Part shown: positions 1 through 64,000 of the stretch, in pieces
How positions within the stretch are numbered: the first letter of the stretch is position 1
How the letters are laid out: the number at the start of each line of letters is the position of its first letter
Assembly (NCBI RefSeq): GCF_006494535.1
Contig: NZ_VHIQ01000001.1
Location: 124,001-188,000, forward strand
Direction of reading: 5' to 3'
From: Paucihalobacter ruber
GTDB lineage: Bacteria > Bacteroidota > Bacteroidia > Flavobacteriales > Flavobacteriaceae
DNA length: 64,000 nucleotides
Program-made: the position numbers and the translations under genes
Notes under the pieces: model-generated
What the model was told of the DNA's origin: nothing
Database searches by the model: none
What the model saw: the letters and a program-made list of their open reading frames with translations, nothing else

Positions 1-274
1 TTCGGCCGGTTTAGATTATCCCGGTGTTGGCCCTATGCATGCCCATTTATTTAAAACCGGCAGGGCCGAATTTATAGCTATAACCGATGACGATGCCATG
101 ACCTCCGGATTGGAATTAAGTCAGTTGGAAGGCATCATTCCGGCGATAGAAACCTCGCATGCGCTGGCAGTGTTCAATTACAAAAAATTCAAACCAAACG
201 ATGTTATAGTGATTAATCTTTCTGGCCGTGGCGACAAAGATTTAGATACCTATATTAAATATTTTAAGCTTTAA
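1..274 (+). CDS. trpB: Tryptophan synthase beta chain, 3' end (partial)
   Basis: This is the C-terminal part of the PLP-dependent beta subunit, which joins indole and L-serine to give tryptophan in the cytoplasm. The reading frame is open from base 2 and starts inside the gene, so the first ATG at 35 is internal. The visible sequence begins SAGLDYPGVGP, a conserved TrpB motif, and carries the C-terminal LSGRGDKD motif, whose serine contacts the PLP ring in the family. About 90 residues are present of a usual ~395. It is followed after 14 bp by trpA, so both belong to one operon whose upstream genes lie outside the window. Confidence 0.96.
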   Translation, partial: SAGLDYPGVGPMHAHLFKTGRAEFIAITDDDAMTSGLELSQLEGIIPAIETSHALAVFNYKKFKPNDVIVINLSGRGDKDLDTYIKYFKL

Positions 275-288
275 TTATTTAAGAAGTA

Positions 289-1053
289 ATGAACAGAATT
301 ATACAAAAACTACAGGAACCTCAAAAACTGCTGTCTATTTACTTCACAGCAGGTTATCCGGAATTAAACGATACAGTCACCATTATTAAATCTCTGGAAG
401 ACAACGGTGTTGATATGATTGAAATTGGCTTGCCTTTTAGCGATCCTTTGGCAGACGGACCGACCATTCAGGACAGTTCAACGGCAGCTTTGAAAAACGG
501 CATGAGCAGTAACTTGTTGTTTGATCAGTTGACCAATATCAGAGAAATCGTGAAAATTCCACTAATCATTATGGGGTATTTTAATCCAATATTGCAATTT
601 GGGGTAGAAGACTTTTGTAAAAAGTGTCAGGAAGTGGGCATAGACGGTTTAATTATCCCCGATTTGCCGGCCGATGTTTACAACGAACACTACCGTCATA
701 TTTTCGAAAAATACGGCCTTATCAATATTTTCCTGATTACCCCGCAAACTTCGGAAGAGCGCGTTAAATTTATCGATGGTATATCGAACGGATTTATCTA
801 CATGGTGAGTAGCGCTAGCGTTACCGGGAGCCAATCAGGCTTTGGTAACGAACAAGAAGCCTATTTTAAACGCATTCACAACATGCAACTTAAGAATCCG
901 CAAATAGTTGGTTTCGGTATCAAAGACAAAGAAACCTTTACTCAAGCCACGCAATACGCAAAAGGCGCCATTATTGGCAGTGCATTTATTAAAAATCTTA
1001 CGTTTAATGGAGTGAACTCAATAGAACTTTTCACAAAACAATTTAAGGCTTAA
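289..1053 (+). CDS. trpA: Tryptophan synthase alpha chain
   Basis: The alpha subunit cleaves indole-3-glycerol phosphate to indole, which is channelled to TrpB. The 254 residues match a slightly short but complete TIM barrel. The catalytic pair is visible: Glu45 in MIEIG and Asp56 in SDPLADGPTIQ, and the phosphate-binding end GFGI is near residue 205. It lies 14 bp after trpB and is probably the last gene of the trp operon, as 374 bp without a gene follow. Nothing is unusual in length or composition. Confidence 0.97.
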   Translation: MNRIIQKLQEPQKLLSIYFTAGYPELNDTVTIIKSLEDNGVDMIEIGLPFSDPLADGPTIQDSSTAALKNGMSSNLLFDQLTNIREIVKIPLIIMGYFNPILQFGVEDFCKKCQEVGIDGLIIPDLPADVYNEHYRHIFEKYGLINIFLITPQTSEERVKFIDGISNGFIYMVSSASVTGSQSGFGNEQEAYFKRIHNMQLKNPQIVGFGIKDKETFTQATQYAKGAIIGSAFIKNLTFNGVNSIELFTKQFKA

Positions 1054-1209
1054 AAAAAGGTATTTGAAAGACACTTTTCTCTGTAAAATATTTCAAACTA
1101 CTTAATTTCAAAGTGATAACCTTGCAATAATCATTTAATTATTTGAAATTAATGTGATATATGTAATCTTTATCAACTCTTGTGTAACATGAGACATGCA
1201 TTGCTGCCT

Positions 1210-1371
1210 TAACTTTGCAGTAGTTATTAATCGCATTTAGTTATTAATTACTGTTAATTAGTTATTAGGATTGCAATTTCTCAAATGTAGTAGGGGGCTA
1301 TATAACACTTAAAGTTTATAGGACATTTGTTGAATTAAAAAAGTATAGGGCTCTCAAACCCTATACTTTTT
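1210..1371 (+). ncRNA. Candidate small RNA between trpA and the lipoprotein gene
   Basis: No ORF of note lies between trpA and 1428. A Bacteroidota -7 box TAACTTTG sits at 1210-1217 and a strong hairpin with a T-run at 1338-1371, which would define a transcript of roughly 145 nt. Inside are three near-identical direct repeats, TAGTTATTAAT at 1221 and 1238 and TAGTTATTAGG at 1259. I find no TTG -33 element at the usual spacing, so the promoter is incomplete. It could instead be a leader with an attenuator for the downstream gene or a plain intergenic terminator. Inference only. Confidence 0.3.
1338..1371 (+). terminator. Rho-independent terminator
   Basis: A 13-bp stem (AAAAAGTATAGGG pairing with CCCTATACTTTTT) encloses the 8-nt loop CTCTCAAA. 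The 3' arm ends in a T-run. Because the arms start with A and end with T it could work in both directions. Confidence 0.75.
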
Positions 1372-1427
1372 ATTCTAATTAATTAAATTAATGAGACGAC
1401 AACATAAACAATTTAAAGACAAAAACA

Positions 1428-1856
1428 ATGAAACGCTCACTTTATTACACAACAAGTTTTTTAATGTTAACCTTATTTCTACTTAATTGTAAATCAAATG
1501 ATAAAAAAGTAGATGATACTAACAACATTACTGAAAGCACCACAGCTCAACTTAATGAAGAGCAACAAAAATTAAATGCCGAGTATAAAGCATTTAAAAC
1601 TTATGCTTTAGCTGAAATTGAAGAAAACGACGAAAATATTGAAAAATTACAAGCTAAAATTGACGAACCGGGCAAAACTCTGGACGAAGCCAGAAAAAGA
1701 CGTATTACTGATTTGAAAGAGCAAAATACCGAACTTAGAAATCGATTAAACAATTACAATTTAAATACCAGCGATTGGCAAAGTTTTAAAACAAATTTTA
1801 ATAAAGATTTAAAGAGTGTTGGAGATTCTTTTAGAGATTTATTTTCAGCAAACTGA
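1428..1856 (+). CDS. Small predicted lipoprotein with coiled-coil character
   Basis: I do not recognise a named family. The 142 residues begin with a lipoprotein signal peptide ending in the lipobox LLNC, so Cys21 would be lipidated. The rest (about 40-140) is highly charged, rich in Glu, Lys, Gln and Asn, and looks helical or coiled-coil. A cell-envelope location is inferred. It stands alone, with a terminator upstream at 1338 and another downstream at 1887. It sits next to the AraC/YtxH/holin-like cluster and may belong to the same envelope-stress group, but that rests only on position. Confidence 0.7.
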   Translation: MKRSLYYTTSFLMLTLFLLNCKSNDKKVDDTNNITESTTAQLNEEQQKLNAEYKAFKTYALAEIEENDENIEKLQAKIDEPGKTLDEARKRRITDLKEQNTELRNRLNNYNLNTSDWQSFKTNFNKDLKSVGDSFRDLFSAN

Positions 1857-1886
1857 AAAACAAAAATCCATTAAATTAGAAAAGTT

Positions 1887-1921
1887 AAAAGCAATTTCAT
1901 TTAATGAAGTTGCTTTTTTTT
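1887..1921 (+). terminator. Terminator after the lipoprotein gene
   Basis: An imperfect hairpin, AAAGCAA-T-TTCATT against ATGAA-G-TTGCTTT, is followed by a run of eight T. It lies 30 bp after the stop codon at 1856. Confidence 0.75.
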
Positions 1922-2053
1922 CTTGACGTTTAAATCACCTATATCAATTAAGTATTTGATAATTATCAACTTTAAATCAAATATTTTTCTCATCTTTACA
2001 TTACATTGACATAGTAAAATAATTAAAAAAAGTTGTAATTTCTCATTTATTGA

Positions 2054-2155
2054 AATCGAAATAAAGACGAAGCTAACACTGTTTTACCTGTTACCACACT
2101 ACAATTAAAGGATGTAGATTTTACAAATTGTACTTATACCATTTTAAGCAAATGA
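2054..2155 (+). pseudogene. Possible 3' remnant of a gene upstream of the cupin gene
   Basis: After an in-frame stop at 2051, 33 codons are open and contain a protein-like stretch (ANTVLPVTTLQLKDVDFTN), ending in TGA at 2153-2155. That TGA overlaps the ATG of the cupin gene as ATGA, the arrangement seen in translationally coupled pairs. There is no start codon in the open stretch, so it would be a decayed or truncated gene end. A chance reading frame is just as possible. Confidence 0.2.
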
Positions 2156-2505
2156 AAGCGTTAAAAACAAATATTGAATTAGAAAAGGCGACATCGCATA
2201 TCATCATTGAGATCATTGAATATCTGCCAAACGCCGTAGTGAGTAAAACCATCATAAAAAAAATAACGGGTAACATTACCGCTACATCTTTTGATGCCGG
2301 TGAAGAACTGGAAGAAAAGTTATTACCATTTGATACTTATATTCAAATTATTGATGGCGCCGCATCACTTAACATGAACAAAAAAAACTTTAACCTTATT
2401 AAGGGAGAAGGCATCATCATACCCGCCCATACCCAACATCATTTTTCGGCTAAAGAACAATTTAAAATGATTTCTACGGTAATTAAAAGCGGTTATGAAG
2501 ATTGA
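2152..2505 (+). CDS. Small cupin-domain protein
   Basis: A single-domain cupin of 117 residues. The beta-barrel pattern is visible: the region FDAGEELEEKLLPFDTYIQI, then GDG-like turns, and the closing PAHTQHHFSA with histidines that could bind metal. No enzymatic activity can be assigned. I take ATG 2152 as the start because the longer frame begins with TTG at 2128 and adds only eight unrelated residues. It precedes the AraC-type regulator by 64 bp, so the cupin may act as a small-molecule sensor for that regulator (inference). Confidence 0.75.
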   Translation: MKALKTNIELEKATSHIIIEIIEYLPNAVVSKTIIKKITGNITATSFDAGEELEEKLLPFDTYIQIIDGAASLNMNKKNFNLIKGEGIIIPAHTQHHFSAKEQFKMISTVIKSGYED

Positions 2506-2569
2506 TCAATAAATGGTATTTTCATAATGCTGTTTAGAATAAATTATAATTAATCAATCCACATAAACT

Positions 2570-3130
2570 ATGAGACTTTACATTAAATACATGGTAAGTC
2601 TTCGTTGTAAAATGGTAGTCAAGGAAGAGCTTAAAAAATTAGGGATTCCGTATGCCAGTGTTGAGCTTGGAACTGTTGATCTACTTTCAAAAATCACCCG
2701 AAGACAGCGCGAAATACTTAAATCAAGTCTTGCCGGATGCGGACTGCAATTACTGGATGATAAAAAACAAATTCTTATAGAAAAAATAAAAAACGTTATT
2801 GTTGAAATGATTCATTACACTGATGAATTGCCTAAGGTAAATTATTCCGATTACATCAGTGAAAAACTTAACCTTGACTACACTTATCTTTCCAATTGCT
2901 TTTCTGACGTGAAAGGCATTACCATACAGCAATATATTATTTTTCACAAAATTGAGAGGGTAAAAGAATTATTACTGTACGACGAATTGAACCTTACAGA
3001 GATCTCGTACAAGCTTAACTACAGCAGTGTTGCCCATTTATCAAATCAGTTTAAAAAAGTCACCGGACTCACACCTACGTATTTTAAAACTTTAAAGAAA
3101 AAAAGAAGACAAAACCTTGAAAATCTGTGA
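2570..3130 (+). CDS. AraC-family helix-turn-helix regulator without a usual sensor domain
   Basis: The C-terminal part (about residues 85-180) is an AraC-type double helix-turn-helix: the segment YLSNCFSDVKGITIQQYI is the first reader, followed by KIERVKELLLYDELNLTEIS and the signature AHLSNQFKKVTGLTPTYFK. The N-terminal ~80 residues are not a cupin sensor but a short domain, with KMVVKEELKKLGI near the start. This architecture recurs in flavobacteria beside lmo0937-like and YtxH genes (recollection). It probably controls the stress cluster 3557-4881 and possibly the adjacent cupin gene. The ATG at 2570 keeps the conserved N-terminus. Confidence 0.85.
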   Translation: MRLYIKYMVSLRCKMVVKEELKKLGIPYASVELGTVDLLSKITRRQREILKSSLAGCGLQLLDDKKQILIEKIKNVIVEMIHYTDELPKVNYSDYISEKLNLDYTYLSNCFSDVKGITIQQYIIFHKIERVKELLLYDELNLTEISYKLNYSSVAHLSNQFKKVTGLTPTYFKTLKKKRRQNLENL

Positions 3131-3271
3131 TTTTTACAATCTATTACCTGTTTTGTGTAACACATTATTCTTTAAATATCTTCACCTTTGTAATACAAAT
3201 AAGCCACTAATAAACAGTAACTGTTAGACTTATTTTTAACAACCTAAAGAATAAATTAATCAAACATCAAA

Positions 3272-3406
3272 GTGAAAAATAAAAAAAGCGACCAATATGC
3301 TAAAGTTGGAAAAATCGTAAAAAAGTTAGATGAAATTATCAGAAATCAAGATAATGCATCGACAAAAAATACGATAAAGATTTTGGATCTATCGAAGGCC
3401 TTATAA
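3272..3406 (+). CDS. Possible 44-residue peptide
   Basis: A GTG-started frame of 44 codons encodes a lysine-rich, charged peptide with a helical central part (AKVGKIVKKLDEII). It sits in the 426-bp gap between the AraC-type gene and the lmo0937-like gene. There is no family match that I know, and the GTG start is weak evidence. It may be a small regulatory peptide of the stress cluster or not translated at all. Confidence 0.3.
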   Translation: MKNKKSDQYAKVGKIVKKLDEIIRNQDNASTKNTIKILDLSKAL

Positions 3407-3468
3407 AAAATCGGATCAAAAATATTGCCTTCAGAATTACATATAATTAGTTAGTTGGTGGTTTGATA

Positions 3469-3503
3469 AGAAGGGTTGTATCCCTTGTGAATGCAACTCT
3501 TCT
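3469..3503 (+). promoter_or_regulatory. Leader hairpin upstream of the lmo0937-like gene
   Basis: The arms AGAAGGGTTGTAT (3469-3481) and ATGCAACTCTTCT (3491-3503) pair over 13 bp with two G-U wobbles around a 9-nt loop. There is no T-run directly after it, so a simple terminator is unlikely. It lies 53 bp upstream of the ATG at 3557 and may be a 5'-UTR stability or control element. Confidence 0.4.
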
Positions 3504-3556
3504 TTAACTAAAAACCAAAACTAAAAACAAAAAAATAATCATTAAAACTTATCAAA

Positions 3557-3712
3557 ATGGGAAATTTATTATACACAATCGCAGTCATCTTACTCATAGT
3601 ATGGGCTGTAGGGTTTTTTTCTTTCAACGTGGGAAACATCATTCATATTCTTTTAGTTATAGCCGTTATAGCCATAATTTTTAGACTTATTCAAGGCCGA
3701 AGACCTCTTTAA
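3557..3712 (+). CDS. lmo0937-family small membrane protein
   Basis: A 51-residue protein with two membrane segments (about 5-20 and 25-42) separated by a short turn, ending in the basic tail RLIQGRRPL. The pattern MGNLLYTIAVILLIVWAVGF is typical of the lmo0937 family of tiny inner-membrane proteins found in stress-induced clusters. It lies 43 bp before the YtxH gene and was probably co-transcribed with it. Molecular function is unknown in the family. Confidence 0.8.
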   Translation: MGNLLYTIAVILLIVWAVGFFSFNVGNIIHILLVIAVIAIIFRLIQGRRPL

Positions 3713-3755
3713 AACTTAATTAAATAATATTAAAAATCTACTTAAAACAAATCAA

Positions 3756-4043
3756 ATGGAAAATTCAAACAGTACCGGTAAGATAGTTGGCGCGTTAATG
3801 ATAGGCACTTTAGTTGGTGCAGCTATTGGCGTTTTATTTGCACCTCATAAAGGAAGCAAAACAAGACACAACATTGCAAATGGAGCTAAAGACCTTGCAA
3901 ATAGCGCCAAGGATCTTGCCAACGACGTAAAGCACAGAGTAAGTAGTGGCTACGACGAGCTTGTTCATCAAGCTGAGAAAGCCACTTCGTACGCCGATGG
4001 CCAAGCTAAAGCCATAACAAACACAAATAAGCAAAAAATGTAA
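3756..4043 (+). CDS. YtxH-domain protein
   Basis: The N-terminal 35 residues form one glycine-rich membrane segment with the YtxH hallmark [21 protein letters not shown]-like pattern (here [16 protein letters not shown]). The remaining 60 residues are helical with repeats of [14 protein letters not shown], which suggests an amphipathic or coiled-coil tail. YtxH proteins are associated with general stress responses in several bacteria; their biochemical role is not known. It is followed by a hairpin at 4095-4129, so it may end the first transcript of the cluster. Confidence 0.88.
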
Positions 4044-4094
4044 GTGTTCTTTTAAACACTCTATCGAGTGACTTAACCTAATCTATTAATTGGC

Positions 4095-4129
4095 AATAAG
4101 CCGGGAAGCTAAATACTTTTCGGCTTATT
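4095..4129 (+). terminator. Hairpin between YtxH and holin-like genes
   Basis: AATAAGCCG (4095-4103) pairs with CGGCTTATT (4121-4129), and the inner GGAA/TTTT can extend it. The following CTTTA is a weak T-run, so termination may be partial. Confidence 0.5.
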
Positions 4130-4151
4130 CTTTAAAACAAGATACAACCTC

Positions 4152-4496
4152 ATGACAGATACCACAAAAATAGAAGCCCTAACCGAAGATTTAAAAGCGT
4201 ATTTACAAACTTCAAAAAGTTTACTGCAATCTCAAATCACAGAAAAAATTGCAGTATTAAGTGCTAGTATCATTCAACATGTCATTACCACTATTGTAGT
4301 AATCTTTTGTTTACTTTTTTTGAGCATAAGTCTTGGTATTTATTTGTCTATTTTATTTGATAGTTATCTATTTGGCTTTTTGAGTGTATCCGGCGTTTAC
4401 ATGATAATTCTTGTTCTATTACTTCTAATTAACAAACAACTCATACGTAACCCCATCATTAACAGGATTATTTTTAAAATCACAAATAACCAATAA
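4152..4496 (+). CDS. Phage-holin-family (holin-X-like) membrane protein
   Basis: The 114 residues have a charged N-terminal helix (KIEALTEDLKAYLQTSKSLL) followed by two membrane segments at about 40-65 and 70-95. This layout matches the superfamily III holin-X group. In flavobacterial genomes these genes sit in chromosomal stress clusters, not in prophages, and no phage gene is near here. The stop at 4494-4496 is one base before the next ATG, so the two genes are coupled. Confidence 0.75.
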   Translation: MTDTTKIEALTEDLKAYLQTSKSLLQSQITEKIAVLSASIIQHVITTIVVIFCLLFLSISLGIYLSILFDSYLFGFLSVSGVYMIILVLLLLINKQLIRNPIINRIIFKITNNQ

Positions 4497-4497
4497 G

Positions 4498-4881
4498 ATG
4501 AATATTGATAAGCTCTCACAACACCAATTAATCCTTAAAAACATAGAACAACTTAAAATTGATAAGGACGAAAAAGAAGACAACGTAAAACAATCTTTTG
4601 GTAATTTGGTTGATTCACTAAATCCGTTTTCTATTGCAAAAAATTCACTTCACGAATTTGTTACAGATCAAGATGTAAGAACCGATTTAACATCAAGCGG
4701 ATTGCAACTTGGCTTTACACTTCTCAGCAATAAGCTCTTCGGAAAATACAATAGTACAAAAGGATTTGTGGGAGCCGTAATCACCGAAAATATACTTCAA
4801 GGCATTGTAAAACAAAATATTCCTACTTTTATTTTGGCGTTTAACAAATTTTTCTTCTCAGAATCTAAGCGAAATAATTAA
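4498..4881 (+). CDS. Conserved-looking hypothetical protein coupled to the holin-like gene
   Basis: I do not recognise this 127-residue protein. The first 35 residues are charged and helical; the stretch NLVDSLNPFSIAKNSL and the region 70-115, with ITENILQGIVKQNIPTFILAF, are moderately hydrophobic and could associate with the membrane. It starts one base after the holin-like stop codon, which points to a joint function at the envelope. It is the last gene of the stress-like cluster. Confidence 0.6.
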   Translation: MNIDKLSQHQLILKNIEQLKIDKDEKEDNVKQSFGNLVDSLNPFSIAKNSLHEFVTDQDVRTDLTSSGLQLGFTLLSNKLFGKYNSTKGFVGAVITENILQGIVKQNIPTFILAFNKFFFSESKRNN

Positions 4882-5081
4882 GTTTGTGAGCCTCATATTT
4901 CGGTAAATTTGAAATCATCAATGCGTTCAAATTTAATCGTTAATTCAACTAAAGCATTCTTTAAACTTTTGATCTGTTCAATAGTTCAAAGTTGAAGGTT
5001 ATATTTATATCTAATTGAATGGTGCTAATTTTCTTACCATTTAAGAAATTCAAAATTTTTAATAGTAATTTAGCCTTCCAA

Positions 5082-5321
5082 ATGAAGCAAATAATCAACG
5101 ATTGGAAGTTAATCCTGGTGCTATGCCTGTTTTTAGGCCTAGCACCCTTTACACCCGAACCTCATTTATGGGGTAAAATTAAATGGATAGCCGGTGGCGC
5201 TAATGGCATGCAACTTATCGATTGCTTTGATGTTTTGTTTCATGGATTTCCGTTTTTGTTGCTTTTAAGATTGGTAGTTATTAAATTGAGCAGTACAGAT
5301 AAGAAAAATGAATTTCGTTGA
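5082..5321 (+). CDS. Small membrane protein of unknown function
   Basis: From the ATG at 5082 the protein has 79 residues with two hydrophobic segments: one at about 7-22 (KLILVLCLFLGLAPF) and one near 50-65 (FHGFPFLLLLRLVVIK). The middle contains PEPHLWGKIKWIAGGANGM, which looks like a conserved soluble loop. A longer frame starts at 5019, but its extra 21 residues are Phe/Lys-rich and do not form a signal peptide, so I prefer 5082. No function can be given. A monocistronic gene 137-200 bp after the stress cluster. Confidence 0.6.
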   Translation: MKQIINDWKLILVLCLFLGLAPFTPEPHLWGKIKWIAGGANGMQLIDCFDVLFHGFPFLLLLRLVVIKLSSTDKKNEFR

Positions 5322-5384
5322 TTATTTATTTGCTATAAAGTAAATTATTATTTACCTTTATGGTTTGATTTTTGACTTATCTAA

Positions 5385-5573
5385 ATGAAATGCTCAGAAC
5401 TCTACCGAATACTAACTAAGGACGGTTGGTATCCTATATCGCAAAAAGGCTCACATATAAAAATGATTCATTCAACAAAAAAAGGAATGATTGTATTTCC
5501 TAATCACGGAAGTCAAGAAATTGGCAAGGGACTTGAAAAGAAAATTCTAAAAGATGCCCAAATTAAAAAATAA
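5385..5573 (+). CDS. hicA: HicA-family toxin (mRNA interferase)
   Basis: A 62-residue double-stranded-RNA-binding-fold toxin. The family signature GSHIKM with catalytic His24, the preceding GWYPISQK and the C-terminal GKGLEKKILKDAQI are all present. HicA proteins cleave mRNA in the cytoplasm and are neutralised by HicB. The gene precedes hicB, the usual order, with a 4-bp gap to the ATG of the antitoxin, so translation is probably coupled. Autoregulation through the DNA-binding part of HicB is expected in the family. Confidence 0.88.
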   Translation: MKCSELYRILTKDGWYPISQKGSHIKMIHSTKKGMIVFPNHGSQEIGKGLEKKILKDAQIKK

Positions 5574-5577
5574 AGAA

Positions 5578-5970
5578 ATGGCAAAGGAAAAAATTACAAT
5601 GTTAGTTGAAAAAACAGAAACAGGTTTTTCAGCGTATTCTAAAGACTATCCAATATTTACAACCGGGCAATCTATTCCCGAATTAATCAATAATGCTTAT
5701 GAAGCTATTAATTTTTATTTTGACGAGACAAGCACTCAAATAAAACCACAAGACATTAAATTTGAAATTGATTTCAAACAATTTTTCAAGTATTATAAGG
5801 TTTTAAATGCGAAATTTTTAGCTGAAAAAATTGGCATGAACGCAACCTTACTGTCGCAATATATTTCAGGAACAAAAAAACCATCGGCTAAACAAACCGA
5901 AAAAATATTAAAAGGGATCCACCAAATAGGACAAGAATTATCAGGAATTAATTTACTGCAAACCGCATGA
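5578..5970 (+). CDS. hicB: HicB-family antitoxin with helix-turn-helix domain
   Basis: The N-terminal ~60 residues form the degenerate RNase-H-like fold of HicB antitoxins (MLVEKTETGFSAYSKDYPIF, then a region with SIPELINNAYEAINFYF). The C-terminal ~65 residues hold an Xre-type HTH (LAEKIGMNATLLSQYISGTK), which should bind the promoter. I take ATG 5578 as start; the alternative ATG 5554 lies inside hicA and adds eight Lys-rich residues. The antitoxin binds and blocks HicA and represses the operon. Confidence 0.85.
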   Translation: MAKEKITMLVEKTETGFSAYSKDYPIFTTGQSIPELINNAYEAINFYFDETSTQIKPQDIKFEIDFKQFFKYYKVLNAKFLAEKIGMNATLLSQYISGTKKPSAKQTEKILKGIHQIGQELSGINLLQTA

Positions 5971-6103
5971 TTTAACAAATACTACTGTTCAGATCTTGAA
6001 TTGATAAAATGCTAATTTCAAAAAAGTAGTTAAAAAATCATGGCAAAGCTCGCCATATATTGATTAAATCGTTTACCTTATAATATTTATCCAAACACCA
6101 CAT

Positions 6104-7624
6104 ATGCAACAAATAGAAAACATTGAATTAAAATATTTAAAACTCGAAGACTATCCCGAATTTAAAGAAGCCATGATTGCCGCTTACCCCAATATGCCTG
6201 GCGCCTATTGGAGAGAACATCAAATTGAAAAATTAATCACCGACTTTCCCGAAGGTCAGGTTGTCATTAAGGTAAACGATAAAATCGCCGGTTGTGCATT
6301 ATCAATTATTGTAGATTACAATCAGTTTGACGACCATCATACTTATAAAGACATTACAGGTAATTTTACCTTCAGCACCCATACCAATCACGGCGATGTG
6401 ATGTACGGTATTGACGTGTTTATCAGACCTGAATATCGCGGATTGCGATTGGGGCGCAGATTGTACGACTACCGCAAAGAACTGTGCGAACGACTCAACT
6501 TACGGGGCGTTGCCTTTGGTGGTCGCATTCCCAATTACCACAAATTCTCAGAAACTTTAAGTCCGAAAGAATACATAGAAAAAGTAAAACAAAAGGAAAT
6601 TCACGATCCGGTATTGAATTTTCAAATATCCAACGACTTCCACCCTACCCGAATTTTAAGAGGTTATCTGGAAGGCGATAAATCGTCTCAGGAATATGCC
6701 GTTTTGCTGGAATGGGACAATATTTACTACGAAAAACCCGACCGAAAAGCCGCTACCGTTAAAAAAATTGTGCGTCTGGGATTGATTCAATGGCAAATGC
6801 GATTGTATAAAAATTTAGACGATTTAATGCAACAGGCTGAATTCTTTGTCGATGCTGTTTCGGGATACCGAAGCGATTTTGCACTCTTTCCAGAGTTTTT
6901 CAACGCACCGCTCATGGCCGATAACAATCACCTGGGTGAAGCCGCAGCTATTAGAGAGTTGGCCAAACACACCGAAGAAATTGTGCAGCGTTTTTCAAAG
7001 CTGGCCATATCTTACAATATCAATATCATTACCGGCAGCATGCCTGAAATGGTAGACGACCGCCTTTACAATGTGGGCTATTTATGCAGAAGAGACGGCA
7101 GCATGGAACGCTACGAAAAATTGCATGTAACACCCGACGAAGCCAAAGTCTGGGGTATGACAGGCGGTTCGGAACTTAAAGCCTATGATACCGATTGCGG
7201 CAAAATAGGCATTCTCATCTGTTACGATTCTGAATTTCCTGAGCTAAGCCGATTACTGGCCGATGAAGGGATGGATATATTATTTGTCCCATTTTTAACC
7301 GATACCCAAAACGGATTCTCTCGTGTGCGCCATTGCGCCCAGGCGCGAGCCATAGAAAACGAATGTTATGTAGCCATTGCCGGTAGCGTTGGTAATTTAC
7401 CTTATGTGGATAATATGGATATTCAGTTTGCGCAGTCTATGGTGTTTACACCTTGCGATTTCGCATTCCCCTCAAACGGTGTGAAAGCCGAGGCCACCCA
7501 AAACACAGAAATGATATTAATAGCCGACGTTGATTTAGATTTACTGCGAGAACTCAACCAATTTGGCAGTGTGAGAAATCTAAAAGACCGAAGATTGGAT
7601 TTGTTTGAGCTTAGAAAGAAATAA
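6104..7624 (+). CDS. GNAT acetyltransferase fused to a nitrilase-family amidohydrolase
   Basis: A 506-residue two-domain protein. Residues 1-205 are a GNAT fold with the acetyl-CoA loop RGLRLGRR (112-119). Residues 222-500 are a carbon-nitrogen hydrolase with the catalytic triad Glu264 (FPEF), Lys339 (YEKLHVTP) and Cys373 (LICYDSEFPE). This fusion is known in Bacteroidota and proteobacteria; the substrate is not established. The fusion could make and break acyl-amide bonds on the same metabolite (inference). It stands alone, with the tandem repeat array directly downstream, 18 bp after its stop. Confidence 0.88.
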   Translation: MQQIENIELKYLKLEDYPEFKEAMIAAYPNMPGAYWREHQIEKLITDFPEGQVVIKVNDKIAGCALSIIVDYNQFDDHHTYKDITGNFTFSTHTNHGDVMYGIDVFIRPEYRGLRLGRRLYDYRKELCERLNLRGVAFGGRIPNYHKFSETLSPKEYIEKVKQKEIHDPVLNFQISNDFHPTRILRGYLEGDKSSQEYAVLLEWDNIYYEKPDRKAATVKKIVRLGLIQWQMRLYKNLDDLMQQAEFFVDAVSGYRSDFALFPEFFNAPLMADNNHLGEAAAIRELAKHTEEIVQRFSKLAISYNINIITGSMPEMVDDRLYNVGYLCRRDGSMERYEKLHVTPDEAKVWGMTGGSELKAYDTDCGKIGILICYDSEFPELSRLLADEGMDILFVPFLTDTQNGFSRVRHCAQARAIENECYVAIAGSVGNLPYVDNMDIQFAQSMVFTPCDFAFPSNGVKAEATQNTEMILIADVDLDLLRELNQFGSVRNLKDRRLDLFELRKK

Positions 7625-7642
7625 AGAGCCTTAAATGATATT

Positions 7643-8684
7643 ATTTCACAAAGATTCGCCGAGAACCACCGAGATTCACTGAGAAAATTTGACACGGATT
7701 TCACTGATTTACACGGATTCCATTCTACCTGATTAGAATCTATACATCTGTGATAATCCGTGTAATCTGTGTCTCAAAAAAAATATGTAATTAAAACTCT
7801 GTAAAACTCTTCGAAACCTCTGTGAAACTCCGCGGTACAATTCAAGGTTTGATCATTTCACAAAGATTCACTGAGAACCACCGAGATTCACTGAGAAAAT
7901 TTGACACGGATTTCACTGATTTACACGGATTCCATTCTACCTGATTAGAATCTATACATCTGTGATAATCCGTGTAATCTGTGTCTCAAAAAAAATATGT
8001 AATTAAAACTCTGTAAAACTCTTCGAAACCTCTGTGAAACTCCGCGGTACAATTCAAGGTTTGATCATTTCACAAAGATTCACTGAGAACCACCGAGATT
8101 CACTGAGAAAATTTGACACGGATTTCACTGATTTACAAGGATTCTACGCTACCTGATTAGAATTTATACATCTGTGATAATCCGTGCAATCTGTGTCTAA
8201 AAAAATATGTAATTAAAACTCTGTGAAACTCTGCGAAACCTCTGTGAAACCTCTGTGAAACTCCACGGTACAATTCTATTTTAATTATTTCACAAAGATT
8301 CGCCGAGAACCACCGAGATTCACGGAGAAAATTTGACACGGATTTCACTGATTTACAAGGATTCTACGCTACCTGATTAGAATTTATACATCTGTGATAA
8401 TCCGTGCAATCTGTGTCTAAAAAAATATGTAATTAAAACTCTGTGAAACTCTGCGAAACCTCTGTGAAACCTCTGTGAAACTCCACGGTACAATTCTATT
8501 TTAATTATTTCACAAAGATTCGCCGAGAACCACCGAGATTCACGGAGAAAATTTGACACGGATTTCACTGATTTACACGGATTCCATTCCATCTTATTAG
8601 AATCTATACATCTGTGATAATCCGTGTAATCTGTGTCTCAAAAAAAATATGTAAGTAAACACCGCATAACTCGCGGCACAAAAT
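7643..8684 (+). repeat. Tandem array of five palindromic units (212, 212, 220, 220 bp and a partial)
   Basis: Units start at 7643, 7855, 8067, 8287 and 8507, each with ATTTCACAAAGATTC. Units 1 and 2 are nearly identical, units 3 and 4 nearly identical to each other, and unit 5 is a truncated copy of the first type that ends near 8684. Each unit is an imperfect inverted repeat: the 5' TTTCACAAAG pairs with 3' CTCTGTGAAA, and GACACGGATT plus ACACGGATT pair with AATCCGTGT and AATCTGTGTC. Small minus-strand frames within it repeat with the units and are not genes. It fills the whole gap between the GNAT-nitrilase gene and alaS. Confidence 0.92.
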
Positions 8685-8698
8685 CCGCCCGCTAAATG

Positions 8699-11329
8699 CT
8701 AAACATAACTTGCTGCAGCCACCAAAGCCTTAGCAATACCGTCAGGGTTTTTGCCGCCGGCAGTTGCAAAAAATGCTTGTCCACCGCCACCACCTTCAAT
8801 ATATTTACCAAGTTCTCTAACCACCTGGCCTGCATTCAGGTTACGGTTGGCTACCAATTCTTTTGAAATGTAGCAACTCAATAAAGCCTTGCCTTCATTA
8901 CTGGCGGCTAATAATAAAAACAGGTTGTTCATATTGCTGCCAAGGCTAAAGGATAAGTCTTTGATAGTAGCAGCATCAGCATCGATTTGTTTGGCCAAAA
9001 ACTGCACCCCATTAATGGTGGTAAGTTCGTTTTTTAATTCGCCTTCAAGGCCTTTGGCCTTTTCCTTCATTAACTGCTCAATCTGTTTTTTAAGCTGTGC
9101 ATTTTCGTCCTGTAATGCCTGAACGGCTTTAACAGGCTCCTGGGCGTTATTGAGCAAACTTTTTACTTCAGTAAATGTATGTTGTGCATCTAAATAAAAC
9201 TGTTTTACAGCAAAATTGGTAATGGCTTCTATACGTCTAACACCGGCTGCAACGGCACCTTCGGATATAATTTTAAAATGCCATAAATCGGCCGTATTTT
9301 GCACATGAGTGCCACCACAAAGTTCTATAGATTTTCCAAATTTGATGGTTCTAACTGTATCGCCATACTTTTCACCAAATAAGGCAATGGCACCATTTTC
9401 TAAAGCTTGTTGAATGGGAATGTTGCGATGTTCTTCTAAGGCAATTTTTGCTTCAATTCTGGCATTGACAAAGTTTTCGACTTGTTCAATTTCTTCACTG
9501 CTCATTTTGGCAAAATGAGAAAAATCAAAACGCAGTTGTCTGGCATTAACAGCACTTCCTTTTTGTTCAACATGCTCACCTAATACTGTTCTCAAAGCCT
9601 GGTGCAGTAAATGGGTACCTGTGTGATTACAAGCGGTTCTGTAACGAAAAGTCTCGTCAACCACCGCCGTAAACGCATCGTTTAAATGCTTTGGCAATTC
9701 TTTGGTGAAGTGAATAATAACGTTGTTTTCCTTCTTAGTATCAATAATATAAGTTACATCACCATTGGTAGATTCTATATAACCCTTATCGCCTACTTGT
9801 CCGCCACCTTCGGGATAAAACGGTGTTAAATTAAATACCAGCTGGTACAAAGTACCTTCTTTTTTAGACACCACTTTTCGGTAGCGCGTAATTTTAACGG
9901 GAGCTGTTAGCTGATCGTAACCAACAAATTCTTCAAAGGCATCGTTAGCCAATATCGTCCAATCATCGGTGGTCATTTCACCGGCGGCTCTGGAGCGGTC
10001 TTTTTGCTTCTTCATTTCAGCCTCAAAACCAACTTCGTCTATTTGCTTGCCTTCTTCCTTAGCAATTAAAGCGGTTAAATCTTTTGGAAATCCAAAGGTA
10101 TCGTAGAGTTCAAAAACTTTTTCTCCTGATAACACCTCGCCTTTGGTATCTTGTATCATTCGGTTGAGCAACACCAAACCTTGATCTAATGTTCTTAAGA
10201 AGGATTGTTCTTCTTCCTTTATCACATTTTTAATAAGCGTTTGCTGTGTTTTTAACTCAGGAAACGCTTCACCCATGGTATTGGTGAGTACTGTAACCAA
10301 TTTGTAAATAAACGCTTCTTTCTGGTTCAAAAATGTGAATCCGTATCTAATGGCACGTCTTAAAATTCGTCTAATCACATATCCTGCGCCTGTGTTGCTT
10401 GGTAATTGCCCATCTGCAATAGAAAAAGCAACGGCTCTTACATGGTCTGCAATGACTCTGATAGCGACATCAATTTTGGTATCATTGCCATAGGTTACGT
10501 CTGTAATGGTAGCTATTTCTTTAATAATGGGCGTAAAAACATCTGTATCGTAATTAGATTGTTTGTTTTGAAGCACCATGCACAAGCGCTCAAATCCCAT
10601 TCCGGTATCAATGTGTTTGGCGGGTAGCATCTCTAAACTTCCGTTGGCCTTGCGGTTGTATTGCATAAACACCAAATTCCAAATTTCAACTACTTGCGGA
10701 TGGTCTTGATTAACGAGCGTCTTTCCGTCAATCTTTAATTTTTCTTCAGCATTTCTAATATCTACATGTATTTCGCTACAAGGCCCGCACGGACCCTGAT
10801 CGCCCATTTCCCAGAAATTGTCCTTTTTATTGCCTTTTAAAATACGGTCTTCAGAAATGTACTGTTTCCAAATATCGTAAGCCTCTGTATCCATTGGGAT
10901 GTTATCGGCTTCGTCTCCTTCAAAAATGGTGACGTATAAAATATCTTTATCGATTTTAAAGACTTCGGTAAGTAACTCCCACGCCCAGGCAATGGCTTCT
11001 TTTTTAAAATAACCGCTTTCAGGATGCGCCGGATCCCCAAAACTCCAGTTACCAAGCATTTCAAATAAAGTGTGGTGGTAGGTATCGTAACCAACTTCTT
11101 CCAAATCGTTGTGCTTACCGCTAACGCGCAAACATTTTTGTGTGTCGGCAATTCTGTTACTCTTAGGTGTGGCATTTCCCAAGAAATATTCTTTAAACGG
11201 TGCCATGCCGGAGTTGACGAACATCAACGTTGGATCGTCTTTTACCACCATTGGCGCCGACGGTACGATTAAATGGGATTTATCCTGAAAAAACTCTAAA
11301 AATTTACGACGTACTTCCTGCGATTTCAT
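8699..11329 (-). CDS. alaS: Alanine--tRNA ligase
   Basis: The enzyme charges tRNA-Ala and hydrolyses mischarged Ser/Gly-tRNA-Ala. The 876 residues match full length. The class II catalytic core starts with [17 protein letters not shown] and [11 protein letters not shown]; the editing site shows HTGTH and CGGTH, the four zinc ligands; the C-terminal DHHA1 domain has [19 protein letters not shown]. The gene faces the palindromic array, with its stop only 15 bp from it, so the array could act as its transcript end. A TATTTTTG box lies on the minus strand at 11447-11440, 110 bp upstream. Confidence 0.97.
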
Positions 11330-11461
11330 GGAGGTAATTAACTGCTTTGTGTTGTTAAATTAAATTTAATGCGAAACAATCTTTATATTTGTTCGTTACT
11401 TTTGTTTTAAGGGTGTAATTAAAGCACTTTTAAACAGTGCAAAAATAGCATAATTTAGCAA

Positions 11462-12433
11462 ATGAGTAAGGTAAAATACTTCTACGATCCCGAAACCTTA
11501 AGCTACAGGAAAATTGAGCGAAAAAAGGGTACAACCTTAACATACGCCGGCTTATTTTTACTGGCATCGGCTTTGTTTGCCTTTTTGTTTGTGTTTATCG
11601 CTAGTCAGTTTATCGAATCGCCTCGTGAGCGTGAAATAGCGCGGGAATTAGACAATATGAAGTTACAGTATAAATTGCTTAACAACCGTCTGGATGCCGC
11701 TTATGCCGCGCTTGAAAATGTTGAAGACAGAGATAATGCCATTTACCGACATTATTTTGAAGCCAATCCTATTCCTCTTGAACAAAGACGCGCAGGATTT
11801 GGCGGTATTAACCGATACAAAAAATATGAAGGTTACGACAACTCTAACCTTATTATCGAAGCCAACAAAAGATTGGACGTGCTGGAAAAAGCTATTGTTG
11901 TGCAATCCAAATCTTTAGACGAAATTGCTGTTCTGGCCACAGATAAGGAAAAGTTTTTAGCAGCCATTCCCGCTATTCAACCGGTAAAAAATGAAGACTT
12001 AACAAGAATGGCCTCGGGCTTTGGCTATAGAATAGACCCTTTTACAAAGGTTAGAAAATTTCATTATGGTATGGATTTCACTGCACCAAGAGGAACCCCT
12101 GTATACGCCACCGGTGATGGTGTGGTTGAGCGCGCCGATAATAATGCCAGTGGTTATGGTAAACATATTCGAATAGACCACGGCTATGGTTATGTATCGC
12201 TTTATGCCCACTTGTACAAATACAATGTAAGGGCGAACCAGCGCGTAAAACGCGGTGATTTAATTGGATATGTGGGTAGTACTGGCAGATCTGAAGCACC
12301 TCATTTACACTATGAAGTATTTAAAGATGGTGAACGTATTAATCCTATCAACTTCTATTATGGCAATTTAAGCGCCGAAGAATTTAATGAACTGCTACAA
12401 CAAGCTTCACTTGAAAACCAATCATTAGACTAA
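11462..12433 (+). CDS. M23-family peptidoglycan endopeptidase, membrane-anchored
   Basis: One membrane segment (about 27-49) follows a cytoplasmic N-terminus; a coiled-coil region (55-160) precedes the LytM/M23 domain (about 195-295). Zinc ligands His201 and Asp205 (HYGMD), His283 (HLH) and catalytic His250 (YAH) are all present, so it should be active in cutting peptide crosslinks in the periplasm. It begins a run of close genes (MerR 2 bp later, LemA 12 bp later). TATATTTG (11384) and TACTTTTG (11397) are candidate -7 boxes upstream. Confidence 0.9.
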   Translation: MSKVKYFYDPETLSYRKIERKKGTTLTYAGLFLLASALFAFLFVFIASQFIESPREREIARELDNMKLQYKLLNNRLDAAYAALENVEDRDNAIYRHYFEANPIPLEQRRAGFGGINRYKKYEGYDNSNLIIEANKRLDVLEKAIVVQSKSLDEIAVLATDKEKFLAAIPAIQPVKNEDLTRMASGFGYRIDPFTKVRKFHYGMDFTAPRGTPVYATGDGVVERADNNASGYGKHIRIDHGYGYVSLYAHLYKYNVRANQRVKRGDLIGYVGSTGRSEAPHLHYEVFKDGERINPINFYYGNLSAEEFNELLQQASLENQSLD

Positions 12434-12435
12434 TC

Positions 12436-12765
12436 ATGCATATTGAATTACCCGAAAAACGCTATTACAGCATTGGCGAAGTAGCCAAGGCATTCAATGT
12501 GAATGCCTCCTTACTTAGATTTTGGGAAAAAGAATTTAACGTACTTCAACCTAAAAAAAACGCCAAAGGCAACCGAAAGTTTACTCCCGAGGATATTAAA
12601 AACCTCAAACTCATTTACCACCTGGTAAAAGAACGCGGATTTACTTTAGAAGGTGCTAAAATTCACCTAAAAGAAGAAAAAAAAGAAACACTCAATAATT
12701 TTGAAATTATCGGTAAATTAGAAGGTATTAAACAACAACTTATCAATATTAAAAATCAACTTTAA
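12436..12765 (+). CDS. MerR-family transcriptional regulator
   Basis: A 109-residue winged HTH with the MerR pattern YYSIGEVAKAFNVNASLLRFW and the wing NAKGNRKFTPEDIKNLK, followed by a short dimerisation helix ending KLEGIKQQLINIKNQL. There are no metal-binding cysteines at the C-terminus, so it is not a metal sensor. It starts 2 bp after the M23 peptidase gene. In many flavobacteria the same regulator accompanies this peptidase and LemA (recollection), which suggests control of cell-wall turnover. Confidence 0.88.
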   Translation: MHIELPEKRYYSIGEVAKAFNVNASLLRFWEKEFNVLQPKKNAKGNRKFTPEDIKNLKLIYHLVKERGFTLEGAKIHLKEEKKETLNNFEIIGKLEGIKQQLINIKNQL

Positions 12766-12777
12766 AAACACAGCATC

Positions 12778-13377
12778 ATGAAAAAATGGTTAATTCCTGT
12801 AATTGTACTTGGCGTAATTGGATTAGGATTATACACTTGGGCTAAAAACTTCAATAATACCGCTGTAACACTTAAAGAAACGGCCACCAAAACCTGGGGC
12901 GATGTGGAGAGCAGTTACCAACGCCGAAACGATTTAATTGGCAACCTGGTTAAAACAGTGCAAGGTGCGGCCGATTTTGAAAAAAGTACCCTCGAGGCTG
13001 TTATTAAAGCAAGATCTGAAGCTACAAAAACTACTATCGACCCTGCCAATATCACTCCTGAAGATTTGGCGGCTTTTAACCAGGCACAAAGTGGTTTGAG
13101 TAGTGCTTTATCCAGATTACTGGTAACTGTAGAGCGCTATCCCGATTTAAAAGCCAACCAGAACTTCCTGGAATTACAAAGTCAGCTCGAAGGCACCGAA
13201 AACCGCATCAATATTGCCAGAGACCGCTTTAACGAAGCCGTAGAACCATATAATAAACACATTAAAACCTTTCCTAATACATTGTTAGCAGGTGCCTTTG
13301 GATTTGAAGATATGAACTACTTTAAAGCTGAAGCAGGAGCTGAAATTGCTCCCGATGTAGAATTCGATTTTAAATAG
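12778..13377 (+). CDS. LemA family protein
   Basis: A 199-residue protein with an N-terminal membrane anchor (about 4-22) and a helical LemA domain: WGDVESSYQRRNDLIGNL, then TLEAVIKARSEATK and the helices around RLLVTVERYPDLKANQNF. The body is predicted outside the cytoplasm. LemA proteins are often encoded beside TPM/YgcG proteins, as here, but their role is not settled. The start ATG is 12 bp after the MerR stop. Confidence 0.92.
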   Translation: MKKWLIPVIVLGVIGLGLYTWAKNFNNTAVTLKETATKTWGDVESSYQRRNDLIGNLVKTVQGAADFEKSTLEAVIKARSEATKTTIDPANITPEDLAAFNQAQSGLSSALSRLLVTVERYPDLKANQNFLELQSQLEGTENRINIARDRFNEAVEPYNKHIKTFPNTLLAGAFGFEDMNYFKAEAGAEIAPDVEFDFK

Positions 13378-13386
13378 AAAAACTTC

Positions 13387-13827
13387 ATGTCTCATATAGA
13401 AGATTTTTTATCTCACGAAGCGGAAACCGAAATTGTTGAAGCCATCAGAAATGCCGAAGCTCAAACCTCAGGTGAAATAAGGGTGCATATTGAAAGTAAG
13501 TGCGATAACGATCCCTTTGAGCACGCGCTGGAAGTGTTTCACGAACTTAAAATGGACAATACCAGGCTGCAAAACGGGGTGTTAATTTACGTAGCCGTTG
13601 ATTTAAGACAGTTTGTGATTTATGGCGATAAAGGCATCAACGATGTGGTACCAATTGGCTTTTGGGACTCTACACGAGACGCCATGCTCGCGCATTTTAA
13701 AAATGGCAATTACAAAGACGGACTCATAAAAGGTATTGAAGAAGCCGGTAAAATGCTGTCTAAATACTTCCCATGGGAACACGGCAACACCAACGAACTA
13801 TCTAACGATATTTCTAAAGGTTCTTAG
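13387..13827 (+). CDS. TPM-domain protein without signal peptide
   Basis: A compact TPM (Repair_PSII-like) domain of 146 residues: AETEIVEAIRNAEAQTSGEI, VLIYVAVDLRQFVIYGDKGI and GIEEAGKMLSKYFPW are the characteristic segments. No membrane segment or export signal is present, unlike the paralogue that follows 5 bp later. TPM domains are proposed to act as phosphatase-like or envelope maintenance factors; the function here is unknown. Confidence 0.88.
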   Translation: MSHIEDFLSHEAETEIVEAIRNAEAQTSGEIRVHIESKCDNDPFEHALEVFHELKMDNTRLQNGVLIYVAVDLRQFVIYGDKGINDVVPIGFWDSTRDAMLAHFKNGNYKDGLIKGIEEAGKMLSKYFPWEHGNTNELSNDISKGS

Positions 13828-13832
13828 CACTA

Positions 13833-14669
13833 ATGAAGTTAAAACAGTACCATTTTAAAAACAATGTCAGCTTTAACTTGATTAGACAAAGATTACTTTT
13901 GTTATTGTTGTTAACTTCTATTCAGTTGGTAAATGCGCAATTTAAAATTCCTCCAATACCCGAAAAACAAACCAGCGTTTACGATTACTACGAATTGTTG
14001 AGTCCTACCGAAAAATCGTATCTCGAAGACAAACTTGTTAAATATTCTGATACAACATCCACACAAATTGTCATCGCCATTATTGCCAGCACCGAAGGTG
14101 AATACATCAACTATCTGGGCGCACAATGGGCTCATTCCTGGGGCATTGGTCAGGCCAAAGAAGACAACGGTATACTAATTTTATTAGCCAAAGACGACCG
14201 CCGCATTGCTATTAATACCGGCAAAGGTGTTGAACATTTACTCACCGATGCCATGAGCCGGCGCATTATAGAACGTGACATCATTCCTTATTTTAAGATA
14301 GACGATTATTACGGCGGACTTAACCGTGGTACCGACGCTATTTTTGAGGTGATGCAAGGCGAATACAAAGGCAGTCGAAAACAAGACGAAGCACCGTTTC
14401 CGGTAGGTTTTTTTGTAGTATTACTTTTTATATTTATCATACTTATTATAGCTATTTCAAAATCCAAACACAATGGTGGCGGTTCGGGCGGTCAGTATCG
14501 CTCAACGGGAAGCTTGCTCGATGCCATTATACTCAGCAATATGGGTCGCGGTACCTATCGCAGCAGATCTTCGGGTAGCTTTGGCGGTGGTAGCTTTGGC
14601 GGTGGCGGTTTTGGAGGCGGCTTCGGTGGTGGAAGCTTTGGCGGCGGCGGTGCCTCGGGTGGTTGGTAG
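13833..14669 (+). CDS. TPM-domain protein, exported, membrane-anchored with Gly/Ser tail (YgcG-like)
   Basis: An N-terminal signal peptide (about residues 15-35, ending VNAQ), a TPM domain (about 45-165: TSVYDYYELLSPTEKSYLED, then DNGILILLAKDDRRIAINTG), a membrane segment near 190-210 and a C-terminal tail of SFGGG repeats ending in SGGW. This is the YgcG layout. It lies 5 bp after the cytoplasmic TPM paralogue and probably acts with LemA at the envelope. The Gly-rich tail is encoded by repetitive GGCGGT-rich DNA and may vary in length between strains. Confidence 0.9.
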   Translation: MKLKQYHFKNNVSFNLIRQRLLLLLLLTSIQLVNAQFKIPPIPEKQTSVYDYYELLSPTEKSYLEDKLVKYSDTTSTQIVIAIIASTEGEYINYLGAQWAHSWGIGQAKEDNGILILLAKDDRRIAINTGKGVEHLLTDAMSRRIIERDIIPYFKIDDYYGGLNRGTDAIFEVMQGEYKGSRKQDEAPFPVGFFVVLLFIFIILIIAISKSKHNGGGSGGQYRSTGSLLDAIILSNMGRGTYRSRSSGSFGGGSFGGGGFGGGFGGGSFGGGGASGGW

Positions 14670-14688
14670 AATTTCGAAATCCTAATTC

Positions 14689-15381
14689 ATGAAGTACAAA
14701 ATAATCTTTGTTTCTTGTTGGTTGAGCATCACCGCAGGTTCATCGCTCTTCTCACAAGGTAAACATCTGTTTATACTATCAGGTCAGTCTAATATGGTAA
14801 GACTGAATGTTGAGGAATCTTTTCAACCTATCTTAGAGGAAACATTCGGTACCGAACATATAATCATTGTTAAAGATGCCATGGGCAGTCAGCCAATTAG
14901 ACGTTGGTATGTAGGGAATGAATCTAACGAAAATCCCGATTTATATCATAGACTAATAAAAAAAGTAACTACCCCAATTAAAGATAAAACGCTTGCCAGT
15001 ATAACCTTTGTTTGGATGCAAGGCGAACGCGATGCAAGAGAAGCACTGGGTGATATTTACGAGGCAAATTTTACAGGCTTGTACAACCAACTTTGTAATG
15101 ATTTAAACACGAAACAAATCAATGTGGTAATAGGTCGTTTGAACGATTTTGATATGAATAATAATAGTTATCTGCATTGGACAAAAATCAGAGCAGTTCA
15201 AGAACAATTGGCTAACTCAAATCCGCGTTTTGAATGGGTTAACACCGACGATTTAAACGATGGTTTTGATCGCGAAGGTAAAGCCATAGAAAACGATTTG
15301 CATTTATCTGCCGAAGGTTATATGGTTTTAGGAAAGCGATTCGCCGAAAAGGCCATTATACTTATCGAAAAGTTTAAATAA
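14689..15381 (+). CDS. Secreted SASA-type carbohydrate esterase / sialate O-acetylesterase-like
   Basis: A 230-residue SGNH-type protein with a signal peptide (about 1-22) and the block I motif SGQSNM, Ser34 being the expected nucleophile. WMQGERDAREA (block with the QGE motif) and the C-terminal DLHLSAEGY with a catalytic Asp/His pair complete the fold. It would deacetylate a glycan outside the cytoplasm. It starts 19 bp after the TPM gene, so it may be read through from that operon, although the function looks unrelated. Confidence 0.82.
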   Translation: MKYKIIFVSCWLSITAGSSLFSQGKHLFILSGQSNMVRLNVEESFQPILEETFGTEHIIIVKDAMGSQPIRRWYVGNESNENPDLYHRLIKKVTTPIKDKTLASITFVWMQGERDAREALGDIYEANFTGLYNQLCNDLNTKQINVVIGRLNDFDMNNNSYLHWTKIRAVQEQLANSNPRFEWVNTDDLNDGFDREGKAIENDLHLSAEGYMVLGKRFAEKAIILIEKFK

Positions 15382-15390
15382 ATCGCTAGT

Positions 15391-18174
15391 TTAATCGTAA
15401 AAAATAAAATCGCCGCCACTGGTATCTCCCTTTTTACCCAGTGTATTAAACTTCCAGCTAAAGCTCAGCATAAAATACTGGCGTAGCACAGTGCTTTCGG
15501 TATCTTGAATAAAATCGCCGTTGGCAACCCTTCTAGCATTGGTATTCTGATTGAGCAAGTCATATATTTTAAGAGTTAAAATAGCCTTGTCTTTCATAAA
15601 ACTATAAGCTACGGTACTATTCCAAAACCAAGCACTACGTTGAAAACCGTCGGCTACATTGGGATTGTAATTAAAGGCAATGTCGTTACGCCATTCAAAT
15701 TTTTTGGGTAAAAAAGTGGCTGTAGCTAAGCGCAAGGTATGACTCACAAAACTCTGATTATCTATGGCTTCTAAATCAAATTTATTTTCGGTTAAGTTTA
15801 AACTGTAATTAGGCCTTAATTCAAACAAATCTTTCCAGTTAAAGGTGAAACCCACACGCGGACTCACGGTTAAATTAGTGGAATTGTACTTCACCTCATT
15901 GTTGAAATTAACTGCATTTCGAAAGGTTGTAAATGCGCCAAAATTAAATTTGATGGTACGCAAAGAATCTAAAGTTGCTTTTTTACCCCAGCTTACATCG
16001 CCGTAAACATTGTAATTACCATTAACATTTTCGTAAGTAGTGGTTCTTACCAAATTTTCATCTATTACAGATTTGGTGACTACATCATCAGTTTGGGTAC
16101 TAAAATTTAAATAACTGTAAAAACCTGAACCACTTTGCCAATCATAATTGGTATAGCTAAACGACACATCATGAGAGTTGGTGGGATTCAATTCCGGATT
16201 ACCGGTAATGATGTTCAACGGATTATTCACATTTTGAAACGGCTGTAACTGATTAATTGAAGGCGGTCTGTTACTCAGCCTATAATTTACATACACATAT
16301 GCAGATTCTGAAAGATTGTAATTAACATACGAATTCATTTCTATGGCGTCAAATCTTCGGTTGAGGCTTAAGTCGGGTCTTAACTGGTCACTGTTGCCCA
16401 AAGTTCTGTTGACGTAACCAATATTAAAATTAGCCGAAAATTTATCAACCCTGTACTGCAAACCAATACTGGGTTTACTCACGGTGTTGGTATTGGTGAA
16501 ATCTGAACTCAAATCGGTATTAAAAACATCAAAGTCTTGGGAAATCTCATTAAAATCGAAGGTTGAATTTTGATTTTCACGCCTATTGTTGGTGTATTCA
16601 TAAGCCAACGATAAAAACAACTTTTTAGCTATTAAGGCTTGTCTAAACGTTACATTTACTCCTAAATCGTTAAAGGTCTCATCTCTTTGGGTGAATTGAT
16701 TTCTAATCACATCTTCCTGATTGGCATCTTGAAACAAGGCTTCAGACTGAAGAAATATCTCATCATCGGCGGTATTAAACGCTGTGTTAAAACCAAATCT
16801 CAGCGAGCTGCCCTTGTTTCCCAAACGTTTGGTTAAATCTACCCGATTACTGAAATTTCTGCGTTGATTATCGCTAAAATTTTCTGCTGAAGACGTATTG
16901 ATCAACTCATTATTGCTATTGAAGGATTCGGCAGAAGACAGACTGCTGGCTTGCGATTGTCCGTAAGAAAAAGCGGGCCGAATATTCAATAATAAGGTAG
17001 AATCAATTTTGATATCTAATCGCGCATTCACCGAATGGTTTTGGTTATCGGTTAGGTCGCTGCTTCTTGAGTTCGAAAAAAACCGGTCGTCTGGCAAAAT
17101 AGTTTCGCGATTGGTAACTGTTTCGTTTTCTGAGTTGCTATTGCTGTTAAAATAATCTGCAGAAATATCAACCCCTTTACTGATGACATCAGCATAATTA
17201 GCGCCAATATTTGAAGAAGTTACAATGCCATCACCACCACCAAAACTCCTACCATCAATATTAAAACTGCCGTTTGAGCTCACCGACATAAAACTGGCAT
17301 TGCCAAACATTTTTTGAATTTCGCCAAAACTAAAACCCGGTGAATTAATATTATTGCCACCTGCCAAAACGCTCACACGCCGGTCGTTATTAAAGTAGTT
17401 GTAGAGACCTGCAAATTCGTAGCGGTCGTCGGTGCCATAACCTGCTGCCAATCGCCCAAAATGTCCTTTATTATTTTCTTCAGAAATGGTAAGGTTAATG
17501 GTTTTACTGGTTTGGTCGCCATCTTCACCGGCGTAGGCTTGGGCTTGAGATTTGGTATCTACAATTTGAACTTTCTCTATAATTTCTTTGGTGAGATTTC
17601 GGGTGGCAATGGTGGCATCATCGCCAAAAAAGGGTTTACCGTTAACTAAAATTTCAGAAACCGGCTTGCCATTTATGCTGATGTTGCCTTCTTCATCTAC
17701 CTCAACACCCGGTAATTCTTTAAGCAAATCTTCAACAGTGGCATCTTGTTTGGTTTTAAAAGAGCTCACGTTGAATTCTAAAGTGTCTTTTTTAATAGTC
17801 ACCGGCGCGCGCGATTTTATCAATACCGCATCCAGTTCGTTGGCGGCTTTCATTGAAATCGATTTTAAATCGGCTCCGCCTTTTTCAAGGTCAATGGTGG
17901 TTACAAAAGGTTGGTAACCCAGATAAGAAACTGTTAAGTTACATTGTTTAAAAATGGATTTCCCTTCCAATAAAAATACACCGTTTTTATCTGAAATGGT
18001 GTAGCTAATAAGCGTACTGTCTGTAACCGTTTCTAAATAAATAGTGGCCGATTCTAAGGGCAATTGCTCATCTGCCGAAACTACTTTACCCGATATTTTA
18101 TAGGTATTATTCTGGGCATAATTAAAAGAAATAAAAAAGCATAAAACAAGGGTAATTAAGCATTTACTGTTCAT
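15391..18174 (-). CDS. TonB-receptor-like outer-membrane protein (OMP_b-brl_3)
   Basis: A 927-residue protein: signal peptide (1-20), CarboxypepD-regulatory-like beta-sandwich (about 25-110), plug-like domain (about 120-215, with VEDLLKELPGVEVDEEGNI and NGKPVSEILVNGKPFFG), and a long beta-barrel with many aromatic strands. It ends in a non-T9SS terminus. No SusD partner is adjacent, so the substrate cannot be inferred. It converges with the esterase gene, 9 bp apart. Confidence 0.88.
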   Translation of the reverse strand: MNSKCLITLVLCFFISFNYAQNNTYKISGKVVSADEQLPLESATIYLETVTDSTLISYTISDKNGVFLLEGKSIFKQCNLTVSYLGYQPFVTTIDLEKGGADLKSISMKAANELDAVLIKSRAPVTIKKDTLEFNVSSFKTKQDATVEDLLKELPGVEVDEEGNISINGKPVSEILVNGKPFFGDDATIATRNLTKEIIEKVQIVDTKSQAQAYAGEDGDQTSKTINLTISEENNKGHFGRLAAGYGTDDRYEFAGLYNYFNNDRRVSVLAGGNNINSPGFSFGEIQKMFGNASFMSVSSNGSFNIDGRSFGGGDGIVTSSNIGANYADVISKGVDISADYFNSNSNSENETVTNRETILPDDRFFSNSRSSDLTDNQNHSVNARLDIKIDSTLLLNIRPAFSYGQSQASSLSSAESFNSNNELINTSSAENFSDNQRRNFSNRVDLTKRLGNKGSSLRFGFNTAFNTADDEIFLQSEALFQDANQEDVIRNQFTQRDETFNDLGVNVTFRQALIAKKLFLSLAYEYTNNRRENQNSTFDFNEISQDFDVFNTDLSSDFTNTNTVSKPSIGLQYRVDKFSANFNIGYVNRTLGNSDQLRPDLSLNRRFDAIEMNSYVNYNLSESAYVYVNYRLSNRPPSINQLQPFQNVNNPLNIITGNPELNPTNSHDVSFSYTNYDWQSGSGFYSYLNFSTQTDDVVTKSVIDENLVRTTTYENVNGNYNVYGDVSWGKKATLDSLRTIKFNFGAFTTFRNAVNFNNEVKYNSTNLTVSPRVGFTFNWKDLFELRPNYSLNLTENKFDLEAIDNQSFVSHTLRLATATFLPKKFEWRNDIAFNYNPNVADGFQRSAWFWNSTVAYSFMKDKAILTLKIYDLLNQNTNARRVANGDFIQDTESTVLRQYFMLSFSWKFNTLGKKGDTSGGDFIFYD

Positions 18175-18335
18175 TAATTGATTGATTGATGAATGATTGC
18201 TAAAGAAACGATTATATTTTTAGTTTCGTATGAATTTTCTTTAAAAAATTCATTTTTCAGCGTATAATCAATTAATTACACAAAAAAATAAAAAAAGTTA
18301 AAAAATTAAGACGTTAATTACAAAAATATCTAATC

Positions 18336-19640
18336 TTACTTTTTCCGCATATAAATACTAATAGGCACACCGTGAAAGTCAAATTGCTCGCGCAGCTTGT
18401 TTTCTAAAAAACGCTTATAAGGTTCTTTAACATACTGCGGTAAATTGCAAAAAAACGCGAACTGTGGTTGGGGTGTTGGCAATTGTGTGATATATTTAAT
18501 CTTAACATATTTGCCTTTAAGTGCCGGTGGTGGATTGTTTTCTATAATAGGCAACAACACCTCGTTAAGAACGCTGGTTTTAATATTTTTAGATTTGTTT
18601 TGATACACCTCAACGGCTGTTTCAATAGCTTTATAAACGCGTTGTTTGGTCAATGCAGAAATAAAAATAATTGGCACATCTGTAAACGGTGCTATTTTTT
18701 CTCTGATTTCTTTTTCAAATTCTTTGGCTGAATTGGTCTCTTTCTCTACCAAATCCCATTTGTTCACTAAAATCACAATACCTTTTCGATTGCGCTCGGC
18801 CAGCCAAAAAATATTCTGATCTTGACCGTCAAAACCTCGCGTAGCATCCAAAACAAGTAAACAAACATCGCAGTGCTCTATGGCGCGAACACTTCTCATT
18901 ACAGAGTAGAATTCCAAATCTTCTTTTACTTTAGATTTTCGTCTGATACCGGCGGTATCAACCAGATTAAATTCAAATCCAAATCGGTTGTATCTGGTGT
19001 CAATGGCATCGCGGGTTGTACCGGCAATATCGGTAACAATGTAACGCTCCTCTCCTATTAAGGCGTTGATAAAAGACGACTTCCCGGCGTTGGGTCTGCC
19101 CACAACGGCAAATCTGGGTAGATCGTCAACTCGAACATCCTCTTTTTCAGGCAGGGCTTTTACCACGTCGTCTAACAAATCGCCTGTACCACTACCGTTA
19201 ATACTTGAAATTGGATAATATTCGCCTAAACCTAAAGAATAAAATTCAACAGCCTGAGCCAAGCGGTCGTTATTATCTACTTTATTAATCACCAGAAATA
19301 CAGGTTTATCTACTTTTCTAAGCAAATTAGCCACTTCTTCGTCCATACCTGTAACGCCGCTTTCTACTTCAACCATAAAAATGATGGCATCGGCCTCATC
19401 GATGGCCAGTTCAACCTGCTTATCTATTTCAGCCTCAAAAACATCGTCGCTGCCCTTTACATAACCGCCGGTATCAATTACCGAAAACTCTTTGCCATTC
19501 CAGTCGGTACGGCCGTAGTGGCGGTCTCTGGTAACACCACTCACAGCATCAACAATGGCTTCTCGGCGCTGTATTAAACGGTTAAATAAGGTAGATTTAC
19601 CTACATTGGGTCTTCCTACTATGGCAACTATGCTACTCAT
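18336..19640 (-). CDS. der: Ribosome biogenesis GTPase Der (EngA)
   Basis: The double-GTPase needed for 50S assembly. Both G domains are intact: GRPNVGKST (9-17) with NKVD, and GRPNAGKSS in the second domain with NKWD, followed by the KH-like C-terminal domain. The length of 434 residues is normal. A TACCTTTG box on the minus strand at 19665-19658 lies 17 bp before the ATG. Confidence 0.97.
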
Positions 19641-19657
19641 GGCTTTTAAATTGTTTG

Positions 19658-19665
19658 CAAAGGTA
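19658..19665 (-). promoter_or_regulatory. -7 box of der
   Basis: TACCTTTG on the minus strand matches the Bacteroidota TAnnTTTG element, 17 bp before the start codon. No TTG at the standard spacing was found. Confidence 0.5.
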
Positions 19666-19721
19666 CTATTTAAATTTAAAGAAAAATGTGTTACTTTTCA
19701 TGCACCTAACATCATCAATTT

Positions 19722-20219
19722 ATGTCAACAGCCAACGATATTGTTTTAAGACCGCGTTTCAAGAAAAATATTCAGTTTCATCATGAAGTTATTCTGAAAC
19801 ATTTCGGCACAAAAAATAAAGAGAATTCGCCTTTTGTAGTTACCCGAATAGACGACCACGTGTTTATTAAATACCCCAAAGCCCAACAAAAATTCTGGAC
19901 ACCTGAGCTTCATCTGGAAATTAATTACAAAGACGAACAATCGGCCGAACTCCACGGACTCTACGGTCCAAGTCCAACAGTTTGGACACTCTTTATGTTT
20001 TTACACTTTTTAGTGGGAACCGTATTTGTAATTTTTGCCGTTTGGGCCTACACCAATTGGAAATTAAATTACGACTACTACCTCCAAATGTTGGTTTGTG
20101 CCCTGATGGTGATGGCATGGATTGCTCTTTACGTTGCGGGACGTATAGGTAAAACCGTCAGCAAAAGCGAGATGCATGAATTAAAAAATTTCATGGAAAC
20201 AACCATATCCGAACTTTAA
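19722..20219 (+). CDS. Conserved-looking membrane protein, unknown function
   Basis: The 165 residues hold a soluble N-terminal part (1-85) with an unusual charged, aromatic composition, then two membrane segments (about 88-112 and 119-140) and a short helical cytoplasmic tail. I do not recognise a family. Divergent to der, with an 81-bp gap between the starts. Function is unknown. Confidence 0.65.
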   Translation: MSTANDIVLRPRFKKNIQFHHEVILKHFGTKNKENSPFVVTRIDDHVFIKYPKAQQKFWTPELHLEINYKDEQSAELHGLYGPSPTVWTLFMFLHFLVGTVFVIFAVWAYTNWKLNYDYYLQMLVCALMVMAWIALYVAGRIGKTVSKSEMHELKNFMETTISEL

Positions 20220-20243
20220 TCGTATATGTTAAAAGCTCTGGGG

Positions 20244-20303
20244 TCTTAATAATCTTATCTTAATACTTCAGTCTTAATACTTAATACTCATATCTTAATA
20301 CTT
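20244..20303 (+). repeat. Cluster of short TCTTAATACTT repeats
   Basis: Three exact copies of TCTTAATACTT begin at 20258, 20272 and 20293, with partial copies at 20244 and 20281. They fill most of the 92-bp gap before the SIMPL-domain gene at 20312. The spacing of 14 and 21 bp is not constant. It may be a slippage product or a binding-site cluster. Confidence 0.7.
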
Positions 20304-20311
20304 TTACCATC

Positions 20312-21046
20312 ATGAAAAAACACCTTTCAGCCATCATTTTCGGAATCGCAATTGTGATCGCCGCGTACTTATTAGGAAATGCCGTTATCAATAGAAATAA
20401 TGCCCAAGGAAGCATCTCAGTGACGGGTTTGGGTAATGCCGATTTCTCATCGGATTTGATTGTTTGGGAAGGCTATTATTCAAGAGAAAACATCGATTTA
20501 AAACAGGCTTACAAAGATTTGGAAGCCGATAAAGCCATCATAACCGATTATCTTACCGGCAAAGGCATTACCAAAGAAGAAATTGTTTTTAAAGCGGTTA
20601 ACAGCCGAAACAACACGCGCTCAAAATACTCAACCGACGGAAAATACATGGGTGAAGAATTTTTGGGCTATGTGTTAACCCAATCGTTACAAATAGATTC
20701 AAAAAACGTTGAAAACACCGAAAAAGTCTCACGAGAAATTACCGAACTGCTCAACAAAGGCATTCAATTTTACTCGCAACCACCACGCTACTACTATACT
20801 AAATTAGCCGATTTAAAAATCGAAATGATTTCTAAAGCCACGCAAGATGCCTATACGAGAGCACAAAAAATAGCTGAAAATTCAGGCGCTCAGTTAGGCG
20901 AACTGATTACAGCTAAAATGGGAATTTTTCAAATTACGGGGCAAAATTCAGACGAAGAATACGCTTGGGGCGGTACATACAACACCTCATCTAAAGAAAA
21001 AACCGCATCCATCACGATGAAATTAGACTATAAGGTGAAAAACTAA
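20312..21046 (+). CDS. SIMPL-domain protein
   Basis: A 244-residue protein with an N-terminal membrane anchor (about 5-27) and a SIMPL (DUF541) domain: GSISVTGLGNADFSSDLIVW at the start and TQDAYTRAQKIAENSGAQLG near the C-terminus. It is predicted to sit in the periplasm. The family is of unknown role; some members interact with kinases or pore-forming proteins. The 3' end overlaps the convergent era gene by 4 bp, so there is no terminator between them. Confidence 0.88.
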   Translation: MKKHLSAIIFGIAIVIAAYLLGNAVINRNNAQGSISVTGLGNADFSSDLIVWEGYYSRENIDLKQAYKDLEADKAIITDYLTGKGITKEEIVFKAVNSRNNTRSKYSTDGKYMGEEFLGYVLTQSLQIDSKNVENTEKVSREITELLNKGIQFYSQPPRYYYTKLADLKIEMISKATQDAYTRAQKIAENSGAQLGELITAKMGIFQITGQNSDEEYAWGGTYNTSSKEKTASITMKLDYKVKN

Positions 21047-21924
21047 TTCTGATTATATCCAAAACGTTTCAGCTGGCGCTCATTACTGCGCCAGTTTTTG
21101 TTGACTTTTACATACAATTCCAAATGCACCTGCTTTCCGAAAAATTTCTCTAAATCTTTTCGGGCCTCTACACCAACGCGTTTAAGTGCACTGCCTTTAT
21201 GTCCAATAATGATGCCTTTTTGGGTATCGCGCTCTACCATAATTATCGAACGCATTCTGATAATATTGTCAGACTCGAAAAACTCTTCGGTATCAATTTC
21301 AACCGAATAGGGTATTTCTTTTTTATAATGTAACAGTATTTTCTCTCGGATGATTTCGTTAACAAAAAAGCGCTCGGGCTTATCGGTAAGTTGATCTTTG
21401 GGGTAAAATGGCGGCGACTCGGGTAATAATTCAATAATACGATTAAACACTTCCGGCACACCAAAACCATTTAAAGCCGAAATGGGAAAAATCTCGGCAT
21501 TAGGCACCTTTTCTGTCCAATAGGCCACTTGGGCCTCAAGAGTTTCCTGATTGGAATTATCAATCTTATTCAGGAGTAGCAATACAGGAATTTCACTATG
21601 TCTTATTTTATTAAAAAAAGATTCATCTTTTAATTCTTGTTCGCCAATTTCAACCATATAAAGCAGTACATCGGCATCTTCAAAAGCCGACTTAACAAAC
21701 TGCATCATAGATTCTTGTAACTCATAAGCAGGTTTTATAATTCCCGGTGTATCAGATAATAACACCTGAAAATCTTCACCGTTAACAATCCCCAAAATTC
21801 TATGTCGCGTAGTTTGTGCCTTAGAGGTAATAATCGATAATCTCTCGCCCACGAAGGCATTCATCAGGGTAGATTTCCCAACATTGGGATTGCCTATAAT
21901 ATTTACAAATCCGGCCTTATGCAT
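21043..21924 (-). CDS. era: GTPase Era
   Basis: A 16S rRNA-binding GTPase involved in 30S maturation. The P-loop GNPNVGKST (11-19), switch DTPGI, and NKID are present, as is the C-terminal KH domain (KGIIIGHKGSALKRVGVEAR). The length of 293 residues is usual. A TAACTTTG -7 box on the minus strand (21946-21939) lies 14 bp before the ATG. Confidence 0.97.
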   Translation of the reverse strand: MHKAGFVNIIGNPNVGKSTLMNAFVGERLSIITSKAQTTRHRILGIVNGEDFQVLLSDTPGIIKPAYELQESMMQFVKSAFEDADVLLYMVEIGEQELKDESFFNKIRHSEIPVLLLLNKIDNSNQETLEAQVAYWTEKVPNAEIFPISALNGFGVPEVFNRIIELLPESPPFYPKDQLTDKPERFFVNEIIREKILLHYKKEIPYSVEIDTEEFFESDNIIRMRSIIMVERDTQKGIIIGHKGSALKRVGVEARKDLEKFFGKQVHLELYVKVNKNWRSNERQLKRFGYNQN

Positions 21925-21938
21925 CTCTTAATTTTTCG

Positions 21939-21946
21939 CAAAGTTA
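21939..21946 (-). promoter_or_regulatory. -7 box of era
   Basis: TAACTTTG on the minus strand fits the TAnnTTTG consensus and lies 14 bp upstream of the era start codon. No -33 TTG was found at the usual distance. Confidence 0.5.
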
Positions 21947-22027
21947 CAACCTTTAAAGTTAATTGTGCTTCATCTTTTTTAGCATCGCTTTATGATGAAG
22001 GTCATAATTACCAACGCTTAAAAATGA

Positions 22028-22035
22028 TAGATTTG
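22028..22035 (+). promoter_or_regulatory. -7 box of fhs
   Basis: TAGATTTG fits TAnnTTTG and lies 22 bp before the ATG at 22058, which supports that start codon. Confidence 0.4.
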
Positions 22036-22057
22036 TTTACAATGAAAATTTATAGCC

Positions 22058-23725
22058 ATGACCGACTTACAAATTGCCAAAAAAGTTCAATTACAACACA
22101 TCAACACCATTGCGGAAAAACTGGGTATCAACCCTGACAATATTGATCCCTACGGAAAATATAAAGCCAAATTACCACTAAGTTTAATCAATAGAAAACA
22201 AGCCGAAAAAAGTCATTTAATTTTGGTTTCGGCTATTTCACCAACACCTGCAGGCGAAGGTAAAACCACGATTTCCATTGGTTTGAACGAAGGTCTCAAT
22301 CAAATTGGCAAAAAAAGTATTGTAGTGTTACGCGAACCTTCGCTGGGACCCGTTTTTGGCATTAAAGGCGGCGCTACAGGCGGCGGTTATTCACAGGTGT
22401 TGCCCATGGAAGATATCAATCTACACTTCACGGGCGATTTTTCGGCCATAGAAAAAGCCCACAACTTACTGGCAGCCATTATCGATAATAACATTCAAAG
22501 TAAAACCACCAGTGTCAATCTTGATCCGCGTACCATTTCATGGAAACGCGTGATTGACATGAACGATCGTGCCTTACGCAGGGTCATCGTTGGCTTGGGA
22601 GGAACCACCTCGGGAGTGCCAAGAGAAACGGGATTCGATATTACAGCCGCATCCGAAATCATGGCCATTTTGTGTTTAGCCGAAAGTTTAAGCGATTTAA
22701 AACAGCGCCTCGGCAATATTTTTATTGGATACACATTCGATAAAAAACCCATTTATGCAAGAGATTTAAAAGCCGAAGGTGCCATGGCAGTACTTCTGAA
22801 AGATGCCATTAAACCAAATTTGGTGCAAACTATTGAAGGCAACCCGGCCATAATTCACGGTGGACCATTTGCCAATATCGCACAAGGCACCAACTCGGTA
22901 ATTGCTACACTTACCGGAATGAGTCTGGCCGATTATACCGTTACCGAAGCAGGTTTTGGATTTGATCTGGGTGCCGAAAAATTCTTCGACATCAAGTGTC
23001 AAAGCGCCAAACTCAACCCAAAAGCCGTGGTGCTCACGGCTACGATCAGAGCTTTAAAATATCATGGTGGTGCCGATTTAAAATCGCTTACTGCACCCAA
23101 TGTGGAGGCACTAAAAAACGGACTCCCTAATCTGGAAAAACATTTAGAAAATATTTTAAAGTTTAAGGTAACACCCATCATCGCCATTAACCGCTTTGCT
23201 ACTGATACCGATGAAGAAATTGCAGTCATCAAAAATTTTGCTGCTCAAAAAGATATTCCCGTTGCTTTAGCCGATGTTTGGGCAAAAGGTGGTAAAGGTG
23301 CCGTAGAATTGGCGCAACTGGTAGTTAATGCCATTGATAAAAACACCTCACAATTCACACCATTGTACAAGTGGGAAGACAGCGTTACCGGTAAAATAGA
23401 AACCATCGCCACCAGAATTTACGGCGCAGAACACGTAGATTACACGTCGCGAGCCAGGGCCGACCTAAAAAAGATAGCCGATTTGGGCTTGGAGGGTCTA
23501 CCGGTTTGCATCGCTAAAACCCAAAAGTCTTTGTCTGACAATCCGCTGTTATTAGGCCGGCCCAAAGACTTTATCATCACTGTAAGAGAAATTGAAATTG
23601 CAGCCGGCGCCGGATTTTTAATTCCGATCACAGGCGATATTATGCGAATGCCCGGACTACCGCCACATCCTGCAGCAGAGAACATCAGTATTGATGATGA
23701 TGGGGAGATTAGTGGGTTGTTTTGA
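22058..23725 (+). CDS. fhs: Formate--tetrahydrofolate ligase
   Basis: This cytoplasmic enzyme makes 10-formyl-THF from formate, THF and ATP. The 555 residues match full length. The ATP loop SPTPAGEGKTT (Lys69), VLREPSLGPVFGIKGGATGG, the GAEKFFDIKC segment and the C-terminal ITGDIMRMPGLPPHPAAENI are characteristic. It stands between era and the RAYT gene and is the only folate gene in the window. Confidence 0.97.
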   Translation: MTDLQIAKKVQLQHINTIAEKLGINPDNIDPYGKYKAKLPLSLINRKQAEKSHLILVSAISPTPAGEGKTTISIGLNEGLNQIGKKSIVVLREPSLGPVFGIKGGATGGGYSQVLPMEDINLHFTGDFSAIEKAHNLLAAIIDNNIQSKTTSVNLDPRTISWKRVIDMNDRALRRVIVGLGGTTSGVPRETGFDITAASEIMAILCLAESLSDLKQRLGNIFIGYTFDKKPIYARDLKAEGAMAVLLKDAIKPNLVQTIEGNPAIIHGGPFANIAQGTNSVIATLTGMSLADYTVTEAGFGFDLGAEKFFDIKCQSAKLNPKAVVLTATIRALKYHGGADLKSLTAPNVEALKNGLPNLEKHLENILKFKVTPIIAINRFATDTDEEIAVIKNFAAQKDIPVALADVWAKGGKGAVELAQLVVNAIDKNTSQFTPLYKWEDSVTGKIETIATRIYGAEHVDYTSRARADLKKIADLGLEGLPVCIAKTQKSLSDNPLLLGRPKDFIITVREIEIAAGAGFLIPITGDIMRMPGLPPHPAAENISIDDDGEISGLF

Positions 23726-23758
23726 CAGTTTTCTATAATAAAGCCAACTCACTGAAAA

Positions 23759-24319
23759 TTATTTGATTTGCTTATCAATCCATTTTTTAGGATTCAAATC
23801 AATGTACCGTGATATATTGTAGTATGCCTTTGAATTTCTTATAATGCTATCATGAAATGATCGTTGCCAAACAAAATTTTCAAAGCCGCTGCCGTGAATT
23901 AATTTTGAAGAGGTAGTTTTTAAAGCCCCAATTAAACTTGATAAAGATTTGATTTTTAATTCTTCATCTTTCACTCGCGAACGATCAATTTCGATAATCA
24001 AATGAACATGATCCGGCATCACCACATAATTATGAATCTCGATATATGGATATTGATTGGCCAGCCATTTTATCTGCGATTCTACAATGAATCCGAATTG
24101 ATTTAATTTCAATCCGGGCGATTGATATACGGGCGACTCGCGAGTCGCCCTATCTGTCTCCCCATCAATCGCACCATCCTGAACGGGCAAGTCGCGACTT
24201 GCCCCATTCTGAGCTGCCCAAAAGCAGCAAATTCTATCCTTCACGCAAATTGTGACGAAATAGAGACCATTCTTTGAATAATCATAGCCTATCATTCTAT
24301 TTCGCTTTCTATTTTTCAT
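23759..24319 (-). CDS. REP-associated tyrosine transposase (RAYT)
   Basis: An IS200/IS605-like single-copy transposase of 186 residues (Y1_Tnp fold). The N-terminal GYDYSKNGLYFVTICVKDR, the HUH motif in MPDHVHLI (His104, His106) and the tyrosine region SKAYYNISRYIDLNPKKW (Tyr166/167 candidates) are intact, so it may be active. Between FWAAQN and LKLNQFG it carries an insert of about 32 residues. Within this insert residues 39-46 (GASRDLPV) and 57-64 (RATRESPV) are encoded by two REP palindromes. The insert is in frame. Two more REPs lie between this gene and icmF. RAYTs act on REP hairpins carrying a 5' GTAG/GGAG, which these have. It shares no operon with its neighbours. Confidence 0.92.
   Translation of the reverse strand: MKNRKRNRMIGYDYSKNGLYFVTICVKDRICCFWAAQNGASRDLPVQDGAIDGETDRATRESPVYQSPGLKLNQFGFIVESQIKWLANQYPYIEIHNYVVMPDHVHLIIEIDRSRVKDEELKIKSLSSLIGALKTTSSKLIHGSGFENFVWQRSFHDSIIRNSKAYYNISRYIDLNPKKWIDKQIK
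24131..24150. repeat. REP palindrome A inside the RAYT gene
   Basis: GGGCGACTCG/CGAGTCGCCC is a perfect 20-bp palindrome, inserted in frame in the RAYT coding sequence. It encodes the RATRESP part of residues 57-63. It shares the core GCGACTCGCGAGTCGC with the REPs at 24371 and, with a changed centre, 24409. Confidence 0.88.
24185..24204. repeat. REP-like palindrome B inside the RAYT gene
   Basis: GGGCAAGTCG/CGACTTGCCC is a perfect 20-bp palindrome that differs from palindrome A by a symmetric change (GACTCG to AAGTCG), so the hairpin is conserved. It encodes residues 39-45 of the transposase. The compensated differences suggest selection on, or copying of, the fold. Confidence 0.82.
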
Positions 24320-24370
24320 TATTGATTGATTATCAATTATAAAAATAAAAAAATAATCGAAATATTGAAA

Positions 24371-24398
24371 GGTGCGACTCGCGAGTCGCCCCTCCTAC
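24371..24398 (-). repeat. REP element, minus orientation, with GTAGGAG head
   Basis: The core GCGACTCGCGAGTCGC is palindromic. On the minus strand it is preceded by GTAGGAG, which includes both tetranucleotides (GTAG, GGAG) known as the RAYT recognition signal at the 5' foot of REPs. It lies between the RAYT start and the icmF stop. Confidence 0.82.
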
Positions 24399-24406
24399 CC
24401 CACCAT

Positions 24407-24438
24407 ATGTAGGGGCGACTCTCGAGTCGCCTCTACAT
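24407..24438 (+). repeat. REP element, plus orientation, overlapping the icmF stop
   Basis: ATGTAG-G-GGCGACTC / GAGTCGCC-T-CTACAT form a 32-bp near-palindrome with a TC centre. GTAG at 24409-24412 is the 5' head tetranucleotide. Together with the element at 24371 it forms an inverted pair (BIME-like). The outer arm CTACAT on the minus strand reads ATGTAG, whose TAG (24435-24433) is the stop codon of icmF. Confidence 0.85.
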
Positions 24439-27400
24439 ATTTCTTCTATACTGCCCACCTACCTCAAACAAGGCATGGGTGATTTGGCCCAAAGAACAAT
24501 ACTTGCAAACTTCCATCAATGCTTCAAATATATTGTCATTATTGATGGCCTTTTGCTGAAGATTTTTAATCATTTCTTCTGTATGATGCGCCTGATGTAA
24601 ATTTTGAAGGGTTTTTATTTGGTATTGTTTTTCTTCTTCCGTGGCACGAATGACCTCCTTAGGCTGAATGGTTGGTGAACCTTTACTGCTCAAAAAGGTG
24701 TTGACACCAATTATTGGAAATTCGCCGTTGTGCTTTAAGGTTTCGTAATAGAGACTCTCTTCCTGAATTTTTGAACGCTGATACATTGTTTCCATAGCAC
24801 CCAAAACGCCACCACGTTCGGTAATACGGTCAAACTCCAACAATACAGCTTCTTCTACCAAATCGGTTAACTCTTCAATAATAAAAGCGCCTTGTATGGG
24901 ATTTTCGTTTTTGGTAAGTCCCAGTTCTTTATTAATGATCAATTGAATGGCCATGGCACGGCGCACACTTTCTTCGGTGGGTGTGGTAATGGCTTCATCA
25001 TAAGCATTGGTATGCAATGAGTTACAGTTATCGTAAATAGCATACAGGGCTTGTAATGTAGTACGTATATCGTTAAAATCAATTTCCTGGGCATGTAAAC
25101 TTCTCCCCGATGTTTGTATGTGATACTTCAACATCTGCGCACGTTCGTTGGCACTGTATTTATTTTTAAGGGCTTTTGCCCAGATACGCCTGGCCACCCG
25201 ACCAATTACGGCGTATTCGGGATCTATTCCGTTACTGAAAAAGAAGGATAAATTAGGCCCGAACTGATTGATGTCCATACCTCGCGACAAATAGTACTCT
25301 ACGTATGTAAACCCGTTAGACAAAGTTAAAGCCAACTGTGTAATTGGATTGGCACCGGCTTCGGCAATGTGATATCCCGATATGGACACCGAATAAAAAT
25401 TGCGAACTTGATTTTGAATAAAATACTCTTGAACGTCACCCATTAAGCGCAAGGCAAACTCCGTTGAGAAAATACAGGTGTTTTGCGCCTGATCTTCTTT
25501 TAAAATATCGGCTTGCACAGTACCGCGAACCTGAGCGATGGTTTTTGCTTTAATTTGGTTGTAAACCTCAGCCGGTAATACCTGATCTCCGGTAACGCCT
25601 AAAAGCATTAAACCCAAACCATTATTACCTTCGGGTAAATCGCCATTGTATCGCGGTCTTTCAACACCTTTATCTTTGTAAATGGCGTTAATTTTGGCTT
25701 CTACCTCTTTTTCAAGCTGATGTTCTTTGATATAAAGTTCGCATTGCTGGTCTATGGCGGCGTTCATAAAATAACCTAATAGCATTGGCGCCGGACCATT
25801 GATAGTCATACTTACCGATGTCATGGCATCTGCTAAGTTAAAACCGGAATAAAGTTTTTTAGCATCGTCTAAGCAACAAATACTTACACCGGCATTACCA
25901 ATTTTGCCGTAAATATCGGGGCGGTAATCGGGATCGTTGCCGTAAAGCGTTACACTGTCAAAAGCAGTAGACAATCGTTTGGCTGGTAAACCGGCACTTA
26001 CATAGTGAAACCTGCGGTTGGTACGTTCGGGTCCGCCTTCACCCGCAAACATTCTGGTGGGATCTTCACCGGTGCGCTTAAAGGGATACAAGCCTGCTGT
26101 AAACGGAAATTCTCCGGGTACATTTTCCTGCAAAACCCATCGCAAAATATCGCCCCAGGCACTGTATTTTGGTAAAGCTACTTTGGGGATTTGTAAATGC
26201 GATAACGATTTGGTATGGGTTTCAATTTTTATTTCTTTATTTCGAACCTTAAAACTGTAAATAGGCTCTTTGTAGCGATTAACTTTGTGGTTCCAGTTGG
26301 TTATGACTTCCCAGTTATACGGATCTAAATCCATTTTAACCTTATCAAATTCTTTAAGTAATAAGTCTAAAAAATGTTGATCGGTCTCATTTTTAGCTTG
26401 CTTTAAAACCAATTCATGGTTCACGCCCAATTTTTCCAGAAGCGATGCTTCGGTATCTGCATCATTAATTTGTGCTACTGTGACTATCGTTTTAAAAATA
26501 CCGTATAATTTTTGGGCTACTGCTTCCTGTTCATTGGCGGTTTTGTCGTAAGCGCGGTTGTTTTCTGCAATTTCAGATAAATAACGCGTTCTGGCCGGTG
26601 GAATAACATAGCGCTTTTCGCTCATTTCCTTCGAAATTGTAAAGGTAGATGTTAAATCTGCCTTGGTTTTCTCAACCAGCAAGTCCATGACGGCTTTATA
26701 AAGCGTGTTCATTCCGGGATCGTTAAACTGCGAAGCAATGGTGCCATAAACCGGCATGGTATCCGGGTCTTCGTGCCATAGGTTGTGGTTACGCATGTAT
26801 TGTTTTTTCACATCTCTAATAGCATCTAAAGCACCGCGTTTGTCAAATTTGTTGATGGCTACTATATCGGCAAAGTCGAGCATGTCTATTTTTTCAAGTT
26901 GCGTGGCCGCACCAAATTCGGGAGTCATGACGTAGAGAGACACATCGCTATGCTCCAGTATTTCGGTATCGCTTTGTCCGATACCTGAGGTTTCAAGAAT
27001 AATTAAATCGTAATTGGCAAACTTAAGCACATCAATGGCTTCTTTCACATATTTTGAAAGCGCCAGATTAGATTGTCTGGTGGCCAGACTCCTCATGTAA
27101 ACACGCGAATTGTTAATGGCATTCATTCTAATACGGTCGCCTAACAAAGCGCCGCCAGTTTTTCTTTTAGATGGATCGACCGATACAATACCAATGGTCT
27201 TTTCGGGAAAATCGATTAAAAATCGTCTAACCAGCTCATCTACCAACGAGGATTTTCCTGCGCCACCGGTACCGGTAATTCCCAACACCGGACTTGAAGA
27301 AACGGAATTTTCTGATGGAGCATTTACCGCCGTAAACAATTGATCAAACTCATCATGTTTATTCTCGGCAAAAGAAATCAACCTGGCAATGGTGGTGACA

Positions 27401-27897
27401 TCTTTATCTTTTAAAGAGTTTTTGAGTTCCTTTCCCTTCGGAAGTTGTAAGGCCGGACTTTCGTAATCAGACTTTTCAACCAAATCGTTGATCATACCTT
27501 GCAAGCCCATTTCACGTCCGTCGTCTGGCGAATAAATGCGCGTGATGCCGTAATCCATTAACTCCTTAATTTCAGAAGGCAAAATAACACCACCGCCACC
27601 TCCGAAGATTTTAATATGTCCGGCACCGCGTTCCTGCAGCAAATCGTGCATATATTTAAAATACTCGTTGTGACCACCTTGGTAAGATGTCATGGCAATG
27701 GCATTGGCATCTTCTTGTATGGCCGTGTTAACAACCTCATCGACACTGCGGTCATGACCCAAGTGAATGACCTCAACGCCCGTTGACTGTATGATACGAC
27801 GCATAATGTTGATAGCGGCATCATGACCGTCAAACAAAGACGCTGCAGTTACAATTCTGATATTGTGTTTTGGTTTATACGGTGCAATTGGTTCCAT
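24433..27897 (-). CDS. icmF: IcmF-type fused acyl-CoA mutase with MeaB-like GTPase
   Basis: A 1154-residue fusion: N-terminal cobalamin-binding domain (about 12-145, DGHD with His25, GGGG), a MeaI/MeaB G-domain (about 205-415; P-loop GTGGAGKS 209-216, NKFD 349-352), a linker, and the radical mutase TIM barrel with C-terminal part (about 575-1154). Gln805 in DQAQNTC replaces the Arg of methylmalonyl-CoA mutases, as in isobutyryl-CoA mutases, but Tyr604 occupies the position where well-known IcmFs have Phe. A segment of roughly 55 residues (about 735-790) looks extra relative to Cupriavidus-type IcmF. It would isomerise branched or linear acyl-CoA with coenzyme B12. Its stop codon is supplied by a REP. 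Confidence 0.9.
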
Positions 27898-28068
27898 GTT
27901 CTGTCTAAGGATTTAAAGCCCTGCGAAATTACGGAATATTCAAAAAACCAAGGTTTATTTTAAGAAATTTAAAACTTTTTAAAATGAAAAAGCCGTTTGG
28001 TTAATTTTTTAATGTTTACTGAATTGTTTTCCTATTAAGTATCTTTACCGCTTTAAAAATTAAATAAA

Positions 28069-28782
28069 ATGAAAAGAATATTCATAAGCTGTTTTGCTGT
28101 ATTTACTTTGTACTCCTGTGCCGAATTACAACAAGTATTAAACGAATTTCCTGATACCGGTAGCGTTATCAACAACGCAGACATCGCCGCAGCGCTTCAG
28201 CAAGCTCTAAATCAAGGTATTGATAAGCAAGTCACCAAGCTTACACAAACTGATGGTTTTTTTAAAAACGAATTGGTAAAAATTATGCTACCAGCCGAAC
28301 TTCAAAAAGTGGATAAAGGTTTGCGTGACATTGGTCTTAGTAATTTGGCCGATGAAGGATTAAAAGTACTGAACCGTGCTGCCGAAGACGCCGTAAAAGA
28401 AGCTACGCCCATATTTGTAGATGCCGTAAAAGGCATCACCTTTAACGATGTACAAAATATTTTAATGGGTGATAAAAATGCCGCTACCAGCTATTTAACC
28501 GATAAAACCCAAATGGCTTTATACGATAAATTTAAACCGGTCATCAACCAATCGTTTGCCAAAGTTGGCGCCGATGATATTTGGTCTAATTTAATTTCGA
28601 GATATAACGCCATTCCGTTTACAAACAATGTCAACCCCGATTTAACCGACTACGTAACCAACGAGGCATTGAAAGGTGTTTATACCATGATTGCTGTTGA
28701 AGAAGAAGAAATTAGAAATAAAATTTCTTCAAGAAGCACCGATTTAATGCGCAAAGTATTTGCGCTTCAAGATAAAAAATAA
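28069..28782 (+). CDS. DUF4197 lipoprotein
   Basis: The 237 residues begin with a lipobox (LYSC, Cys17), then a helical DUF4197 domain: ADIAAALQQALNQGIDKQV, FFKNELVKIMLPAELQKVDK and LTDYVTNEALKGVYTMIAVE. An outer- or inner-membrane lipoprotein is inferred. Function is unknown in the family. It is divergent from icmF, with a 171-bp gap. Confidence 0.92.
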   Translation: MKRIFISCFAVFTLYSCAELQQVLNEFPDTGSVINNADIAAALQQALNQGIDKQVTKLTQTDGFFKNELVKIMLPAELQKVDKGLRDIGLSNLADEGLKVLNRAAEDAVKEATPIFVDAVKGITFNDVQNILMGDKNAATSYLTDKTQMALYDKFKPVINQSFAKVGADDIWSNLISRYNAIPFTNNVNPDLTDYVTNEALKGVYTMIAVEEEEIRNKISSRSTDLMRKVFALQDKK

Positions 28783-28912
28783 GCTATTTAATTAAGGCTT
28801 AATTTAATGCTAATGTTTAGATAACATTGAAATCAATATTTCATTGCATCTTTGTAATGCGAATAAAGGAAAATACATTTATCTTTAATTTGGATTAGCA
28901 AAAGTTGGTTTT

Positions 28913-28942
28913 AAAAGTCGGTTATAGTGACCGACTTTTTTT
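28913..28942 (+). terminator. Terminator downstream of the DUF4197 gene
   Basis: AAAAGTCGGT pairs with ACCGACTTTT around the 7-nt loop TATAGTG and is followed by seven T. It lies 130 bp after the stop codon. The leader between contains GCATCTTTG, which resembles a -7 box without TA, so a short separate transcript is possible. Confidence 0.75.
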
Positions 28943-28996
28943 ATTAAAGTTTTTTTAAATCGTATTAAAAAAATTACTAAATTTAAAAATACTTTA

Positions 28997-29176
28997 ATGA
29001 TGGAAACGCTTAAAAACATAAACGAAAGACGCAAACAGTTGCTATACCACTACAAAACGCTTATTGAAGAGTCTTACAATTTGCGCGAAACTGATTGTGC
29101 TTTGAGCGATATTCAAGAGTATAATGCTATTAAAACACTTGAGGAGCTTAATATGTTGAATTTTCTTTCGAGATAA
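28997..29176 (+). CDS. Small hypothetical protein (59 residues)
   Basis: A 59-codon frame encodes a charged helical peptide (METLKNINERRKQLLYHYKT, and a C-terminal KTLEELNMLNFLSR). There is no export signal. It follows the terminator at 28913-28942 and converges on the next gene, 5 bp away. Codon use looks typical of the genome. No family is recognised. Confidence 0.5.
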   Translation: MMETLKNINERRKQLLYHYKTLIEESYNLRETDCALSDIQEYNAIKTLEELNMLNFLSR

Positions 29177-29181
29177 TAGTG

Positions 29182-30417
29182 TTATAATATCGTGTAACCA
29201 ACAATGAAAGAAACACCCGAGTAAGAAGACGTTATAAAGCCAGATTCTTTATTTATATTTCTAGGAGCTGAATATCTGAACTCTAATGAAACTTTATTAT
29301 TATAATCATATCCAAAACCCAGTAATAAATTACTAGTCGATTTTACATTTAACTCTAAATCGGGTGTTTGAGAAAATGAGAAATCGCTATCTAAATCTAT
29401 AACCACTGCAATACCAACATTTCCAAATAATCTAGACTTATTATCTAAAAAGAAATAATGCCTAAGGGCGATTGGCATTTCAATATAATTATATTTAAGG
29501 GTAACCTCGTTATTTGTTACAACGCCACCTGACGAACTGTTTTGATTTACTCCTGTGGCTTCATAAGATTGATAAGAGGGTTCAACAAACAAACTCCATT
29601 TATTTCTATTAAATGGTAAAACATACTCTACTTCACCTCCAATTCTGAAACTTACTTGTTCAGGGAAATCTGCAGATATTAGATCTGACTGTCCAGGTCT
29701 TGCTTCAAATTTAAGCTCATTTTTAAAACTAGTAAAGCCTGCTTTTATTTTAAAATTAAAATATCCTTTTCCCTTTTCATCAGCGTAGATAATTGGTGAA
29801 ATTTTCTTACACTCATTATATTTTTTAAATAAATCAATTAGATTTTTTTTATCATAGCTTAAACCTCTAGTATCAGATGAAGTTAAATCATCACATTTCA
29901 AATCGTAGTATAAGGCACTTCTGAATTCAGCATTAACAGCAACATTAGATTGGTCAATCTTATACTTTTTATAAACAAGTGGTTTTATTTCAGTTAGCTC
30001 ACCCAAGTCGTAAAAAAATCGATTAACATTCTTACCTTCATAATAATACAAATTGGCCCCTCCTTTTACCAATTGCCTTAAAAATATAGTTCTAGTTTCA
30101 AACTCAGGTTCCTTTTTATTAGACATGTAAACCATACTGTTTGAAGACATATCTAAATCTACAGTAAATCTTTTGAATACTAAATTATACCCAATTCCAA
30201 ACTCTTTAATCGTTCCAGTTGTGGCTCGAATTGTTTCGCTGGCATCTTCTGAAATTTTGTAAAAAATTTCTTCTGGATTACCTAACCATTCAGAATTTTT
30301 TATTAGGCAATCTACTCGGTTTCCATTATTGTCAATAATATATCCAGGTTCGAATTTAACTTGAGCATTAACGATAGAAATAAAAAGGACATTAATAAAA
30401 AATAATTTAATTTTCAC
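29182..30417 (-). CDS. Outer-membrane beta-barrel protein, unknown function
   Basis: The 411 residues have a signal peptide (1-18) and a soluble N-terminal domain (20-210), followed by a porin-like barrel (about 215-411) of alternating aromatic strands ending GVSFIVGYTIL. It resembles flavobacterial proteins of no known role. Cell-surface location is inferred from the signal and the barrel. Confidence 0.72.
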   Translation of the reverse strand: MKIKLFFINVLFISIVNAQVKFEPGYIIDNNGNRVDCLIKNSEWLGNPEEIFYKISEDASETIRATTGTIKEFGIGYNLVFKRFTVDLDMSSNSMVYMSNKKEPEFETRTIFLRQLVKGGANLYYYEGKNVNRFFYDLGELTEIKPLVYKKYKIDQSNVAVNAEFRSALYYDLKCDDLTSSDTRGLSYDKKNLIDLFKKYNECKKISPIIYADEKGKGYFNFKIKAGFTSFKNELKFEARPGQSDLISADFPEQVSFRIGGEVEYVLPFNRNKWSLFVEPSYQSYEATGVNQNSSSGGVVTNNEVTLKYNYIEMPIALRHYFFLDNKSRLFGNVGIAVVIDLDSDFSFSQTPDLELNVKSTSNLLLGFGYDYNNKVSLEFRYSAPRNINKESGFITSSYSGVSFIVGYTIL

Positions 30418-30472
30418 AGTCTTAAATTTTAGAAGGGCAATATAAAATTATTGTAAGAAATTTTCTAATAAA

Positions 30473-31249
30473 CTATGCAAAAATTAATTGAATAAAATAA
30501 TCAAAACATTTAAATAGTCTCGAACCATACCAAGAAAACATTTCGCCATCTGCAATGATGACATCTTTTTCAGGAAACAGGTTTTTAAATTGTTCAAGAT
30601 GATTTTTTTTAAAAGGAAAAGGTTCTGAAGATAACAAAATAACTTCTGCTTGTTGTAAATCTTTGTCAGTTAATTCTATTTCAGGATAACGACTTCTAAA
30701 TTTGAACACATTATCAAATCCGGCTTCCTCGAGCATTGCGTTGATAAAAGTGTTATTAGCTACTACCATATAAGGTTGCTGCCAAATAAAATAGGCAGCT
30801 TTTTTCCTTTGAATTTGAGTGAGTTTTACTTGGAATTTAGTTCTATTGGCAAGAATTTGTTCAATGAGTTTATTGGCAGATGGGGTTGTATCAAACAATT
30901 CACCATAAAACTTTATAAGTTGTAAAGCATCATCAAAAGTGTTGACATCGCTAACTTCAACCCTTGCAATTTTTTCAAGTTCCAACACCATCTCCAAGGT
31001 GTTTTCTTCTTTATTACAAAGAATCATATCCGGTTGAAGTGCTTTTATCTTTTCGAAGTGAACTTGTTTAGTGCCGCCAACTACTGTTACTTCTTTTCGC
31101 AAATTTTTTGGATGTACACAAAACTTGGTGATGCCAACCAAACTGGATTGCAATCCTAAATCTACCAATAATTCTGTTTGACTTGGCACTAATGAAATGA
31201 TACGGCTTGGAATATTTTTAGATTGTTTTTCGTTAGACTGATTTTTCAT
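30473..31249 (-). CDS. Helical-backbone metal/cobalamin receptor (BtuF-like)
   Basis: A 258-residue type III substrate-binding fold with RIISLVPSQTELLVDLGLQ at the N-terminus and the lobe motif GGTKQVHFEKIKALQPDMIL. It resembles BtuF and siderophore receptors. There is no signal peptide in either start choice, so it is probably cytoplasmic or associated with an unseen transporter. The longer frame from 31261 starts with TTG and lies in the GCAAAG repeat, so I use ATG 31249. It follows pyrF in the same direction. Confidence 0.8.
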   Translation of the reverse strand: MKNQSNEKQSKNIPSRIISLVPSQTELLVDLGLQSSLVGITKFCVHPKNLRKEVTVVGGTKQVHFEKIKALQPDMILCNKEENTLEMVLELEKIARVEVSDVNTFDDALQLIKFYGELFDTTPSANKLIEQILANRTKFQVKLTQIQRKKAAYFIWQQPYMVVANNTFINAMLEEAGFDNVFKFRSRYPEIELTDKDLQQAEVILLSSEPFPFKKNHLEQFKNLFPEKDVIIADGEMFSWYGSRLFKCFDYFIQLIFA

Positions 31250-31251
31250 GG

Positions 31252-31279
31252 TTTCTCGCAAAGACGCGAAGGCGCCAAG
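31252..31279. repeat. Short CGCAAAGACGCGAAGGCG element
   Basis: TTTCTCGCAAAGACGCGAAGG lies between pyrF and the BtuF-like gene, GC-rich against its surroundings. It resembles intergenic repeats of the type GCAAAGNCGCNAAG that I recall from many Bacteroidota. Its relation to the 212-bp array at 7643 is only suggested by the TTTC-C-AAAG pattern. Confidence 0.55.
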
Positions 31280-31281
31280 AA

Positions 31282-32112
31282 TTATTTACATTTAGGTTGA
31301 TTTCTTAAAATCACAGTCATTGATTGCTGTAATTTAGAAGCTTGCTCGGCAGCTTTTTCAGCATAATCTTCAGCAGAAGAAGCATAAATAATTCCTCGAG
31401 ATGAATTAATTAGCAATCCTACATTTTGAGTCATGCCATATTTACAAACTTCTTCTAAGCTACCACCTTGAGCGCCAATACCGGGAACCAATAAAAAATT
31501 ATCGGGAATAAGCTTTCTGATGTCGGTTAAATATTCGGCTTTTGTAGCACCAACCACATACATTAAATTTTGAGAATTTCCCCAGGATTTTGAAGTGATA
31601 AGAACCTTTTTGTATAATTCTGTATGGTCTACAGTCTTAGTTTGAAAATCAAAAGCCCCTTCATTTGAGGTTAATGCCAGTAAAATGGTGTGCTTGTCTT
31701 TAAATTCTAAAAACGGCTCCACCGAATCTTTGCCCATGTATGGCGCAACGGTTACACTGTCAAAACCTAAATCTTCAAAAAAGGCTTTGGCGTACATTCG
31801 GCTGGTATTGCCAATATCGCCGCGTTTGGCATCGGCTATGGTAAAAATTTCAGGATAATTTTTATTGAGATAATCAATCGTTTTTTCTAAAGCCTGCCAG
31901 CCTTTAAGTCCGTAAGCTTCGTAAAATGCCGTATTGGGTTTGTAAGCCACACAAAACTGATGTGTTGCATCTATAATTGCCTTATTAAATTCAAAAATAG
32001 GGTCTTCTAACTTTAGTAAATGCTCGGGAATTTTATTTAAGTCAACATCTAATCCAATACAAAGAAAAGATTGCTTTTTCCGAATTTGATCTACTAAAAA
32101 TTCCTTGGTCAT
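31282..32112 (-). CDS. pyrF: Orotidine-5'-phosphate decarboxylase (type 2)
   Basis: Makes UMP from OMP, the last step of de novo pyrimidine synthesis. The long 276-residue subfamily is clear from [17 protein letters not shown], the catalytic [11 protein letters not shown] and [14 protein letters not shown]. It lies between prfA and the BtuF-like gene on the minus strand. The gap to prfA carries a pyrimidine-rich run of CTCTT units. Confidence 0.96.
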
Positions 32113-32164
32113 TGATTCTAAAATTGTAATTCAATTGGTCAACCTATATCAGGGACGTACACAT

Positions 32165-32213
32165 TTCTCTTCTCTCTTCTCTCTTCTCTCTACTCTCTTT
32201 TCTTTAAAAAGTC
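32165..32213 (+). repeat. Pyrimidine microsatellite (TTCTCTC)n between prfA and pyrF
   Basis: A run of T/C only, in units of TTCTCTC or TTCTCTCTA, fills about 45 bp. On the minus strand it is a purine tract in the leader of pyrF. A tract of this kind may change length by slippage or form a triplex; neither can be shown here. Confidence 0.7.
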
Positions 32214-32237
32214 AAAGTAAATTAACCATCTCGAAAG

Positions 32238-33314
32238 TTACATCACATCTTCCGAAGCCTTCAATTTCTCTGTATTCTCAACCAGCATTAATTCGTCTAA
32301 AATCTTCTGAATATCTCCATTCATGATGTTTGGTAAATCGTAAAGGGTAAGACCAATTCTATGATCTGTAACTCGACCTTGCGGATAGTTATAGGTTCTG
32401 ATTTTCGCACTTCGGTCTCCCGAGGATACCATGCTTTTACGCTTTTCAGAATCGGCTGCTTCTTTTTTGGCCAATTCCAGTTCGTATAATCTGGAACGCA
32501 AAACTTTTAAGGCCTTTTCTAAGTTTTTATGCGATGATTTTTCGTCCTGACACTTCACTATCATTCCCGTTGGCTCGTGGTGTAATTTAATGGCCGAATA
32601 AGTGGTATTTACAGATTGACCTCCAGGACCTGTAGATGTGGTGCGCTCAATTCTAACTTCGCTCATATCGAGTTGCACATCAAATTCTTCGGCCTCAGGT
32701 AACACCATTACGGTTGCTGCACTGGTATGAACTCTTCCCTGAGTTTCGGTTTGTGGCACACGCTGAACGCGATGTACGCCGGCTTCAAATTTCAAGGTAC
32801 CGTAAACATCTTCACCATTGACTTCAAAAATAATTTCTTTGTAACCACCTGAGGTACCTTCATTAAAATCTACTACATTGACGCTCCAACCTTTGCTTTC
32901 GCAGTATTTGGTGTACATTCTGTATAAATCGCCTGCAAAAATACTGGCTTCATCACCACCCGTACCTGCCCGCAGTTCAACAACGGCATTTTTAACATCT
33001 TCGGGCGATTTTGGGATGAGCATAAATCTGATTTCATCTTCCAAATCGGGTAATTGTACTTTGGCTTCTTCAAGCTGCATCTTGGCCATTTCAACCATTT
33101 CGGCATCACTGCCATCGGCTATAATTTCTTCAGCTTCGGTGATATTATTTTGTAAATCGATGTAAATCTCACGTTTTTCAACGATGAGTTTTAAATCTTT
33201 ATATTCTTTATTAAGCTTGATATAACGCTGCTGGTCTGCCATAATATCAGGCTGTATGATTAAATCACTTACCTCGTCGAATCGTTGTTTTACTATGTTT
33301 AACTTGTCTATCAT
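32238..33314 (-). CDS. prfA: Peptide chain release factor 1
   Basis: RF1 for UAA and UAG stops. The GGQ motif ([11 protein letters not shown]) and the RF1-type [11 protein letters not shown] segment are present; the 358-residue length and lack of a frameshift site fit RF1, not RF2. A TATTTTTG box on the minus strand (33342-33335) lies 21 bp before the ATG. Confidence 0.96.
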
Positions 33315-33334
33315 AAAAATTATTAATCGCGCCG

Positions 33335-33342
33335 CAAAAATA
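33335..33342 (-). promoter_or_regulatory. -7 box of prfA
   Basis: TATTTTTG on the minus strand, 21 bp before the start codon, fits TAnnTTTG. Short and A/T-rich, so a chance hit is possible. Confidence 0.4.
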
Positions 33343-33400
33343 CGATATTTTCAGCATAGAAAAAGTACACTATGCGGTAATAGATTCAATAATTAAGAGG

Positions 33401-34393
33401 TTAAAAATCAATGGCTACACCAATACCCAACAATTGTCGCCACTGTAATTTAGCACCACCTTCTTCGGTAATATTATTTTCTTGGTCAATCACTTTTGTG
33501 ATTTTTATGTCGTTATCATAGCGCAAATGCGAAATGAATGAAGCTTTCATATAATTATTCACCTTAAAATCAAAAATTATTTCCCAATCTACGTCTATGT
33601 TCCCAAATGAATTAATGTAATCTGAATATAAACTTAAAATGTTTCTTACTTTAACATTTTCATAAGGTTCAAATTCGTAGATATTATTCAACAAAAATCC
33701 GAATTCCCGCCTCAGCCGTTTGCCTCGTCTTATGATATTTTCTTGATCATCCAAAACTGCCGGTTCAACACCAAAAGCACCCGAGTTGGCCAGCCTTTGG
33801 TCTAAAACAAAGGTTGCCTTAAGTGTTAAAGGCGACATATACAAAGAAAAATGTTTTAGTTGTTTACCATACTCTGCCCCTAATCCAAAAAACAAATATC
33901 CCGGTGCCATAAACTGAGAAATGGGTGTTGAAGTATTAGGATAGTTAAATCCATTTGAAAATTGGGTAGCAAAACTAAATCTTGCGGTTCCATACCAATT
34001 ACTCAGTGTATCAGACTGATAACCAACACTTGAAATGATTTCAATAATATCGTCGGTTTTTCTTAAGCCTGTATTTTCTTGTGTATTGATACCGTATCTG
34101 GCGTTTATAGAATTGTTCCAAAACATGTATTTATACTTGTAATTGGCAGATCCTCTGGTATACACTGTGGCTGCAATAGAATTAACCCCACCGGCATTCC
34201 AATTAGTAAAAGATACCTGATTAAATATTAAACCGGCTTCTTTTTTAACGGTCCATGTTGGAATTAGTAATTTATCATCTTTCGCTTTAAAAAACACGGA
34301 ATCGGGCTGCGCTTGCACCAACTGCATCACAAATAATAAAACAAAAAATGAAAACCGAAAAACTTTATGCGTATTCAAAAGTACCAAACTCAC
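33401..34393 (-). CDS. DUF3078 protein (predicted outer membrane)
   Basis: The 330 residues start with a signal peptide (about 10-29, ending QLVQAQ) and a beta-barrel-like body, with WTVKKEAGLIFNQVSFTNW near the front as the DUF3078 mark. It ends in a Phe, as outer-membrane barrels do. Its start overlaps purM by 29 bp, so the two are probably co-transcribed. No function is known. Confidence 0.85.
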   Translation of the reverse strand: MSLVLLNTHKVFRFSFFVLLFVMQLVQAQPDSVFFKAKDDKLLIPTWTVKKEAGLIFNQVSFTNWNAGGVNSIAATVYTRGSANYKYKYMFWNNSINARYGINTQENTGLRKTDDIIEIISSVGYQSDTLSNWYGTARFSFATQFSNGFNYPNTSTPISQFMAPGYLFFGLGAEYGKQLKHFSLYMSPLTLKATFVLDQRLANSGAFGVEPAVLDDQENIIRRGKRLRREFGFLLNNIYEFEPYENVKVRNILSLYSDYINSFGNIDVDWEIIFDFKVNNYMKASFISHLRYDNDIKITKVIDQENNITEEGGAKLQWRQLLGIGVAIDF

Positions 34394-35546
34394 TATTAAT
34401 AGTTAATTTCTTTGTTTCTGAAGGTAATACCTTACCAATAATTTGTGCTGCTACGTTAAACGTTGCAGCAATATCAATTATTTTTTGAGCGACATTGGGA
34501 TTTACGTAAAGTTCCATTCTATGACCACAATTAAACACCTGATACATTTCTTTCCAATTGGTTTTAGATTCCTCCTGAATTAATTTAAATAATGGCGGAA
34601 TTGGAAATAAATTGTCTTTAACCACATGAAATTTATCTATAAAATGCAAAATTTTAGTTTGAGCACCGCCTGAGCAATGAATAATACCACCAATATCTTT
34701 TCGATGTATTTGCGTTAAAATAGCTTTGATAACTGGCGCATAGGTTCTTGTAGGCGACAGTACCAGTTTACCGGCATCAAGTGGCACATTTTCGATGGCA
34801 TCGGTAAGTTTTCTGCTACCGGAGTAAATCAAATCATCAGGTACGGTGGGATCAAAACTTTCGGGAAATAATGCTGCTAAATATTTATCAAAAACATCGT
34901 GCCTGGCCGATGTAAGTCCGTTACTACCCATGCCCCCATTATATTCACTTTCATAGCTAGCCTGACCGTAAGACGACAATCCAACAATAACATGTCCTTC
35001 GGAAATATTAGCGTTATCAATGACATCACTTCTCTTCATTCTTGCAACTACTGTTGAATCTACAATGATAGTGCGAACCAAATCTCCCACATCGGCAGTT
35101 TCTCCACCGGTTGAATGGATATGAACATCGTGCTTTGCTAAATCAGCAATGAGTTCTTCTGTACCATTGATAATTGCTGAAATAACTTCACCCGGAATTA
35201 AATTTTTGTTTCTACCTATAGTTGATGACAACATGATATTATTGGTAGCACCAACACAAATTAAGTCGTCTACATTCATGATGAGTGCGTCTTGTGCGAT
35301 TCCTTTCCAGACACTTAAATCTCCGGTTGTTTTCCAATACATGTAAGCCAGTGCACTTTTTGTACCTGCGCCGTCGGCATGCATTACCAAACAATAATTG
35401 CTATCTCCGGTTAAATAATCGGGTACAATTTTACAAAAAGCCTTAGGAAATAAGCCTTTATCTACATTTTTTATAGCGTTATGCACATCTTCTTTTGAGG
35501 CTGAAACACCTCTTTGGGCGTATCTTTTGCTAACCGAATCGCTCAT
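34365..35546 (-). CDS. purM: Phosphoribosylformylglycinamidine cyclo-ligase (AIR synthetase)
   Basis: Fifth step of purine synthesis: FGAM to AIR with ATP. The 393 residues are longer than the E. coli enzyme (~345), as in Bacteroidota. Visible are the ADGAGTKSALAYMY loop, the GGETADVGD segment and GRNKNL near the active site. A TACTTTTG box on the minus strand (35571-35564) lies 17 bp before the ATG. The gene leads into the DUF3078 gene with an overlap. Confidence 0.94.
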   Translation of the reverse strand: MSDSVSKRYAQRGVSASKEDVHNAIKNVDKGLFPKAFCKIVPDYLTGDSNYCLVMHADGAGTKSALAYMYWKTTGDLSVWKGIAQDALIMNVDDLICVGATNNIMLSSTIGRNKNLIPGEVISAIINGTEELIADLAKHDVHIHSTGGETADVGDLVRTIIVDSTVVARMKRSDVIDNANISEGHVIVGLSSYGQASYESEYNGGMGSNGLTSARHDVFDKYLAALFPESFDPTVPDDLIYSGSRKLTDAIENVPLDAGKLVLSPTRTYAPVIKAILTQIHRKDIGGIIHCSGGAQTKILHFIDKFHVVKDNLFPIPPLFKLIQEESKTNWKEMYQVFNCGHRMELYVNPNVAQKIIDIAATFNVAAQIIGKVLPSETKKLTINSEFGTFEYA

Positions 35547-35563
35547 GGCATTAAATTAAGCCA

Positions 35564-35571
35564 CAAAAGTA
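35564..35571 (-). promoter_or_regulatory. -7 box of purM
   Basis: TACTTTTG on the minus strand, 17 bp before the start codon, fits TAnnTTTG. Confidence 0.45.
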
Positions 35572-35654
35572 AACAATGTGATGAATTATTGGCTATTTAT
35601 CCTGTTTCAATTACTAATTGTTGACATACTTTTTGAAATTTTGATTTATTAAAA

Positions 35655-35682
35655 AATCCCTGTCAAAAAAATGACAGGGATT
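35655..35682 (-). terminator. Terminator after the subtilase gene
   Basis: An 11-bp perfect stem AATCCCTGTCA/TGACAGGGATT with a loop of six A. On the minus strand it is followed by TTTTTAATAAA, placing it 32 bp after the stop of the subtilase. Confidence 0.88.
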
Positions 35683-35713
35683 AAAATTTAAATAAAATAT
35701 TTTAATGAAAAAA

Positions 35714-37315
35714 TTAGAAGCTTAAAGTTAAAGTATTTGAACACGTTCCGGTACCTGCCTCGCAAACCTCATAAGTAAGGCTTCCACCACCTCTAAAATT
35801 TGTTTGGTCTACATAGGATCCAGAGTTGCTTACAGTTGCTATTTTTGTTCCGTCTCTAAAAATATCAACTTGAGTTGATGTAGCACCAGTCCAGGATAAA
35901 TCTGCTCTCCAGCGGCCTGATACTTTTGATCCAGAACCACTTAATGCAACAACATTTGTGTCTCCTCCTGTGTCTCCTCCAGTATCTCCTCCTGTGTCTC
36001 CTCCTGTATCTCCGCCTGTATCTCCACCAGTGTCACCTCCTGTATCTCCTCCTGTGTCACCACCACCACCAGCTAAACTGTATAGCATATGATTATTAGT
36101 AGTTTTACTATTGTTAACTATATTTTTAGTGCTATTTGACGTTAGGAAATCATACACTTGTTGCGGTGTTGCAGATGTATTAGTTTGCAAAAAAAGCGCT
36201 GCTGCACCTGCTACATGAGGAGAAGCCATACTGGTTCCACTAATAGTGTTAGTTGCTGTATTGCTTGTATACCAAGCTGCTGTAATACCAGCACCGGGAG
36301 CGAATATATCTACACAATCACCGTAATTAGACCATGATGTCTTAGAATCTGTAGTAGTAGTTGCACCTACCGTATAGGCATTTGCTGCCCTTGCAGGTGA
36401 ATAATTGCAAGCAGGTTGCTCTCGACCTCTTCTATCCCCGTTACCTGCAGCCACAATAACACCTATACCTGCATTATACATTCTAGCAACAGCATCGTCA
36501 ATTGCTGTACTTGCACCGCCACCTAAAGACATATTAGCAACTGAAGCACCATTAGCGTTTCCGGCCACCCAATCCATACCGGCAACCACACCAGTGGTAG
36601 TTCCAGATCCGTTACAATCTAATACACGAACGCCAACAAGGGTTACATTTTTAGCTACACCATAAACTGTACCACCAACTGTACCTGCTACATGCGTACC
36701 ATGGCCGTTACAGTCTTCACTATTCCCACCAAAAGCATCAAATCCTTGCAGTGCACGGCCGGCAAATTCCTGGTGACTTGTGTTTATACCGGTATCAATA
36801 ATGTAAGCTTTTACACCGGTACCGTCGGCTTCGTAAAAATAAGTTTGATTTAATGGAAGTTCTCTTTGATCTATTCTATCTAAACCCCAAGTTGCGCCAC
36901 TTTGAGTTGTACCAAAAGCTTCCATTATCTGATCTTGCTCGATATAATCTATGTTGGGATTATTCTCTAATTTTAACACTTGCTCTTGGGTAAGTTTTGC
37001 ACTAAAACCATTTAAAACATGGCTATAAACACGTTCTACTTGAACTCCTGCTAGATCGGCACCGGCAAGAAACTCACGTGTGGCTCCTTGCATAAAATCT
37101 TGACCTTCTTGGTATTCTAAAGGTATGGTTCTTTCACTTGGCACATTTTTGTATACCACAATATATGTGTCTGCTACAAATTTACTTTCAGCGTCTAGGC
37201 CGGTTACAATTTCAGATTGCGTTTGAAAATCTGTTGTTGGCTCGCATGCAAAAAATACAGCCATTAACAACATACCAAACCAACCTAAATTACCCAATGA
37301 TTTTGTTTTTTTCAT
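35714..37315 (-). CDS. S8 subtilisin-like protease with I9 prodomain and GGDT linker
   Basis: A 533-residue exported protease. N-terminal hydrophobic segment with FFAC (Cys24), a possible lipobox; inhibitor I9 prodomain (about 48-130); proteinase-K-like S8 domain (140-415) with Asp174 (IIDTG), His208 (GHGTHVAG) and Ser362 (GTSMASPHVAG). Nine GGDT repeats (about 417-453) link to a C-terminal beta-sandwich domain (about 458-533). No T9SS C-terminal domain is present. All catalytic residues are intact. The gene has its own terminator and no partner. Confidence 0.93.
   Translation of the reverse strand: MKKTKSLGNLGWFGMLLMAVFFACEPTTDFQTQSEIVTGLDAESKFVADTYIVVYKNVPSERTIPLEYQEGQDFMQGATREFLAGADLAGVQVERVYSHVLNGFSAKLTQEQVLKLENNPNIDYIEQDQIMEAFGTTQSGATWGLDRIDQRELPLNQTYFYEADGTGVKAYIIDTGINTSHQEFAGRALQGFDAFGGNSEDCNGHGTHVAGTVGGTVYGVAKNVTLVGVRVLDCNGSGTTTGVVAGMDWVAGNANGASVANMSLGGGASTAIDDAVARMYNAGIGVIVAAGNGDRRGREQPACNYSPARAANAYTVGATTTTDSKTSWSNYGDCVDIFAPGAGITAAWYTSNTATNTISGTSMASPHVAGAAALFLQTNTSATPQQVYDFLTSNSTKNIVNNSKTTNNHMLYSLAGGGGDTGGDTGGDTGGDTGGDTGGDTGGDTGGDTGGDTNVVALSGSGSKVSGRWRADLSWTGATSTQVDIFRDGTKIATVSNSGSYVDQTNFRGGGSLTYEVCEAGTGTCSNTLTLSF
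35957..36061 (-). repeat. 12-bp minisatellite in the subtilase linker
   Basis: Nine 12-bp units encode GGDT repeats. The units differ at synonymous third positions (for example ACA or ACT for Thr), so they are not fresh slippage copies, but length changes stay in frame. Confidence 0.85.
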
Positions 37316-37531
37316 AAGATTTTAGATTTTAATAAATAGTAATTAATGATTATTAGATGCCGAACTTAATTTTTAAAATTAACATTTCAAAGAAATTATT
37401 AATATTTTTTTAACAAATTATGTTAATTCGAGGTAACTAATAACAAAAAATCTAAGAACGAAAAAATTAGAAAGTAGGCTATTTAGAGGAATATTTTTCT
37501 ACCACTATATCCAAAAAGAATGATAGAATTA

Positions 37532-38197
37532 TTAACCATCTATCCTGTTTGAATTGATAACAGTTGGGAGGTTTTTCATAAGTTTGGCCTTTTTACGGGC
37601 ACCACCAAAATAAAAATTAACTCCGAATGACATTCTAAAAAAGGTGTCGTTTGAGTCGCCAAACTCCAAACCATCTAATGTATCATCAAATTGATAGTTA
37701 TAATCAGAGGATAATGTTAAACCAATAAAATCAACCACCATTACTTCTATCCCTGCTCCAGCCTGAACTTTTTGCGAAGTTTGTTCAAAATAATTTGAAG
37801 CTGTTAAGCCAGAACCAAAAAACACATAAGGTGAAAATCTTTTATAAGGTGTTAAAAAAATATGGGCATTTAAATCAAAAGACATAAACCCATTATTTGG
37901 CAAATCTTTATTGGCCAGATTGAATTTATGATAATCTAATCCCAAATAAATATGGGGTGTAATGTATCTTTTATAGCCGCCTCTAAAATAAATCTCGAAT
38001 TGCGGATTAGGAAAGTCGTTATTAGGCACTGCGCTGCCCACACCTATATCTATAATATTTGTGCCTCTCATATCTAAAAGTGAGGCCTTTTTAAATGTTT
38101 TGTAGGCTTCTTGATCGAGAGATTGAGAATACATACCAAAAGCTAAAAACAACAAACAAACAATTGATAAGAATATCTTTAATTTTGAATTTCTCAT
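37532..38197 (-). CDS. Small outer-membrane beta-barrel protein
   Basis: A 221-residue protein with a signal peptide (about 5-26) and an eight-strand-like barrel: the segments PQFEIYFRGGYKRYITPHIY, RFSPYVFFGSGLTASNYF and FFRMSFGVNFYFGG alternate aromatic residues, and the C-terminal tail is basic. Such proteins are found in gliding and surface clusters of flavobacteria, but no partner is near. Function is unknown. Confidence 0.72.
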   Translation of the reverse strand: MRNSKLKIFLSIVCLLFLAFGMYSQSLDQEAYKTFKKASLLDMRGTNIIDIGVGSAVPNNDFPNPQFEIYFRGGYKRYITPHIYLGLDYHKFNLANKDLPNNGFMSFDLNAHIFLTPYKRFSPYVFFGSGLTASNYFEQTSQKVQAGAGIEVMVVDFIGLTLSSDYNYQFDDTLDGLEFGDSNDTFFRMSFGVNFYFGGARKKAKLMKNLPTVINSNRIDG

Positions 38198-38320
38198 GGC
38201 TATTAATCGTACTAATTTAAATAAACTATACCATCCATCTATTAAGCTTTCAATCTATCTGGCATAAACTTTATGCAAATAAATAAATTATAAACGAAAT
38301 TAACGAGACTTCTCTCCAAC

Positions 38321-38358
38321 AAAAAAGACGATAGGAAAGATTCCCTATCGTCTTTTTT
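38321..38358. terminator. Strong hairpin downstream of the 44-residue peptide
   Basis: AAAAAAGACGATAGG pairs with CCTATCGTCTTTTTT over 15 bp around a short loop. On the minus strand it reads as a terminator with a T-run, 48 bp after the stop of the small gene at 38406. It is symmetrical, so it could work both ways. Confidence 0.85.
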
Positions 38359-38405
38359 ATGTAGTGCTAATTTTGCCGCTTGGCAGGATAGCATTCAAAT
38401 CTTGA

Positions 38406-38540
38406 CTAAGACTGTACCAAAATTTCCACTCTGGCAATTGCATCCTGCGAATCGTTTTTGTCGACGTTTTCTCTTTCGTCAAGTGTTAACAAAACCGTCG
38501 CAAAAATTAAAGCCGCTACACTAAGTAGTAACTTTTTCAT
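38406..38540 (-). CDS. Small exported peptide (44 residues)
   Basis: A clean signal-peptide-like start (MKKLLLSVAALIFATVLLT) is followed by an acidic tail (DERENVDKNDSQDAIARVEI). No other feature is recognised. It has a terminator downstream (38321-38358) and could be transcribed alone. A small periplasmic peptide is the best guess. Confidence 0.55.
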   Translation of the reverse strand: MKKLLLSVAALIFATVLLTLDERENVDKNDSQDAIARVEILVQS

Positions 38541-38751
38541 TTTTACAAATATTGATTAATAGCATTACAAAGATAACAATTTAACCATCTGCTAATGAAT
38601 GAACGGAGTTAATTTTTGGTAAAATCTAGGTAAACTCGATAAGTTGCAAAAATGTTAGGTTAAAATACCTATCCAACAAATTACGTCAATGAATTTTAAC
38701 AAAAAACCGCCAAAAAAAAAATTTGACGGCTTTATAATTAAGCGAATTTAA

Positions 38752-40938
38752 CTATTTGGTAAATAATAATTCTCTGTATTTGGTGAGTGGCCAGATTTCG
38801 TCATCAACCATTAATTCCAGCTTATCACAGTGATATCTAATTTCCTCAAAAAACGGTTTTACTTTAAAACAGTAGGCATCTGCCTTTTTATCAACCGAGA
38901 CAATATTATTGGCCACTTTTCTGGCTTCAACCATCTCGGTAATTTTGGTATTGATGGTTTCAATATGCTCTGATATGTTTTCAATCAAACTCATTTGTTC
39001 CTTGGCCAGCTTTTTAAACGAAGTACCGTAAACTTCTTTTAAGCCCCGCACATTTTCTATCAACATATTTTGATATCTCACGGCTGTAGGTACCACATGG
39101 TTTCTAGCAATATCACCTAATACACGGCTTTCAATTTGAATACGTAAAATGTATTCTTCCATTTCTATCTCGTACCTGGCTTTAGATTCCACTCTGTTCA
39201 TCACATTGAGTTCTTCGAATAGCGACAGTGCCCTTTCTGAAATTTTCGCTTTGAGTGCTTCAGGTGTAGTTTTATTATTGCTTAACTTGCGTTTCTTGGC
39301 TTCTTTTTCCCATTCATCGCTGTAGCCGTTGCCTTCGAATAAAATGCGTTTAGATTGCTTGATGTATTCTCTTAAAATATTAAAAATGGCATCGTCCTTT
39401 TTCATGCCTTTAGACTCTATTAGCGCATCTACTTCAGCTTTAAAATCAATAAGTTGTTTGGCAACAATAGAGTTTAAAACGGTCATGGCACTTGCACAGT
39501 TGGCACGTGAACCAACAGCTCTAAATTCAAACTTGTTACCGGTAAAAGCAAAAGGTGATGTACGGTTTCTGTCGGTATTATCCAATAAGATTTCCGGAAT
39601 TTTTCCAACTACGTTCAATTTTAAATCGGTTTTTTCCTCAGGCGATAGTTTACCTTTGGTAACCGTTTCCAGATTCTGTAATACTTTGGTTAGTTGCGCA
39701 CCTATAAAAACTGAAATGATGGCAGGTGGCGCTTCGTTGGCTCCCAAGCGGTGATCGTTACTTGCAGATGCTATTGAAGCTCTTAACAATTCTTCATTTT
39801 CGTTAACTGCTTTAATGGTATTGATAAAGAAAGTTAAAAACTGAAGGTTACTCATAGGCGTTTTGCCGGGGCTTAATAAATTAACGCCCGTATCTGTACT
39901 CAAACTCCAGTTATTGTGTTTACCACTTCCGTTAACCCCGGCAAATGGCTTTTCGTGAAATAAAACAACGAACTTATGGCGTTCGGCTACTTTTTTCATG
40001 ACATCCATTAACAGTGAGTTGTGATCGACGGCAAGGTTAGCCTCAGAATAGATTGGTGCCAGCTCAAACTGATTTGGCGCTACTTCATTATGTCTGGTTT
40101 TTACAGGAATGCCAAGCAACATGCATTCATGTTCCAAATCTCTCATATATGCCATAGCGCGATTTGGAATGGTTCCAAAATAGTGGTCGTCTAATTGCTG
40201 CCCTTTAGCTGATGAATGACCTAAAAGTGTTCTACCCGTTAGCATTAAATCGGGTCTTGAATTTGCTAAGCCACTGTCAATTAAAAAATACTCCTGTTCC
40301 CATCCTAAAGATGCGTTTACTTTTTTAACGTTTTTATCGAAATACTTACAAACGTCTACAGCAGCTACATCAACAGCCTGAAGCGCACGCAACAACGGTG
40401 TTTTGTAATCTAGCGCTTCACCTGTATAAGCAACAAATATAGTTGGAATGCAAAGTGTTGTACCATATATAAAGGCCGGCGATGTTGGGTCCCACGCGGT
40501 ATATCCTCTGGCTTCGAAAGTATTTCTGATACCACCATTTGGAAAACTTGAAGCATCAGGTTCCTGCTGCACTAACTGACTGCCTTCAAATTTTTCAATA
40601 GCAGTTCCGTTTCCGATTGGCTCGAAAAAAGCATCGTGTTTCTCTGCAGTTGCACCGGTTAATGGCTGAAACCAATGAGTATAATGTGTAGCACCTTTGG
40701 CAATGGCCCATTCTTTCATACCTGTAGATACATGGTCTGCCAAATATCTATCAATTTTTGCACCTGTTCGTATTGCAGATAAAACACTTTGATACGCCTC
40801 CTTTGTGACATATTGTTGCATGACATGTTCATTAAAAACATTAAAGGCAAACAGCTCGCTACGGCGTTTAGTTTCTTCTATTTCTATTGGTTTTGCGTCA
40901 AGAGCTTTCATGATGGCCTGAAAACGTAGTGTAGACAT
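38752..40938 (-). CDS. glnN: Glutamine synthetase, type III
   Basis: GSIII, the large 728-residue form typical of Bacteroidota. Motifs visible include NGSGKHNNWSLS, EVAPNQFELAPIYSEANLAV, RTSPFAFTGNKFEFRAVGS and a long C-terminal helical region. It forms glutamine from glutamate, ammonia and ATP. It is divergent from the GSII-like gene (40938 against 41126, 188 bp). Shared control in the intergenic region is likely but I see no operator. Confidence 0.96.
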   Translation of the reverse strand: MSTLRFQAIMKALDAKPIEIEETKRRSELFAFNVFNEHVMQQYVTKEAYQSVLSAIRTGAKIDRYLADHVSTGMKEWAIAKGATHYTHWFQPLTGATAEKHDAFFEPIGNGTAIEKFEGSQLVQQEPDASSFPNGGIRNTFEARGYTAWDPTSPAFIYGTTLCIPTIFVAYTGEALDYKTPLLRALQAVDVAAVDVCKYFDKNVKKVNASLGWEQEYFLIDSGLANSRPDLMLTGRTLLGHSSAKGQQLDDHYFGTIPNRAMAYMRDLEHECMLLGIPVKTRHNEVAPNQFELAPIYSEANLAVDHNSLLMDVMKKVAERHKFVVLFHEKPFAGVNGSGKHNNWSLSTDTGVNLLSPGKTPMSNLQFLTFFINTIKAVNENEELLRASIASASNDHRLGANEAPPAIISVFIGAQLTKVLQNLETVTKGKLSPEEKTDLKLNVVGKIPEILLDNTDRNRTSPFAFTGNKFEFRAVGSRANCASAMTVLNSIVAKQLIDFKAEVDALIESKGMKKDDAIFNILREYIKQSKRILFEGNGYSDEWEKEAKKRKLSNNKTTPEALKAKISERALSLFEELNVMNRVESKARYEIEMEEYILRIQIESRVLGDIARNHVVPTAVRYQNMLIENVRGLKEVYGTSFKKLAKEQMSLIENISEHIETINTKITEMVEARKVANNIVSVDKKADAYCFKVKPFFEEIRYHCDKLELMVDDEIWPLTKYRELLFTK

Positions 40939-41085
40939 AATTGTTAAGATTTTAAATTAAGATGTAAAATTACACATTTTAATGCATAAAAATTATCAAC
41001 CCCTAAAATTAAAGGGGTAAATTTTATTAATATAATATTTTTAATTCATATACCTATATTTTTATATAGGCTTATCCTAAATTCT

Positions 41086-41093
41086 TATCTTTG
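41086..41093 (+). promoter_or_regulatory. -7 box of the GSII-like gene
   Basis: TATCTTTG fits TAnnTTTG and lies 32 bp before the ATG at 41126. No -33 TTG at the expected spacing was found. Confidence 0.45.
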
Positions 41094-41125
41094 CATCGCT
41101 ATTGACCTAATTAATACTAAATACA

Positions 41126-42142
41126 ATGAGCAAGGCGAAATTAGAATACATTTGGTTGGATGGGTACTACCCCACACAAAACATGCGTAGTAAGACTAAA
41201 ATTGAAGAAAATTTTAGCGGAAAGTTAGAAGATTGTCCTATTTGGTCCTTTGATGGCAGCTCTACCAGACAAGCCATCGGACATTCATCAGACTGTTTAT
41301 TAAAACCTGTAGCCATTTATCCCGATCCGGGAAGAGAAAACGGTTACTTGGTAATGACCGAAGTCTTAAATCCTGATGGTACACCTCACGTATCAAATGG
41401 TAGAGCCACCATTGACGACGATGATAACGAATTTTGGTTTGGCTTTGAACAAGAATATTTTATCATGGACAGACATACCCAATTGCCATTGGGCTTCCCG
41501 GTTGGTGGTTATCCTGCTCCGCAAGGTTTATATTATTGTTCTGTAGGTGGCAGAAACACCCATGGCAGAGAATTGGTTGAAAGACATGCCGATTATTGCA
41601 TTGCGGCCGGATTAAATTTTGAAGGCATCAATCAGGAAGTGGCTTGCGGACAATGGGAATTTCAATTATTTGCAAAAGGTGCTAAAAGAGCAGGGGATGA
41701 AATTTGGGTAGCCAGATATTTACTGGACAGATTAACTGAAGATTACGGCTATTATATAGAATACCATCCAAAACCATTAGGTAAAGAGATGGATTGGAAT
41801 GGTTCTGGTATGCACGCAAATTTCTCAAATCACACCTTAAGAACCTGTGGTTCAAAAGAAGTTTACGCAAAAATATGTGAGGCCTTCAGACCTGTAGTAG
41901 AAGAACATATTGCCGTTTATGGTGAATACAACGATTTACGTTTAACCGGCCAGCACGAGACTGCTTCAATACACGACTTTAGCTATGGTGTTTCAGACCG
42001 TGGTGCCTCGATAAGAATCCCTATTATTACAGTTGAAAAAGGTTATAAAGGCTGGTTGGAAGACCGTCGCCCGGCCTCTAATGCAGACCCATATAAAGTG
42101 GCTGCAAGAATTATAAAGACTGTAAAAAGCGTTGATGTTTAA
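41126..42142 (+). CDS. glnII: Glutamine synthetase, GSII-like (beta-grasp type)
   Basis: A 338-residue enzyme of the eukaryote-like GSII subfamily: the beta-grasp start LEYIWLDGYYPTQNMRSKTK, DGSSTRQAIGHSSDC, FGFEQEYFIM and GSGMHANFSN. The active-site arginine in RLTGQHETASIHDFSYGVSD is present. It provides a second route for ammonia assimilation beside GSIII in the same locus. Terminator at 42163. The subfamily name is by homology, not by experiment. Confidence 0.85.
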   Translation: MSKAKLEYIWLDGYYPTQNMRSKTKIEENFSGKLEDCPIWSFDGSSTRQAIGHSSDCLLKPVAIYPDPGRENGYLVMTEVLNPDGTPHVSNGRATIDDDDNEFWFGFEQEYFIMDRHTQLPLGFPVGGYPAPQGLYYCSVGGRNTHGRELVERHADYCIAAGLNFEGINQEVACGQWEFQLFAKGAKRAGDEIWVARYLLDRLTEDYGYYIEYHPKPLGKEMDWNGSGMHANFSNHTLRTCGSKEVYAKICEAFRPVVEEHIAVYGEYNDLRLTGQHETASIHDFSYGVSDRGASIRIPIITVEKGYKGWLEDRRPASNADPYKVAARIIKTVKSVDV

Positions 42143-42162
42143 GTTTTTGTTATTTATTTGGA

Positions 42163-42191
42163 AAAGAGACTGTCTATTGGCAGTCTTTTTT
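42163..42191. terminator. Bidirectional-looking terminator
   Basis: AGACTG pairs with CAGTCT around TCTATTGG, with A-rich 5' and T-rich 3' flanks. It separates the GSII-like gene from the convergent antiporter gene (stop at 42190). Confidence 0.7.
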
Positions 42192-43140
42192 ATTTAATCG
42201 AAATGTAAATAAAAACCATATAAGCCCCAAATAACAAAAACCCTTTATATCTCGAAAGCTCATAGCGTTTGGGCAAAAACACCAAGGGTAACATAACAGC
42301 TGCAATACCAATCATCCAAAAAATATTAGAGGCAAGAATTTCCGGAGTATTCGGGTTTACAGCAATAGGTTTAATCATGGCTGTTAAACCAAGTACTGAA
42401 CAAATATTGAAGATGTTTGAGCCTATTAAATTTCCTAAAGAAATTGCTTTTTCTTGTTTAATAGCAGCTATAATAGAAGCCGCTAACTCGGGCACCGAGG
42501 TACCAATGGCAATTACCGTAACCGATATGGCGTAATCACTCACCCCAACCGACTGTGCCAATTGCTGTGCACCTTTTACCAGCCATTCCGATCCAAAATA
42601 CAAAGCCAATGCACCAATTATCAACCAAATAGTAATTTTTATTCCTGACACAAACTGAAGTTTATCGTCTACCTCTTCTACATCTACATTTTTACTTTTT
42701 AATGAAGATCGCACCAAAATCACTAAAAACACAATGAGTGCAACCATTAAAATAACCCCTTCCAGTAAGCTAAGCACGTTATCATTTTTTAGGAAAAAAT
42801 ACAATACAATCGACACCAACATCATCATTGGCCAATTAAGCCTGTAAAAACTACGATCAACTACCAAAGGAGAAATCATGGCTGTGAGACCTAAAACCAA
42901 ACCGATATTAGCCACATTTGAGCCTATCACATTCCCAAGAGCTATATCTGAATTTCCGGCCAGCGCTGCTTGTAAACTCACCAATAACTCCGGTGCAGAA
43001 GTGGCAAATGATACAATGGTCATACCAATTACCAACTTCGAAATATTAAACTTAAAAGATAAAGCTACAGAAGATCGTACCAAATACTCGCCACCAACTA
43101 CCAATAAAACCAACCCAGCCAGAACCAATAAAATACTCAT
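42190..43140 (-). CDS. Calcium/sodium antiporter (YrbG family)
   Basis: A 316-residue, ten-helix CaCA exchanger. The two inverted alpha repeats are visible: SFATSAPELLVSLQAAL with GSNVANIGLVLGLTA, and AIGTSVPELAASIIAAI with GSNIFNICSVLGLTA. It should export Ca2+ against Na+ or H+ across the inner membrane. It stands alone between convergent and divergent neighbours. Confidence 0.92.
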   Translation of the reverse strand: MSILLVLAGLVLLVVGGEYLVRSSVALSFKFNISKLVIGMTIVSFATSAPELLVSLQAALAGNSDIALGNVIGSNVANIGLVLGLTAMISPLVVDRSFYRLNWPMMMLVSIVLYFFLKNDNVLSLLEGVILMVALIVFLVILVRSSLKSKNVDVEEVDDKLQFVSGIKITIWLIIGALALYFGSEWLVKGAQQLAQSVGVSDYAISVTVIAIGTSVPELAASIIAAIKQEKAISLGNLIGSNIFNICSVLGLTAMIKPIAVNPNTPEILASNIFWMIGIAAVMLPLVFLPKRYELSRYKGFLLFGAYMVFIYISIK

Positions 43141-43220
43141 ATCTAATTATTATGCGTGTACGAAGATAAAACATCTCTATTATACCCAATATTTTTTATT
43201 AAAATATTAAATTCCTGTCA

Positions 43221-43275
43221 TTATAGTTATTTAACTATTTTTTTAGTTATAAAACGGTATTTATAGTTAATTTTG
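43221..43275 (+). promoter_or_regulatory. Operator/promoter region of the BlaI-M56 pair
   Basis: TAGTTA occurs at 43224, 43244 and 43264 in direct orientation, with TAACTA inverted at 43232, so AACTA-TTTTTT-TAGTT forms an inverted pair (about 43233-43248). The -7 box TAATTTTG lies at 43268-43275. The inverted AACTA/TAGTT resembles a BlaI/MecI-type operator and would let the repressor control its own gene. Confidence 0.6.
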
Positions 43276-43293
43276 AAACAAACAATAGAACTC

Positions 43294-43653
43294 ATGCAAA
43301 AATTAACCAACAAAGAAGAAGAGATCATGCACATTTTGTGGCGGTTAGAAAAGGCTTTTGTCAAAGATGTATTAGCCGAAGTAAAAGATGAACAGCCACA
43401 TTATAATACACTTTCAACCATCATTAGAAATTTGGAAGAGAAAGGCTACGTAGCACATCTCGCTTATGGCAAAACACATCAGTACTACCCTATTGTTGCC
43501 AAAGAAGATTACAAAAAACGATTTATGACCAATGCCATTGAAAACTATTTCAATAATTCCTATAAAAATGTGGTGTCGTTTTTTGCTAAAGAAGAAAAAA
43601 TTAGTGCCGACGAACTTAGAGAAATTATAGACTTAATTGAAAAAAGCAAGTAA
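43294..43653 (+). CDS. BlaI/MecI/CopY-family transcriptional repressor
   Basis: A 119-residue winged HTH (LTNKEEEIMHILWRLEKAF, then QPHYNTLSTIIRNLEEKGY) with a C-terminal dimerisation part (about 75-119). The repressor is expected to be cleaved or released on signal from the M56 protein next door. I use ATG 43294, as the longer frame opens with TTG at 43273 in the -7 box. The stop abuts the next start with no gap, so the pair is co-translated. Confidence 0.93.
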   Translation: MQKLTNKEEEIMHILWRLEKAFVKDVLAEVKDEQPHYNTLSTIIRNLEEKGYVAHLAYGKTHQYYPIVAKEDYKKRFMTNAIENYFNNSYKNVVSFFAKEEKISADELREIIDLIEKSK

Positions 43654-45882
43654 ATGAATTACCTATTAAAAATAAACATACTCATAGTTGCTTTCTTTTT
43701 GTTTTACCTATTACTGTTAAGACCAACAACATTTTTTAAAAGCAACAGATGGTATTTACTCACAGGATTAATATTAAGCGCCATCTTGCCTTTTGTGGTT
43801 CTAACCAACTATCAATATTATCAACCTGTAGAATTACAGAACTTTACCATTCAATATTCTGAAGCACCGGTAAAAATTAAACAAGTTCAAGATATACCTT
43901 TTAATTATCTACCGTATCTTTTTGGAGTTTATATTGTTGGAGTCATTGCACTTGTAATCAAGTCGGGCGTTAGTTTATTCTCGGTTGTAACATTGATTTT
44001 CCGATTAAAACAACATGCACAGCACACTATTTTTACGAATAAAACCAATGCAGCATTTTCTTTTTTCAAATTCATTGCTGTAAATCCTGAAAAATTCACC
44101 CAAGAAGAACTAAAATTGGTTTTAGACCACGAGCAGATTCACGTCAAGCAATGGCATTCGTTAGATATTGTAGTTGCTCACCTATTTGCTGTTTTACTGT
44201 GGTTTAATCCGTTTGTGTGGTTGTATAAAAAAGCCATACAAGAAAATTTAGAATTCATCACCGACAGTGAAGTTATAAAGCATTCCGCTTCAAGAAAAAC
44301 CTATCAAAAATTATTGCTTAAAACTTCGTTACCGGATTTACAACCCATTTTTTCAAATACATTTTATAAATCATCCATCAAAAATCGAATTGTTATGTTA
44401 AACAAACAAAAGTCTCATCAACTACTTCAACCCAAGTATGCTTTACTTATTCCTGTCATTGCTGTTTTCCTGACAAGTATGAATACTAAAACGGTCTATG
44501 TACCGATAACGAATGAAATCGACTCTGATGTCATTCAATCTCAAAAAGACATCAGGATAGTTTTTGACAAATCGCTCACCGGTGAGCAGTTAGAAACCAT
44601 TAAATCCGATTTAAAAAACGATGGTGTTACTATGGTTATCAAAAAAATAGCCAGAAATTCCAAAGGCGACATCTCTGAGATTAGTATAGATTTTGAAACT
44701 GTAAACGGCACCGCCAGTTACGCTGTTACTGAGCCCGATGGGATTGAACCTTTTTATTTTGAGATGTCTGCTGAAGATGGTGGTTTTGGGGTTTATTCGA
44801 TTGCATCTGATAAAAATACCAAATGGAGGCTGAAGCAAACTAAACTAATAAAAAACCATTCTAATAACCCAGATACTTTGGTGTTTAGTCTAGATAGTTC
44901 TAAAACACTAAAAAATATTCAAAAAATAACAAATAATTTACTACAAACAGATAGCATGACAACTATTGGTTTGTCTTATAAAAGTGCCAATTCAACCAAT
45001 TCTAACGAGAATGTCGCATTTTACATCAATGATAAAATAGCCAATGCTGAAGCATTGAAAAATCTTCAACCCGACAATATTGAAAGCATCACGGTCATTA
45101 AGGACAAAAAAGAACTTAAAAAATTAAATCACGAAGACAAAGATGGTGTTATTAAAATTGTGATTAAAAACCCATGGTCGATTAGTGTTAATCCTATAAG
45201 TATGTCAGAAATTCCACTAAAGACAAACTTTGAAAATGATACAACAAATCTCTTATCATTCAAAAAAGAAATGATAAAACACAGTTGGTTTCTTGATAAT
45301 TTTAATAGTGATATCAATGCCTCTAATTATTCAATTAATCCAAATAATATTCACTCTCCGACAATTGTTGTTTACATGTTGAATGGAAAAATTGTAGATG
45401 AATCTAAAATTAAAAATCTTAAACAACAACAGATTCAATCAGTTGAAATTCATAAAAAAAATAAGAAACTTGATTCTATGGGATTTTCAGGAAAAGATGG
45501 ATTGATAGAAATTAAAACCCAACCCCTATCCAACCATCTGCTTCAAAATCAAAAAAACAGCAGTACTTATTATCGGGTTGATAGTGCGCAGTACACAGAC
45601 GATAAAGACGCCTCAAAAAACAGCATTACCCAATATCTTTATAAAGAAACCACCAATCAGGATTTACAAGACCAAATCAAGAAGCTTAAAGAAGTTGGCG
45701 TCACCATGAGTTATTCAAAATTAAAAAGAAATAAAAGCGGACACATCACCAATATTAAGGTGAAACTTCAAAATGAAGACGGACAAGAAATTGAAGACAC
45801 CTTTTCTGAAAAAGATGGTGCTGTTGTCATGGAATACGGCATGAGTAACGGCAAATTAAAAATTTCTAAACTTACCGAATAA
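43654..45882 (+). CDS. M56 (BlaR1-type) metallopeptidase with duplicated C-terminal modules
   Basis: A 742-residue sensor-protease. Membrane segments at about 5-24, 34-52, 88-115 and 262-280 surround the zinc site HEQIH (159-163) of the M56 domain, which in BlaR1 cleaves the repressor. The exterior part has an A-B-B-A order: A1 (about 300-375, TIKSDLKNDGVTM), B1 (455-505, LQPDNIESITVIKDKKEL), B2 (572-621, LKQQQIQSVEIHKK) and A2 (665-735, QIKKLKEVGVTM). The B modules resemble TonB-plug fragments. It is coupled to the BlaI-like gene. The signal it senses is unknown. Confidence 0.92.
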   Translation: MNYLLKINILIVAFFLFYLLLLRPTTFFKSNRWYLLTGLILSAILPFVVLTNYQYYQPVELQNFTIQYSEAPVKIKQVQDIPFNYLPYLFGVYIVGVIALVIKSGVSLFSVVTLIFRLKQHAQHTIFTNKTNAAFSFFKFIAVNPEKFTQEELKLVLDHEQIHVKQWHSLDIVVAHLFAVLLWFNPFVWLYKKAIQENLEFITDSEVIKHSASRKTYQKLLLKTSLPDLQPIFSNTFYKSSIKNRIVMLNKQKSHQLLQPKYALLIPVIAVFLTSMNTKTVYVPITNEIDSDVIQSQKDIRIVFDKSLTGEQLETIKSDLKNDGVTMVIKKIARNSKGDISEISIDFETVNGTASYAVTEPDGIEPFYFEMSAEDGGFGVYSIASDKNTKWRLKQTKLIKNHSNNPDTLVFSLDSSKTLKNIQKITNNLLQTDSMTTIGLSYKSANSTNSNENVAFYINDKIANAEALKNLQPDNIESITVIKDKKELKKLNHEDKDGVIKIVIKNPWSISVNPISMSEIPLKTNFENDTTNLLSFKKEMIKHSWFLDNFNSDINASNYSINPNNIHSPTIVVYMLNGKIVDESKIKNLKQQQIQSVEIHKKNKKLDSMGFSGKDGLIEIKTQPLSNHLLQNQKNSSTYYRVDSAQYTDDKDASKNSITQYLYKETTNQDLQDQIKKLKEVGVTMSYSKLKRNKSGHITNIKVKLQNEDGQEIEDTFSEKDGAVVMEYGMSNGKLKISKLTE

Positions 45883-45907
45883 CCGTATTTGATCAAACAA
45901 ATAATTG

Positions 45908-45938
45908 ACGCCTTAATTCGATATTAAGGCGTTTTTTT
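45908..45938. terminator. Terminator between the M56 and endonuclease genes
   Basis: ACGCCTTAAT pairs with ATTAAGGCGT around the 5-nt loop TCGAT; seven T follow. It lies 26 bp after the M56 stop and just before the convergent endonuclease gene, which may use it from the other side. Confidence 0.88.
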
Positions 45939-47895
45939 ATTGTATTAAAATCTTTTTAATAACAGACGAGCCCTGACTCGATAGCCTAATTAAGTACATT
46001 CCTGAGGACAAATCTAAATTAATAGTACTGTCATTAGAAATTTGTTCAGTTTTGAGTTGTCTGCCTTCAAGCGTTAACACTGTAATTTCAGTTTCGGCTG
46101 TAATTCCTTTAATTTCTAAATAATCTTTTGCCGGGTTTGGATAGATGTTTAAGGTACTAAAACTGCTATCTGAAATACTTAATTCCTGATTCCAAACTTC
46201 ACCTACCTTATTTCCCCAGATGTACTCCACCAACTCTGGCAGATCTATAAATGGATTCCGATTGCGTTGCCATTCGTAAACAATATTGTTGCGGTTCATT
46301 TCAAAATCATCGGGAGCGTCGTTTCTATGCCATGTTAAAATGGTTTGTAAATCTCCCATTTGTCCAACCACTGACGGGAAACCATTTTCTATGGTTAAGC
46401 CGTTATATCTAATTTCCAAATAAAGAACGCCTCTTGCAACATCTCCTTTAAATCCGCCTAAGGTGCCGCTTGGACCATTATATTGACCATAATGCTGATT
46501 ACCGCGACTACTATTTTCAGCAGCATCAACAGCGCGCAAGGCATGAGCATCTGAATTGCCATGTCTTAAAGAGTCGGCATTGGTCATCCAGAAAAACTCG
46601 ATACCATCGGCAATTTCATCGTCTTCAATGCTATTAAAACCGCCCAATGATCTTGGAAAGGTATGTTCTCTATTCCATTTACCAACGCCACTTGAGCCGG
46701 TTTGAAAATCTAATTTGGGCTTACCTTGCTCGGTATATACCAGCCAGACCTCATTACTGTTAAGAGGATTTTGGTCGGCTGCTTTTAAAATATCAATCAC
46801 ATCGGCGTAACTGTGAATTCTTACTGTATTTTGATCGGCAATGATGTCTTTCAAAGCCTGACGTAGATCTTCGCCGGCAAGTCCGTTTAATGATTCGTAA
46901 TAGCCTTCCGGCTGTGCACTTTCAACAATACCATACGTAGGATTAATTGGTGTACCCCATGGCGCCACTGTAAAATCGTTATCTACAATTCTAACCTCAA
47001 TTGCTCCATTGTTAGGTATGTATGGTTCTTGCAGATTTAAAAATCTGATGAGGGCTACCTCATCACCTTCATCTAAATCATCGTCAATTATTGTAATGGT
47101 TGAAGACACTGTAGTTTGCCCATTAGGAATGGTAAGTGTGGTGTTTCCTGTAAAGTCAGATTCATTAAAACCTTGGTTATTCAAAGAGAATTCAAAGGTG
47201 AAATCTTCACTTACCGGGAAATCGGCTGTGAAAGTAATATCAAATGTATCGCCTTCATTATAGGTTGTTTGAGGAACTGAAATTGAAATACCATTAAAAA
47301 CAATACCGCTACCATCATTATTTTGTCTTGGAGTTGGTGTTGTAGCCTCATAAAACACATTTCCTTCGCCATCAACAAAACGTTGAATTGAATTGGTATT
47401 ATTATTTGGACCTTCGTTAATTTGCTCATCTAATCCCAACAATTCAAGTAAACCGGTTGCAATAGGATCATTAGTTCCATAAACCAATGCATCTACTAAA
47501 TTTTCTTGTGTTGCAAGGGTTTCTCCAGGAAAATCATCGATACTCGCTTGGTAAATGGCCACGGCATCTTCGCCATTTTGTATAACACTTACAGGAATGA
47601 TATACTGCGGAAAAGGCACCACTGTGGTACTTCCTATTAATAACAAACCATTACCGTCAGTTACGTAACCGGCCAAATCTAACGCCAGATAACTGCGATT
47701 CCCTCCTGAAGAAGATCCATTAAAAAACACAACTATGTAACCGTCTAGTGGAAAATTGGGTGTTTCTGACTTTAATTCTAAAAATTCTTTATCGTCTACT
47801 CCGGGCGTATCACTATCTAATTCATTTATTACTAAAACTTGAGCAAACATAAAACTACCTAAGAAAAAGGCAGCACAAGACAAAAGATACTTCAT
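45937..47895 (-). CDS. Exported endonuclease I with lamin-tail, Calx-beta and T9SS domains
   Basis: A 652-residue secreted nuclease: signal peptide (1-18), lamin-tail-like domain (about 20-165, VINELDSDTPGVDDKEFLEL), Calx-beta domain (about 195-310, ISVPQTTYNEGDTFDITFTA), endonuclease I domain (about 330-560; GKWNREHTFPRSLGG, with the NREH active-site motif, and SDAHALRAVD), and the T9SS sorting domain (about 575-652, LNIYPNPAKDYLEI, ending KKILIQ). It should leave the cell through the type IX system, attached to the surface or released, and degrade DNA. It is monocistronic. Confidence 0.93.
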   Translation of the reverse strand: MKYLLSCAAFFLGSFMFAQVLVINELDSDTPGVDDKEFLELKSETPNFPLDGYIVVFFNGSSSGGNRSYLALDLAGYVTDGNGLLLIGSTTVVPFPQYIIPVSVIQNGEDAVAIYQASIDDFPGETLATQENLVDALVYGTNDPIATGLLELLGLDEQINEGPNNNTNSIQRFVDGEGNVFYEATTPTPRQNNDGSGIVFNGISISVPQTTYNEGDTFDITFTADFPVSEDFTFEFSLNNQGFNESDFTGNTTLTIPNGQTTVSSTITIIDDDLDEGDEVALIRFLNLQEPYIPNNGAIEVRIVDNDFTVAPWGTPINPTYGIVESAQPEGYYESLNGLAGEDLRQALKDIIADQNTVRIHSYADVIDILKAADQNPLNSNEVWLVYTEQGKPKLDFQTGSSGVGKWNREHTFPRSLGGFNSIEDDEIADGIEFFWMTNADSLRHGNSDAHALRAVDAAENSSRGNQHYGQYNGPSGTLGGFKGDVARGVLYLEIRYNGLTIENGFPSVVGQMGDLQTILTWHRNDAPDDFEMNRNNIVYEWQRNRNPFIDLPELVEYIWGNKVGEVWNQELSISDSSFSTLNIYPNPAKDYLEIKGITAETEITVLTLEGRQLKTEQISNDSTINLDLSSGMYLIRLSSQGSSVIKKILIQ

Positions 47896-48495
47896 AAGAT
47901 ACTATTAATTTTTAGGGAGTGCCATTAATGTGAATGCAAGCATTCTAAACAAACAGCAATGCAAATATAGAAATTGTAGACTCTTTGAGCTATTTTAAAA
48001 TATTACCAAATAGTTAGTAAAGTCTAAGCCTCTACTAAACAGGAAACTCGATTAAAAAAATTTAGCACAAAAAGATAAACAGTCTTTAAATAGTCTTTTT
48101 CATGATAAAAAGTCCCTTGAATTTTAAAAATGACACAAAAAACACCCTTCAAAAGTTATATTTACAAACCATTAATAGTTATATAAATTACATTATACAA
48201 CTATTAATAAGGCAAAGTATAAAAGATTAAAACAGTTATCCTTAATTTACTTATATGTTTAAATTCAATTTCATAATTTTCTATATTTTGATTTGGAAGC
48301 AAAAACAAAAATCTAATATCTTCAAAATTCAATAAAAAAAGTAAAGCCATTAACTCCACAAAATCTGTAATTATGATCACACTTGTTTCTATGTTTGTAA
48401 CAGTTGTTTTTGCTGTTGTTTTTTAAAAAAAGTGAAGTAAGACTTAGTTCTAGAATAAGTTTTACTACTTTTAAACAACATAACCAATTATAGAA
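47896..48495. other. 600-bp gap with one tiny ORF
   Basis: No gene of ordinary length was found on either strand. The only item is a 17-codon hydrophobic frame at 48373-48426. The rest is AT-rich and holds no convincing hairpin with a T-run. Confidence 0.6.
48373..48426 (+). CDS. Possible 17-residue hydrophobic peptide
   Basis: MITLVSMFVTVVFAVVF is entirely hydrophobic with a single membrane-length segment. It would be a very small membrane peptide if translated. No family is known to me, and no -7 box was found directly upstream. Weak evidence. Confidence 0.15.
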   Translation: MITLVSMFVTVVFAVVF

Positions 48496-48648
48496 ATGAG
48501 TAAGGCAATTTTCAAGATTTTGGCAAAGGTTAATAAAGCGCTACTGCCAAGTTACACAAAACAGCAGTTAGACCTTGCTAAGGCAAAAAAATGGCAATTG
48601 GCCATAATTGGCTGGCGTTATTATGTCACTAAAAATGCCTTAGATTGA
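48496..48648 (+). CDS. Small basic protein (50 residues), conserved-looking
   Basis: The 50 residues are basic and helical (SKAIFKILAKVNKALLPSYT, with AKKWQLAIIGWRYYVTKNAL near the end). I recall similar short flavobacterial proteins, sometimes misnamed as SsrA-binding protein, but it lacks an SmpB fold. It stands 38 bp before the next gene. Function is unknown. Confidence 0.55.
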   Translation: MSKAIFKILAKVNKALLPSYTKQQLDLAKAKKWQLAIIGWRYYVTKNALD

Positions 48649-48685
48649 AAATGTGTAACTTTAGCACTACCTAAAAAGCAAACAA

Positions 48686-49660
48686 TTGAAAAATTTATCG
48701 ACAGTAGTTTTAATTTTAATAACGGTTATAAGTTATTCACAAACCCAAATTGTTGATTTAGATACCAAAGCACCGGTATCGTTTGCCACAGTCATATTTG
48801 GTAATGGTCAAGGTCTCTTTGCAGATGATGAAGGGATGTTTGTTTTTAATGAAAAACTCTATCCCGGCGTTGACAGTTTAACCTTTTCTGCCTTAGGATA
48901 TTCAAAACTAAAAATAGCTTCGAAAGAACTTACCGAGACTATCTTTCTAAAAGCCGAAATAGCCGCATTAGACGAAATTGTATTAACAGCCAACACTAAT
49001 AAACCATTTAAAAAAGAAAACATTAAGCCTGTTCTAGATAGCGATTATTACAATTGCTGGTTACCAACAATAGAATCTGAAATAGCGGTGTTATTTGAAT
49101 TTAACGATCAAAAAATCCGTAAACTAACGACGGTTTCATTCCCTATTACACCGGAGTCTGTTGATTGGAGTAAACGCAACAAACCCAATGCCGAGAAATA
49201 CACGTTTTCAACTTTGTTTAAAGTAAAGTGTTACGAAAACCGCAATGGTAAACCCGGTAAAGAATTGATCAACAAAAATCTGGTATTTATTGCCACCGAA
49301 AAAGACGGTAACGCGTACGAATTTGATGTGAGTAAACACAACATTTTTATCCCAAAAAACGGCATTTTTATATCGCTACAGGTTCTGGGTTATACCGATA
49401 AAAACGGTAAACTACTGCCAAATAAAAAATACAAAGAAATTAAATCGAATAACGAAATTATTTACATACCTACCAATTTTAGGCCCTTATTACCGTTTAC
49501 CAATGAAATTGATGGTTATCGTACCTTTGTAAGACGCATTTTTATCGCCGATAATGAATGGGTGATTTTTAAAAAAGGCAGTGGCATGACCTCTAGTCTT
49601 TTAGATAAAAACCTTAACAATTACGGTATTGGAATCAGTTATAACACCTATAAAGAATGA
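48686..49660 (+). CDS. Exported CarboxypepD-regulatory-like domain protein
   Basis: A 324-residue protein with a TTG start and a signal peptide (MKNLSTVVLILITVISYSQ), followed by a CarboxypepD-reg-like beta-sandwich (about 20-95, VDLDTKAPVSFATVIFGNGQ) and a longer C-terminal domain I cannot assign. TTG is the only start that keeps the signal peptide. Its stop overlaps the next gene by 4 bp (ATGA), so the two are coupled. Confidence 0.8.
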   Translation: MKNLSTVVLILITVISYSQTQIVDLDTKAPVSFATVIFGNGQGLFADDEGMFVFNEKLYPGVDSLTFSALGYSKLKIASKELTETIFLKAEIAALDEIVLTANTNKPFKKENIKPVLDSDYYNCWLPTIESEIAVLFEFNDQKIRKLTTVSFPITPESVDWSKRNKPNAEKYTFSTLFKVKCYENRNGKPGKELINKNLVFIATEKDGNAYEFDVSKHNIFIPKNGIFISLQVLGYTDKNGKLLPNKKYKEIKSNNEIIYIPTNFRPLLPFTNEIDGYRTFVRRIFIADNEWVIFKKGSGMTSSLLDKNLNNYGIGISYNTYKE

Positions 49661-50010
49661 ACCAACCCTGGCACTATTATCTAATGGCTGTAATGTACAT
49701 TTTTGCAGGCATTATGCATTTTATCAAACCTAAAATTTATATGCGTGTCATGCCGAGATTTTTGCCTGCGCACAAACAATTAGTTTACTACAGTGGTATT
49801 GCCGAAATTATTGTGGGTGCAGCTCTATTTATTCCAGATCTAGCAAGTTCTGCCATTTACGGCATTGTTGTCATGTTATTGGTTTTTATGCTAGTACACG
49901 TCAATATGATATTCGATAAAAAAGCCGCAGCAGGCATACCATTTTGGATTCTGATTTTAAGAATACCGCTTCAATTTGGACTGATGTTTTGGGCGTATCA
50001 ATATTTGTAA
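49657..50010 (+). CDS. DoxX-like inner-membrane protein
   Basis: A 117-residue protein with four membrane helices (about 5-20, 43-60, 65-85, 95-115) and the DoxX-type start YYLMAVMYIFAGIMHFIKP. It overlaps the preceding gene by 4 bp. The function of DoxX-like proteins in flavobacteria is unknown; redox partners are proposed elsewhere. Confidence 0.82.
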   Translation: MNQPWHYYLMAVMYIFAGIMHFIKPKIYMRVMPRFLPAHKQLVYYSGIAEIIVGAALFIPDLASSAIYGIVVMLLVFMLVHVNMIFDKKAAAGIPFWILILRIPLQFGLMFWAYQYL

Positions 50011-50017
50011 AACGACT

Positions 50018-50701
50018 TCACTCCACCGGAAAATCAAAATACGTTTCAGGAAAAGGCTCGTTTCTTAAGGTAAAGTGCCACCACTCCATTGGATAATTTC
50101 TAAACCCAAAACGCTTCATCGCTTCTTGTAATATCTGGCGATTTTTAATTTGAGAATTGGTAAGATTTAAATAATTAACACCTGAAGCCTCTCCAAAAAA
50201 ATCGAAAATGGTTCCCATATCAATCAATTCGCCTGTATTGCCGTTAATAAGACCTAAATCTAAAGTACTACCACGGCTATGCCCCGATTTCGAGGCAATA
50301 TAGCCATCCCTAAACAAATACTGTTTTTCAACCTCAGGATAAAAAACACTTTTCATTAAGGTATCATTTAAGTCATTGGCCCAGCGCACAAAATGGTCTA
50401 CCGCAGCTTGTGGTCTGTAGCCGTCAAACACTATCAAACATAAATTTTGAGACTGTAAATAGCTTTGAACCTTTGCCAAAGCGATGGCAGTTTCTCGAGT
50501 TAAAATTAGTTTATTAGCCCGATAGCCGTCAATGGTATCGCCTACAAAATTATAATGACTGTAATAACTAAGCTTTACTCCAATATCCGGAATGATGTCT
50601 TCTACATACACAAAACCATCTGGTAGTTGCGCTTTCAATTGGCCCGAAAATAAAAGCGAACCAATGAAGAATATAAATAATTTATAACGGAACGAGAACA
50701 T
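50018..50701 (-). CDS. M15D D-alanyl-D-alanine dipeptidase (VanX-like), exported
   Basis: A 227-residue enzyme with a signal peptide (about 1-24). All zinc and catalytic residues are visible: SGHSRGSTLD with His141 and Asp148, and MEWWHF with Glu206 and His209; Arg96 in YRP also fits. It would cleave D-Ala-D-Ala in the periplasm. It need not confer resistance to vancomycin, as Gram-negative family members are used in peptidoglycan recycling. It is divergent to alkB. Confidence 0.9.
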   Translation of the reverse strand: MFSFRYKLFIFFIGSLLFSGQLKAQLPDGFVYVEDIIPDIGVKLSYYSHYNFVGDTIDGYRANKLILTRETAIALAKVQSYLQSQNLCLIVFDGYRPQAAVDHFVRWANDLNDTLMKSVFYPEVEKQYLFRDGYIASKSGHSRGSTLDLGLINGNTGELIDMGTIFDFFGEASGVNYLNLTNSQIKNRQILQEAMKRFGFRNYPMEWWHFTLRNEPFPETYFDFPVE

Positions 50702-50738
50702 TAAAAAGCTTTTAGCTAATTTAGTTAAAAATTAAACG

Positions 50739-51338
50739 ATGCGTTTATTCAATTCTGAAAAAATACAGATTAACCTCCCAAATGCCGAATTAATTTATTA
50801 TCCCGAATTTTTCAGCAGTAAAGAGGCCGACCACTATTTCAAAGAGCTTTTAAACCAAACCAACTGGCGGCAAGACGATATTAAAGTTTTCGGAAAAACC
50901 TATCAACAACCGAGATTAACGGCACTTTACGGCGATAGCGGGAAGCCTTACTCCTATTCGAACATAACAATGTATCCCGAAATTTTTACTGCAGATCTTA
51001 AAAATATTAAAACCTTAGTTGAAGAAGCAAGTCAGCATGAATTTAATACCGTATTGTTGAATTTATATCGCAACGGACAAGACAGCAATGGCTGGCATGC
51101 CGATAATGAAAAAGAATTGGGTAAAAATCCGCTCATAGCCTCGGTGAGTTTTGGTGCCACCAGACCGTTTCATTTTAAACATAGGAAGATTAAGACCGAA
51201 AGACATCAACTTATATTAAACCACGGAAGCTTACTTATCATGAAAGGTGAAATGCAACACCATTGGTTGCACCAAATTGCTAAGACTAAAAAACCAATAG
51301 CCCCCAGAATTAATTTAACCTTCAGGTGTATAAATTAG
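50739..51338 (+). CDS. AlkB-family alpha-ketoglutarate-dependent dioxygenase
   Basis: A 199-residue enzyme that repairs alkylated DNA or RNA, or demethylates other substrates. Iron ligands are His120 and Asp122 (GWHAD) and His178 (WLHQI); the 2-oxoglutarate arginines are in APRINLTFR (190 and 196). The nucleotide-recognition part has LNLYRNGQDSNG. A hairpin at 51340-51365 follows. It is probably AlkB-like in the ABH2/3 sense, but the substrate is unknown. Confidence 0.9.
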   Translation: MRLFNSEKIQINLPNAELIYYPEFFSSKEADHYFKELLNQTNWRQDDIKVFGKTYQQPRLTALYGDSGKPYSYSNITMYPEIFTADLKNIKTLVEEASQHEFNTVLLNLYRNGQDSNGWHADNEKELGKNPLIASVSFGATRPFHFKHRKIKTERHQLILNHGSLLIMKGEMQHHWLHQIAKTKKPIAPRINLTFRCIN

Positions 51339-51339
51339 A

Positions 51340-51365
51340 AAACCGAGGTCCCTCAACCTCGGTTT
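51340..51365 (+). terminator. Hairpin after the alkB-like gene
   Basis: AAACCGAGGT (51340-51349) pairs with ACCTCGGTTT (51356-51365), 10 bp, around CCCTCA. No T-run follows, so it is a weak or partial terminator. Confidence 0.6.
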
Positions 51366-51775
51366 CCCTTAATTTGCTTTATCGATGCAGTAGATTTAGG
51401 GTCTCTAATATCGTTTGCATGCGCAAATATTAATTAATTAATCCATTGAACTAAAAACTAAATTTTAGTACACATCAAAAGTAAAAATGTTTTTCAATTA
51501 TAACGATTAAAAACATATTTAATCGTTGTATTACACTATATTTTAACATTTAAAGATGAAATATTGCTTTTTATCGATGAAATGCATAGTAAATTTAATT
51601 TAAATTTGTCGACTTTAGAGTCGATGATAAGTCAAAATACATCCTTTGGATACTATTTAAGAAATAATTTATATATACATAAAGAAATAATTTTAACGAC
51701 ACTCGAAGTGTTATGAATTCTTTTAATTAAATTCGAAATGTATTTAAAAGCGCATAAAAACTAATTCCTTATTCT
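51366..51775. other. Gene-free stretch before the alpha/beta hydrolase gene
   Basis: About 410 bp with no ORF. It holds one small dyad, TCGACT-TTAG-AGTCGA, at 51609-51624, and a weaker one, ACACT-CGA-AGTGT, near 51700. No -7 box of the TAnnTTTG type was found close to 51776. Neither dyad has a clear role. Confidence 0.5.
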
Positions 51776-52711
51776 ATGAAAAAGTATTTAATTCTGCTCA
51801 TTTCAACTATTAGTTATTGTTCTTTAGCTCAAGAAAGTGAATTGATAAGTACCGACGTTTCAATTAACAAACACATTGATGGTACATTATTGGAATTGCC
51901 CGAGAGTAATCTTAATACTGTAGCCATTCTCATTGCAGGTTCAGGACCAACAGATCGCGATGGCAACCAGAATTTTTTAAAAACCAATTCGCTTAAATCC
52001 TTAGCCATTGCTCTAACGAAGCAGGGCATTTCGACCTTTAGATACGACAAGCGTATTGTAAAACAACTTCTAACCAACAATATAGACAAAGATATCATGT
52101 TTGATGATTTTGTAACAGATGCCGTTAGCGTTCTTGATTATTTTAAAAACCAAAATAGGTACAAGAACTTCGTAATAATCGGTCACAGTCAAGGCAGTTT
52201 GGTGGGGATGCTGGCTGCTCAACAAGGTGCTACAGGCTTTGTTTCTTTGGCCGGTGCCGGACAAGAAATTAGTGAAGTCATTACCGAACAAATCACTAAA
52301 ACCGCACCTATGTTTGCCGAAGACACCAAACGCGTTTTTGATATTATGAAAACAGGTCAAACCACAACCGATTATCCGCCTGCCTTATTCTCAATTTTCA
52401 ATCAGGAAATTCAACACTTTATCATGAATTGGATGCAATACAATCCGGCAGAAGAAATTAAAAAACTCAACATACCAATCTTAATTGTAAACGGCACAAA
52501 AGATTTGCAGGTTTCGGTTGAAGAAGCACAGCTGTTAAAAGATGCGGCTCCAGACTCACAACTTAACATCATTGAAAACATGAACCATGTGCTGTTCACC
52601 ATTGAAGGTGACGACCTCGAAAACTCAAAGTCTTATAATGAACCCTACCGAAAAGTTAATCAAGTACTTATTGATGCCGTAAGCAACTTTATATTAAACC
52701 TTACCAAATAA
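51776..52711 (+). CDS. Exported alpha/beta hydrolase
   Basis: A 311-residue serine hydrolase with a signal peptide (about 1-18, ending SLAQ). Nucleophile Ser138 in GHSQGS, the acid in ILIVNGTKDLQVSV and His in ENMNHVLF form the triad. It resembles acyl- or carboxylesterases of the family around Bacteroidota; the substrate is unknown. The terminator at 52711 follows directly after the stop codon. Confidence 0.85.
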   Translation: MKKYLILLISTISYCSLAQESELISTDVSINKHIDGTLLELPESNLNTVAILIAGSGPTDRDGNQNFLKTNSLKSLAIALTKQGISTFRYDKRIVKQLLTNNIDKDIMFDDFVTDAVSVLDYFKNQNRYKNFVIIGHSQGSLVGMLAAQQGATGFVSLAGAGQEISEVITEQITKTAPMFAEDTKRVFDIMKTGQTTTDYPPALFSIFNQEIQHFIMNWMQYNPAEEIKKLNIPILIVNGTKDLQVSVEEAQLLKDAAPDSQLNIIENMNHVLFTIEGDDLENSKSYNEPYRKVNQVLIDAVSNFILNLTK

Positions 52712-52739
52712 AAAAAGCACCGCCGAAACGGTGCCTTTT
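52711..52739 (+). terminator. Terminator after the hydrolase gene
   Basis: GCACCG (52717-52722) pairs with CGGTGC (52729-52734) around CCGAAA, flanked by AAAAAA and CTTTT, so the stem can extend. The 5' flank overlaps the last base of the stop codon. Confidence 0.8.
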
Positions 52740-53028
52740 ACTAACCAACCAACTAAACATGAAAGTTGTATTATTTTCAGAATACAACCATGTTATTTAT
52801 ATCAATTAAATATCAAATCTTGTGCCATAATTTATTTTTATAGCATAATAAAAAGTTAATTTCTAGCTTATTCAAGTCTTTAAACCATAAATAATGAGGT
52901 TTTAAAAACTTTAAAACAACAGAACACCTCTATAAACTTTTATTTCTCATACTATTTGTAAATATAATTTATTTTTATATCTTTATGATATCATTTTAAT
53001 ACTATTACTAAATTTAAACTTCAACCTA

Positions 53029-53889
53029 ATGAAAGAAGAAAAAATTATTGAACCCGCCAATGGTTATTTAATGCTATTTGTATTTTTAACCATGTTTTTT
53101 GGAAGTATTGCATTAATTGTAGCTTTCCGTCACCCATTAATTGTATTAATAATAGTAGCCTCTCTTATCATGGCCTTTGGCTTTGTAATGGTACAACCTA
53201 ACGGCTCCCGAGTTCTATTGCTATTTGGCGAATACATCGGTACTATTAAAAAGAATGGATTTTATTGGGTAAATCCGTTTTATACTAAACAGAAAATTTC
53301 GCTAAGAGCAAGTAATTTTGATAGTGAAAGGTTAAAGGTAAACGACAAACTAGGCAACCCTGTAATGATTAGTACTATTTTAGTTTGGCGCGTTACCAAC
53401 ACCTACAAAGCAGCCTTTGACGTTGACAACTACGAAAACTTTGTACGCGTTCAAACCGATGCCGCAGTTAGAAAATTAGCCAGCATGTATCCTTATGATA
53501 ATTTTGCCGACGAAGGCCACGACGAAGACATCACCTTACGTTCAAGCGTTAACGAAGTTAGTGAAGCTTTAGAAAAAGAAATAGAAGAACGTCTTCTAAT
53601 TGCCGGCATTGAAGTGCTGGAAGCCAGAATTGGTTACTTGGCATACGCTCAGGAAATTGCAAACGCCATGCTCAAAAGACAACAAGCTACCGCCATAGTT
53701 GCCGCACGTCATAAAATAGTTGAAGGCGCCGTAAGTATGGTTGAAATGGCTATTGATCAACTGAGTAAAAAAAATGTAGTAGACTTAGATGATGAACGCA
53801 AAGCTGCCATGGTAAGCAACTTAATGGTAGTGCTTTGTGGCGATAAAGAAGCAGCACCTGTTGTGAATACAGGAACTTTAAATCATTAA
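53029..53889 (+). CDS. SPFH (band 7) domain membrane protein
   Basis: A 286-residue protein with an N-terminal pair of membrane segments (about 13-35 and 37-55), an SPFH domain (about 60-215: LLLFGEYIGTIKKNGFYWV, then LRASNFDSERLKVNDKLG) and a C-terminal helical part (about 215-270: MLKRQQATAIVAARHKIVEG). Band-7 proteins form ring scaffolds in the inner membrane and interact with partner proteins. Followed in the same direction by DUF4177, DUF1648 and Arc-like genes, the last three in TAATG overlap. The grouping suggests a membrane complex with its own regulator. Confidence 0.9.
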   Translation: MKEEKIIEPANGYLMLFVFLTMFFGSIALIVAFRHPLIVLIIVASLIMAFGFVMVQPNGSRVLLLFGEYIGTIKKNGFYWVNPFYTKQKISLRASNFDSERLKVNDKLGNPVMISTILVWRVTNTYKAAFDVDNYENFVRVQTDAAVRKLASMYPYDNFADEGHDEDITLRSSVNEVSEALEKEIEERLLIAGIEVLEARIGYLAYAQEIANAMLKRQQATAIVAARHKIVEGAVSMVEMAIDQLSKKNVVDLDDERKAAMVSNLMVVLCGDKEAAPVVNTGTLNH

Positions 53890-53893
53890 TTTA

Positions 53894-54052
53894 ATGAAAG
53901 AATATAAAACCATTTCACCAAACTTGGGTATTACTAAAAGAGCACAAAAACTTGAGGATTTACTCAATCAATATGCCCGAGAAGGTTGGCAGTTAAAATA
54001 TATTAATCAAGCACAGAGCCTGATTATTTTTGAAAGAGAAAAAAACAGATAA
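53894..54052 (+). CDS. DUF4177 small protein
   Basis: A 52-residue protein with KEYKTISPNLGITKRAQKLE and the typical REGWQLKYINQAQSLIIFERE ending, the pattern of DUF4177. It starts 4 bp after the SPFH stop codon and its stop overlaps the next ATG as TAATG, so it is translationally coupled to the DUF1648 gene. Function is unknown. Confidence 0.8.
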   Translation: MKEYKTISPNLGITKRAQKLEDLLNQYAREGWQLKYINQAQSLIIFEREKNR

Positions 54053-54564
54053 TGTACAACGACAGACCCAAAATAAAAGTCCCATATGAGTCTGTAGATT
54101 ACGTACTGGAACTTGCTTGTATAGCCTTATTAATTATGATGTGGGCTTATACTTTTGTAGAATATACCACTTTGCCTGATATTATTCCAACACACTTTAA
54201 CAGCGCGGGAATTGCTGATGATTACGGCAGTAAATCTACCATATTTATCATACCTGTCATAGGTAGTCTAGTGTATTTCTTGTTGTTTTTACTTAACCTT
54301 TATCCGCATATTCACAATTACAGCGTTAATATCACACCCGAAAATGCACTTAAAAATTACAGATTTAGCACCAGGTTTCTAAGAACTGTTAATGTATTAA
54401 TGTGTTTGCTATTTGCGTATATTACCTACACTATTGTAGAAAGTGCCACAGCAAGCCAAAATGACATTGGCACTTTTTTTCTACCTGTAGTTATTGGTAT
54501 CAGTGTGCTTTTACCGGTATCCGGATTATATTATCAAAATAAGATTAACAGAACCAAAAAATAA
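54052..54564 (+). CDS. DUF1648 integral membrane protein
   Basis: A 170-residue protein with four membrane segments and the DUF1648 mark TTLPDIIPTHFNSAGIADDY. DUF1648 domains occur in SdpI-like immunity proteins and in regulators, but the relatives are diverse and no SdpC-like toxin is near. It overlaps both neighbours as TAATG (54050 and 54562). Confidence 0.88.
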   Translation: MYNDRPKIKVPYESVDYVLELACIALLIMMWAYTFVEYTTLPDIIPTHFNSAGIADDYGSKSTIFIIPVIGSLVYFLLFLLNLYPHIHNYSVNITPENALKNYRFSTRFLRTVNVLMCLLFAYITYTIVESATASQNDIGTFFLPVVIGISVLLPVSGLYYQNKINRTKK

Positions 54565-54725
54565 TGTCTAAAAAGAAGGCCTTTGCGCTTAGGATAAATG
54601 AAGAATTATTAACTGCCGTCGAAAAATGGGCTGCAGACGAATTCCGTAGTACCAACGGACAAATTGAATGGATGCTTTCTGAATTTCTAAAAGAACATAA
54701 CCGACATCCAAAAAGTAAAAAGTGA
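54564..54725 (+). CDS. Arc-family ribbon-helix-helix DNA-binding protein
   Basis: A 53-residue protein. KKKAFALRINEELLTAVEKW and EFRSTNGQIEWMLSEFLKEH match the Arc RHH domain. It probably binds DNA as a dimer of dimers and could autoregulate the SPFH operon; no target can be named. Its stop lies in the hairpin at 54717-54744. It is coupled to the DUF1648 gene (TAATG). Confidence 0.88.
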   Translation: MSKKKAFALRINEELLTAVEKWAADEFRSTNGQIEWMLSEFLKEHNRHPKSKK

Positions 54726-54744
54726 CGAAGAAGTCACTTTTTTT
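54717..54744 (+). terminator. Terminator overlapping the end of the Arc-like gene
   Basis: AAAAAGTGAC pairs with GTCACTTTTT around GAAGAA; seven T in total. The TGA stop of the Arc-like gene is in the 5' arm. Confidence 0.88.
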
Positions 54745-54787
54745 ATGAACATTATTTTGGTATTTTGCAGTCCTAACCAACATCAAT

Positions 54788-56053
54788 ATGAATAATCCAC
54801 CAATATTTACCAACGATGCCATTGTTTTTGGCATTTTAATGTTATGCCTTGGCTTTGTTTTTTATACCGAATCTATCAAAACCGGCTTCTGGAAAAAATT
54901 CTACACCATTGTTCCCGGTCTCTTAATGTGTTACATGCTGCCGGCTATTTTTAATTCGCTGAATATAATCTCAGCCGAAACAACACAAACCTATTATATA
55001 GCCAGCCGATATTTATTACCTGCTTCACTGGTGTTGCTTACCATTAGTATAGACTTAAAAGCGGTTTTTAACCTTGGCTGGAAAGCATTGGTCATGTTTT
55101 TTACAGGAACTATTGGCATTATTATTGGCGGACCAATTGCAATTTTAATTATTTCAACCTTTTCACCCGAAACGGTTGGTGGCGAAGGATTTGATGCGGT
55201 TTGGCGCGGATTGGCTACTTTGGCCGGAAGTTGGATTGGCGGCGGTGCCAACCAGGCTGCCATGCTTGAAATTTATGAATATAACCAAACACTTTACGGC
55301 GGTATGGTATTGGTTGATATCGTTGTGGCTAACATTTGGATGGCTATTATTTTACTGGGAATTGGTAAACGCGCTAAAATTGACAAATGGCTTAAAGCCG
55401 ATAATACAGCAATTGATGAGTTACAAAATAAAGTAGAAGCCTTTAGCAAAAGCGTAATGCGCAATCCTACACTTACAGATTATATTATTATTCTTACGTT
55501 TGCATTCGTAGCTGTTGGCATAGCGCAGTTTGGCTCAGAGCATATTTCCAGTTTTTTAAATAACAATTTTGAAGCAGTGAGAGACCCAAAAAGTGCCTTA
55601 TCTTCTTTTGGCAGCGGTTTCTTTTGGCTAATTACTATTGCTACATTTATTGGAGTGTTCCTTTCTTTTACCAAAGCCCGTAATTACGAGGGCGCCGGTG
55701 CCAGTAAAATAGGAAGTATTTTTATTTATGTATTAGTAGCAACTATTGGAATGAAAATGGACTTGGGTAAAATTTTTGAAAATCCGGGATTAATTCTGAT
55801 TGGCTTAGTTTGGATGACCATTCATGCCGGCTTACTTATTATAGTAGCCAAATTAATTAAAGCACCCTACTTTTTTCTTGCCGTTGGAAGTCAAGCCAAC
55901 GTTGGTGGCGCAGCTTCGGCACCGGTGGTTGCAGCGGCATTCCATCCTTCACTTGCCACCGTAGGTGCACTGTTGGCGGTGTTTGGATACGTAGTTGGAA
56001 CCTATGGCGCTATTTTGTGTGCAGAGTTGATGAAAATTGTAGCTGCAGGTTAG
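54788..56053 (+). CDS. DUF819 family membrane protein (transporter-like)
   Basis: A 421-residue protein with about twelve membrane segments. Characteristic are the repeat around GSWIGGGANQAAMLEIYEYN and its counterpart GSQANVGGAASAPVVAAAFH, as in the DUF819 (YjcL-like) family. The glycine-rich GGANQAA motif lies in an inverted-repeat fold, so transport is likely. No substrate is known. It stands alone after the SPFH operon terminator. Confidence 0.9.
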   Translation: MNNPPIFTNDAIVFGILMLCLGFVFYTESIKTGFWKKFYTIVPGLLMCYMLPAIFNSLNIISAETTQTYYIASRYLLPASLVLLTISIDLKAVFNLGWKALVMFFTGTIGIIIGGPIAILIISTFSPETVGGEGFDAVWRGLATLAGSWIGGGANQAAMLEIYEYNQTLYGGMVLVDIVVANIWMAIILLGIGKRAKIDKWLKADNTAIDELQNKVEAFSKSVMRNPTLTDYIIILTFAFVAVGIAQFGSEHISSFLNNNFEAVRDPKSALSSFGSGFFWLITIATFIGVFLSFTKARNYEGAGASKIGSIFIYVLVATIGMKMDLGKIFENPGLILIGLVWMTIHAGLLIIVAKLIKAPYFFLAVGSQANVGGAASAPVVAAAFHPSLATVGALLAVFGYVVGTYGAILCAELMKIVAAG

Positions 56054-56103
56054 TAAAAAATCAAATAATAACAGATATTTGCCAACCTTAAAACGTTTAA
56101 ACC

Positions 56104-56799
56104 ATGCGCAATTTTATTGTTTGCCTTTTGATTTTATTAAGTGTTAGTTGCGAAAAAAAACAACCCGATTTAATCTTAAGTGGCACCATCAAAGATTTAA
56201 AAAAAGGAACTTTATATCTGGAACGATTTCAAGATACTGCCTTTCAAATTATAGACTCGGCCACGTTTCAAGGAATCAACACCTTTAAATTTGAACTAGA
56301 TCTACCCGAAGCTGAAGTTCTATTTTTGAGACTAAACAAAAGTAAAGACGAAAATAATGCTTTGGCAATTTTCGCCGATAAGGGCGCCATCGATGTAAGC
56401 TCTACTTTAAAAAACTTTGTTTTAGACGCTAAAATTTCAGGGTCAAAGCAACAAGATATCTTAGAAGAATATCTTAAAACTTTGAGTAGATTTAATGAAA
56501 AAAATCTTGATATCATCAAAGAACAATTAGATTTGGCAACTCAAGATTCTACCTACATCATTGAATATGACGAACAATATAATAAGCTTATAAGAAGTAA
56601 ATATTTATACACCATCAATTTTGCCTTAAGCCATAAAGACAGTGAAGTTGCTCCCTATTTGGCTTTAACCGAAATACCCGATGCCAACATCAAATATTTA
56701 GATACCATTTATAAAGTTTTAACTCCCGAAATTAAAGACTCCCGTTACGGATTGGAATTAAAAAAGGTTTTAGACGAATTTAGAAGTTTAGAGAATTAG
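56104..56799 (+). CDS. DUF4369-type lipoprotein
   Basis: A 231-residue lipoprotein: lipobox VSC with Cys16, then a DUF4369-like beta domain (about 22-110: LILSGTIKDLKKGTLYLERF) and a helical C-terminal half. The thioredoxin-like domain usually found after DUF4369 is not present, so it is a short form. It starts 50 bp after the DUF819 gene. Confidence 0.85.
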   Translation: MRNFIVCLLILLSVSCEKKQPDLILSGTIKDLKKGTLYLERFQDTAFQIIDSATFQGINTFKFELDLPEAEVLFLRLNKSKDENNALAIFADKGAIDVSSTLKNFVLDAKISGSKQQDILEEYLKTLSRFNEKNLDIIKEQLDLATQDSTYIIEYDEQYNKLIRSKYLYTINFALSHKDSEVAPYLALTEIPDANIKYLDTIYKVLTPEIKDSRYGLELKKVLDEFRSLEN

Positions 56800-56916
56800 A
56801 TTGTTTAACCTAACCATATCTAACTTCCTATTTCTCGAAATTACTAAGAGGTTTTAAGCTATAATTAACTTGCGCAGAAAAGGAAAGCACAGACTTCTTC
56901 CCTATTACAAAAAAAG

Positions 56917-56952
56917 AAAAACTCCAATAACTTTTGAAGTATTGGAGTTTTT
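56917..56952. terminator. Terminator, probably of tRNA-Thr
   Basis: AAAACTCCAATA pairs with TATTGGAGTTTT with a loop of about 10 nt and A/T-runs on both sides. On the minus strand it lies directly after tRNA-Thr (56956). Confidence 0.8.
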
Positions 56953-56955
56953 AAG

Positions 56956-57029
56956 AGCCGATAGAGGGACTCGAACCCACGACCTGCTGATTACAAATCA
57001 GCTGCTCTAGCCAGCTGAGCTACATCGGC
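56956..57029 (-). tRNA. tRNA-Thr (anticodon TGT)
   Basis: The 74-nt minus-strand sequence folds as a cloverleaf: acceptor GCCGATG/TATCGGC with one G-T pair, D-arm, anticodon stem CTGAT/ATCAG with anticodon TGT, and T-arm GTGGGTTCGAGTCCC. CCA is not encoded. A matching Bacteroidota promoter lies 13 bp upstream and a terminator directly downstream. Confidence 0.97.
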
Positions 57030-57041
57030 GAAAAATTTGCG

Positions 57042-57071
57042 CAAATTTAAATTAGAAATTCAAATTCGCAA
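57042..57071 (-). promoter_or_regulatory. Promoter of tRNA-Thr
   Basis: On the minus strand TTG (57071-57069), a 19-bp spacer and TAAATTTG (57049-57042) match the full TTG-N19-TAnnTTTG consensus. The -7 box is 13 bp upstream of the tRNA 5' end. Confidence 0.8.
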
Positions 57072-57076
57072 ATCTT

Positions 57077-57346
57077 CTACTTTAAATTATTTATTTTATT
57101 TATAAGCGCACGACCCTTAGTTTCAAGCTCTGCATTGATAGCTTTAAAATGAGCCTTTTTGTTGTCAACGCTACGGTCGTTTACCTTGGCTATTAAATCA
57201 TCAAACACTTCGATAGCTTCATCAATAATGGCATCGCCATCTTTGGTTGCCGAGCTGGCATTGGTTAATTCCCAAACATAAACGGCTTCAATAATATCAC
57301 CTAAAACATAGTTGATGTCTTTTTTTAAATCTCTTTTACTTGGCAT
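57077..57346 (-). CDS. Conserved-looking hypothetical protein (89 residues)
   Basis: A small helical cytoplasmic protein: MPSKRDLKKDINYVLGDIIE, with DGDAIIDEAIEVFDDLIAKV and a C-terminal basic helix. I have seen similar proteins in Bacteroidota but no function is known. It has its own TACTTTTG box on the minus strand (57375-57368), so it is independent of manA. Confidence 0.7.
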   Translation of the reverse strand: MPSKRDLKKDINYVLGDIIEAVYVWELTNASSATKDGDAIIDEAIEVFDDLIAKVNDRSVDNKKAHFKAINAELETKGRALINKINNLK

Positions 57347-57367
57347 GATTAAATTATTTTATGGGTA

Positions 57368-57375
57368 CAAAAGTA
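57368..57375 (-). promoter_or_regulatory. -7 box of the 89-residue protein gene
   Basis: TACTTTTG on the minus strand, 21 bp before the start codon, fits TAnnTTTG. Confidence 0.45.
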
Positions 57376-57417
57376 GTAAAACTGTGTTCATTGTTAATTA
57401 AAATTCAATAATTTCAA

Positions 57418-58383
57418 CTAAACATAAACTTCTAATAATTTGGCGCGCTTTGCTGAAATTTGATAAGTTTTTAAAATAGCCGGCAATAATAAAGTTTCTC
57501 CGGCTTTTATTTGAATGCCTTGGTTATTGTAAATTATATCGGCTTCACCTTCAACACACATATAAATCATAAACGAATCGTTATGGTTTTCTTTTTGTAA
57601 AACTGTATTTAAATTGATATAATTGGTGGTAAAATATGGACAAGATACCATTTGATTAGGTTGATTTTCGGATTGATCATAACCTACTTTATAATTATTT
57701 GGCATGTTGAAATCAATCGCATCTATGGCCAAATCATTGTGAAGTTCTCTGGCGTTTCCTTCATCATCAACTCTATCCCAATCGTAAACTCTATATGTAA
57801 TATCACTGGTTTGTTGTATTTCGGCAAGCAAAACTCCTGCGCCAATGGCATGAACGCGACCAACTTCTATAAAAAAAGTATCGCCCGCATTAACCGGCTC
57901 AAAACTTAAAATTTCTGGAAGGGTTTTGTTTTCTAAATGCTCAAGATAGGTTTCGACGTTCATATCTTGGTTAAAACCAACTATAAGATTAGCTCCTTTA
58001 TCGGCTTGCATCACATACCACATTTCGGTTTTACCAAATGAGTTGTGTCTTTTTGATGCCAATTCATCATTGGGATGCAACTGAATTGACAAATCCTCTC
58101 TGGCGTCGATAAACTTAATGAGTAATGGAAATTTGGTTCCGAAGGTTTTAGCATTCTTTTCACCCAAAATATCCTTAGGAGATTGCTCCAACAACCACTT
58201 TAGAGATTTTCCTCGGTACATGCCATTACAGATAATTGAAGTATCTCCTTCAACATCGCTAATCTCCCAACTTTCTCCAAGTTGTTCTGATTGCGAATCT
58301 TTACCTAAAACAGACGTTAATTTGCTGCCGCCCCAGATTTTTTCCTTTAATATGGGTGTAAACTTTAATGGATAGAGTTCCAA
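57418..58383 (-). CDS. manA: Mannose-6-phosphate isomerase, class I
   Basis: A zinc cupin that interconverts mannose-6-P and fructose-6-P. The 321-residue short form. Zinc ligands are Gln101 and His103 (QLHPND), Glu120 (KTEMWY) and His178 (VHAIGAG); the catalytic Arg198 is in TYRVYDW. It is the third gene of the idi-queD-manA run, 12 bp after queD. Confidence 0.94.
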   Translation of the reverse strand: MELYPLKFTPILKEKIWGGSKLTSVLGKDSQSEQLGESWEISDVEGDTSIICNGMYRGKSLKWLLEQSPKDILGEKNAKTFGTKFPLLIKFIDAREDLSIQLHPNDELASKRHNSFGKTEMWYVMQADKGANLIVGFNQDMNVETYLEHLENKTLPEILSFEPVNAGDTFFIEVGRVHAIGAGVLLAEIQQTSDITYRVYDWDRVDDEGNARELHNDLAIDAIDFNMPNNYKVGYDQSENQPNQMVSCPYFTTNYINLNTVLQKENHNDSFMIYMCVEGEADIIYNNQGIQIKAGETLLLPAILKTYQISAKRAKLLEVYV

Positions 58384-58395
58384 TGAGCTGTATTT

Positions 58396-58806
58396 TTAGT
58401 TTCCTGAATAGCTTACAAAGTTACGAGGTGTTTCGTAAAGTGTGACTTCAAGGTCCAAATTTTTTCCAAGTTTAGCTTTTATTTTATTGTAAATAACAAC
58501 AACAATATTTTCGGCAGTTGGATTTAACTCTTGAAATTCCGGCACATCCAGATTGAGGTTCTTGTGATCAAAAGCGTCTTCAACTTCGGCTTTTATGATG
58601 TCTTTTAAAATTTTCACATCTATAACATAGCCGGTTTCAGGATCAATATTACCAGTTACACTAGCAATTAATTCATAATTATGCCCGTGGTAATTTGGGT
58701 TGTTGCATTTGCCAAATACCTCATTGTTTTTTTCAAAACTCCAGTCTTTTCTGTACAATCTGTGAGCGGCATTAAAATGGGCTCTTCTACTAACGGTAAC
58801 TCTCAT
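58396..58806 (-). CDS. queD: 6-carboxytetrahydropterin synthase family (QueD/PTPS)
   Basis: A 136-residue T-fold enzyme. Zinc histidines are in RRAHFNAAHRLY and in the NYHGHNY segment, preceded by the catalytic Cys of FGKCNNPNYHGHNY. The acid-base pair near DHKNLNLDVPEF is present. It should make 6-carboxytetrahydropterin for queuosine, though the family also has PTPS-like members. Its start overlaps idi by 17 bp, so it is coupled. Confidence 0.9.
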   Translation of the reverse strand: MRVTVSRRAHFNAAHRLYRKDWSFEKNNEVFGKCNNPNYHGHNYELIASVTGNIDPETGYVIDVKILKDIIKAEVEDAFDHKNLNLDVPEFQELNPTAENIVVVIYNKIKAKLGKNLDLEVTLYETPRNFVSYSGN

Positions 58807-59329
58807 TGGGCGCAGTGATTAAAAAGTTATAAAACTTGTCAAAAATAATTTTAAACCAAGCTGTGTAAAGCTCTGGTTGTTTTGCTATATCGGCTTTTAC
58901 GTCGTCTAAGGTCATCCACTTCCACCCAGCCACCTCATCTAAATTAATTAATGGGGCATCATTATAGGTTCCAACCAAGATATGATCAAATTCGTGCTCT
59001 GTTAATCCGTTATCAAAAGGGGCTTTATAAATAAAAGACATGGTTTCTTTTAGTTCGGTCACAAAACCCATCTCTTCTTGCAAACGTCTTTTACCGGCTT
59101 GTATATTAGATTCACCTTCACGTTGGTGACTACAACAAGTATTGGTCCACAATCCAGGCGAATGGTATTTAGTTAATGCTCTTTGCTGAAGCATTAATTC
59201 CTTTTTATCATTAAAGACAAACACTGAAAAGGCCCTGTGCAATACAGCTTTTTCGTGCGCCTCCATTTTAGGCATCAGCCCGATGGGTTCATCGTTTTCG
59301 TTAACGAGGATGACTTTTTCTTCATTCAT
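58790..59329 (-). CDS. idi: Isopentenyl-diphosphate delta-isomerase, type 1
   Basis: A Nudix-fold enzyme that interconverts IPP and DMAPP. Catalytic Cys in NTCCSHQ, the Nudix-like box EGESNIQAGKRRLQEEMGF and the acidic HEFDHIL are present. I use ATG 59329: the longer start at 59347 would lie in the -7 box TAACTTTG (59343-59336). Length 179 residues. First gene of the run. Confidence 0.93.
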   Translation of the reverse strand: MNEEKVILVNENDEPIGLMPKMEAHEKAVLHRAFSVFVFNDKKELMLQQRALTKYHSPGLWTNTCCSHQREGESNIQAGKRRLQEEMGFVTELKETMSFIYKAPFDNGLTEHEFDHILVGTYNDAPLINLDEVAGWKWMTLDDVKADIAKQPELYTAWFKIIFDKFYNFLITAPNESYR

Positions 59330-59335
59330 AGCATA

Positions 59336-59343
59336 CAAAGTTA
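59336..59343 (-). promoter_or_regulatory. -7 box of idi
   Basis: TAACTTTG on the minus strand ends 6 bp before ATG 59329, so the transcript would be almost leaderless. Confidence 0.45.
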
Positions 59344-59426
59344 CCAACTAAAACTACAAAAAATTCTAATGTTTTCATAAAATTAAAATGCTTCAACCTT
59401 TGCGTTTTAAATGTATAACGAAGTGT

Positions 59427-59434
59427 TATCTTTG
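59427..59434 (+). promoter_or_regulatory. -7 box of prfC
   Basis: TATCTTTG, 21 bp before the ATG at 59456, fits TAnnTTTG. A TTG (59400-59402) is 24 bp upstream, slightly too far. Confidence 0.5.
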
Positions 59435-59455
59435 CACCACTTTTGCTAGAGGAAT

Positions 59456-61042
59456 ATGACATTTATTGAAGAAATTAACAGACGAAGAACTTTTGGGATT
59501 ATTTCGCATCCCGATGCTGGTAAAACAACACTTACCGAGAAATTGTTATTGTTTGGTGGCGCCATACAAGAAGCCGGTGCCGTTAAAAATAACAAAATAA
59601 AGAAATCTGCTACCAGCGATTTTATGGAAATCGAAAAGCAAAGAGGTATTTCGGTAGCCACTTCGGTTTTGGCTTTTGATTATAAAAATTACAAAATCAA
59701 TATTTTAGATACACCCGGACACAAAGACTTTGCCGAAGATACATTTAGAACACTCACAGCCGTAGATAGTGTAATTGTAGTAGTAGATGTCGCCAAAGGT
59801 GTTGAGGAACAAACCGAAAAACTAGTTGAAGTTTGCCGAATGCGCAATATTCCGATGATTGTTTTTATCAATAAATTAGACCGCGAAGGAAAAGATGCCT
59901 TTGACTTGTTAGATGAAATCGAGCAAAAATTGGGTCTAACTGTTTGTCCGCTGAGTTTTCCTATAGGCATGGGCTGGGAATTTAAAGGAATCTATAATAT
60001 CTGGGAGAAAAACATCAATTTATTTAGTGGCGATAGTAGAAAAAATATTGAAGATACCGTTGAAATTTCAGATTTAAATTCAGGCGAAATAGACCGATTG
60101 GTTGGTAACAAAGCAGCTGATAAATTACGCGAAGAACTGGAACTTGTAGAAGGGATTTATCCTGAGTTCGACAAAGAAGCCTATTTAAAAAGTGAATTGC
60201 AACCGGTGTTTTTTGGTTCGGCTTTGAATAATTTTGGTGTAAGAGAACTACTGGATTGTTTTGTTGAAATTGCACCAAAACCAAAACCCAAGTACAGTGA
60301 AGAGCGTTTGGTAGAGCCTCAAGAAAATAAATTTACAGGATTTGTGTTTAAAATCCATGCCAATATGGACCCCAATCACAGAGATAGATTGGCATTTATT
60401 AAAATAGTTTCCGGAAAATTTGAACGCAATACACCCTATTTACATGTAAGACACAATAAAAAATTTAAATTTTCTAGTCCGAATGCCTTCTTCGCCGAGA
60501 AAAAAGAAATTGTAGATGTTTCTTATCCCGGCGACATCGTTGGTTTACACGATACCGGAAATTTTAAAATTGGCGATACTCTTACCGAAGGCGAAGTGAT
60601 ACATTACAAAGGTATTCCAAGTTTTTCACCAGAACATTTCAGATACATTAATAATGCAGACCCTATGAAGGCCAAGCAGTTGTACAAAGGAATTGACCAG
60701 TTAATGGATGAAGGTGTGGCGCAGCTTTTTACGTTAGAACTAAACGGCAGAAAGGTAATTGGAACGGTTGGCGCTTTACAGTACGAAGTTATTCAATACA
60801 GATTGGAGCATGAGTACGGTGCCAAATGTTCTTATGAAAACCTAAGTGTACACAAGGCATGCTGGGTTGAACCAGAGGATGAAAAGAACGAAGAATTCAA
60901 AGAATTTCTTAGAGTAAAACAACGGTTTTTGGCCAAAGACAAACAAGATCAACTGGTGTTTTTTGCCGATTCTCCTTTTTCGTTACAAATGACACAACAG
61001 AAATATCCAAGTATTAAATTTCATATGACTTCAGAATTTTAG
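59456..61042 (+). CDS. prfC: Peptide chain release factor 3
   Basis: A translational GTPase that recycles RF1 and RF2. GIISHPDAGKTTLTEKLLLF with the P-loop, DTPGHKD and NKLD are visible, as are the domain II and III blocks. The 528 residues match RF3. It lies alone and divergent to idi. Confidence 0.96.
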   Translation: MTFIEEINRRRTFGIISHPDAGKTTLTEKLLLFGGAIQEAGAVKNNKIKKSATSDFMEIEKQRGISVATSVLAFDYKNYKINILDTPGHKDFAEDTFRTLTAVDSVIVVVDVAKGVEEQTEKLVEVCRMRNIPMIVFINKLDREGKDAFDLLDEIEQKLGLTVCPLSFPIGMGWEFKGIYNIWEKNINLFSGDSRKNIEDTVEISDLNSGEIDRLVGNKAADKLREELELVEGIYPEFDKEAYLKSELQPVFFGSALNNFGVRELLDCFVEIAPKPKPKYSEERLVEPQENKFTGFVFKIHANMDPNHRDRLAFIKIVSGKFERNTPYLHVRHNKKFKFSSPNAFFAEKKEIVDVSYPGDIVGLHDTGNFKIGDTLTEGEVIHYKGIPSFSPEHFRYINNADPMKAKQLYKGIDQLMDEGVAQLFTLELNGRKVIGTVGALQYEVIQYRLEHEYGAKCSYENLSVHKACWVEPEDEKNEEFKEFLRVKQRFLAKDKQDQLVFFADSPFSLQMTQQKYPSIKFHMTSEF

Positions 61043-61127
61043 ACTGTTAATAACCTCTTAATAATTTAGAACAACATCAAAAATAAAAATCACTGTAATT
61101 GAATACTTTTATGTTCTAAAATAAATT

Positions 61128-63071
61128 GTGATTTTTTTGGGATTCAAAAGTTTAATAGTCAATTGTATTGTGTGGCTGCTGTTTTCGGCTGCAACATTGC
61201 ATGGGCAAAATAGCACGATTCAGCATACAGTAAAAAAAGGCGAAAATGTTTATCGGCTATCACTTAAATACGGCGTAAGCATCAATGATATATACCGCTT
61301 AAATCCTGACGCCCGCGATTATATTAAAACTGGTGAAATTTTATTAATTCCTACAAACACAACCAGTCAAAATGCTTCAGAAGATACTGCAGTAAATGGT
61401 GTTTATACAGTTAAAAGAGGTGAAACAAAATTTGGCTTATCAAAAAAGTTTGGAGTTTCAATTAGCGAACTGGAAAACGCCAATCCATTCATTAAAAATG
61501 GGCTCCAGGCTGGGCATCGCTTAAAAATACCAAACGGCAGTAATCAGACAGAAACGGCAGTTTCAAATGCAGACGGTTCACATAAAGTTTTAAAAGGAGA
61601 AACCCTTTGGGGTATTTCACGTCTATACAATATGAGTTTAGACGAGCTGAAAAAAATTAATAATTTTAAGACAGGTCAAATTTTATTAGAGGGTGAAGTG
61701 CTATTGGTTGATAACAAACAAAATATAACAAACAATAACACTTATACAGTTCTAAAAGGAGACACCAAGTACGGTTTATCTAAAAAATTTAATACTACTG
61801 TAGGCGAACTGGAGCGCCTGAACCCTTCAATAGTAAGCATGTTGAAAGCGGGTGATGTCATCGTTTTTGAATCATTAAAAAATGAAATTAAAATTACGAA
61901 ATCAGAAGAAGATTTAAGCATTGAATCGGAAGAAAAGGAAATCGAGGCCGATGATAACTGGTATGTTATAAAACCTAAAGAAACACTCTATAGTTTGTCA
62001 AAGAAAACAAACATGTCTATAGATGAATTAACAACAATAAATCCTAAACTTAAACAAGCTGTACTAGCCGGAGACAGTATTAAAATCAAAAACTCTATAC
62101 CCGACAAAATCAACGAAACATTGGCTGCTACTGAACTTGAAGGTCGATTTCAAACAAATATATTTTGGTATCATCCCGAATCGGAGTCAGGCGAAAATAT
62201 TTCAAAAAACAATAATGACTATTATACAGGCATTAAGAATGCTATTAGCAATATTTCTTCTGGCCTCGATAAGGTTAAAGTAATAACAAATTCATCATTT
62301 GATCCAACCTCTGATAATTTGGGGACTAAAACAGATGAAATATTTCATATTATACCTCAACCGAAATTCAATAATAATATTGCAGATCTAGGTAATTTTG
62401 AATTTCGTTTTTTCGAAAATAGTTCGCCCCAAACAAAAATGATAAAATCTCTGGTGTCTGATTCTCAAATGAGAATCAAAATGCTTTCCTTTTTGAATTC
62501 TACAAAAGCTAATATAATTTGTGTTTACGACGACGAAAATTCAGATAATATACCTCTAATTGAAAATTCTATTCCTAGTATTAAATTGATGAAATTGAAT
62601 AGAAATGGAAGTTTCAAATCTAATGATTTACAAAATCTTTTAGATTCAAATAGAATAAATTATGTCATTATTGAAAGTAAAAAAACCGGAGCCTATTTAA
62701 ATGTGTCAACCCTGCTATTAAAAGAACTTTCTAAATATAACAGTCAGTTAGCAGTACTTGATCAAAAAAATATTCCTGATGAATCTGATGTTTCTATTAA
62801 GCGATTTAAAATTTTAAAATTGATGTATCCCATGGCTTATAATCCTAATTATATAGATAGCAGAAACCTGATAAATCAAATAGGGTATATGGTAAATTAT
62901 GACGTTATTAACCGTATTTCTTCGCAGGGAATAAAAGGGTTTAGTAAAATATCTGAGGTTTTAGGATCGAGTTTTAAATATGTCATCATTGGTGATACAA
63001 TTCAAAATACAGCTGTTTCAATCTATACTTATGGCGAAAACTCGAATGCTGAATTATTGGGAACTTATTAG
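61128..63071 (+). CDS. Five-LysM protein with a C-terminal periplasmic-binding-like domain
   Basis: A 647-residue exported protein with a GTG start. Signal peptide (about 8-27), five LysM domains (about 32-75, 92-135, 151-194, 205-247, 278-320; the segments HTVKKGENVYRLSLKYGVSI and YTVKRGETKFGLSKKFGVSI show the pattern), then a domain of about 310 residues that resembles a type 1 periplasmic-binding fold. NCBI-style names for this architecture are PBP1-and-LysM proteins, as I recall. Peptidoglycan binding by the LysM part is expected; the ligand of the PBP-like part is unknown. Confidence 0.85.
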   Translation: MIFLGFKSLIVNCIVWLLFSAATLHGQNSTIQHTVKKGENVYRLSLKYGVSINDIYRLNPDARDYIKTGEILLIPTNTTSQNASEDTAVNGVYTVKRGETKFGLSKKFGVSISELENANPFIKNGLQAGHRLKIPNGSNQTETAVSNADGSHKVLKGETLWGISRLYNMSLDELKKINNFKTGQILLEGEVLLVDNKQNITNNNTYTVLKGDTKYGLSKKFNTTVGELERLNPSIVSMLKAGDVIVFESLKNEIKITKSEEDLSIESEEKEIEADDNWYVIKPKETLYSLSKKTNMSIDELTTINPKLKQAVLAGDSIKIKNSIPDKINETLAATELEGRFQTNIFWYHPESESGENISKNNNDYYTGIKNAISNISSGLDKVKVITNSSFDPTSDNLGTKTDEIFHIIPQPKFNNNIADLGNFEFRFFENSSPQTKMIKSLVSDSQMRIKMLSFLNSTKANIICVYDDENSDNIPLIENSIPSIKLMKLNRNGSFKSNDLQNLLDSNRINYVIIESKKTGAYLNVSTLLLKELSKYNSQLAVLDQKNIPDESDVSIKRFKILKLMYPMAYNPNYIDSRNLINQIGYMVNYDVINRISSQGIKGFSKISEVLGSSFKYVIIGDTIQNTAVSIYTYGENSNAELLGTY

Positions 63072-63155
63072 AGGAAATTCAATTTAATCCGTTAATTATA
63101 ATAAAAAAGTAAGAATTATTTTAAATATGTTTCCCGAAGGCACTGATTATTTTTG

Positions 63156-63184
63156 TTGTTGTAAAATTTAATTTTATACCTTTG
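63156..63184 (+). promoter_or_regulatory. Promoter of the large secreted repeat protein
   Basis: TTG (63156-63158), an 18-bp spacer and TACCTTTG (63177-63184) match the Bacteroidota consensus closely. It lies 115 bp upstream of the ATG at 63299. Confidence 0.65.
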
Positions 63185-63298
63185 GTTAAAATCACAAACT
63201 TAATTTTATATGAACTCCTTTATAATGTTAGGCATTTGACACAGGTTCAATTTTCAGATTACAGGGTCTTTAGTTTATACTTTAAAATAACTTAATGA

Positions 63299-64000
63299 AT
63301 GAGAGCATCCCTATCTAAAAAGTGGTTTATTTTCTTTCCGTTTTTACTAAATGGTCTTGTATTATTGGGACAATGTCCTACGGTTAACTCTACATCGCAG
63401 TCATTTTGCGATATTGAATCATTACTAGTATCAGATTTACAAGCCAATGACGAAGGTGCTGGAATAGCATGGTTTAGTACTCCTGATTCTACTACACCCT
63501 TGTCAGGGAACGTTTCATTGGTTAATGGTGGTATTTATTACTTAGATAACGCATCTGGTGATTGCGGTAATAGAATTGCAGTTACAGTAAGTATATTAGG
63601 CCCTCCAACAGGCTTAAACTTTCAGGGTGTATGCGTGGAAGATCCAAACGAAGCGACAATAGATGATTTAGAAGCATTTGGAAACGATATCAACTGGTAC
63701 GCTTCTTCTTCAAGCACTATAGTATTGGATTTAAATACACAACTTACAGATGGCGCAATTTACTACGCCAATCAATCCAATCCCGAAACTGGTTGTAGGA
63801 CATCGCGTTTGGCTGTACAAGTTAATATCGGCATTGTACCCGTACCCGTAGGTGATGCTATACAAGAATTTTGCTTAGGTCAAGATCTGGTTCCCACAAT
63901 TGCCGATTTACAGGCCAGTGGCGAAAATCTCTGGTACGCATCAACTTCCTCAGCTTCACCTTTAGATCCAAGTACACCACTACAAGATGGTAGATCCTAT
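63299..64000 (+). CDS. Large secreted repeat protein (5' part, runs off the window)
   Basis: An open frame begins with a signal peptide (RASLSKKWFIFFPFLLNGLV, ending in LLGQ) and continues for 234 residues without stop to the window end. The body has repeats of about 80 residues with the pattern C-x(5)-DLQA and WYAS or WFST, followed by GxxYY or GRSYY (for example VSDLQANDEG and IADLQASGEN). These look like Ig-like or adhesin repeats of flavobacterial surface proteins, with conserved cysteines. A T9SS or gliding-type C-terminus cannot be seen. Confidence 0.85.
   Translation, partial: MRASLSKKWFIFFPFLLNGLVLLGQCPTVNSTSQSFCDIESLLVSDLQANDEGAGIAWFSTPDSTTPLSGNVSLVNGGIYYLDNASGDCGNRIAVTVSILGPPTGLNFQGVCVEDPNEATIDDLEAFGNDINWYASSSSTIVLDLNTQLTDGAIYYANQSNPETGCRTSRLAVQVNIGIVPVPVGDAIQEFCLGQDLVPTIADLQASGENLWYASTSSASPLDPSTPLQDGRSY

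Follow-up and report, generated by a model that had tools for sequence, protein, structure and literature searches.

The TnpAREPs of subclass 2.4, which are abundant in Bacteroidetes, were reported in 2018 to carry REPs inside their own genes without disturbance of the reading frame, and that report describes the insertions as generally lying between the HUH motif and the Tyr, together with double-foot REPs and the protein motifs NH[IFV]H, WQ and YIxNNP (PMC6006769). The same paper states that in-gene REPs are unique to subclass 2.4 and assigns the E. coli enzyme to subclass 2.2 (PMC6006769). Intragenic GTAG REPs were described in many genes in 2013, along with overlaps of REPs and TAG stops (PMC3733652), and the GTAG foot is essential for the E. 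coli TnpAREP but less strictly required in other TnpAREPs (PMC8266576). Rickettsia palindromic elements (RPE), summarised in PMC3733652, likewise sit as small palindromes in frame in functional proteins, but differ in sequence from the elements reported here.

This work concerns a RAYT gene that carries REP palindromes in its own coding sequence, located in a stretch of 64,000 nucleotides from Paucihalobacter ruber (the window). The locus has the following features:

23759..24319, minus strand: RAYT / TnpAREP (REP-associated tyrosine transposase, Y1_Tnp family), 186 aa, intact
24002..24010, minus strand: HUH motif His104-Val-His106, invariant in 30 homologues
23804..23806, minus strand: candidate catalytic Tyr172 (YIDLNP), invariant in 30 homologues
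24119..24208, minus strand: in-frame insert, residues 38-67, a loop predicted to be disordered and flanked by two short beta strands
24185..24204, minus strand: in-gene REP 1, variant A, core G-TCGCGA-C, encoding GASRDLP(V), GGGCAAGTCGCGACTTGCCC
24131..24150, minus strand: in-gene REP 2, variant B, core C-TCGCGA-G, encoding RATRESP(V), GGGCGACTCGCGAGTCGCCC
24370..24393, minus strand: upstream REP 3, variant B, one mismatch
24405..24440, minus strand: upstream REP 4, double-foot form GTAG...CTAC with ATAT arms

The window protein is a member of the TnpAREP fold and sequence family. It contains the Y1 transposase domain (PF01797, E 7e-7 in Pfam) with a Y1 HUH core and a single Tyr, and its sole sequence match in the PDB, the E. 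coli TnpAREP-REP hairpin complex (4er8), is also the top fold match of its AlphaFold2 model, although the identity is ~22% over the structural alignment; the match to NF047646 reaches 62.8 bits (E 3e-17), under the curated cut-off of 80. The original prediction of an intact transposase frame with HUH and tyrosine regions was borne out by the complete ORF and by the invariance of H104, H106 and Y172, and so was the in-frame insert, whose residues are the only ones with pLDDT <50 in the model and are missing from insert-less homologues.

The resemblance to the published description of subclass 2.4 extends to the Bacteroidota hosts, the in-frame REPs in tnpAREP, a double-foot GTAG...CTAC REP beside the gene, the WQ motif, the lack of a C-terminal extension and the placement of REPs in a variable peripheral loop (PMC6006769). 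The window protein has the motifs DHVH, WQ and YIDLNP, and its relatives range over NHVH, NHIH or NHFH and YIxNNP. In contrast to the insertions between HUH and Tyr, the two window REPs lie N-terminal to the HUH motif, where the chain passes from the first beta strand to helix A, and relatives use both sites; the HUH-Tyr position is not strictly exclusive, because that description says 'generally' (PMC6006769). Since in-frame REPs in tnpAREP genes were published in 2018 (PMC6006769), the window RAYT is regarded as a further case of a known kind, with its REPs on the N-terminal side of HUH. The paired stem changes, a codon phase rule across REP families and an empty site in AlaRS were not found described in the open-access literature consulted.

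A search of ~1,100 genomes plus follow-up loci yielded 33 distinct RAYTs, 31 of which were placed in a tree, and a plasmid search returned distant RAYTs only (26-35% identity). In 23 of the 31 tree rows, a REP-derived peptide occupies the loop before the HUH motif, a distribution that takes at least four changes along the tree. A loop that follows the motif is a second site, holding a REP in 7/31 (L011, L022-L025, L037 and L138) and also in the partial L014. The alignment also contains insert-less RAYTs (L029-L032, L037, L038 and L097), so the insert loop is dispensable. Short in-frame tandem repeats directly follow the REP peptide in L098 (1327-1496) and in the inserts of L010, L022, L026, L028 and L138, for example PDENN repeats (15 bp x 11.3), SNENH and NSDAI; because such repeats often follow the REP peptide, the loop appears as a general site of length change. 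In a more distant relative (L035, 1441-2145, reverse strand), the peptide VGADLRVCP occurs five times in one protein, apparently representing five in-frame copies of another REP-like unit.

Within the window gene, REP 1 and REP 2 are each a perfect 10+10 palindrome of 20 bp lying in frame, as was originally proposed. That proposal had counted two palindromes, and while both were confirmed, it missed the two upstream copies, one of which has a GTAG head and a CTAC tail; REP 4 thus places a palindrome with a GT[AG]G foot, characteristic of TnpAREP genes, next to the gene. The 18-bp core occurs three times in the window at ≤3 mismatches, compared with 0.00 expected from dinucleotide-preserving shuffles, which rules out a chance origin of the motif. 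Neither in-gene copy adjoins an intact GTAG head, in agreement with the earlier reading; their feet are AATG and GATA, and this degeneration may prevent cleavage. As a separate observation, the GTAG foot of REP 4 (window 24433-24440) provides the TAG with which the neighbouring ORF (24433-27897, 1154 residues) ends, and the sibling species G001 is without REP 4 and its neighbouring ORF stops at TAA.

The window palindromes are REPs of the RAYT's own family. In a scan of 28 genomes, the family motif GGNCRRSTCGCGASYYGNCC was present in 14/14 genomes of the host family with an intact RAYT of this kind versus 0/6 without one, and it was not found in G295, whose RAYT carries two stops. In Flavobacterium, a close RAYT accompanies 11/36 motif-positive versus 0/36 motif-negative genomes (p 4e-4); the remaining 25 of the 36 motif-positive genomes have the motif but no close RAYT, so orphan REPs are also common. 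At ≤1 mismatch, a threshold that leaves out REP 4 with its two mismatches, the motif occurs at four places in the 3.54-Mb genome of the window, three of them at the RAYT locus and a lone remote copy at C13:462372. Therefore, these REPs form a locus-confined set, unlike classical dispersed REP families with many scattered copies. The absence of REPs elsewhere in the genome, which would have refuted the original prediction, is thus partly seen: this genome has a single copy off the locus, although relatives have dispersed ones. The other Y1 genes of the genome (L004, L006 and L007) fall outside this family and lie near unrelated palindromes; around that of L004 (1768-2670), a long open frame runs through many CGTCGGACTGAAGTCTGACG-like palindromes and encodes RLKSDVIRCVEPTAL again and again, which might represent another array of REP type.

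The same REP family also lies in frame in unrelated genes, namely AlaRS and MetH of genome G039, the GatB-AspRS linker, RlaP, a cyclomaltodextrinase, a type ISP RM protein and a Kdo transferase. The AlaRS copy was missing in 20 of the 20 relatives searched, and the empty-site comparison gives a gain of ~23 codons, an insertion into an essential gene that is otherwise REP-less. The linker of the GatB-AspRS fusion has gathered one or two in-frame REPs in several Flavobacterium (L072, L076, L109, L113 and L139). These occurrences resemble the intragenic GTAG REPs in lying in frame in housekeeping and tRNA-synthetase genes, and REP 4 resembles them in that its foot supplies the TAG stop of a neighbour, but the earlier elements were mainly in other genes and other phyla and not in the RAYT itself (PMC3733652).

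All RAYT copies and 7 of the 8 other genes use the codon phase GTA-GGG-..., that is, 9/10 sites when the two RAYT sites are included (p 0.011 with two open phases, 0.0004 with three), and RAYTs with quite different REP stems (L035, L036, L042 and L043) use the same reading phase. A PurL copy (L068) in another phase is the one real in-gene exception; copies that seemed to lie within an ORF in phase 0 or 2 were left out as likely intergenic, each of them near a predicted start (L030, L101 and L143) or part of a frameshifted fusion (L033). We infer that the phase is explained by exclusion of the TAG stop of the foot and avoidance of an Arg/Lys-rich reading.

The palindrome is kept at the DNA level. 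In a set of 30 in-gene REPs, complementary bases occupy 279 of 300 pair positions, compared with a mean of 103.5 and a maximum of 132 in 2000 synonymous recodings; the palindromicity is therefore not a by-product of the peptide. Changes on both sides were found in five of eight stem pairs, with a covariation score of 0.403 versus 0.173 in shuffles, 0/500 of which attained it, although related sequences inflate such scores. The sibling species G001 has a RAYT locus syntenic with the window and a gene core 79% identical, and its REP 2 differs from that of the window only at positions 5, 7, 14 and 16, namely two complete and compensatory base-pair exchanges that alter the protein from ATRESP in the window to ASRDLP in G001. 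Homologues encoding the same residues by non-palindromic DNA, which would have spoken against the original prediction, did not emerge, as the palindromes stay and the residues change. Furthermore, in-gene REPs are closer to the flanking REPs of their own locus than to those of other loci (mean distance 2.51 versus 3.78, p 2e-4), a comparison weakened as a test of concerted change by the few events and by the kinship that it ignores.

Based on these findings, we propose, as the probable explanation, that the palindromes are REPs of the cognate family, mobile and gathered at the RAYT, which survive in frame where a loop tolerates them and whose hairpins continue to be renewed or selected. First, the REPs would move over evolutionary time, with the RAYT as the most likely agent and single-stranded hairpins as the transferred form, and would build up within the RAYT gene and next to it; REP movement by TnpAREP has been demonstrated experimentally for other TnpAREPs only. 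To survive in a coding sequence, a copy would need a tolerant loop, a length divisible by three and the phase GTA-GGG-..., which would avoid the TAG of the GTAG foot and encode a mild V-G-T/A-x-R-D/E-x-S/P peptide. In the RAYT, the landing site would be the disordered loop of a beta-hairpin that precedes the HUH motif, a site probably occupied early in the family. Finally, the in-gene palindromes would still be renewed or selected as DNA or RNA hairpins, since the stem changes are paired and follow the REP variants that lie next to the gene in question. The RAYT may bind the in-gene copies and catalyse the movement of REPs, and the palindromes are presumably kept either by renewal, through local conversion or re-insertion, or by selection for the hairpin. 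Three observations sit less easily with cognate mobile REPs: the in-gene window copies are without an intact GTAG foot, many motif-positive Flavobacterium genomes are without a close RAYT, and the PurL copy reads in another phase.

Among the alternatives, selected autoregulation survives best, though we consider it unlikely. Here the RAYT would bind its own gene as single-stranded DNA, or its mRNA, through the in-gene hairpins and so limit its expression, and selection would keep the palindromes. The paired changes and the retention of palindromes at one position over deep divergence are consistent with it, as are hairpins predicted to be strong relative to shuffles, with a DNA z of -3.8 for the insert and an RNA z of -8.9 for the 5' leader, and the window's genome has almost no other copies from which in-gene REPs could be renewed. 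However, several intact RAYTs have no in-gene REP at all (L020, L029-L032, L038 and L097), the flanking copies would be enough to form a leader hairpin, and the equivalent in-frame REPs in unrelated housekeeping genes argue for tolerance rather than need. It seems doubtful, though possible, that the in-gene REPs are functional cis elements of a self-limiting transposase that binds its own coding strand or mRNA, with compensatory changes that would record how protein and target evolved together inside a single gene.

Far less probable is that the palindromes are inert remnants, namely old insertions that decay neutrally and are kept only as harmless, a reading that the original prediction had entertained. 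The degenerate feet of the window copies, the decayed REPs of some homologues (L025 with 6/10 and L019 with 7/10 pairs) and a half-REP (GASRAG) in the sibling G001 would all suit it, but most in-gene copies are perfect or near perfect despite divergence to ~50-60% protein identity, and compensatory covariation of the stem pairs fits poorly with neutral decay. That the peptide came first, with GASRDLPV-like residues serving a protein function and the palindrome as a side effect of codon choice, is hardly credible, given that the recurring phase and similar peptide that would favour it are outweighed by a segment predicted to be disordered, by residues that differ where the palindrome stays, and by synonymous recodings, which reject it in reaching ~3.5/10 pairs and not the 9-10 of real in-gene REPs.

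A coding sequence that has to remain an open frame and a palindrome at once preserves a clear natural trace of selection or renewal that works on DNA against the protein. The matched changes that separate the window from its sibling, together with the AlaRS insertion that 20 relatives are without, open the mobility of a RAYT's REPs and the tolerance shown by host genes to direct tests in harmless Flavobacteria.

In relatives, the RAYT also has a recurrent neighbour. At ~20 of the 27 RAYT loci of the family examined, the window not among them, the RAYT and the cas2 gene of a CRISPR-Cas locus are arranged tail to tail (L010, L011, L013, L014, L020, L128, L175-L182, L184-L189, L192 and L194), and no mention of this arrangement was found in the open-access literature. 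These loci have Cas1 and Cas2 and, where the contig reaches, an array with a 66-bp period; the RAYT sits between cas1-cas2 and the array, with its REPs on the side of the array; in related CRISPR loci without a RAYT, there is no REP and the array starts in several cases ~108 bp after cas2. The Cas1 of the RAYT-linked clade was not found in the window's genome or in the sibling G001. Among 299 genomes of the family, a RAYT is present in 5 of 15 with this Cas1 clade, one of these RAYTs being broken and 14 kb away, versus 3 of the 284 others (p 8e-6), and the association may stem either from a single ancestral insertion that has travelled with the locus or from a functional connection.
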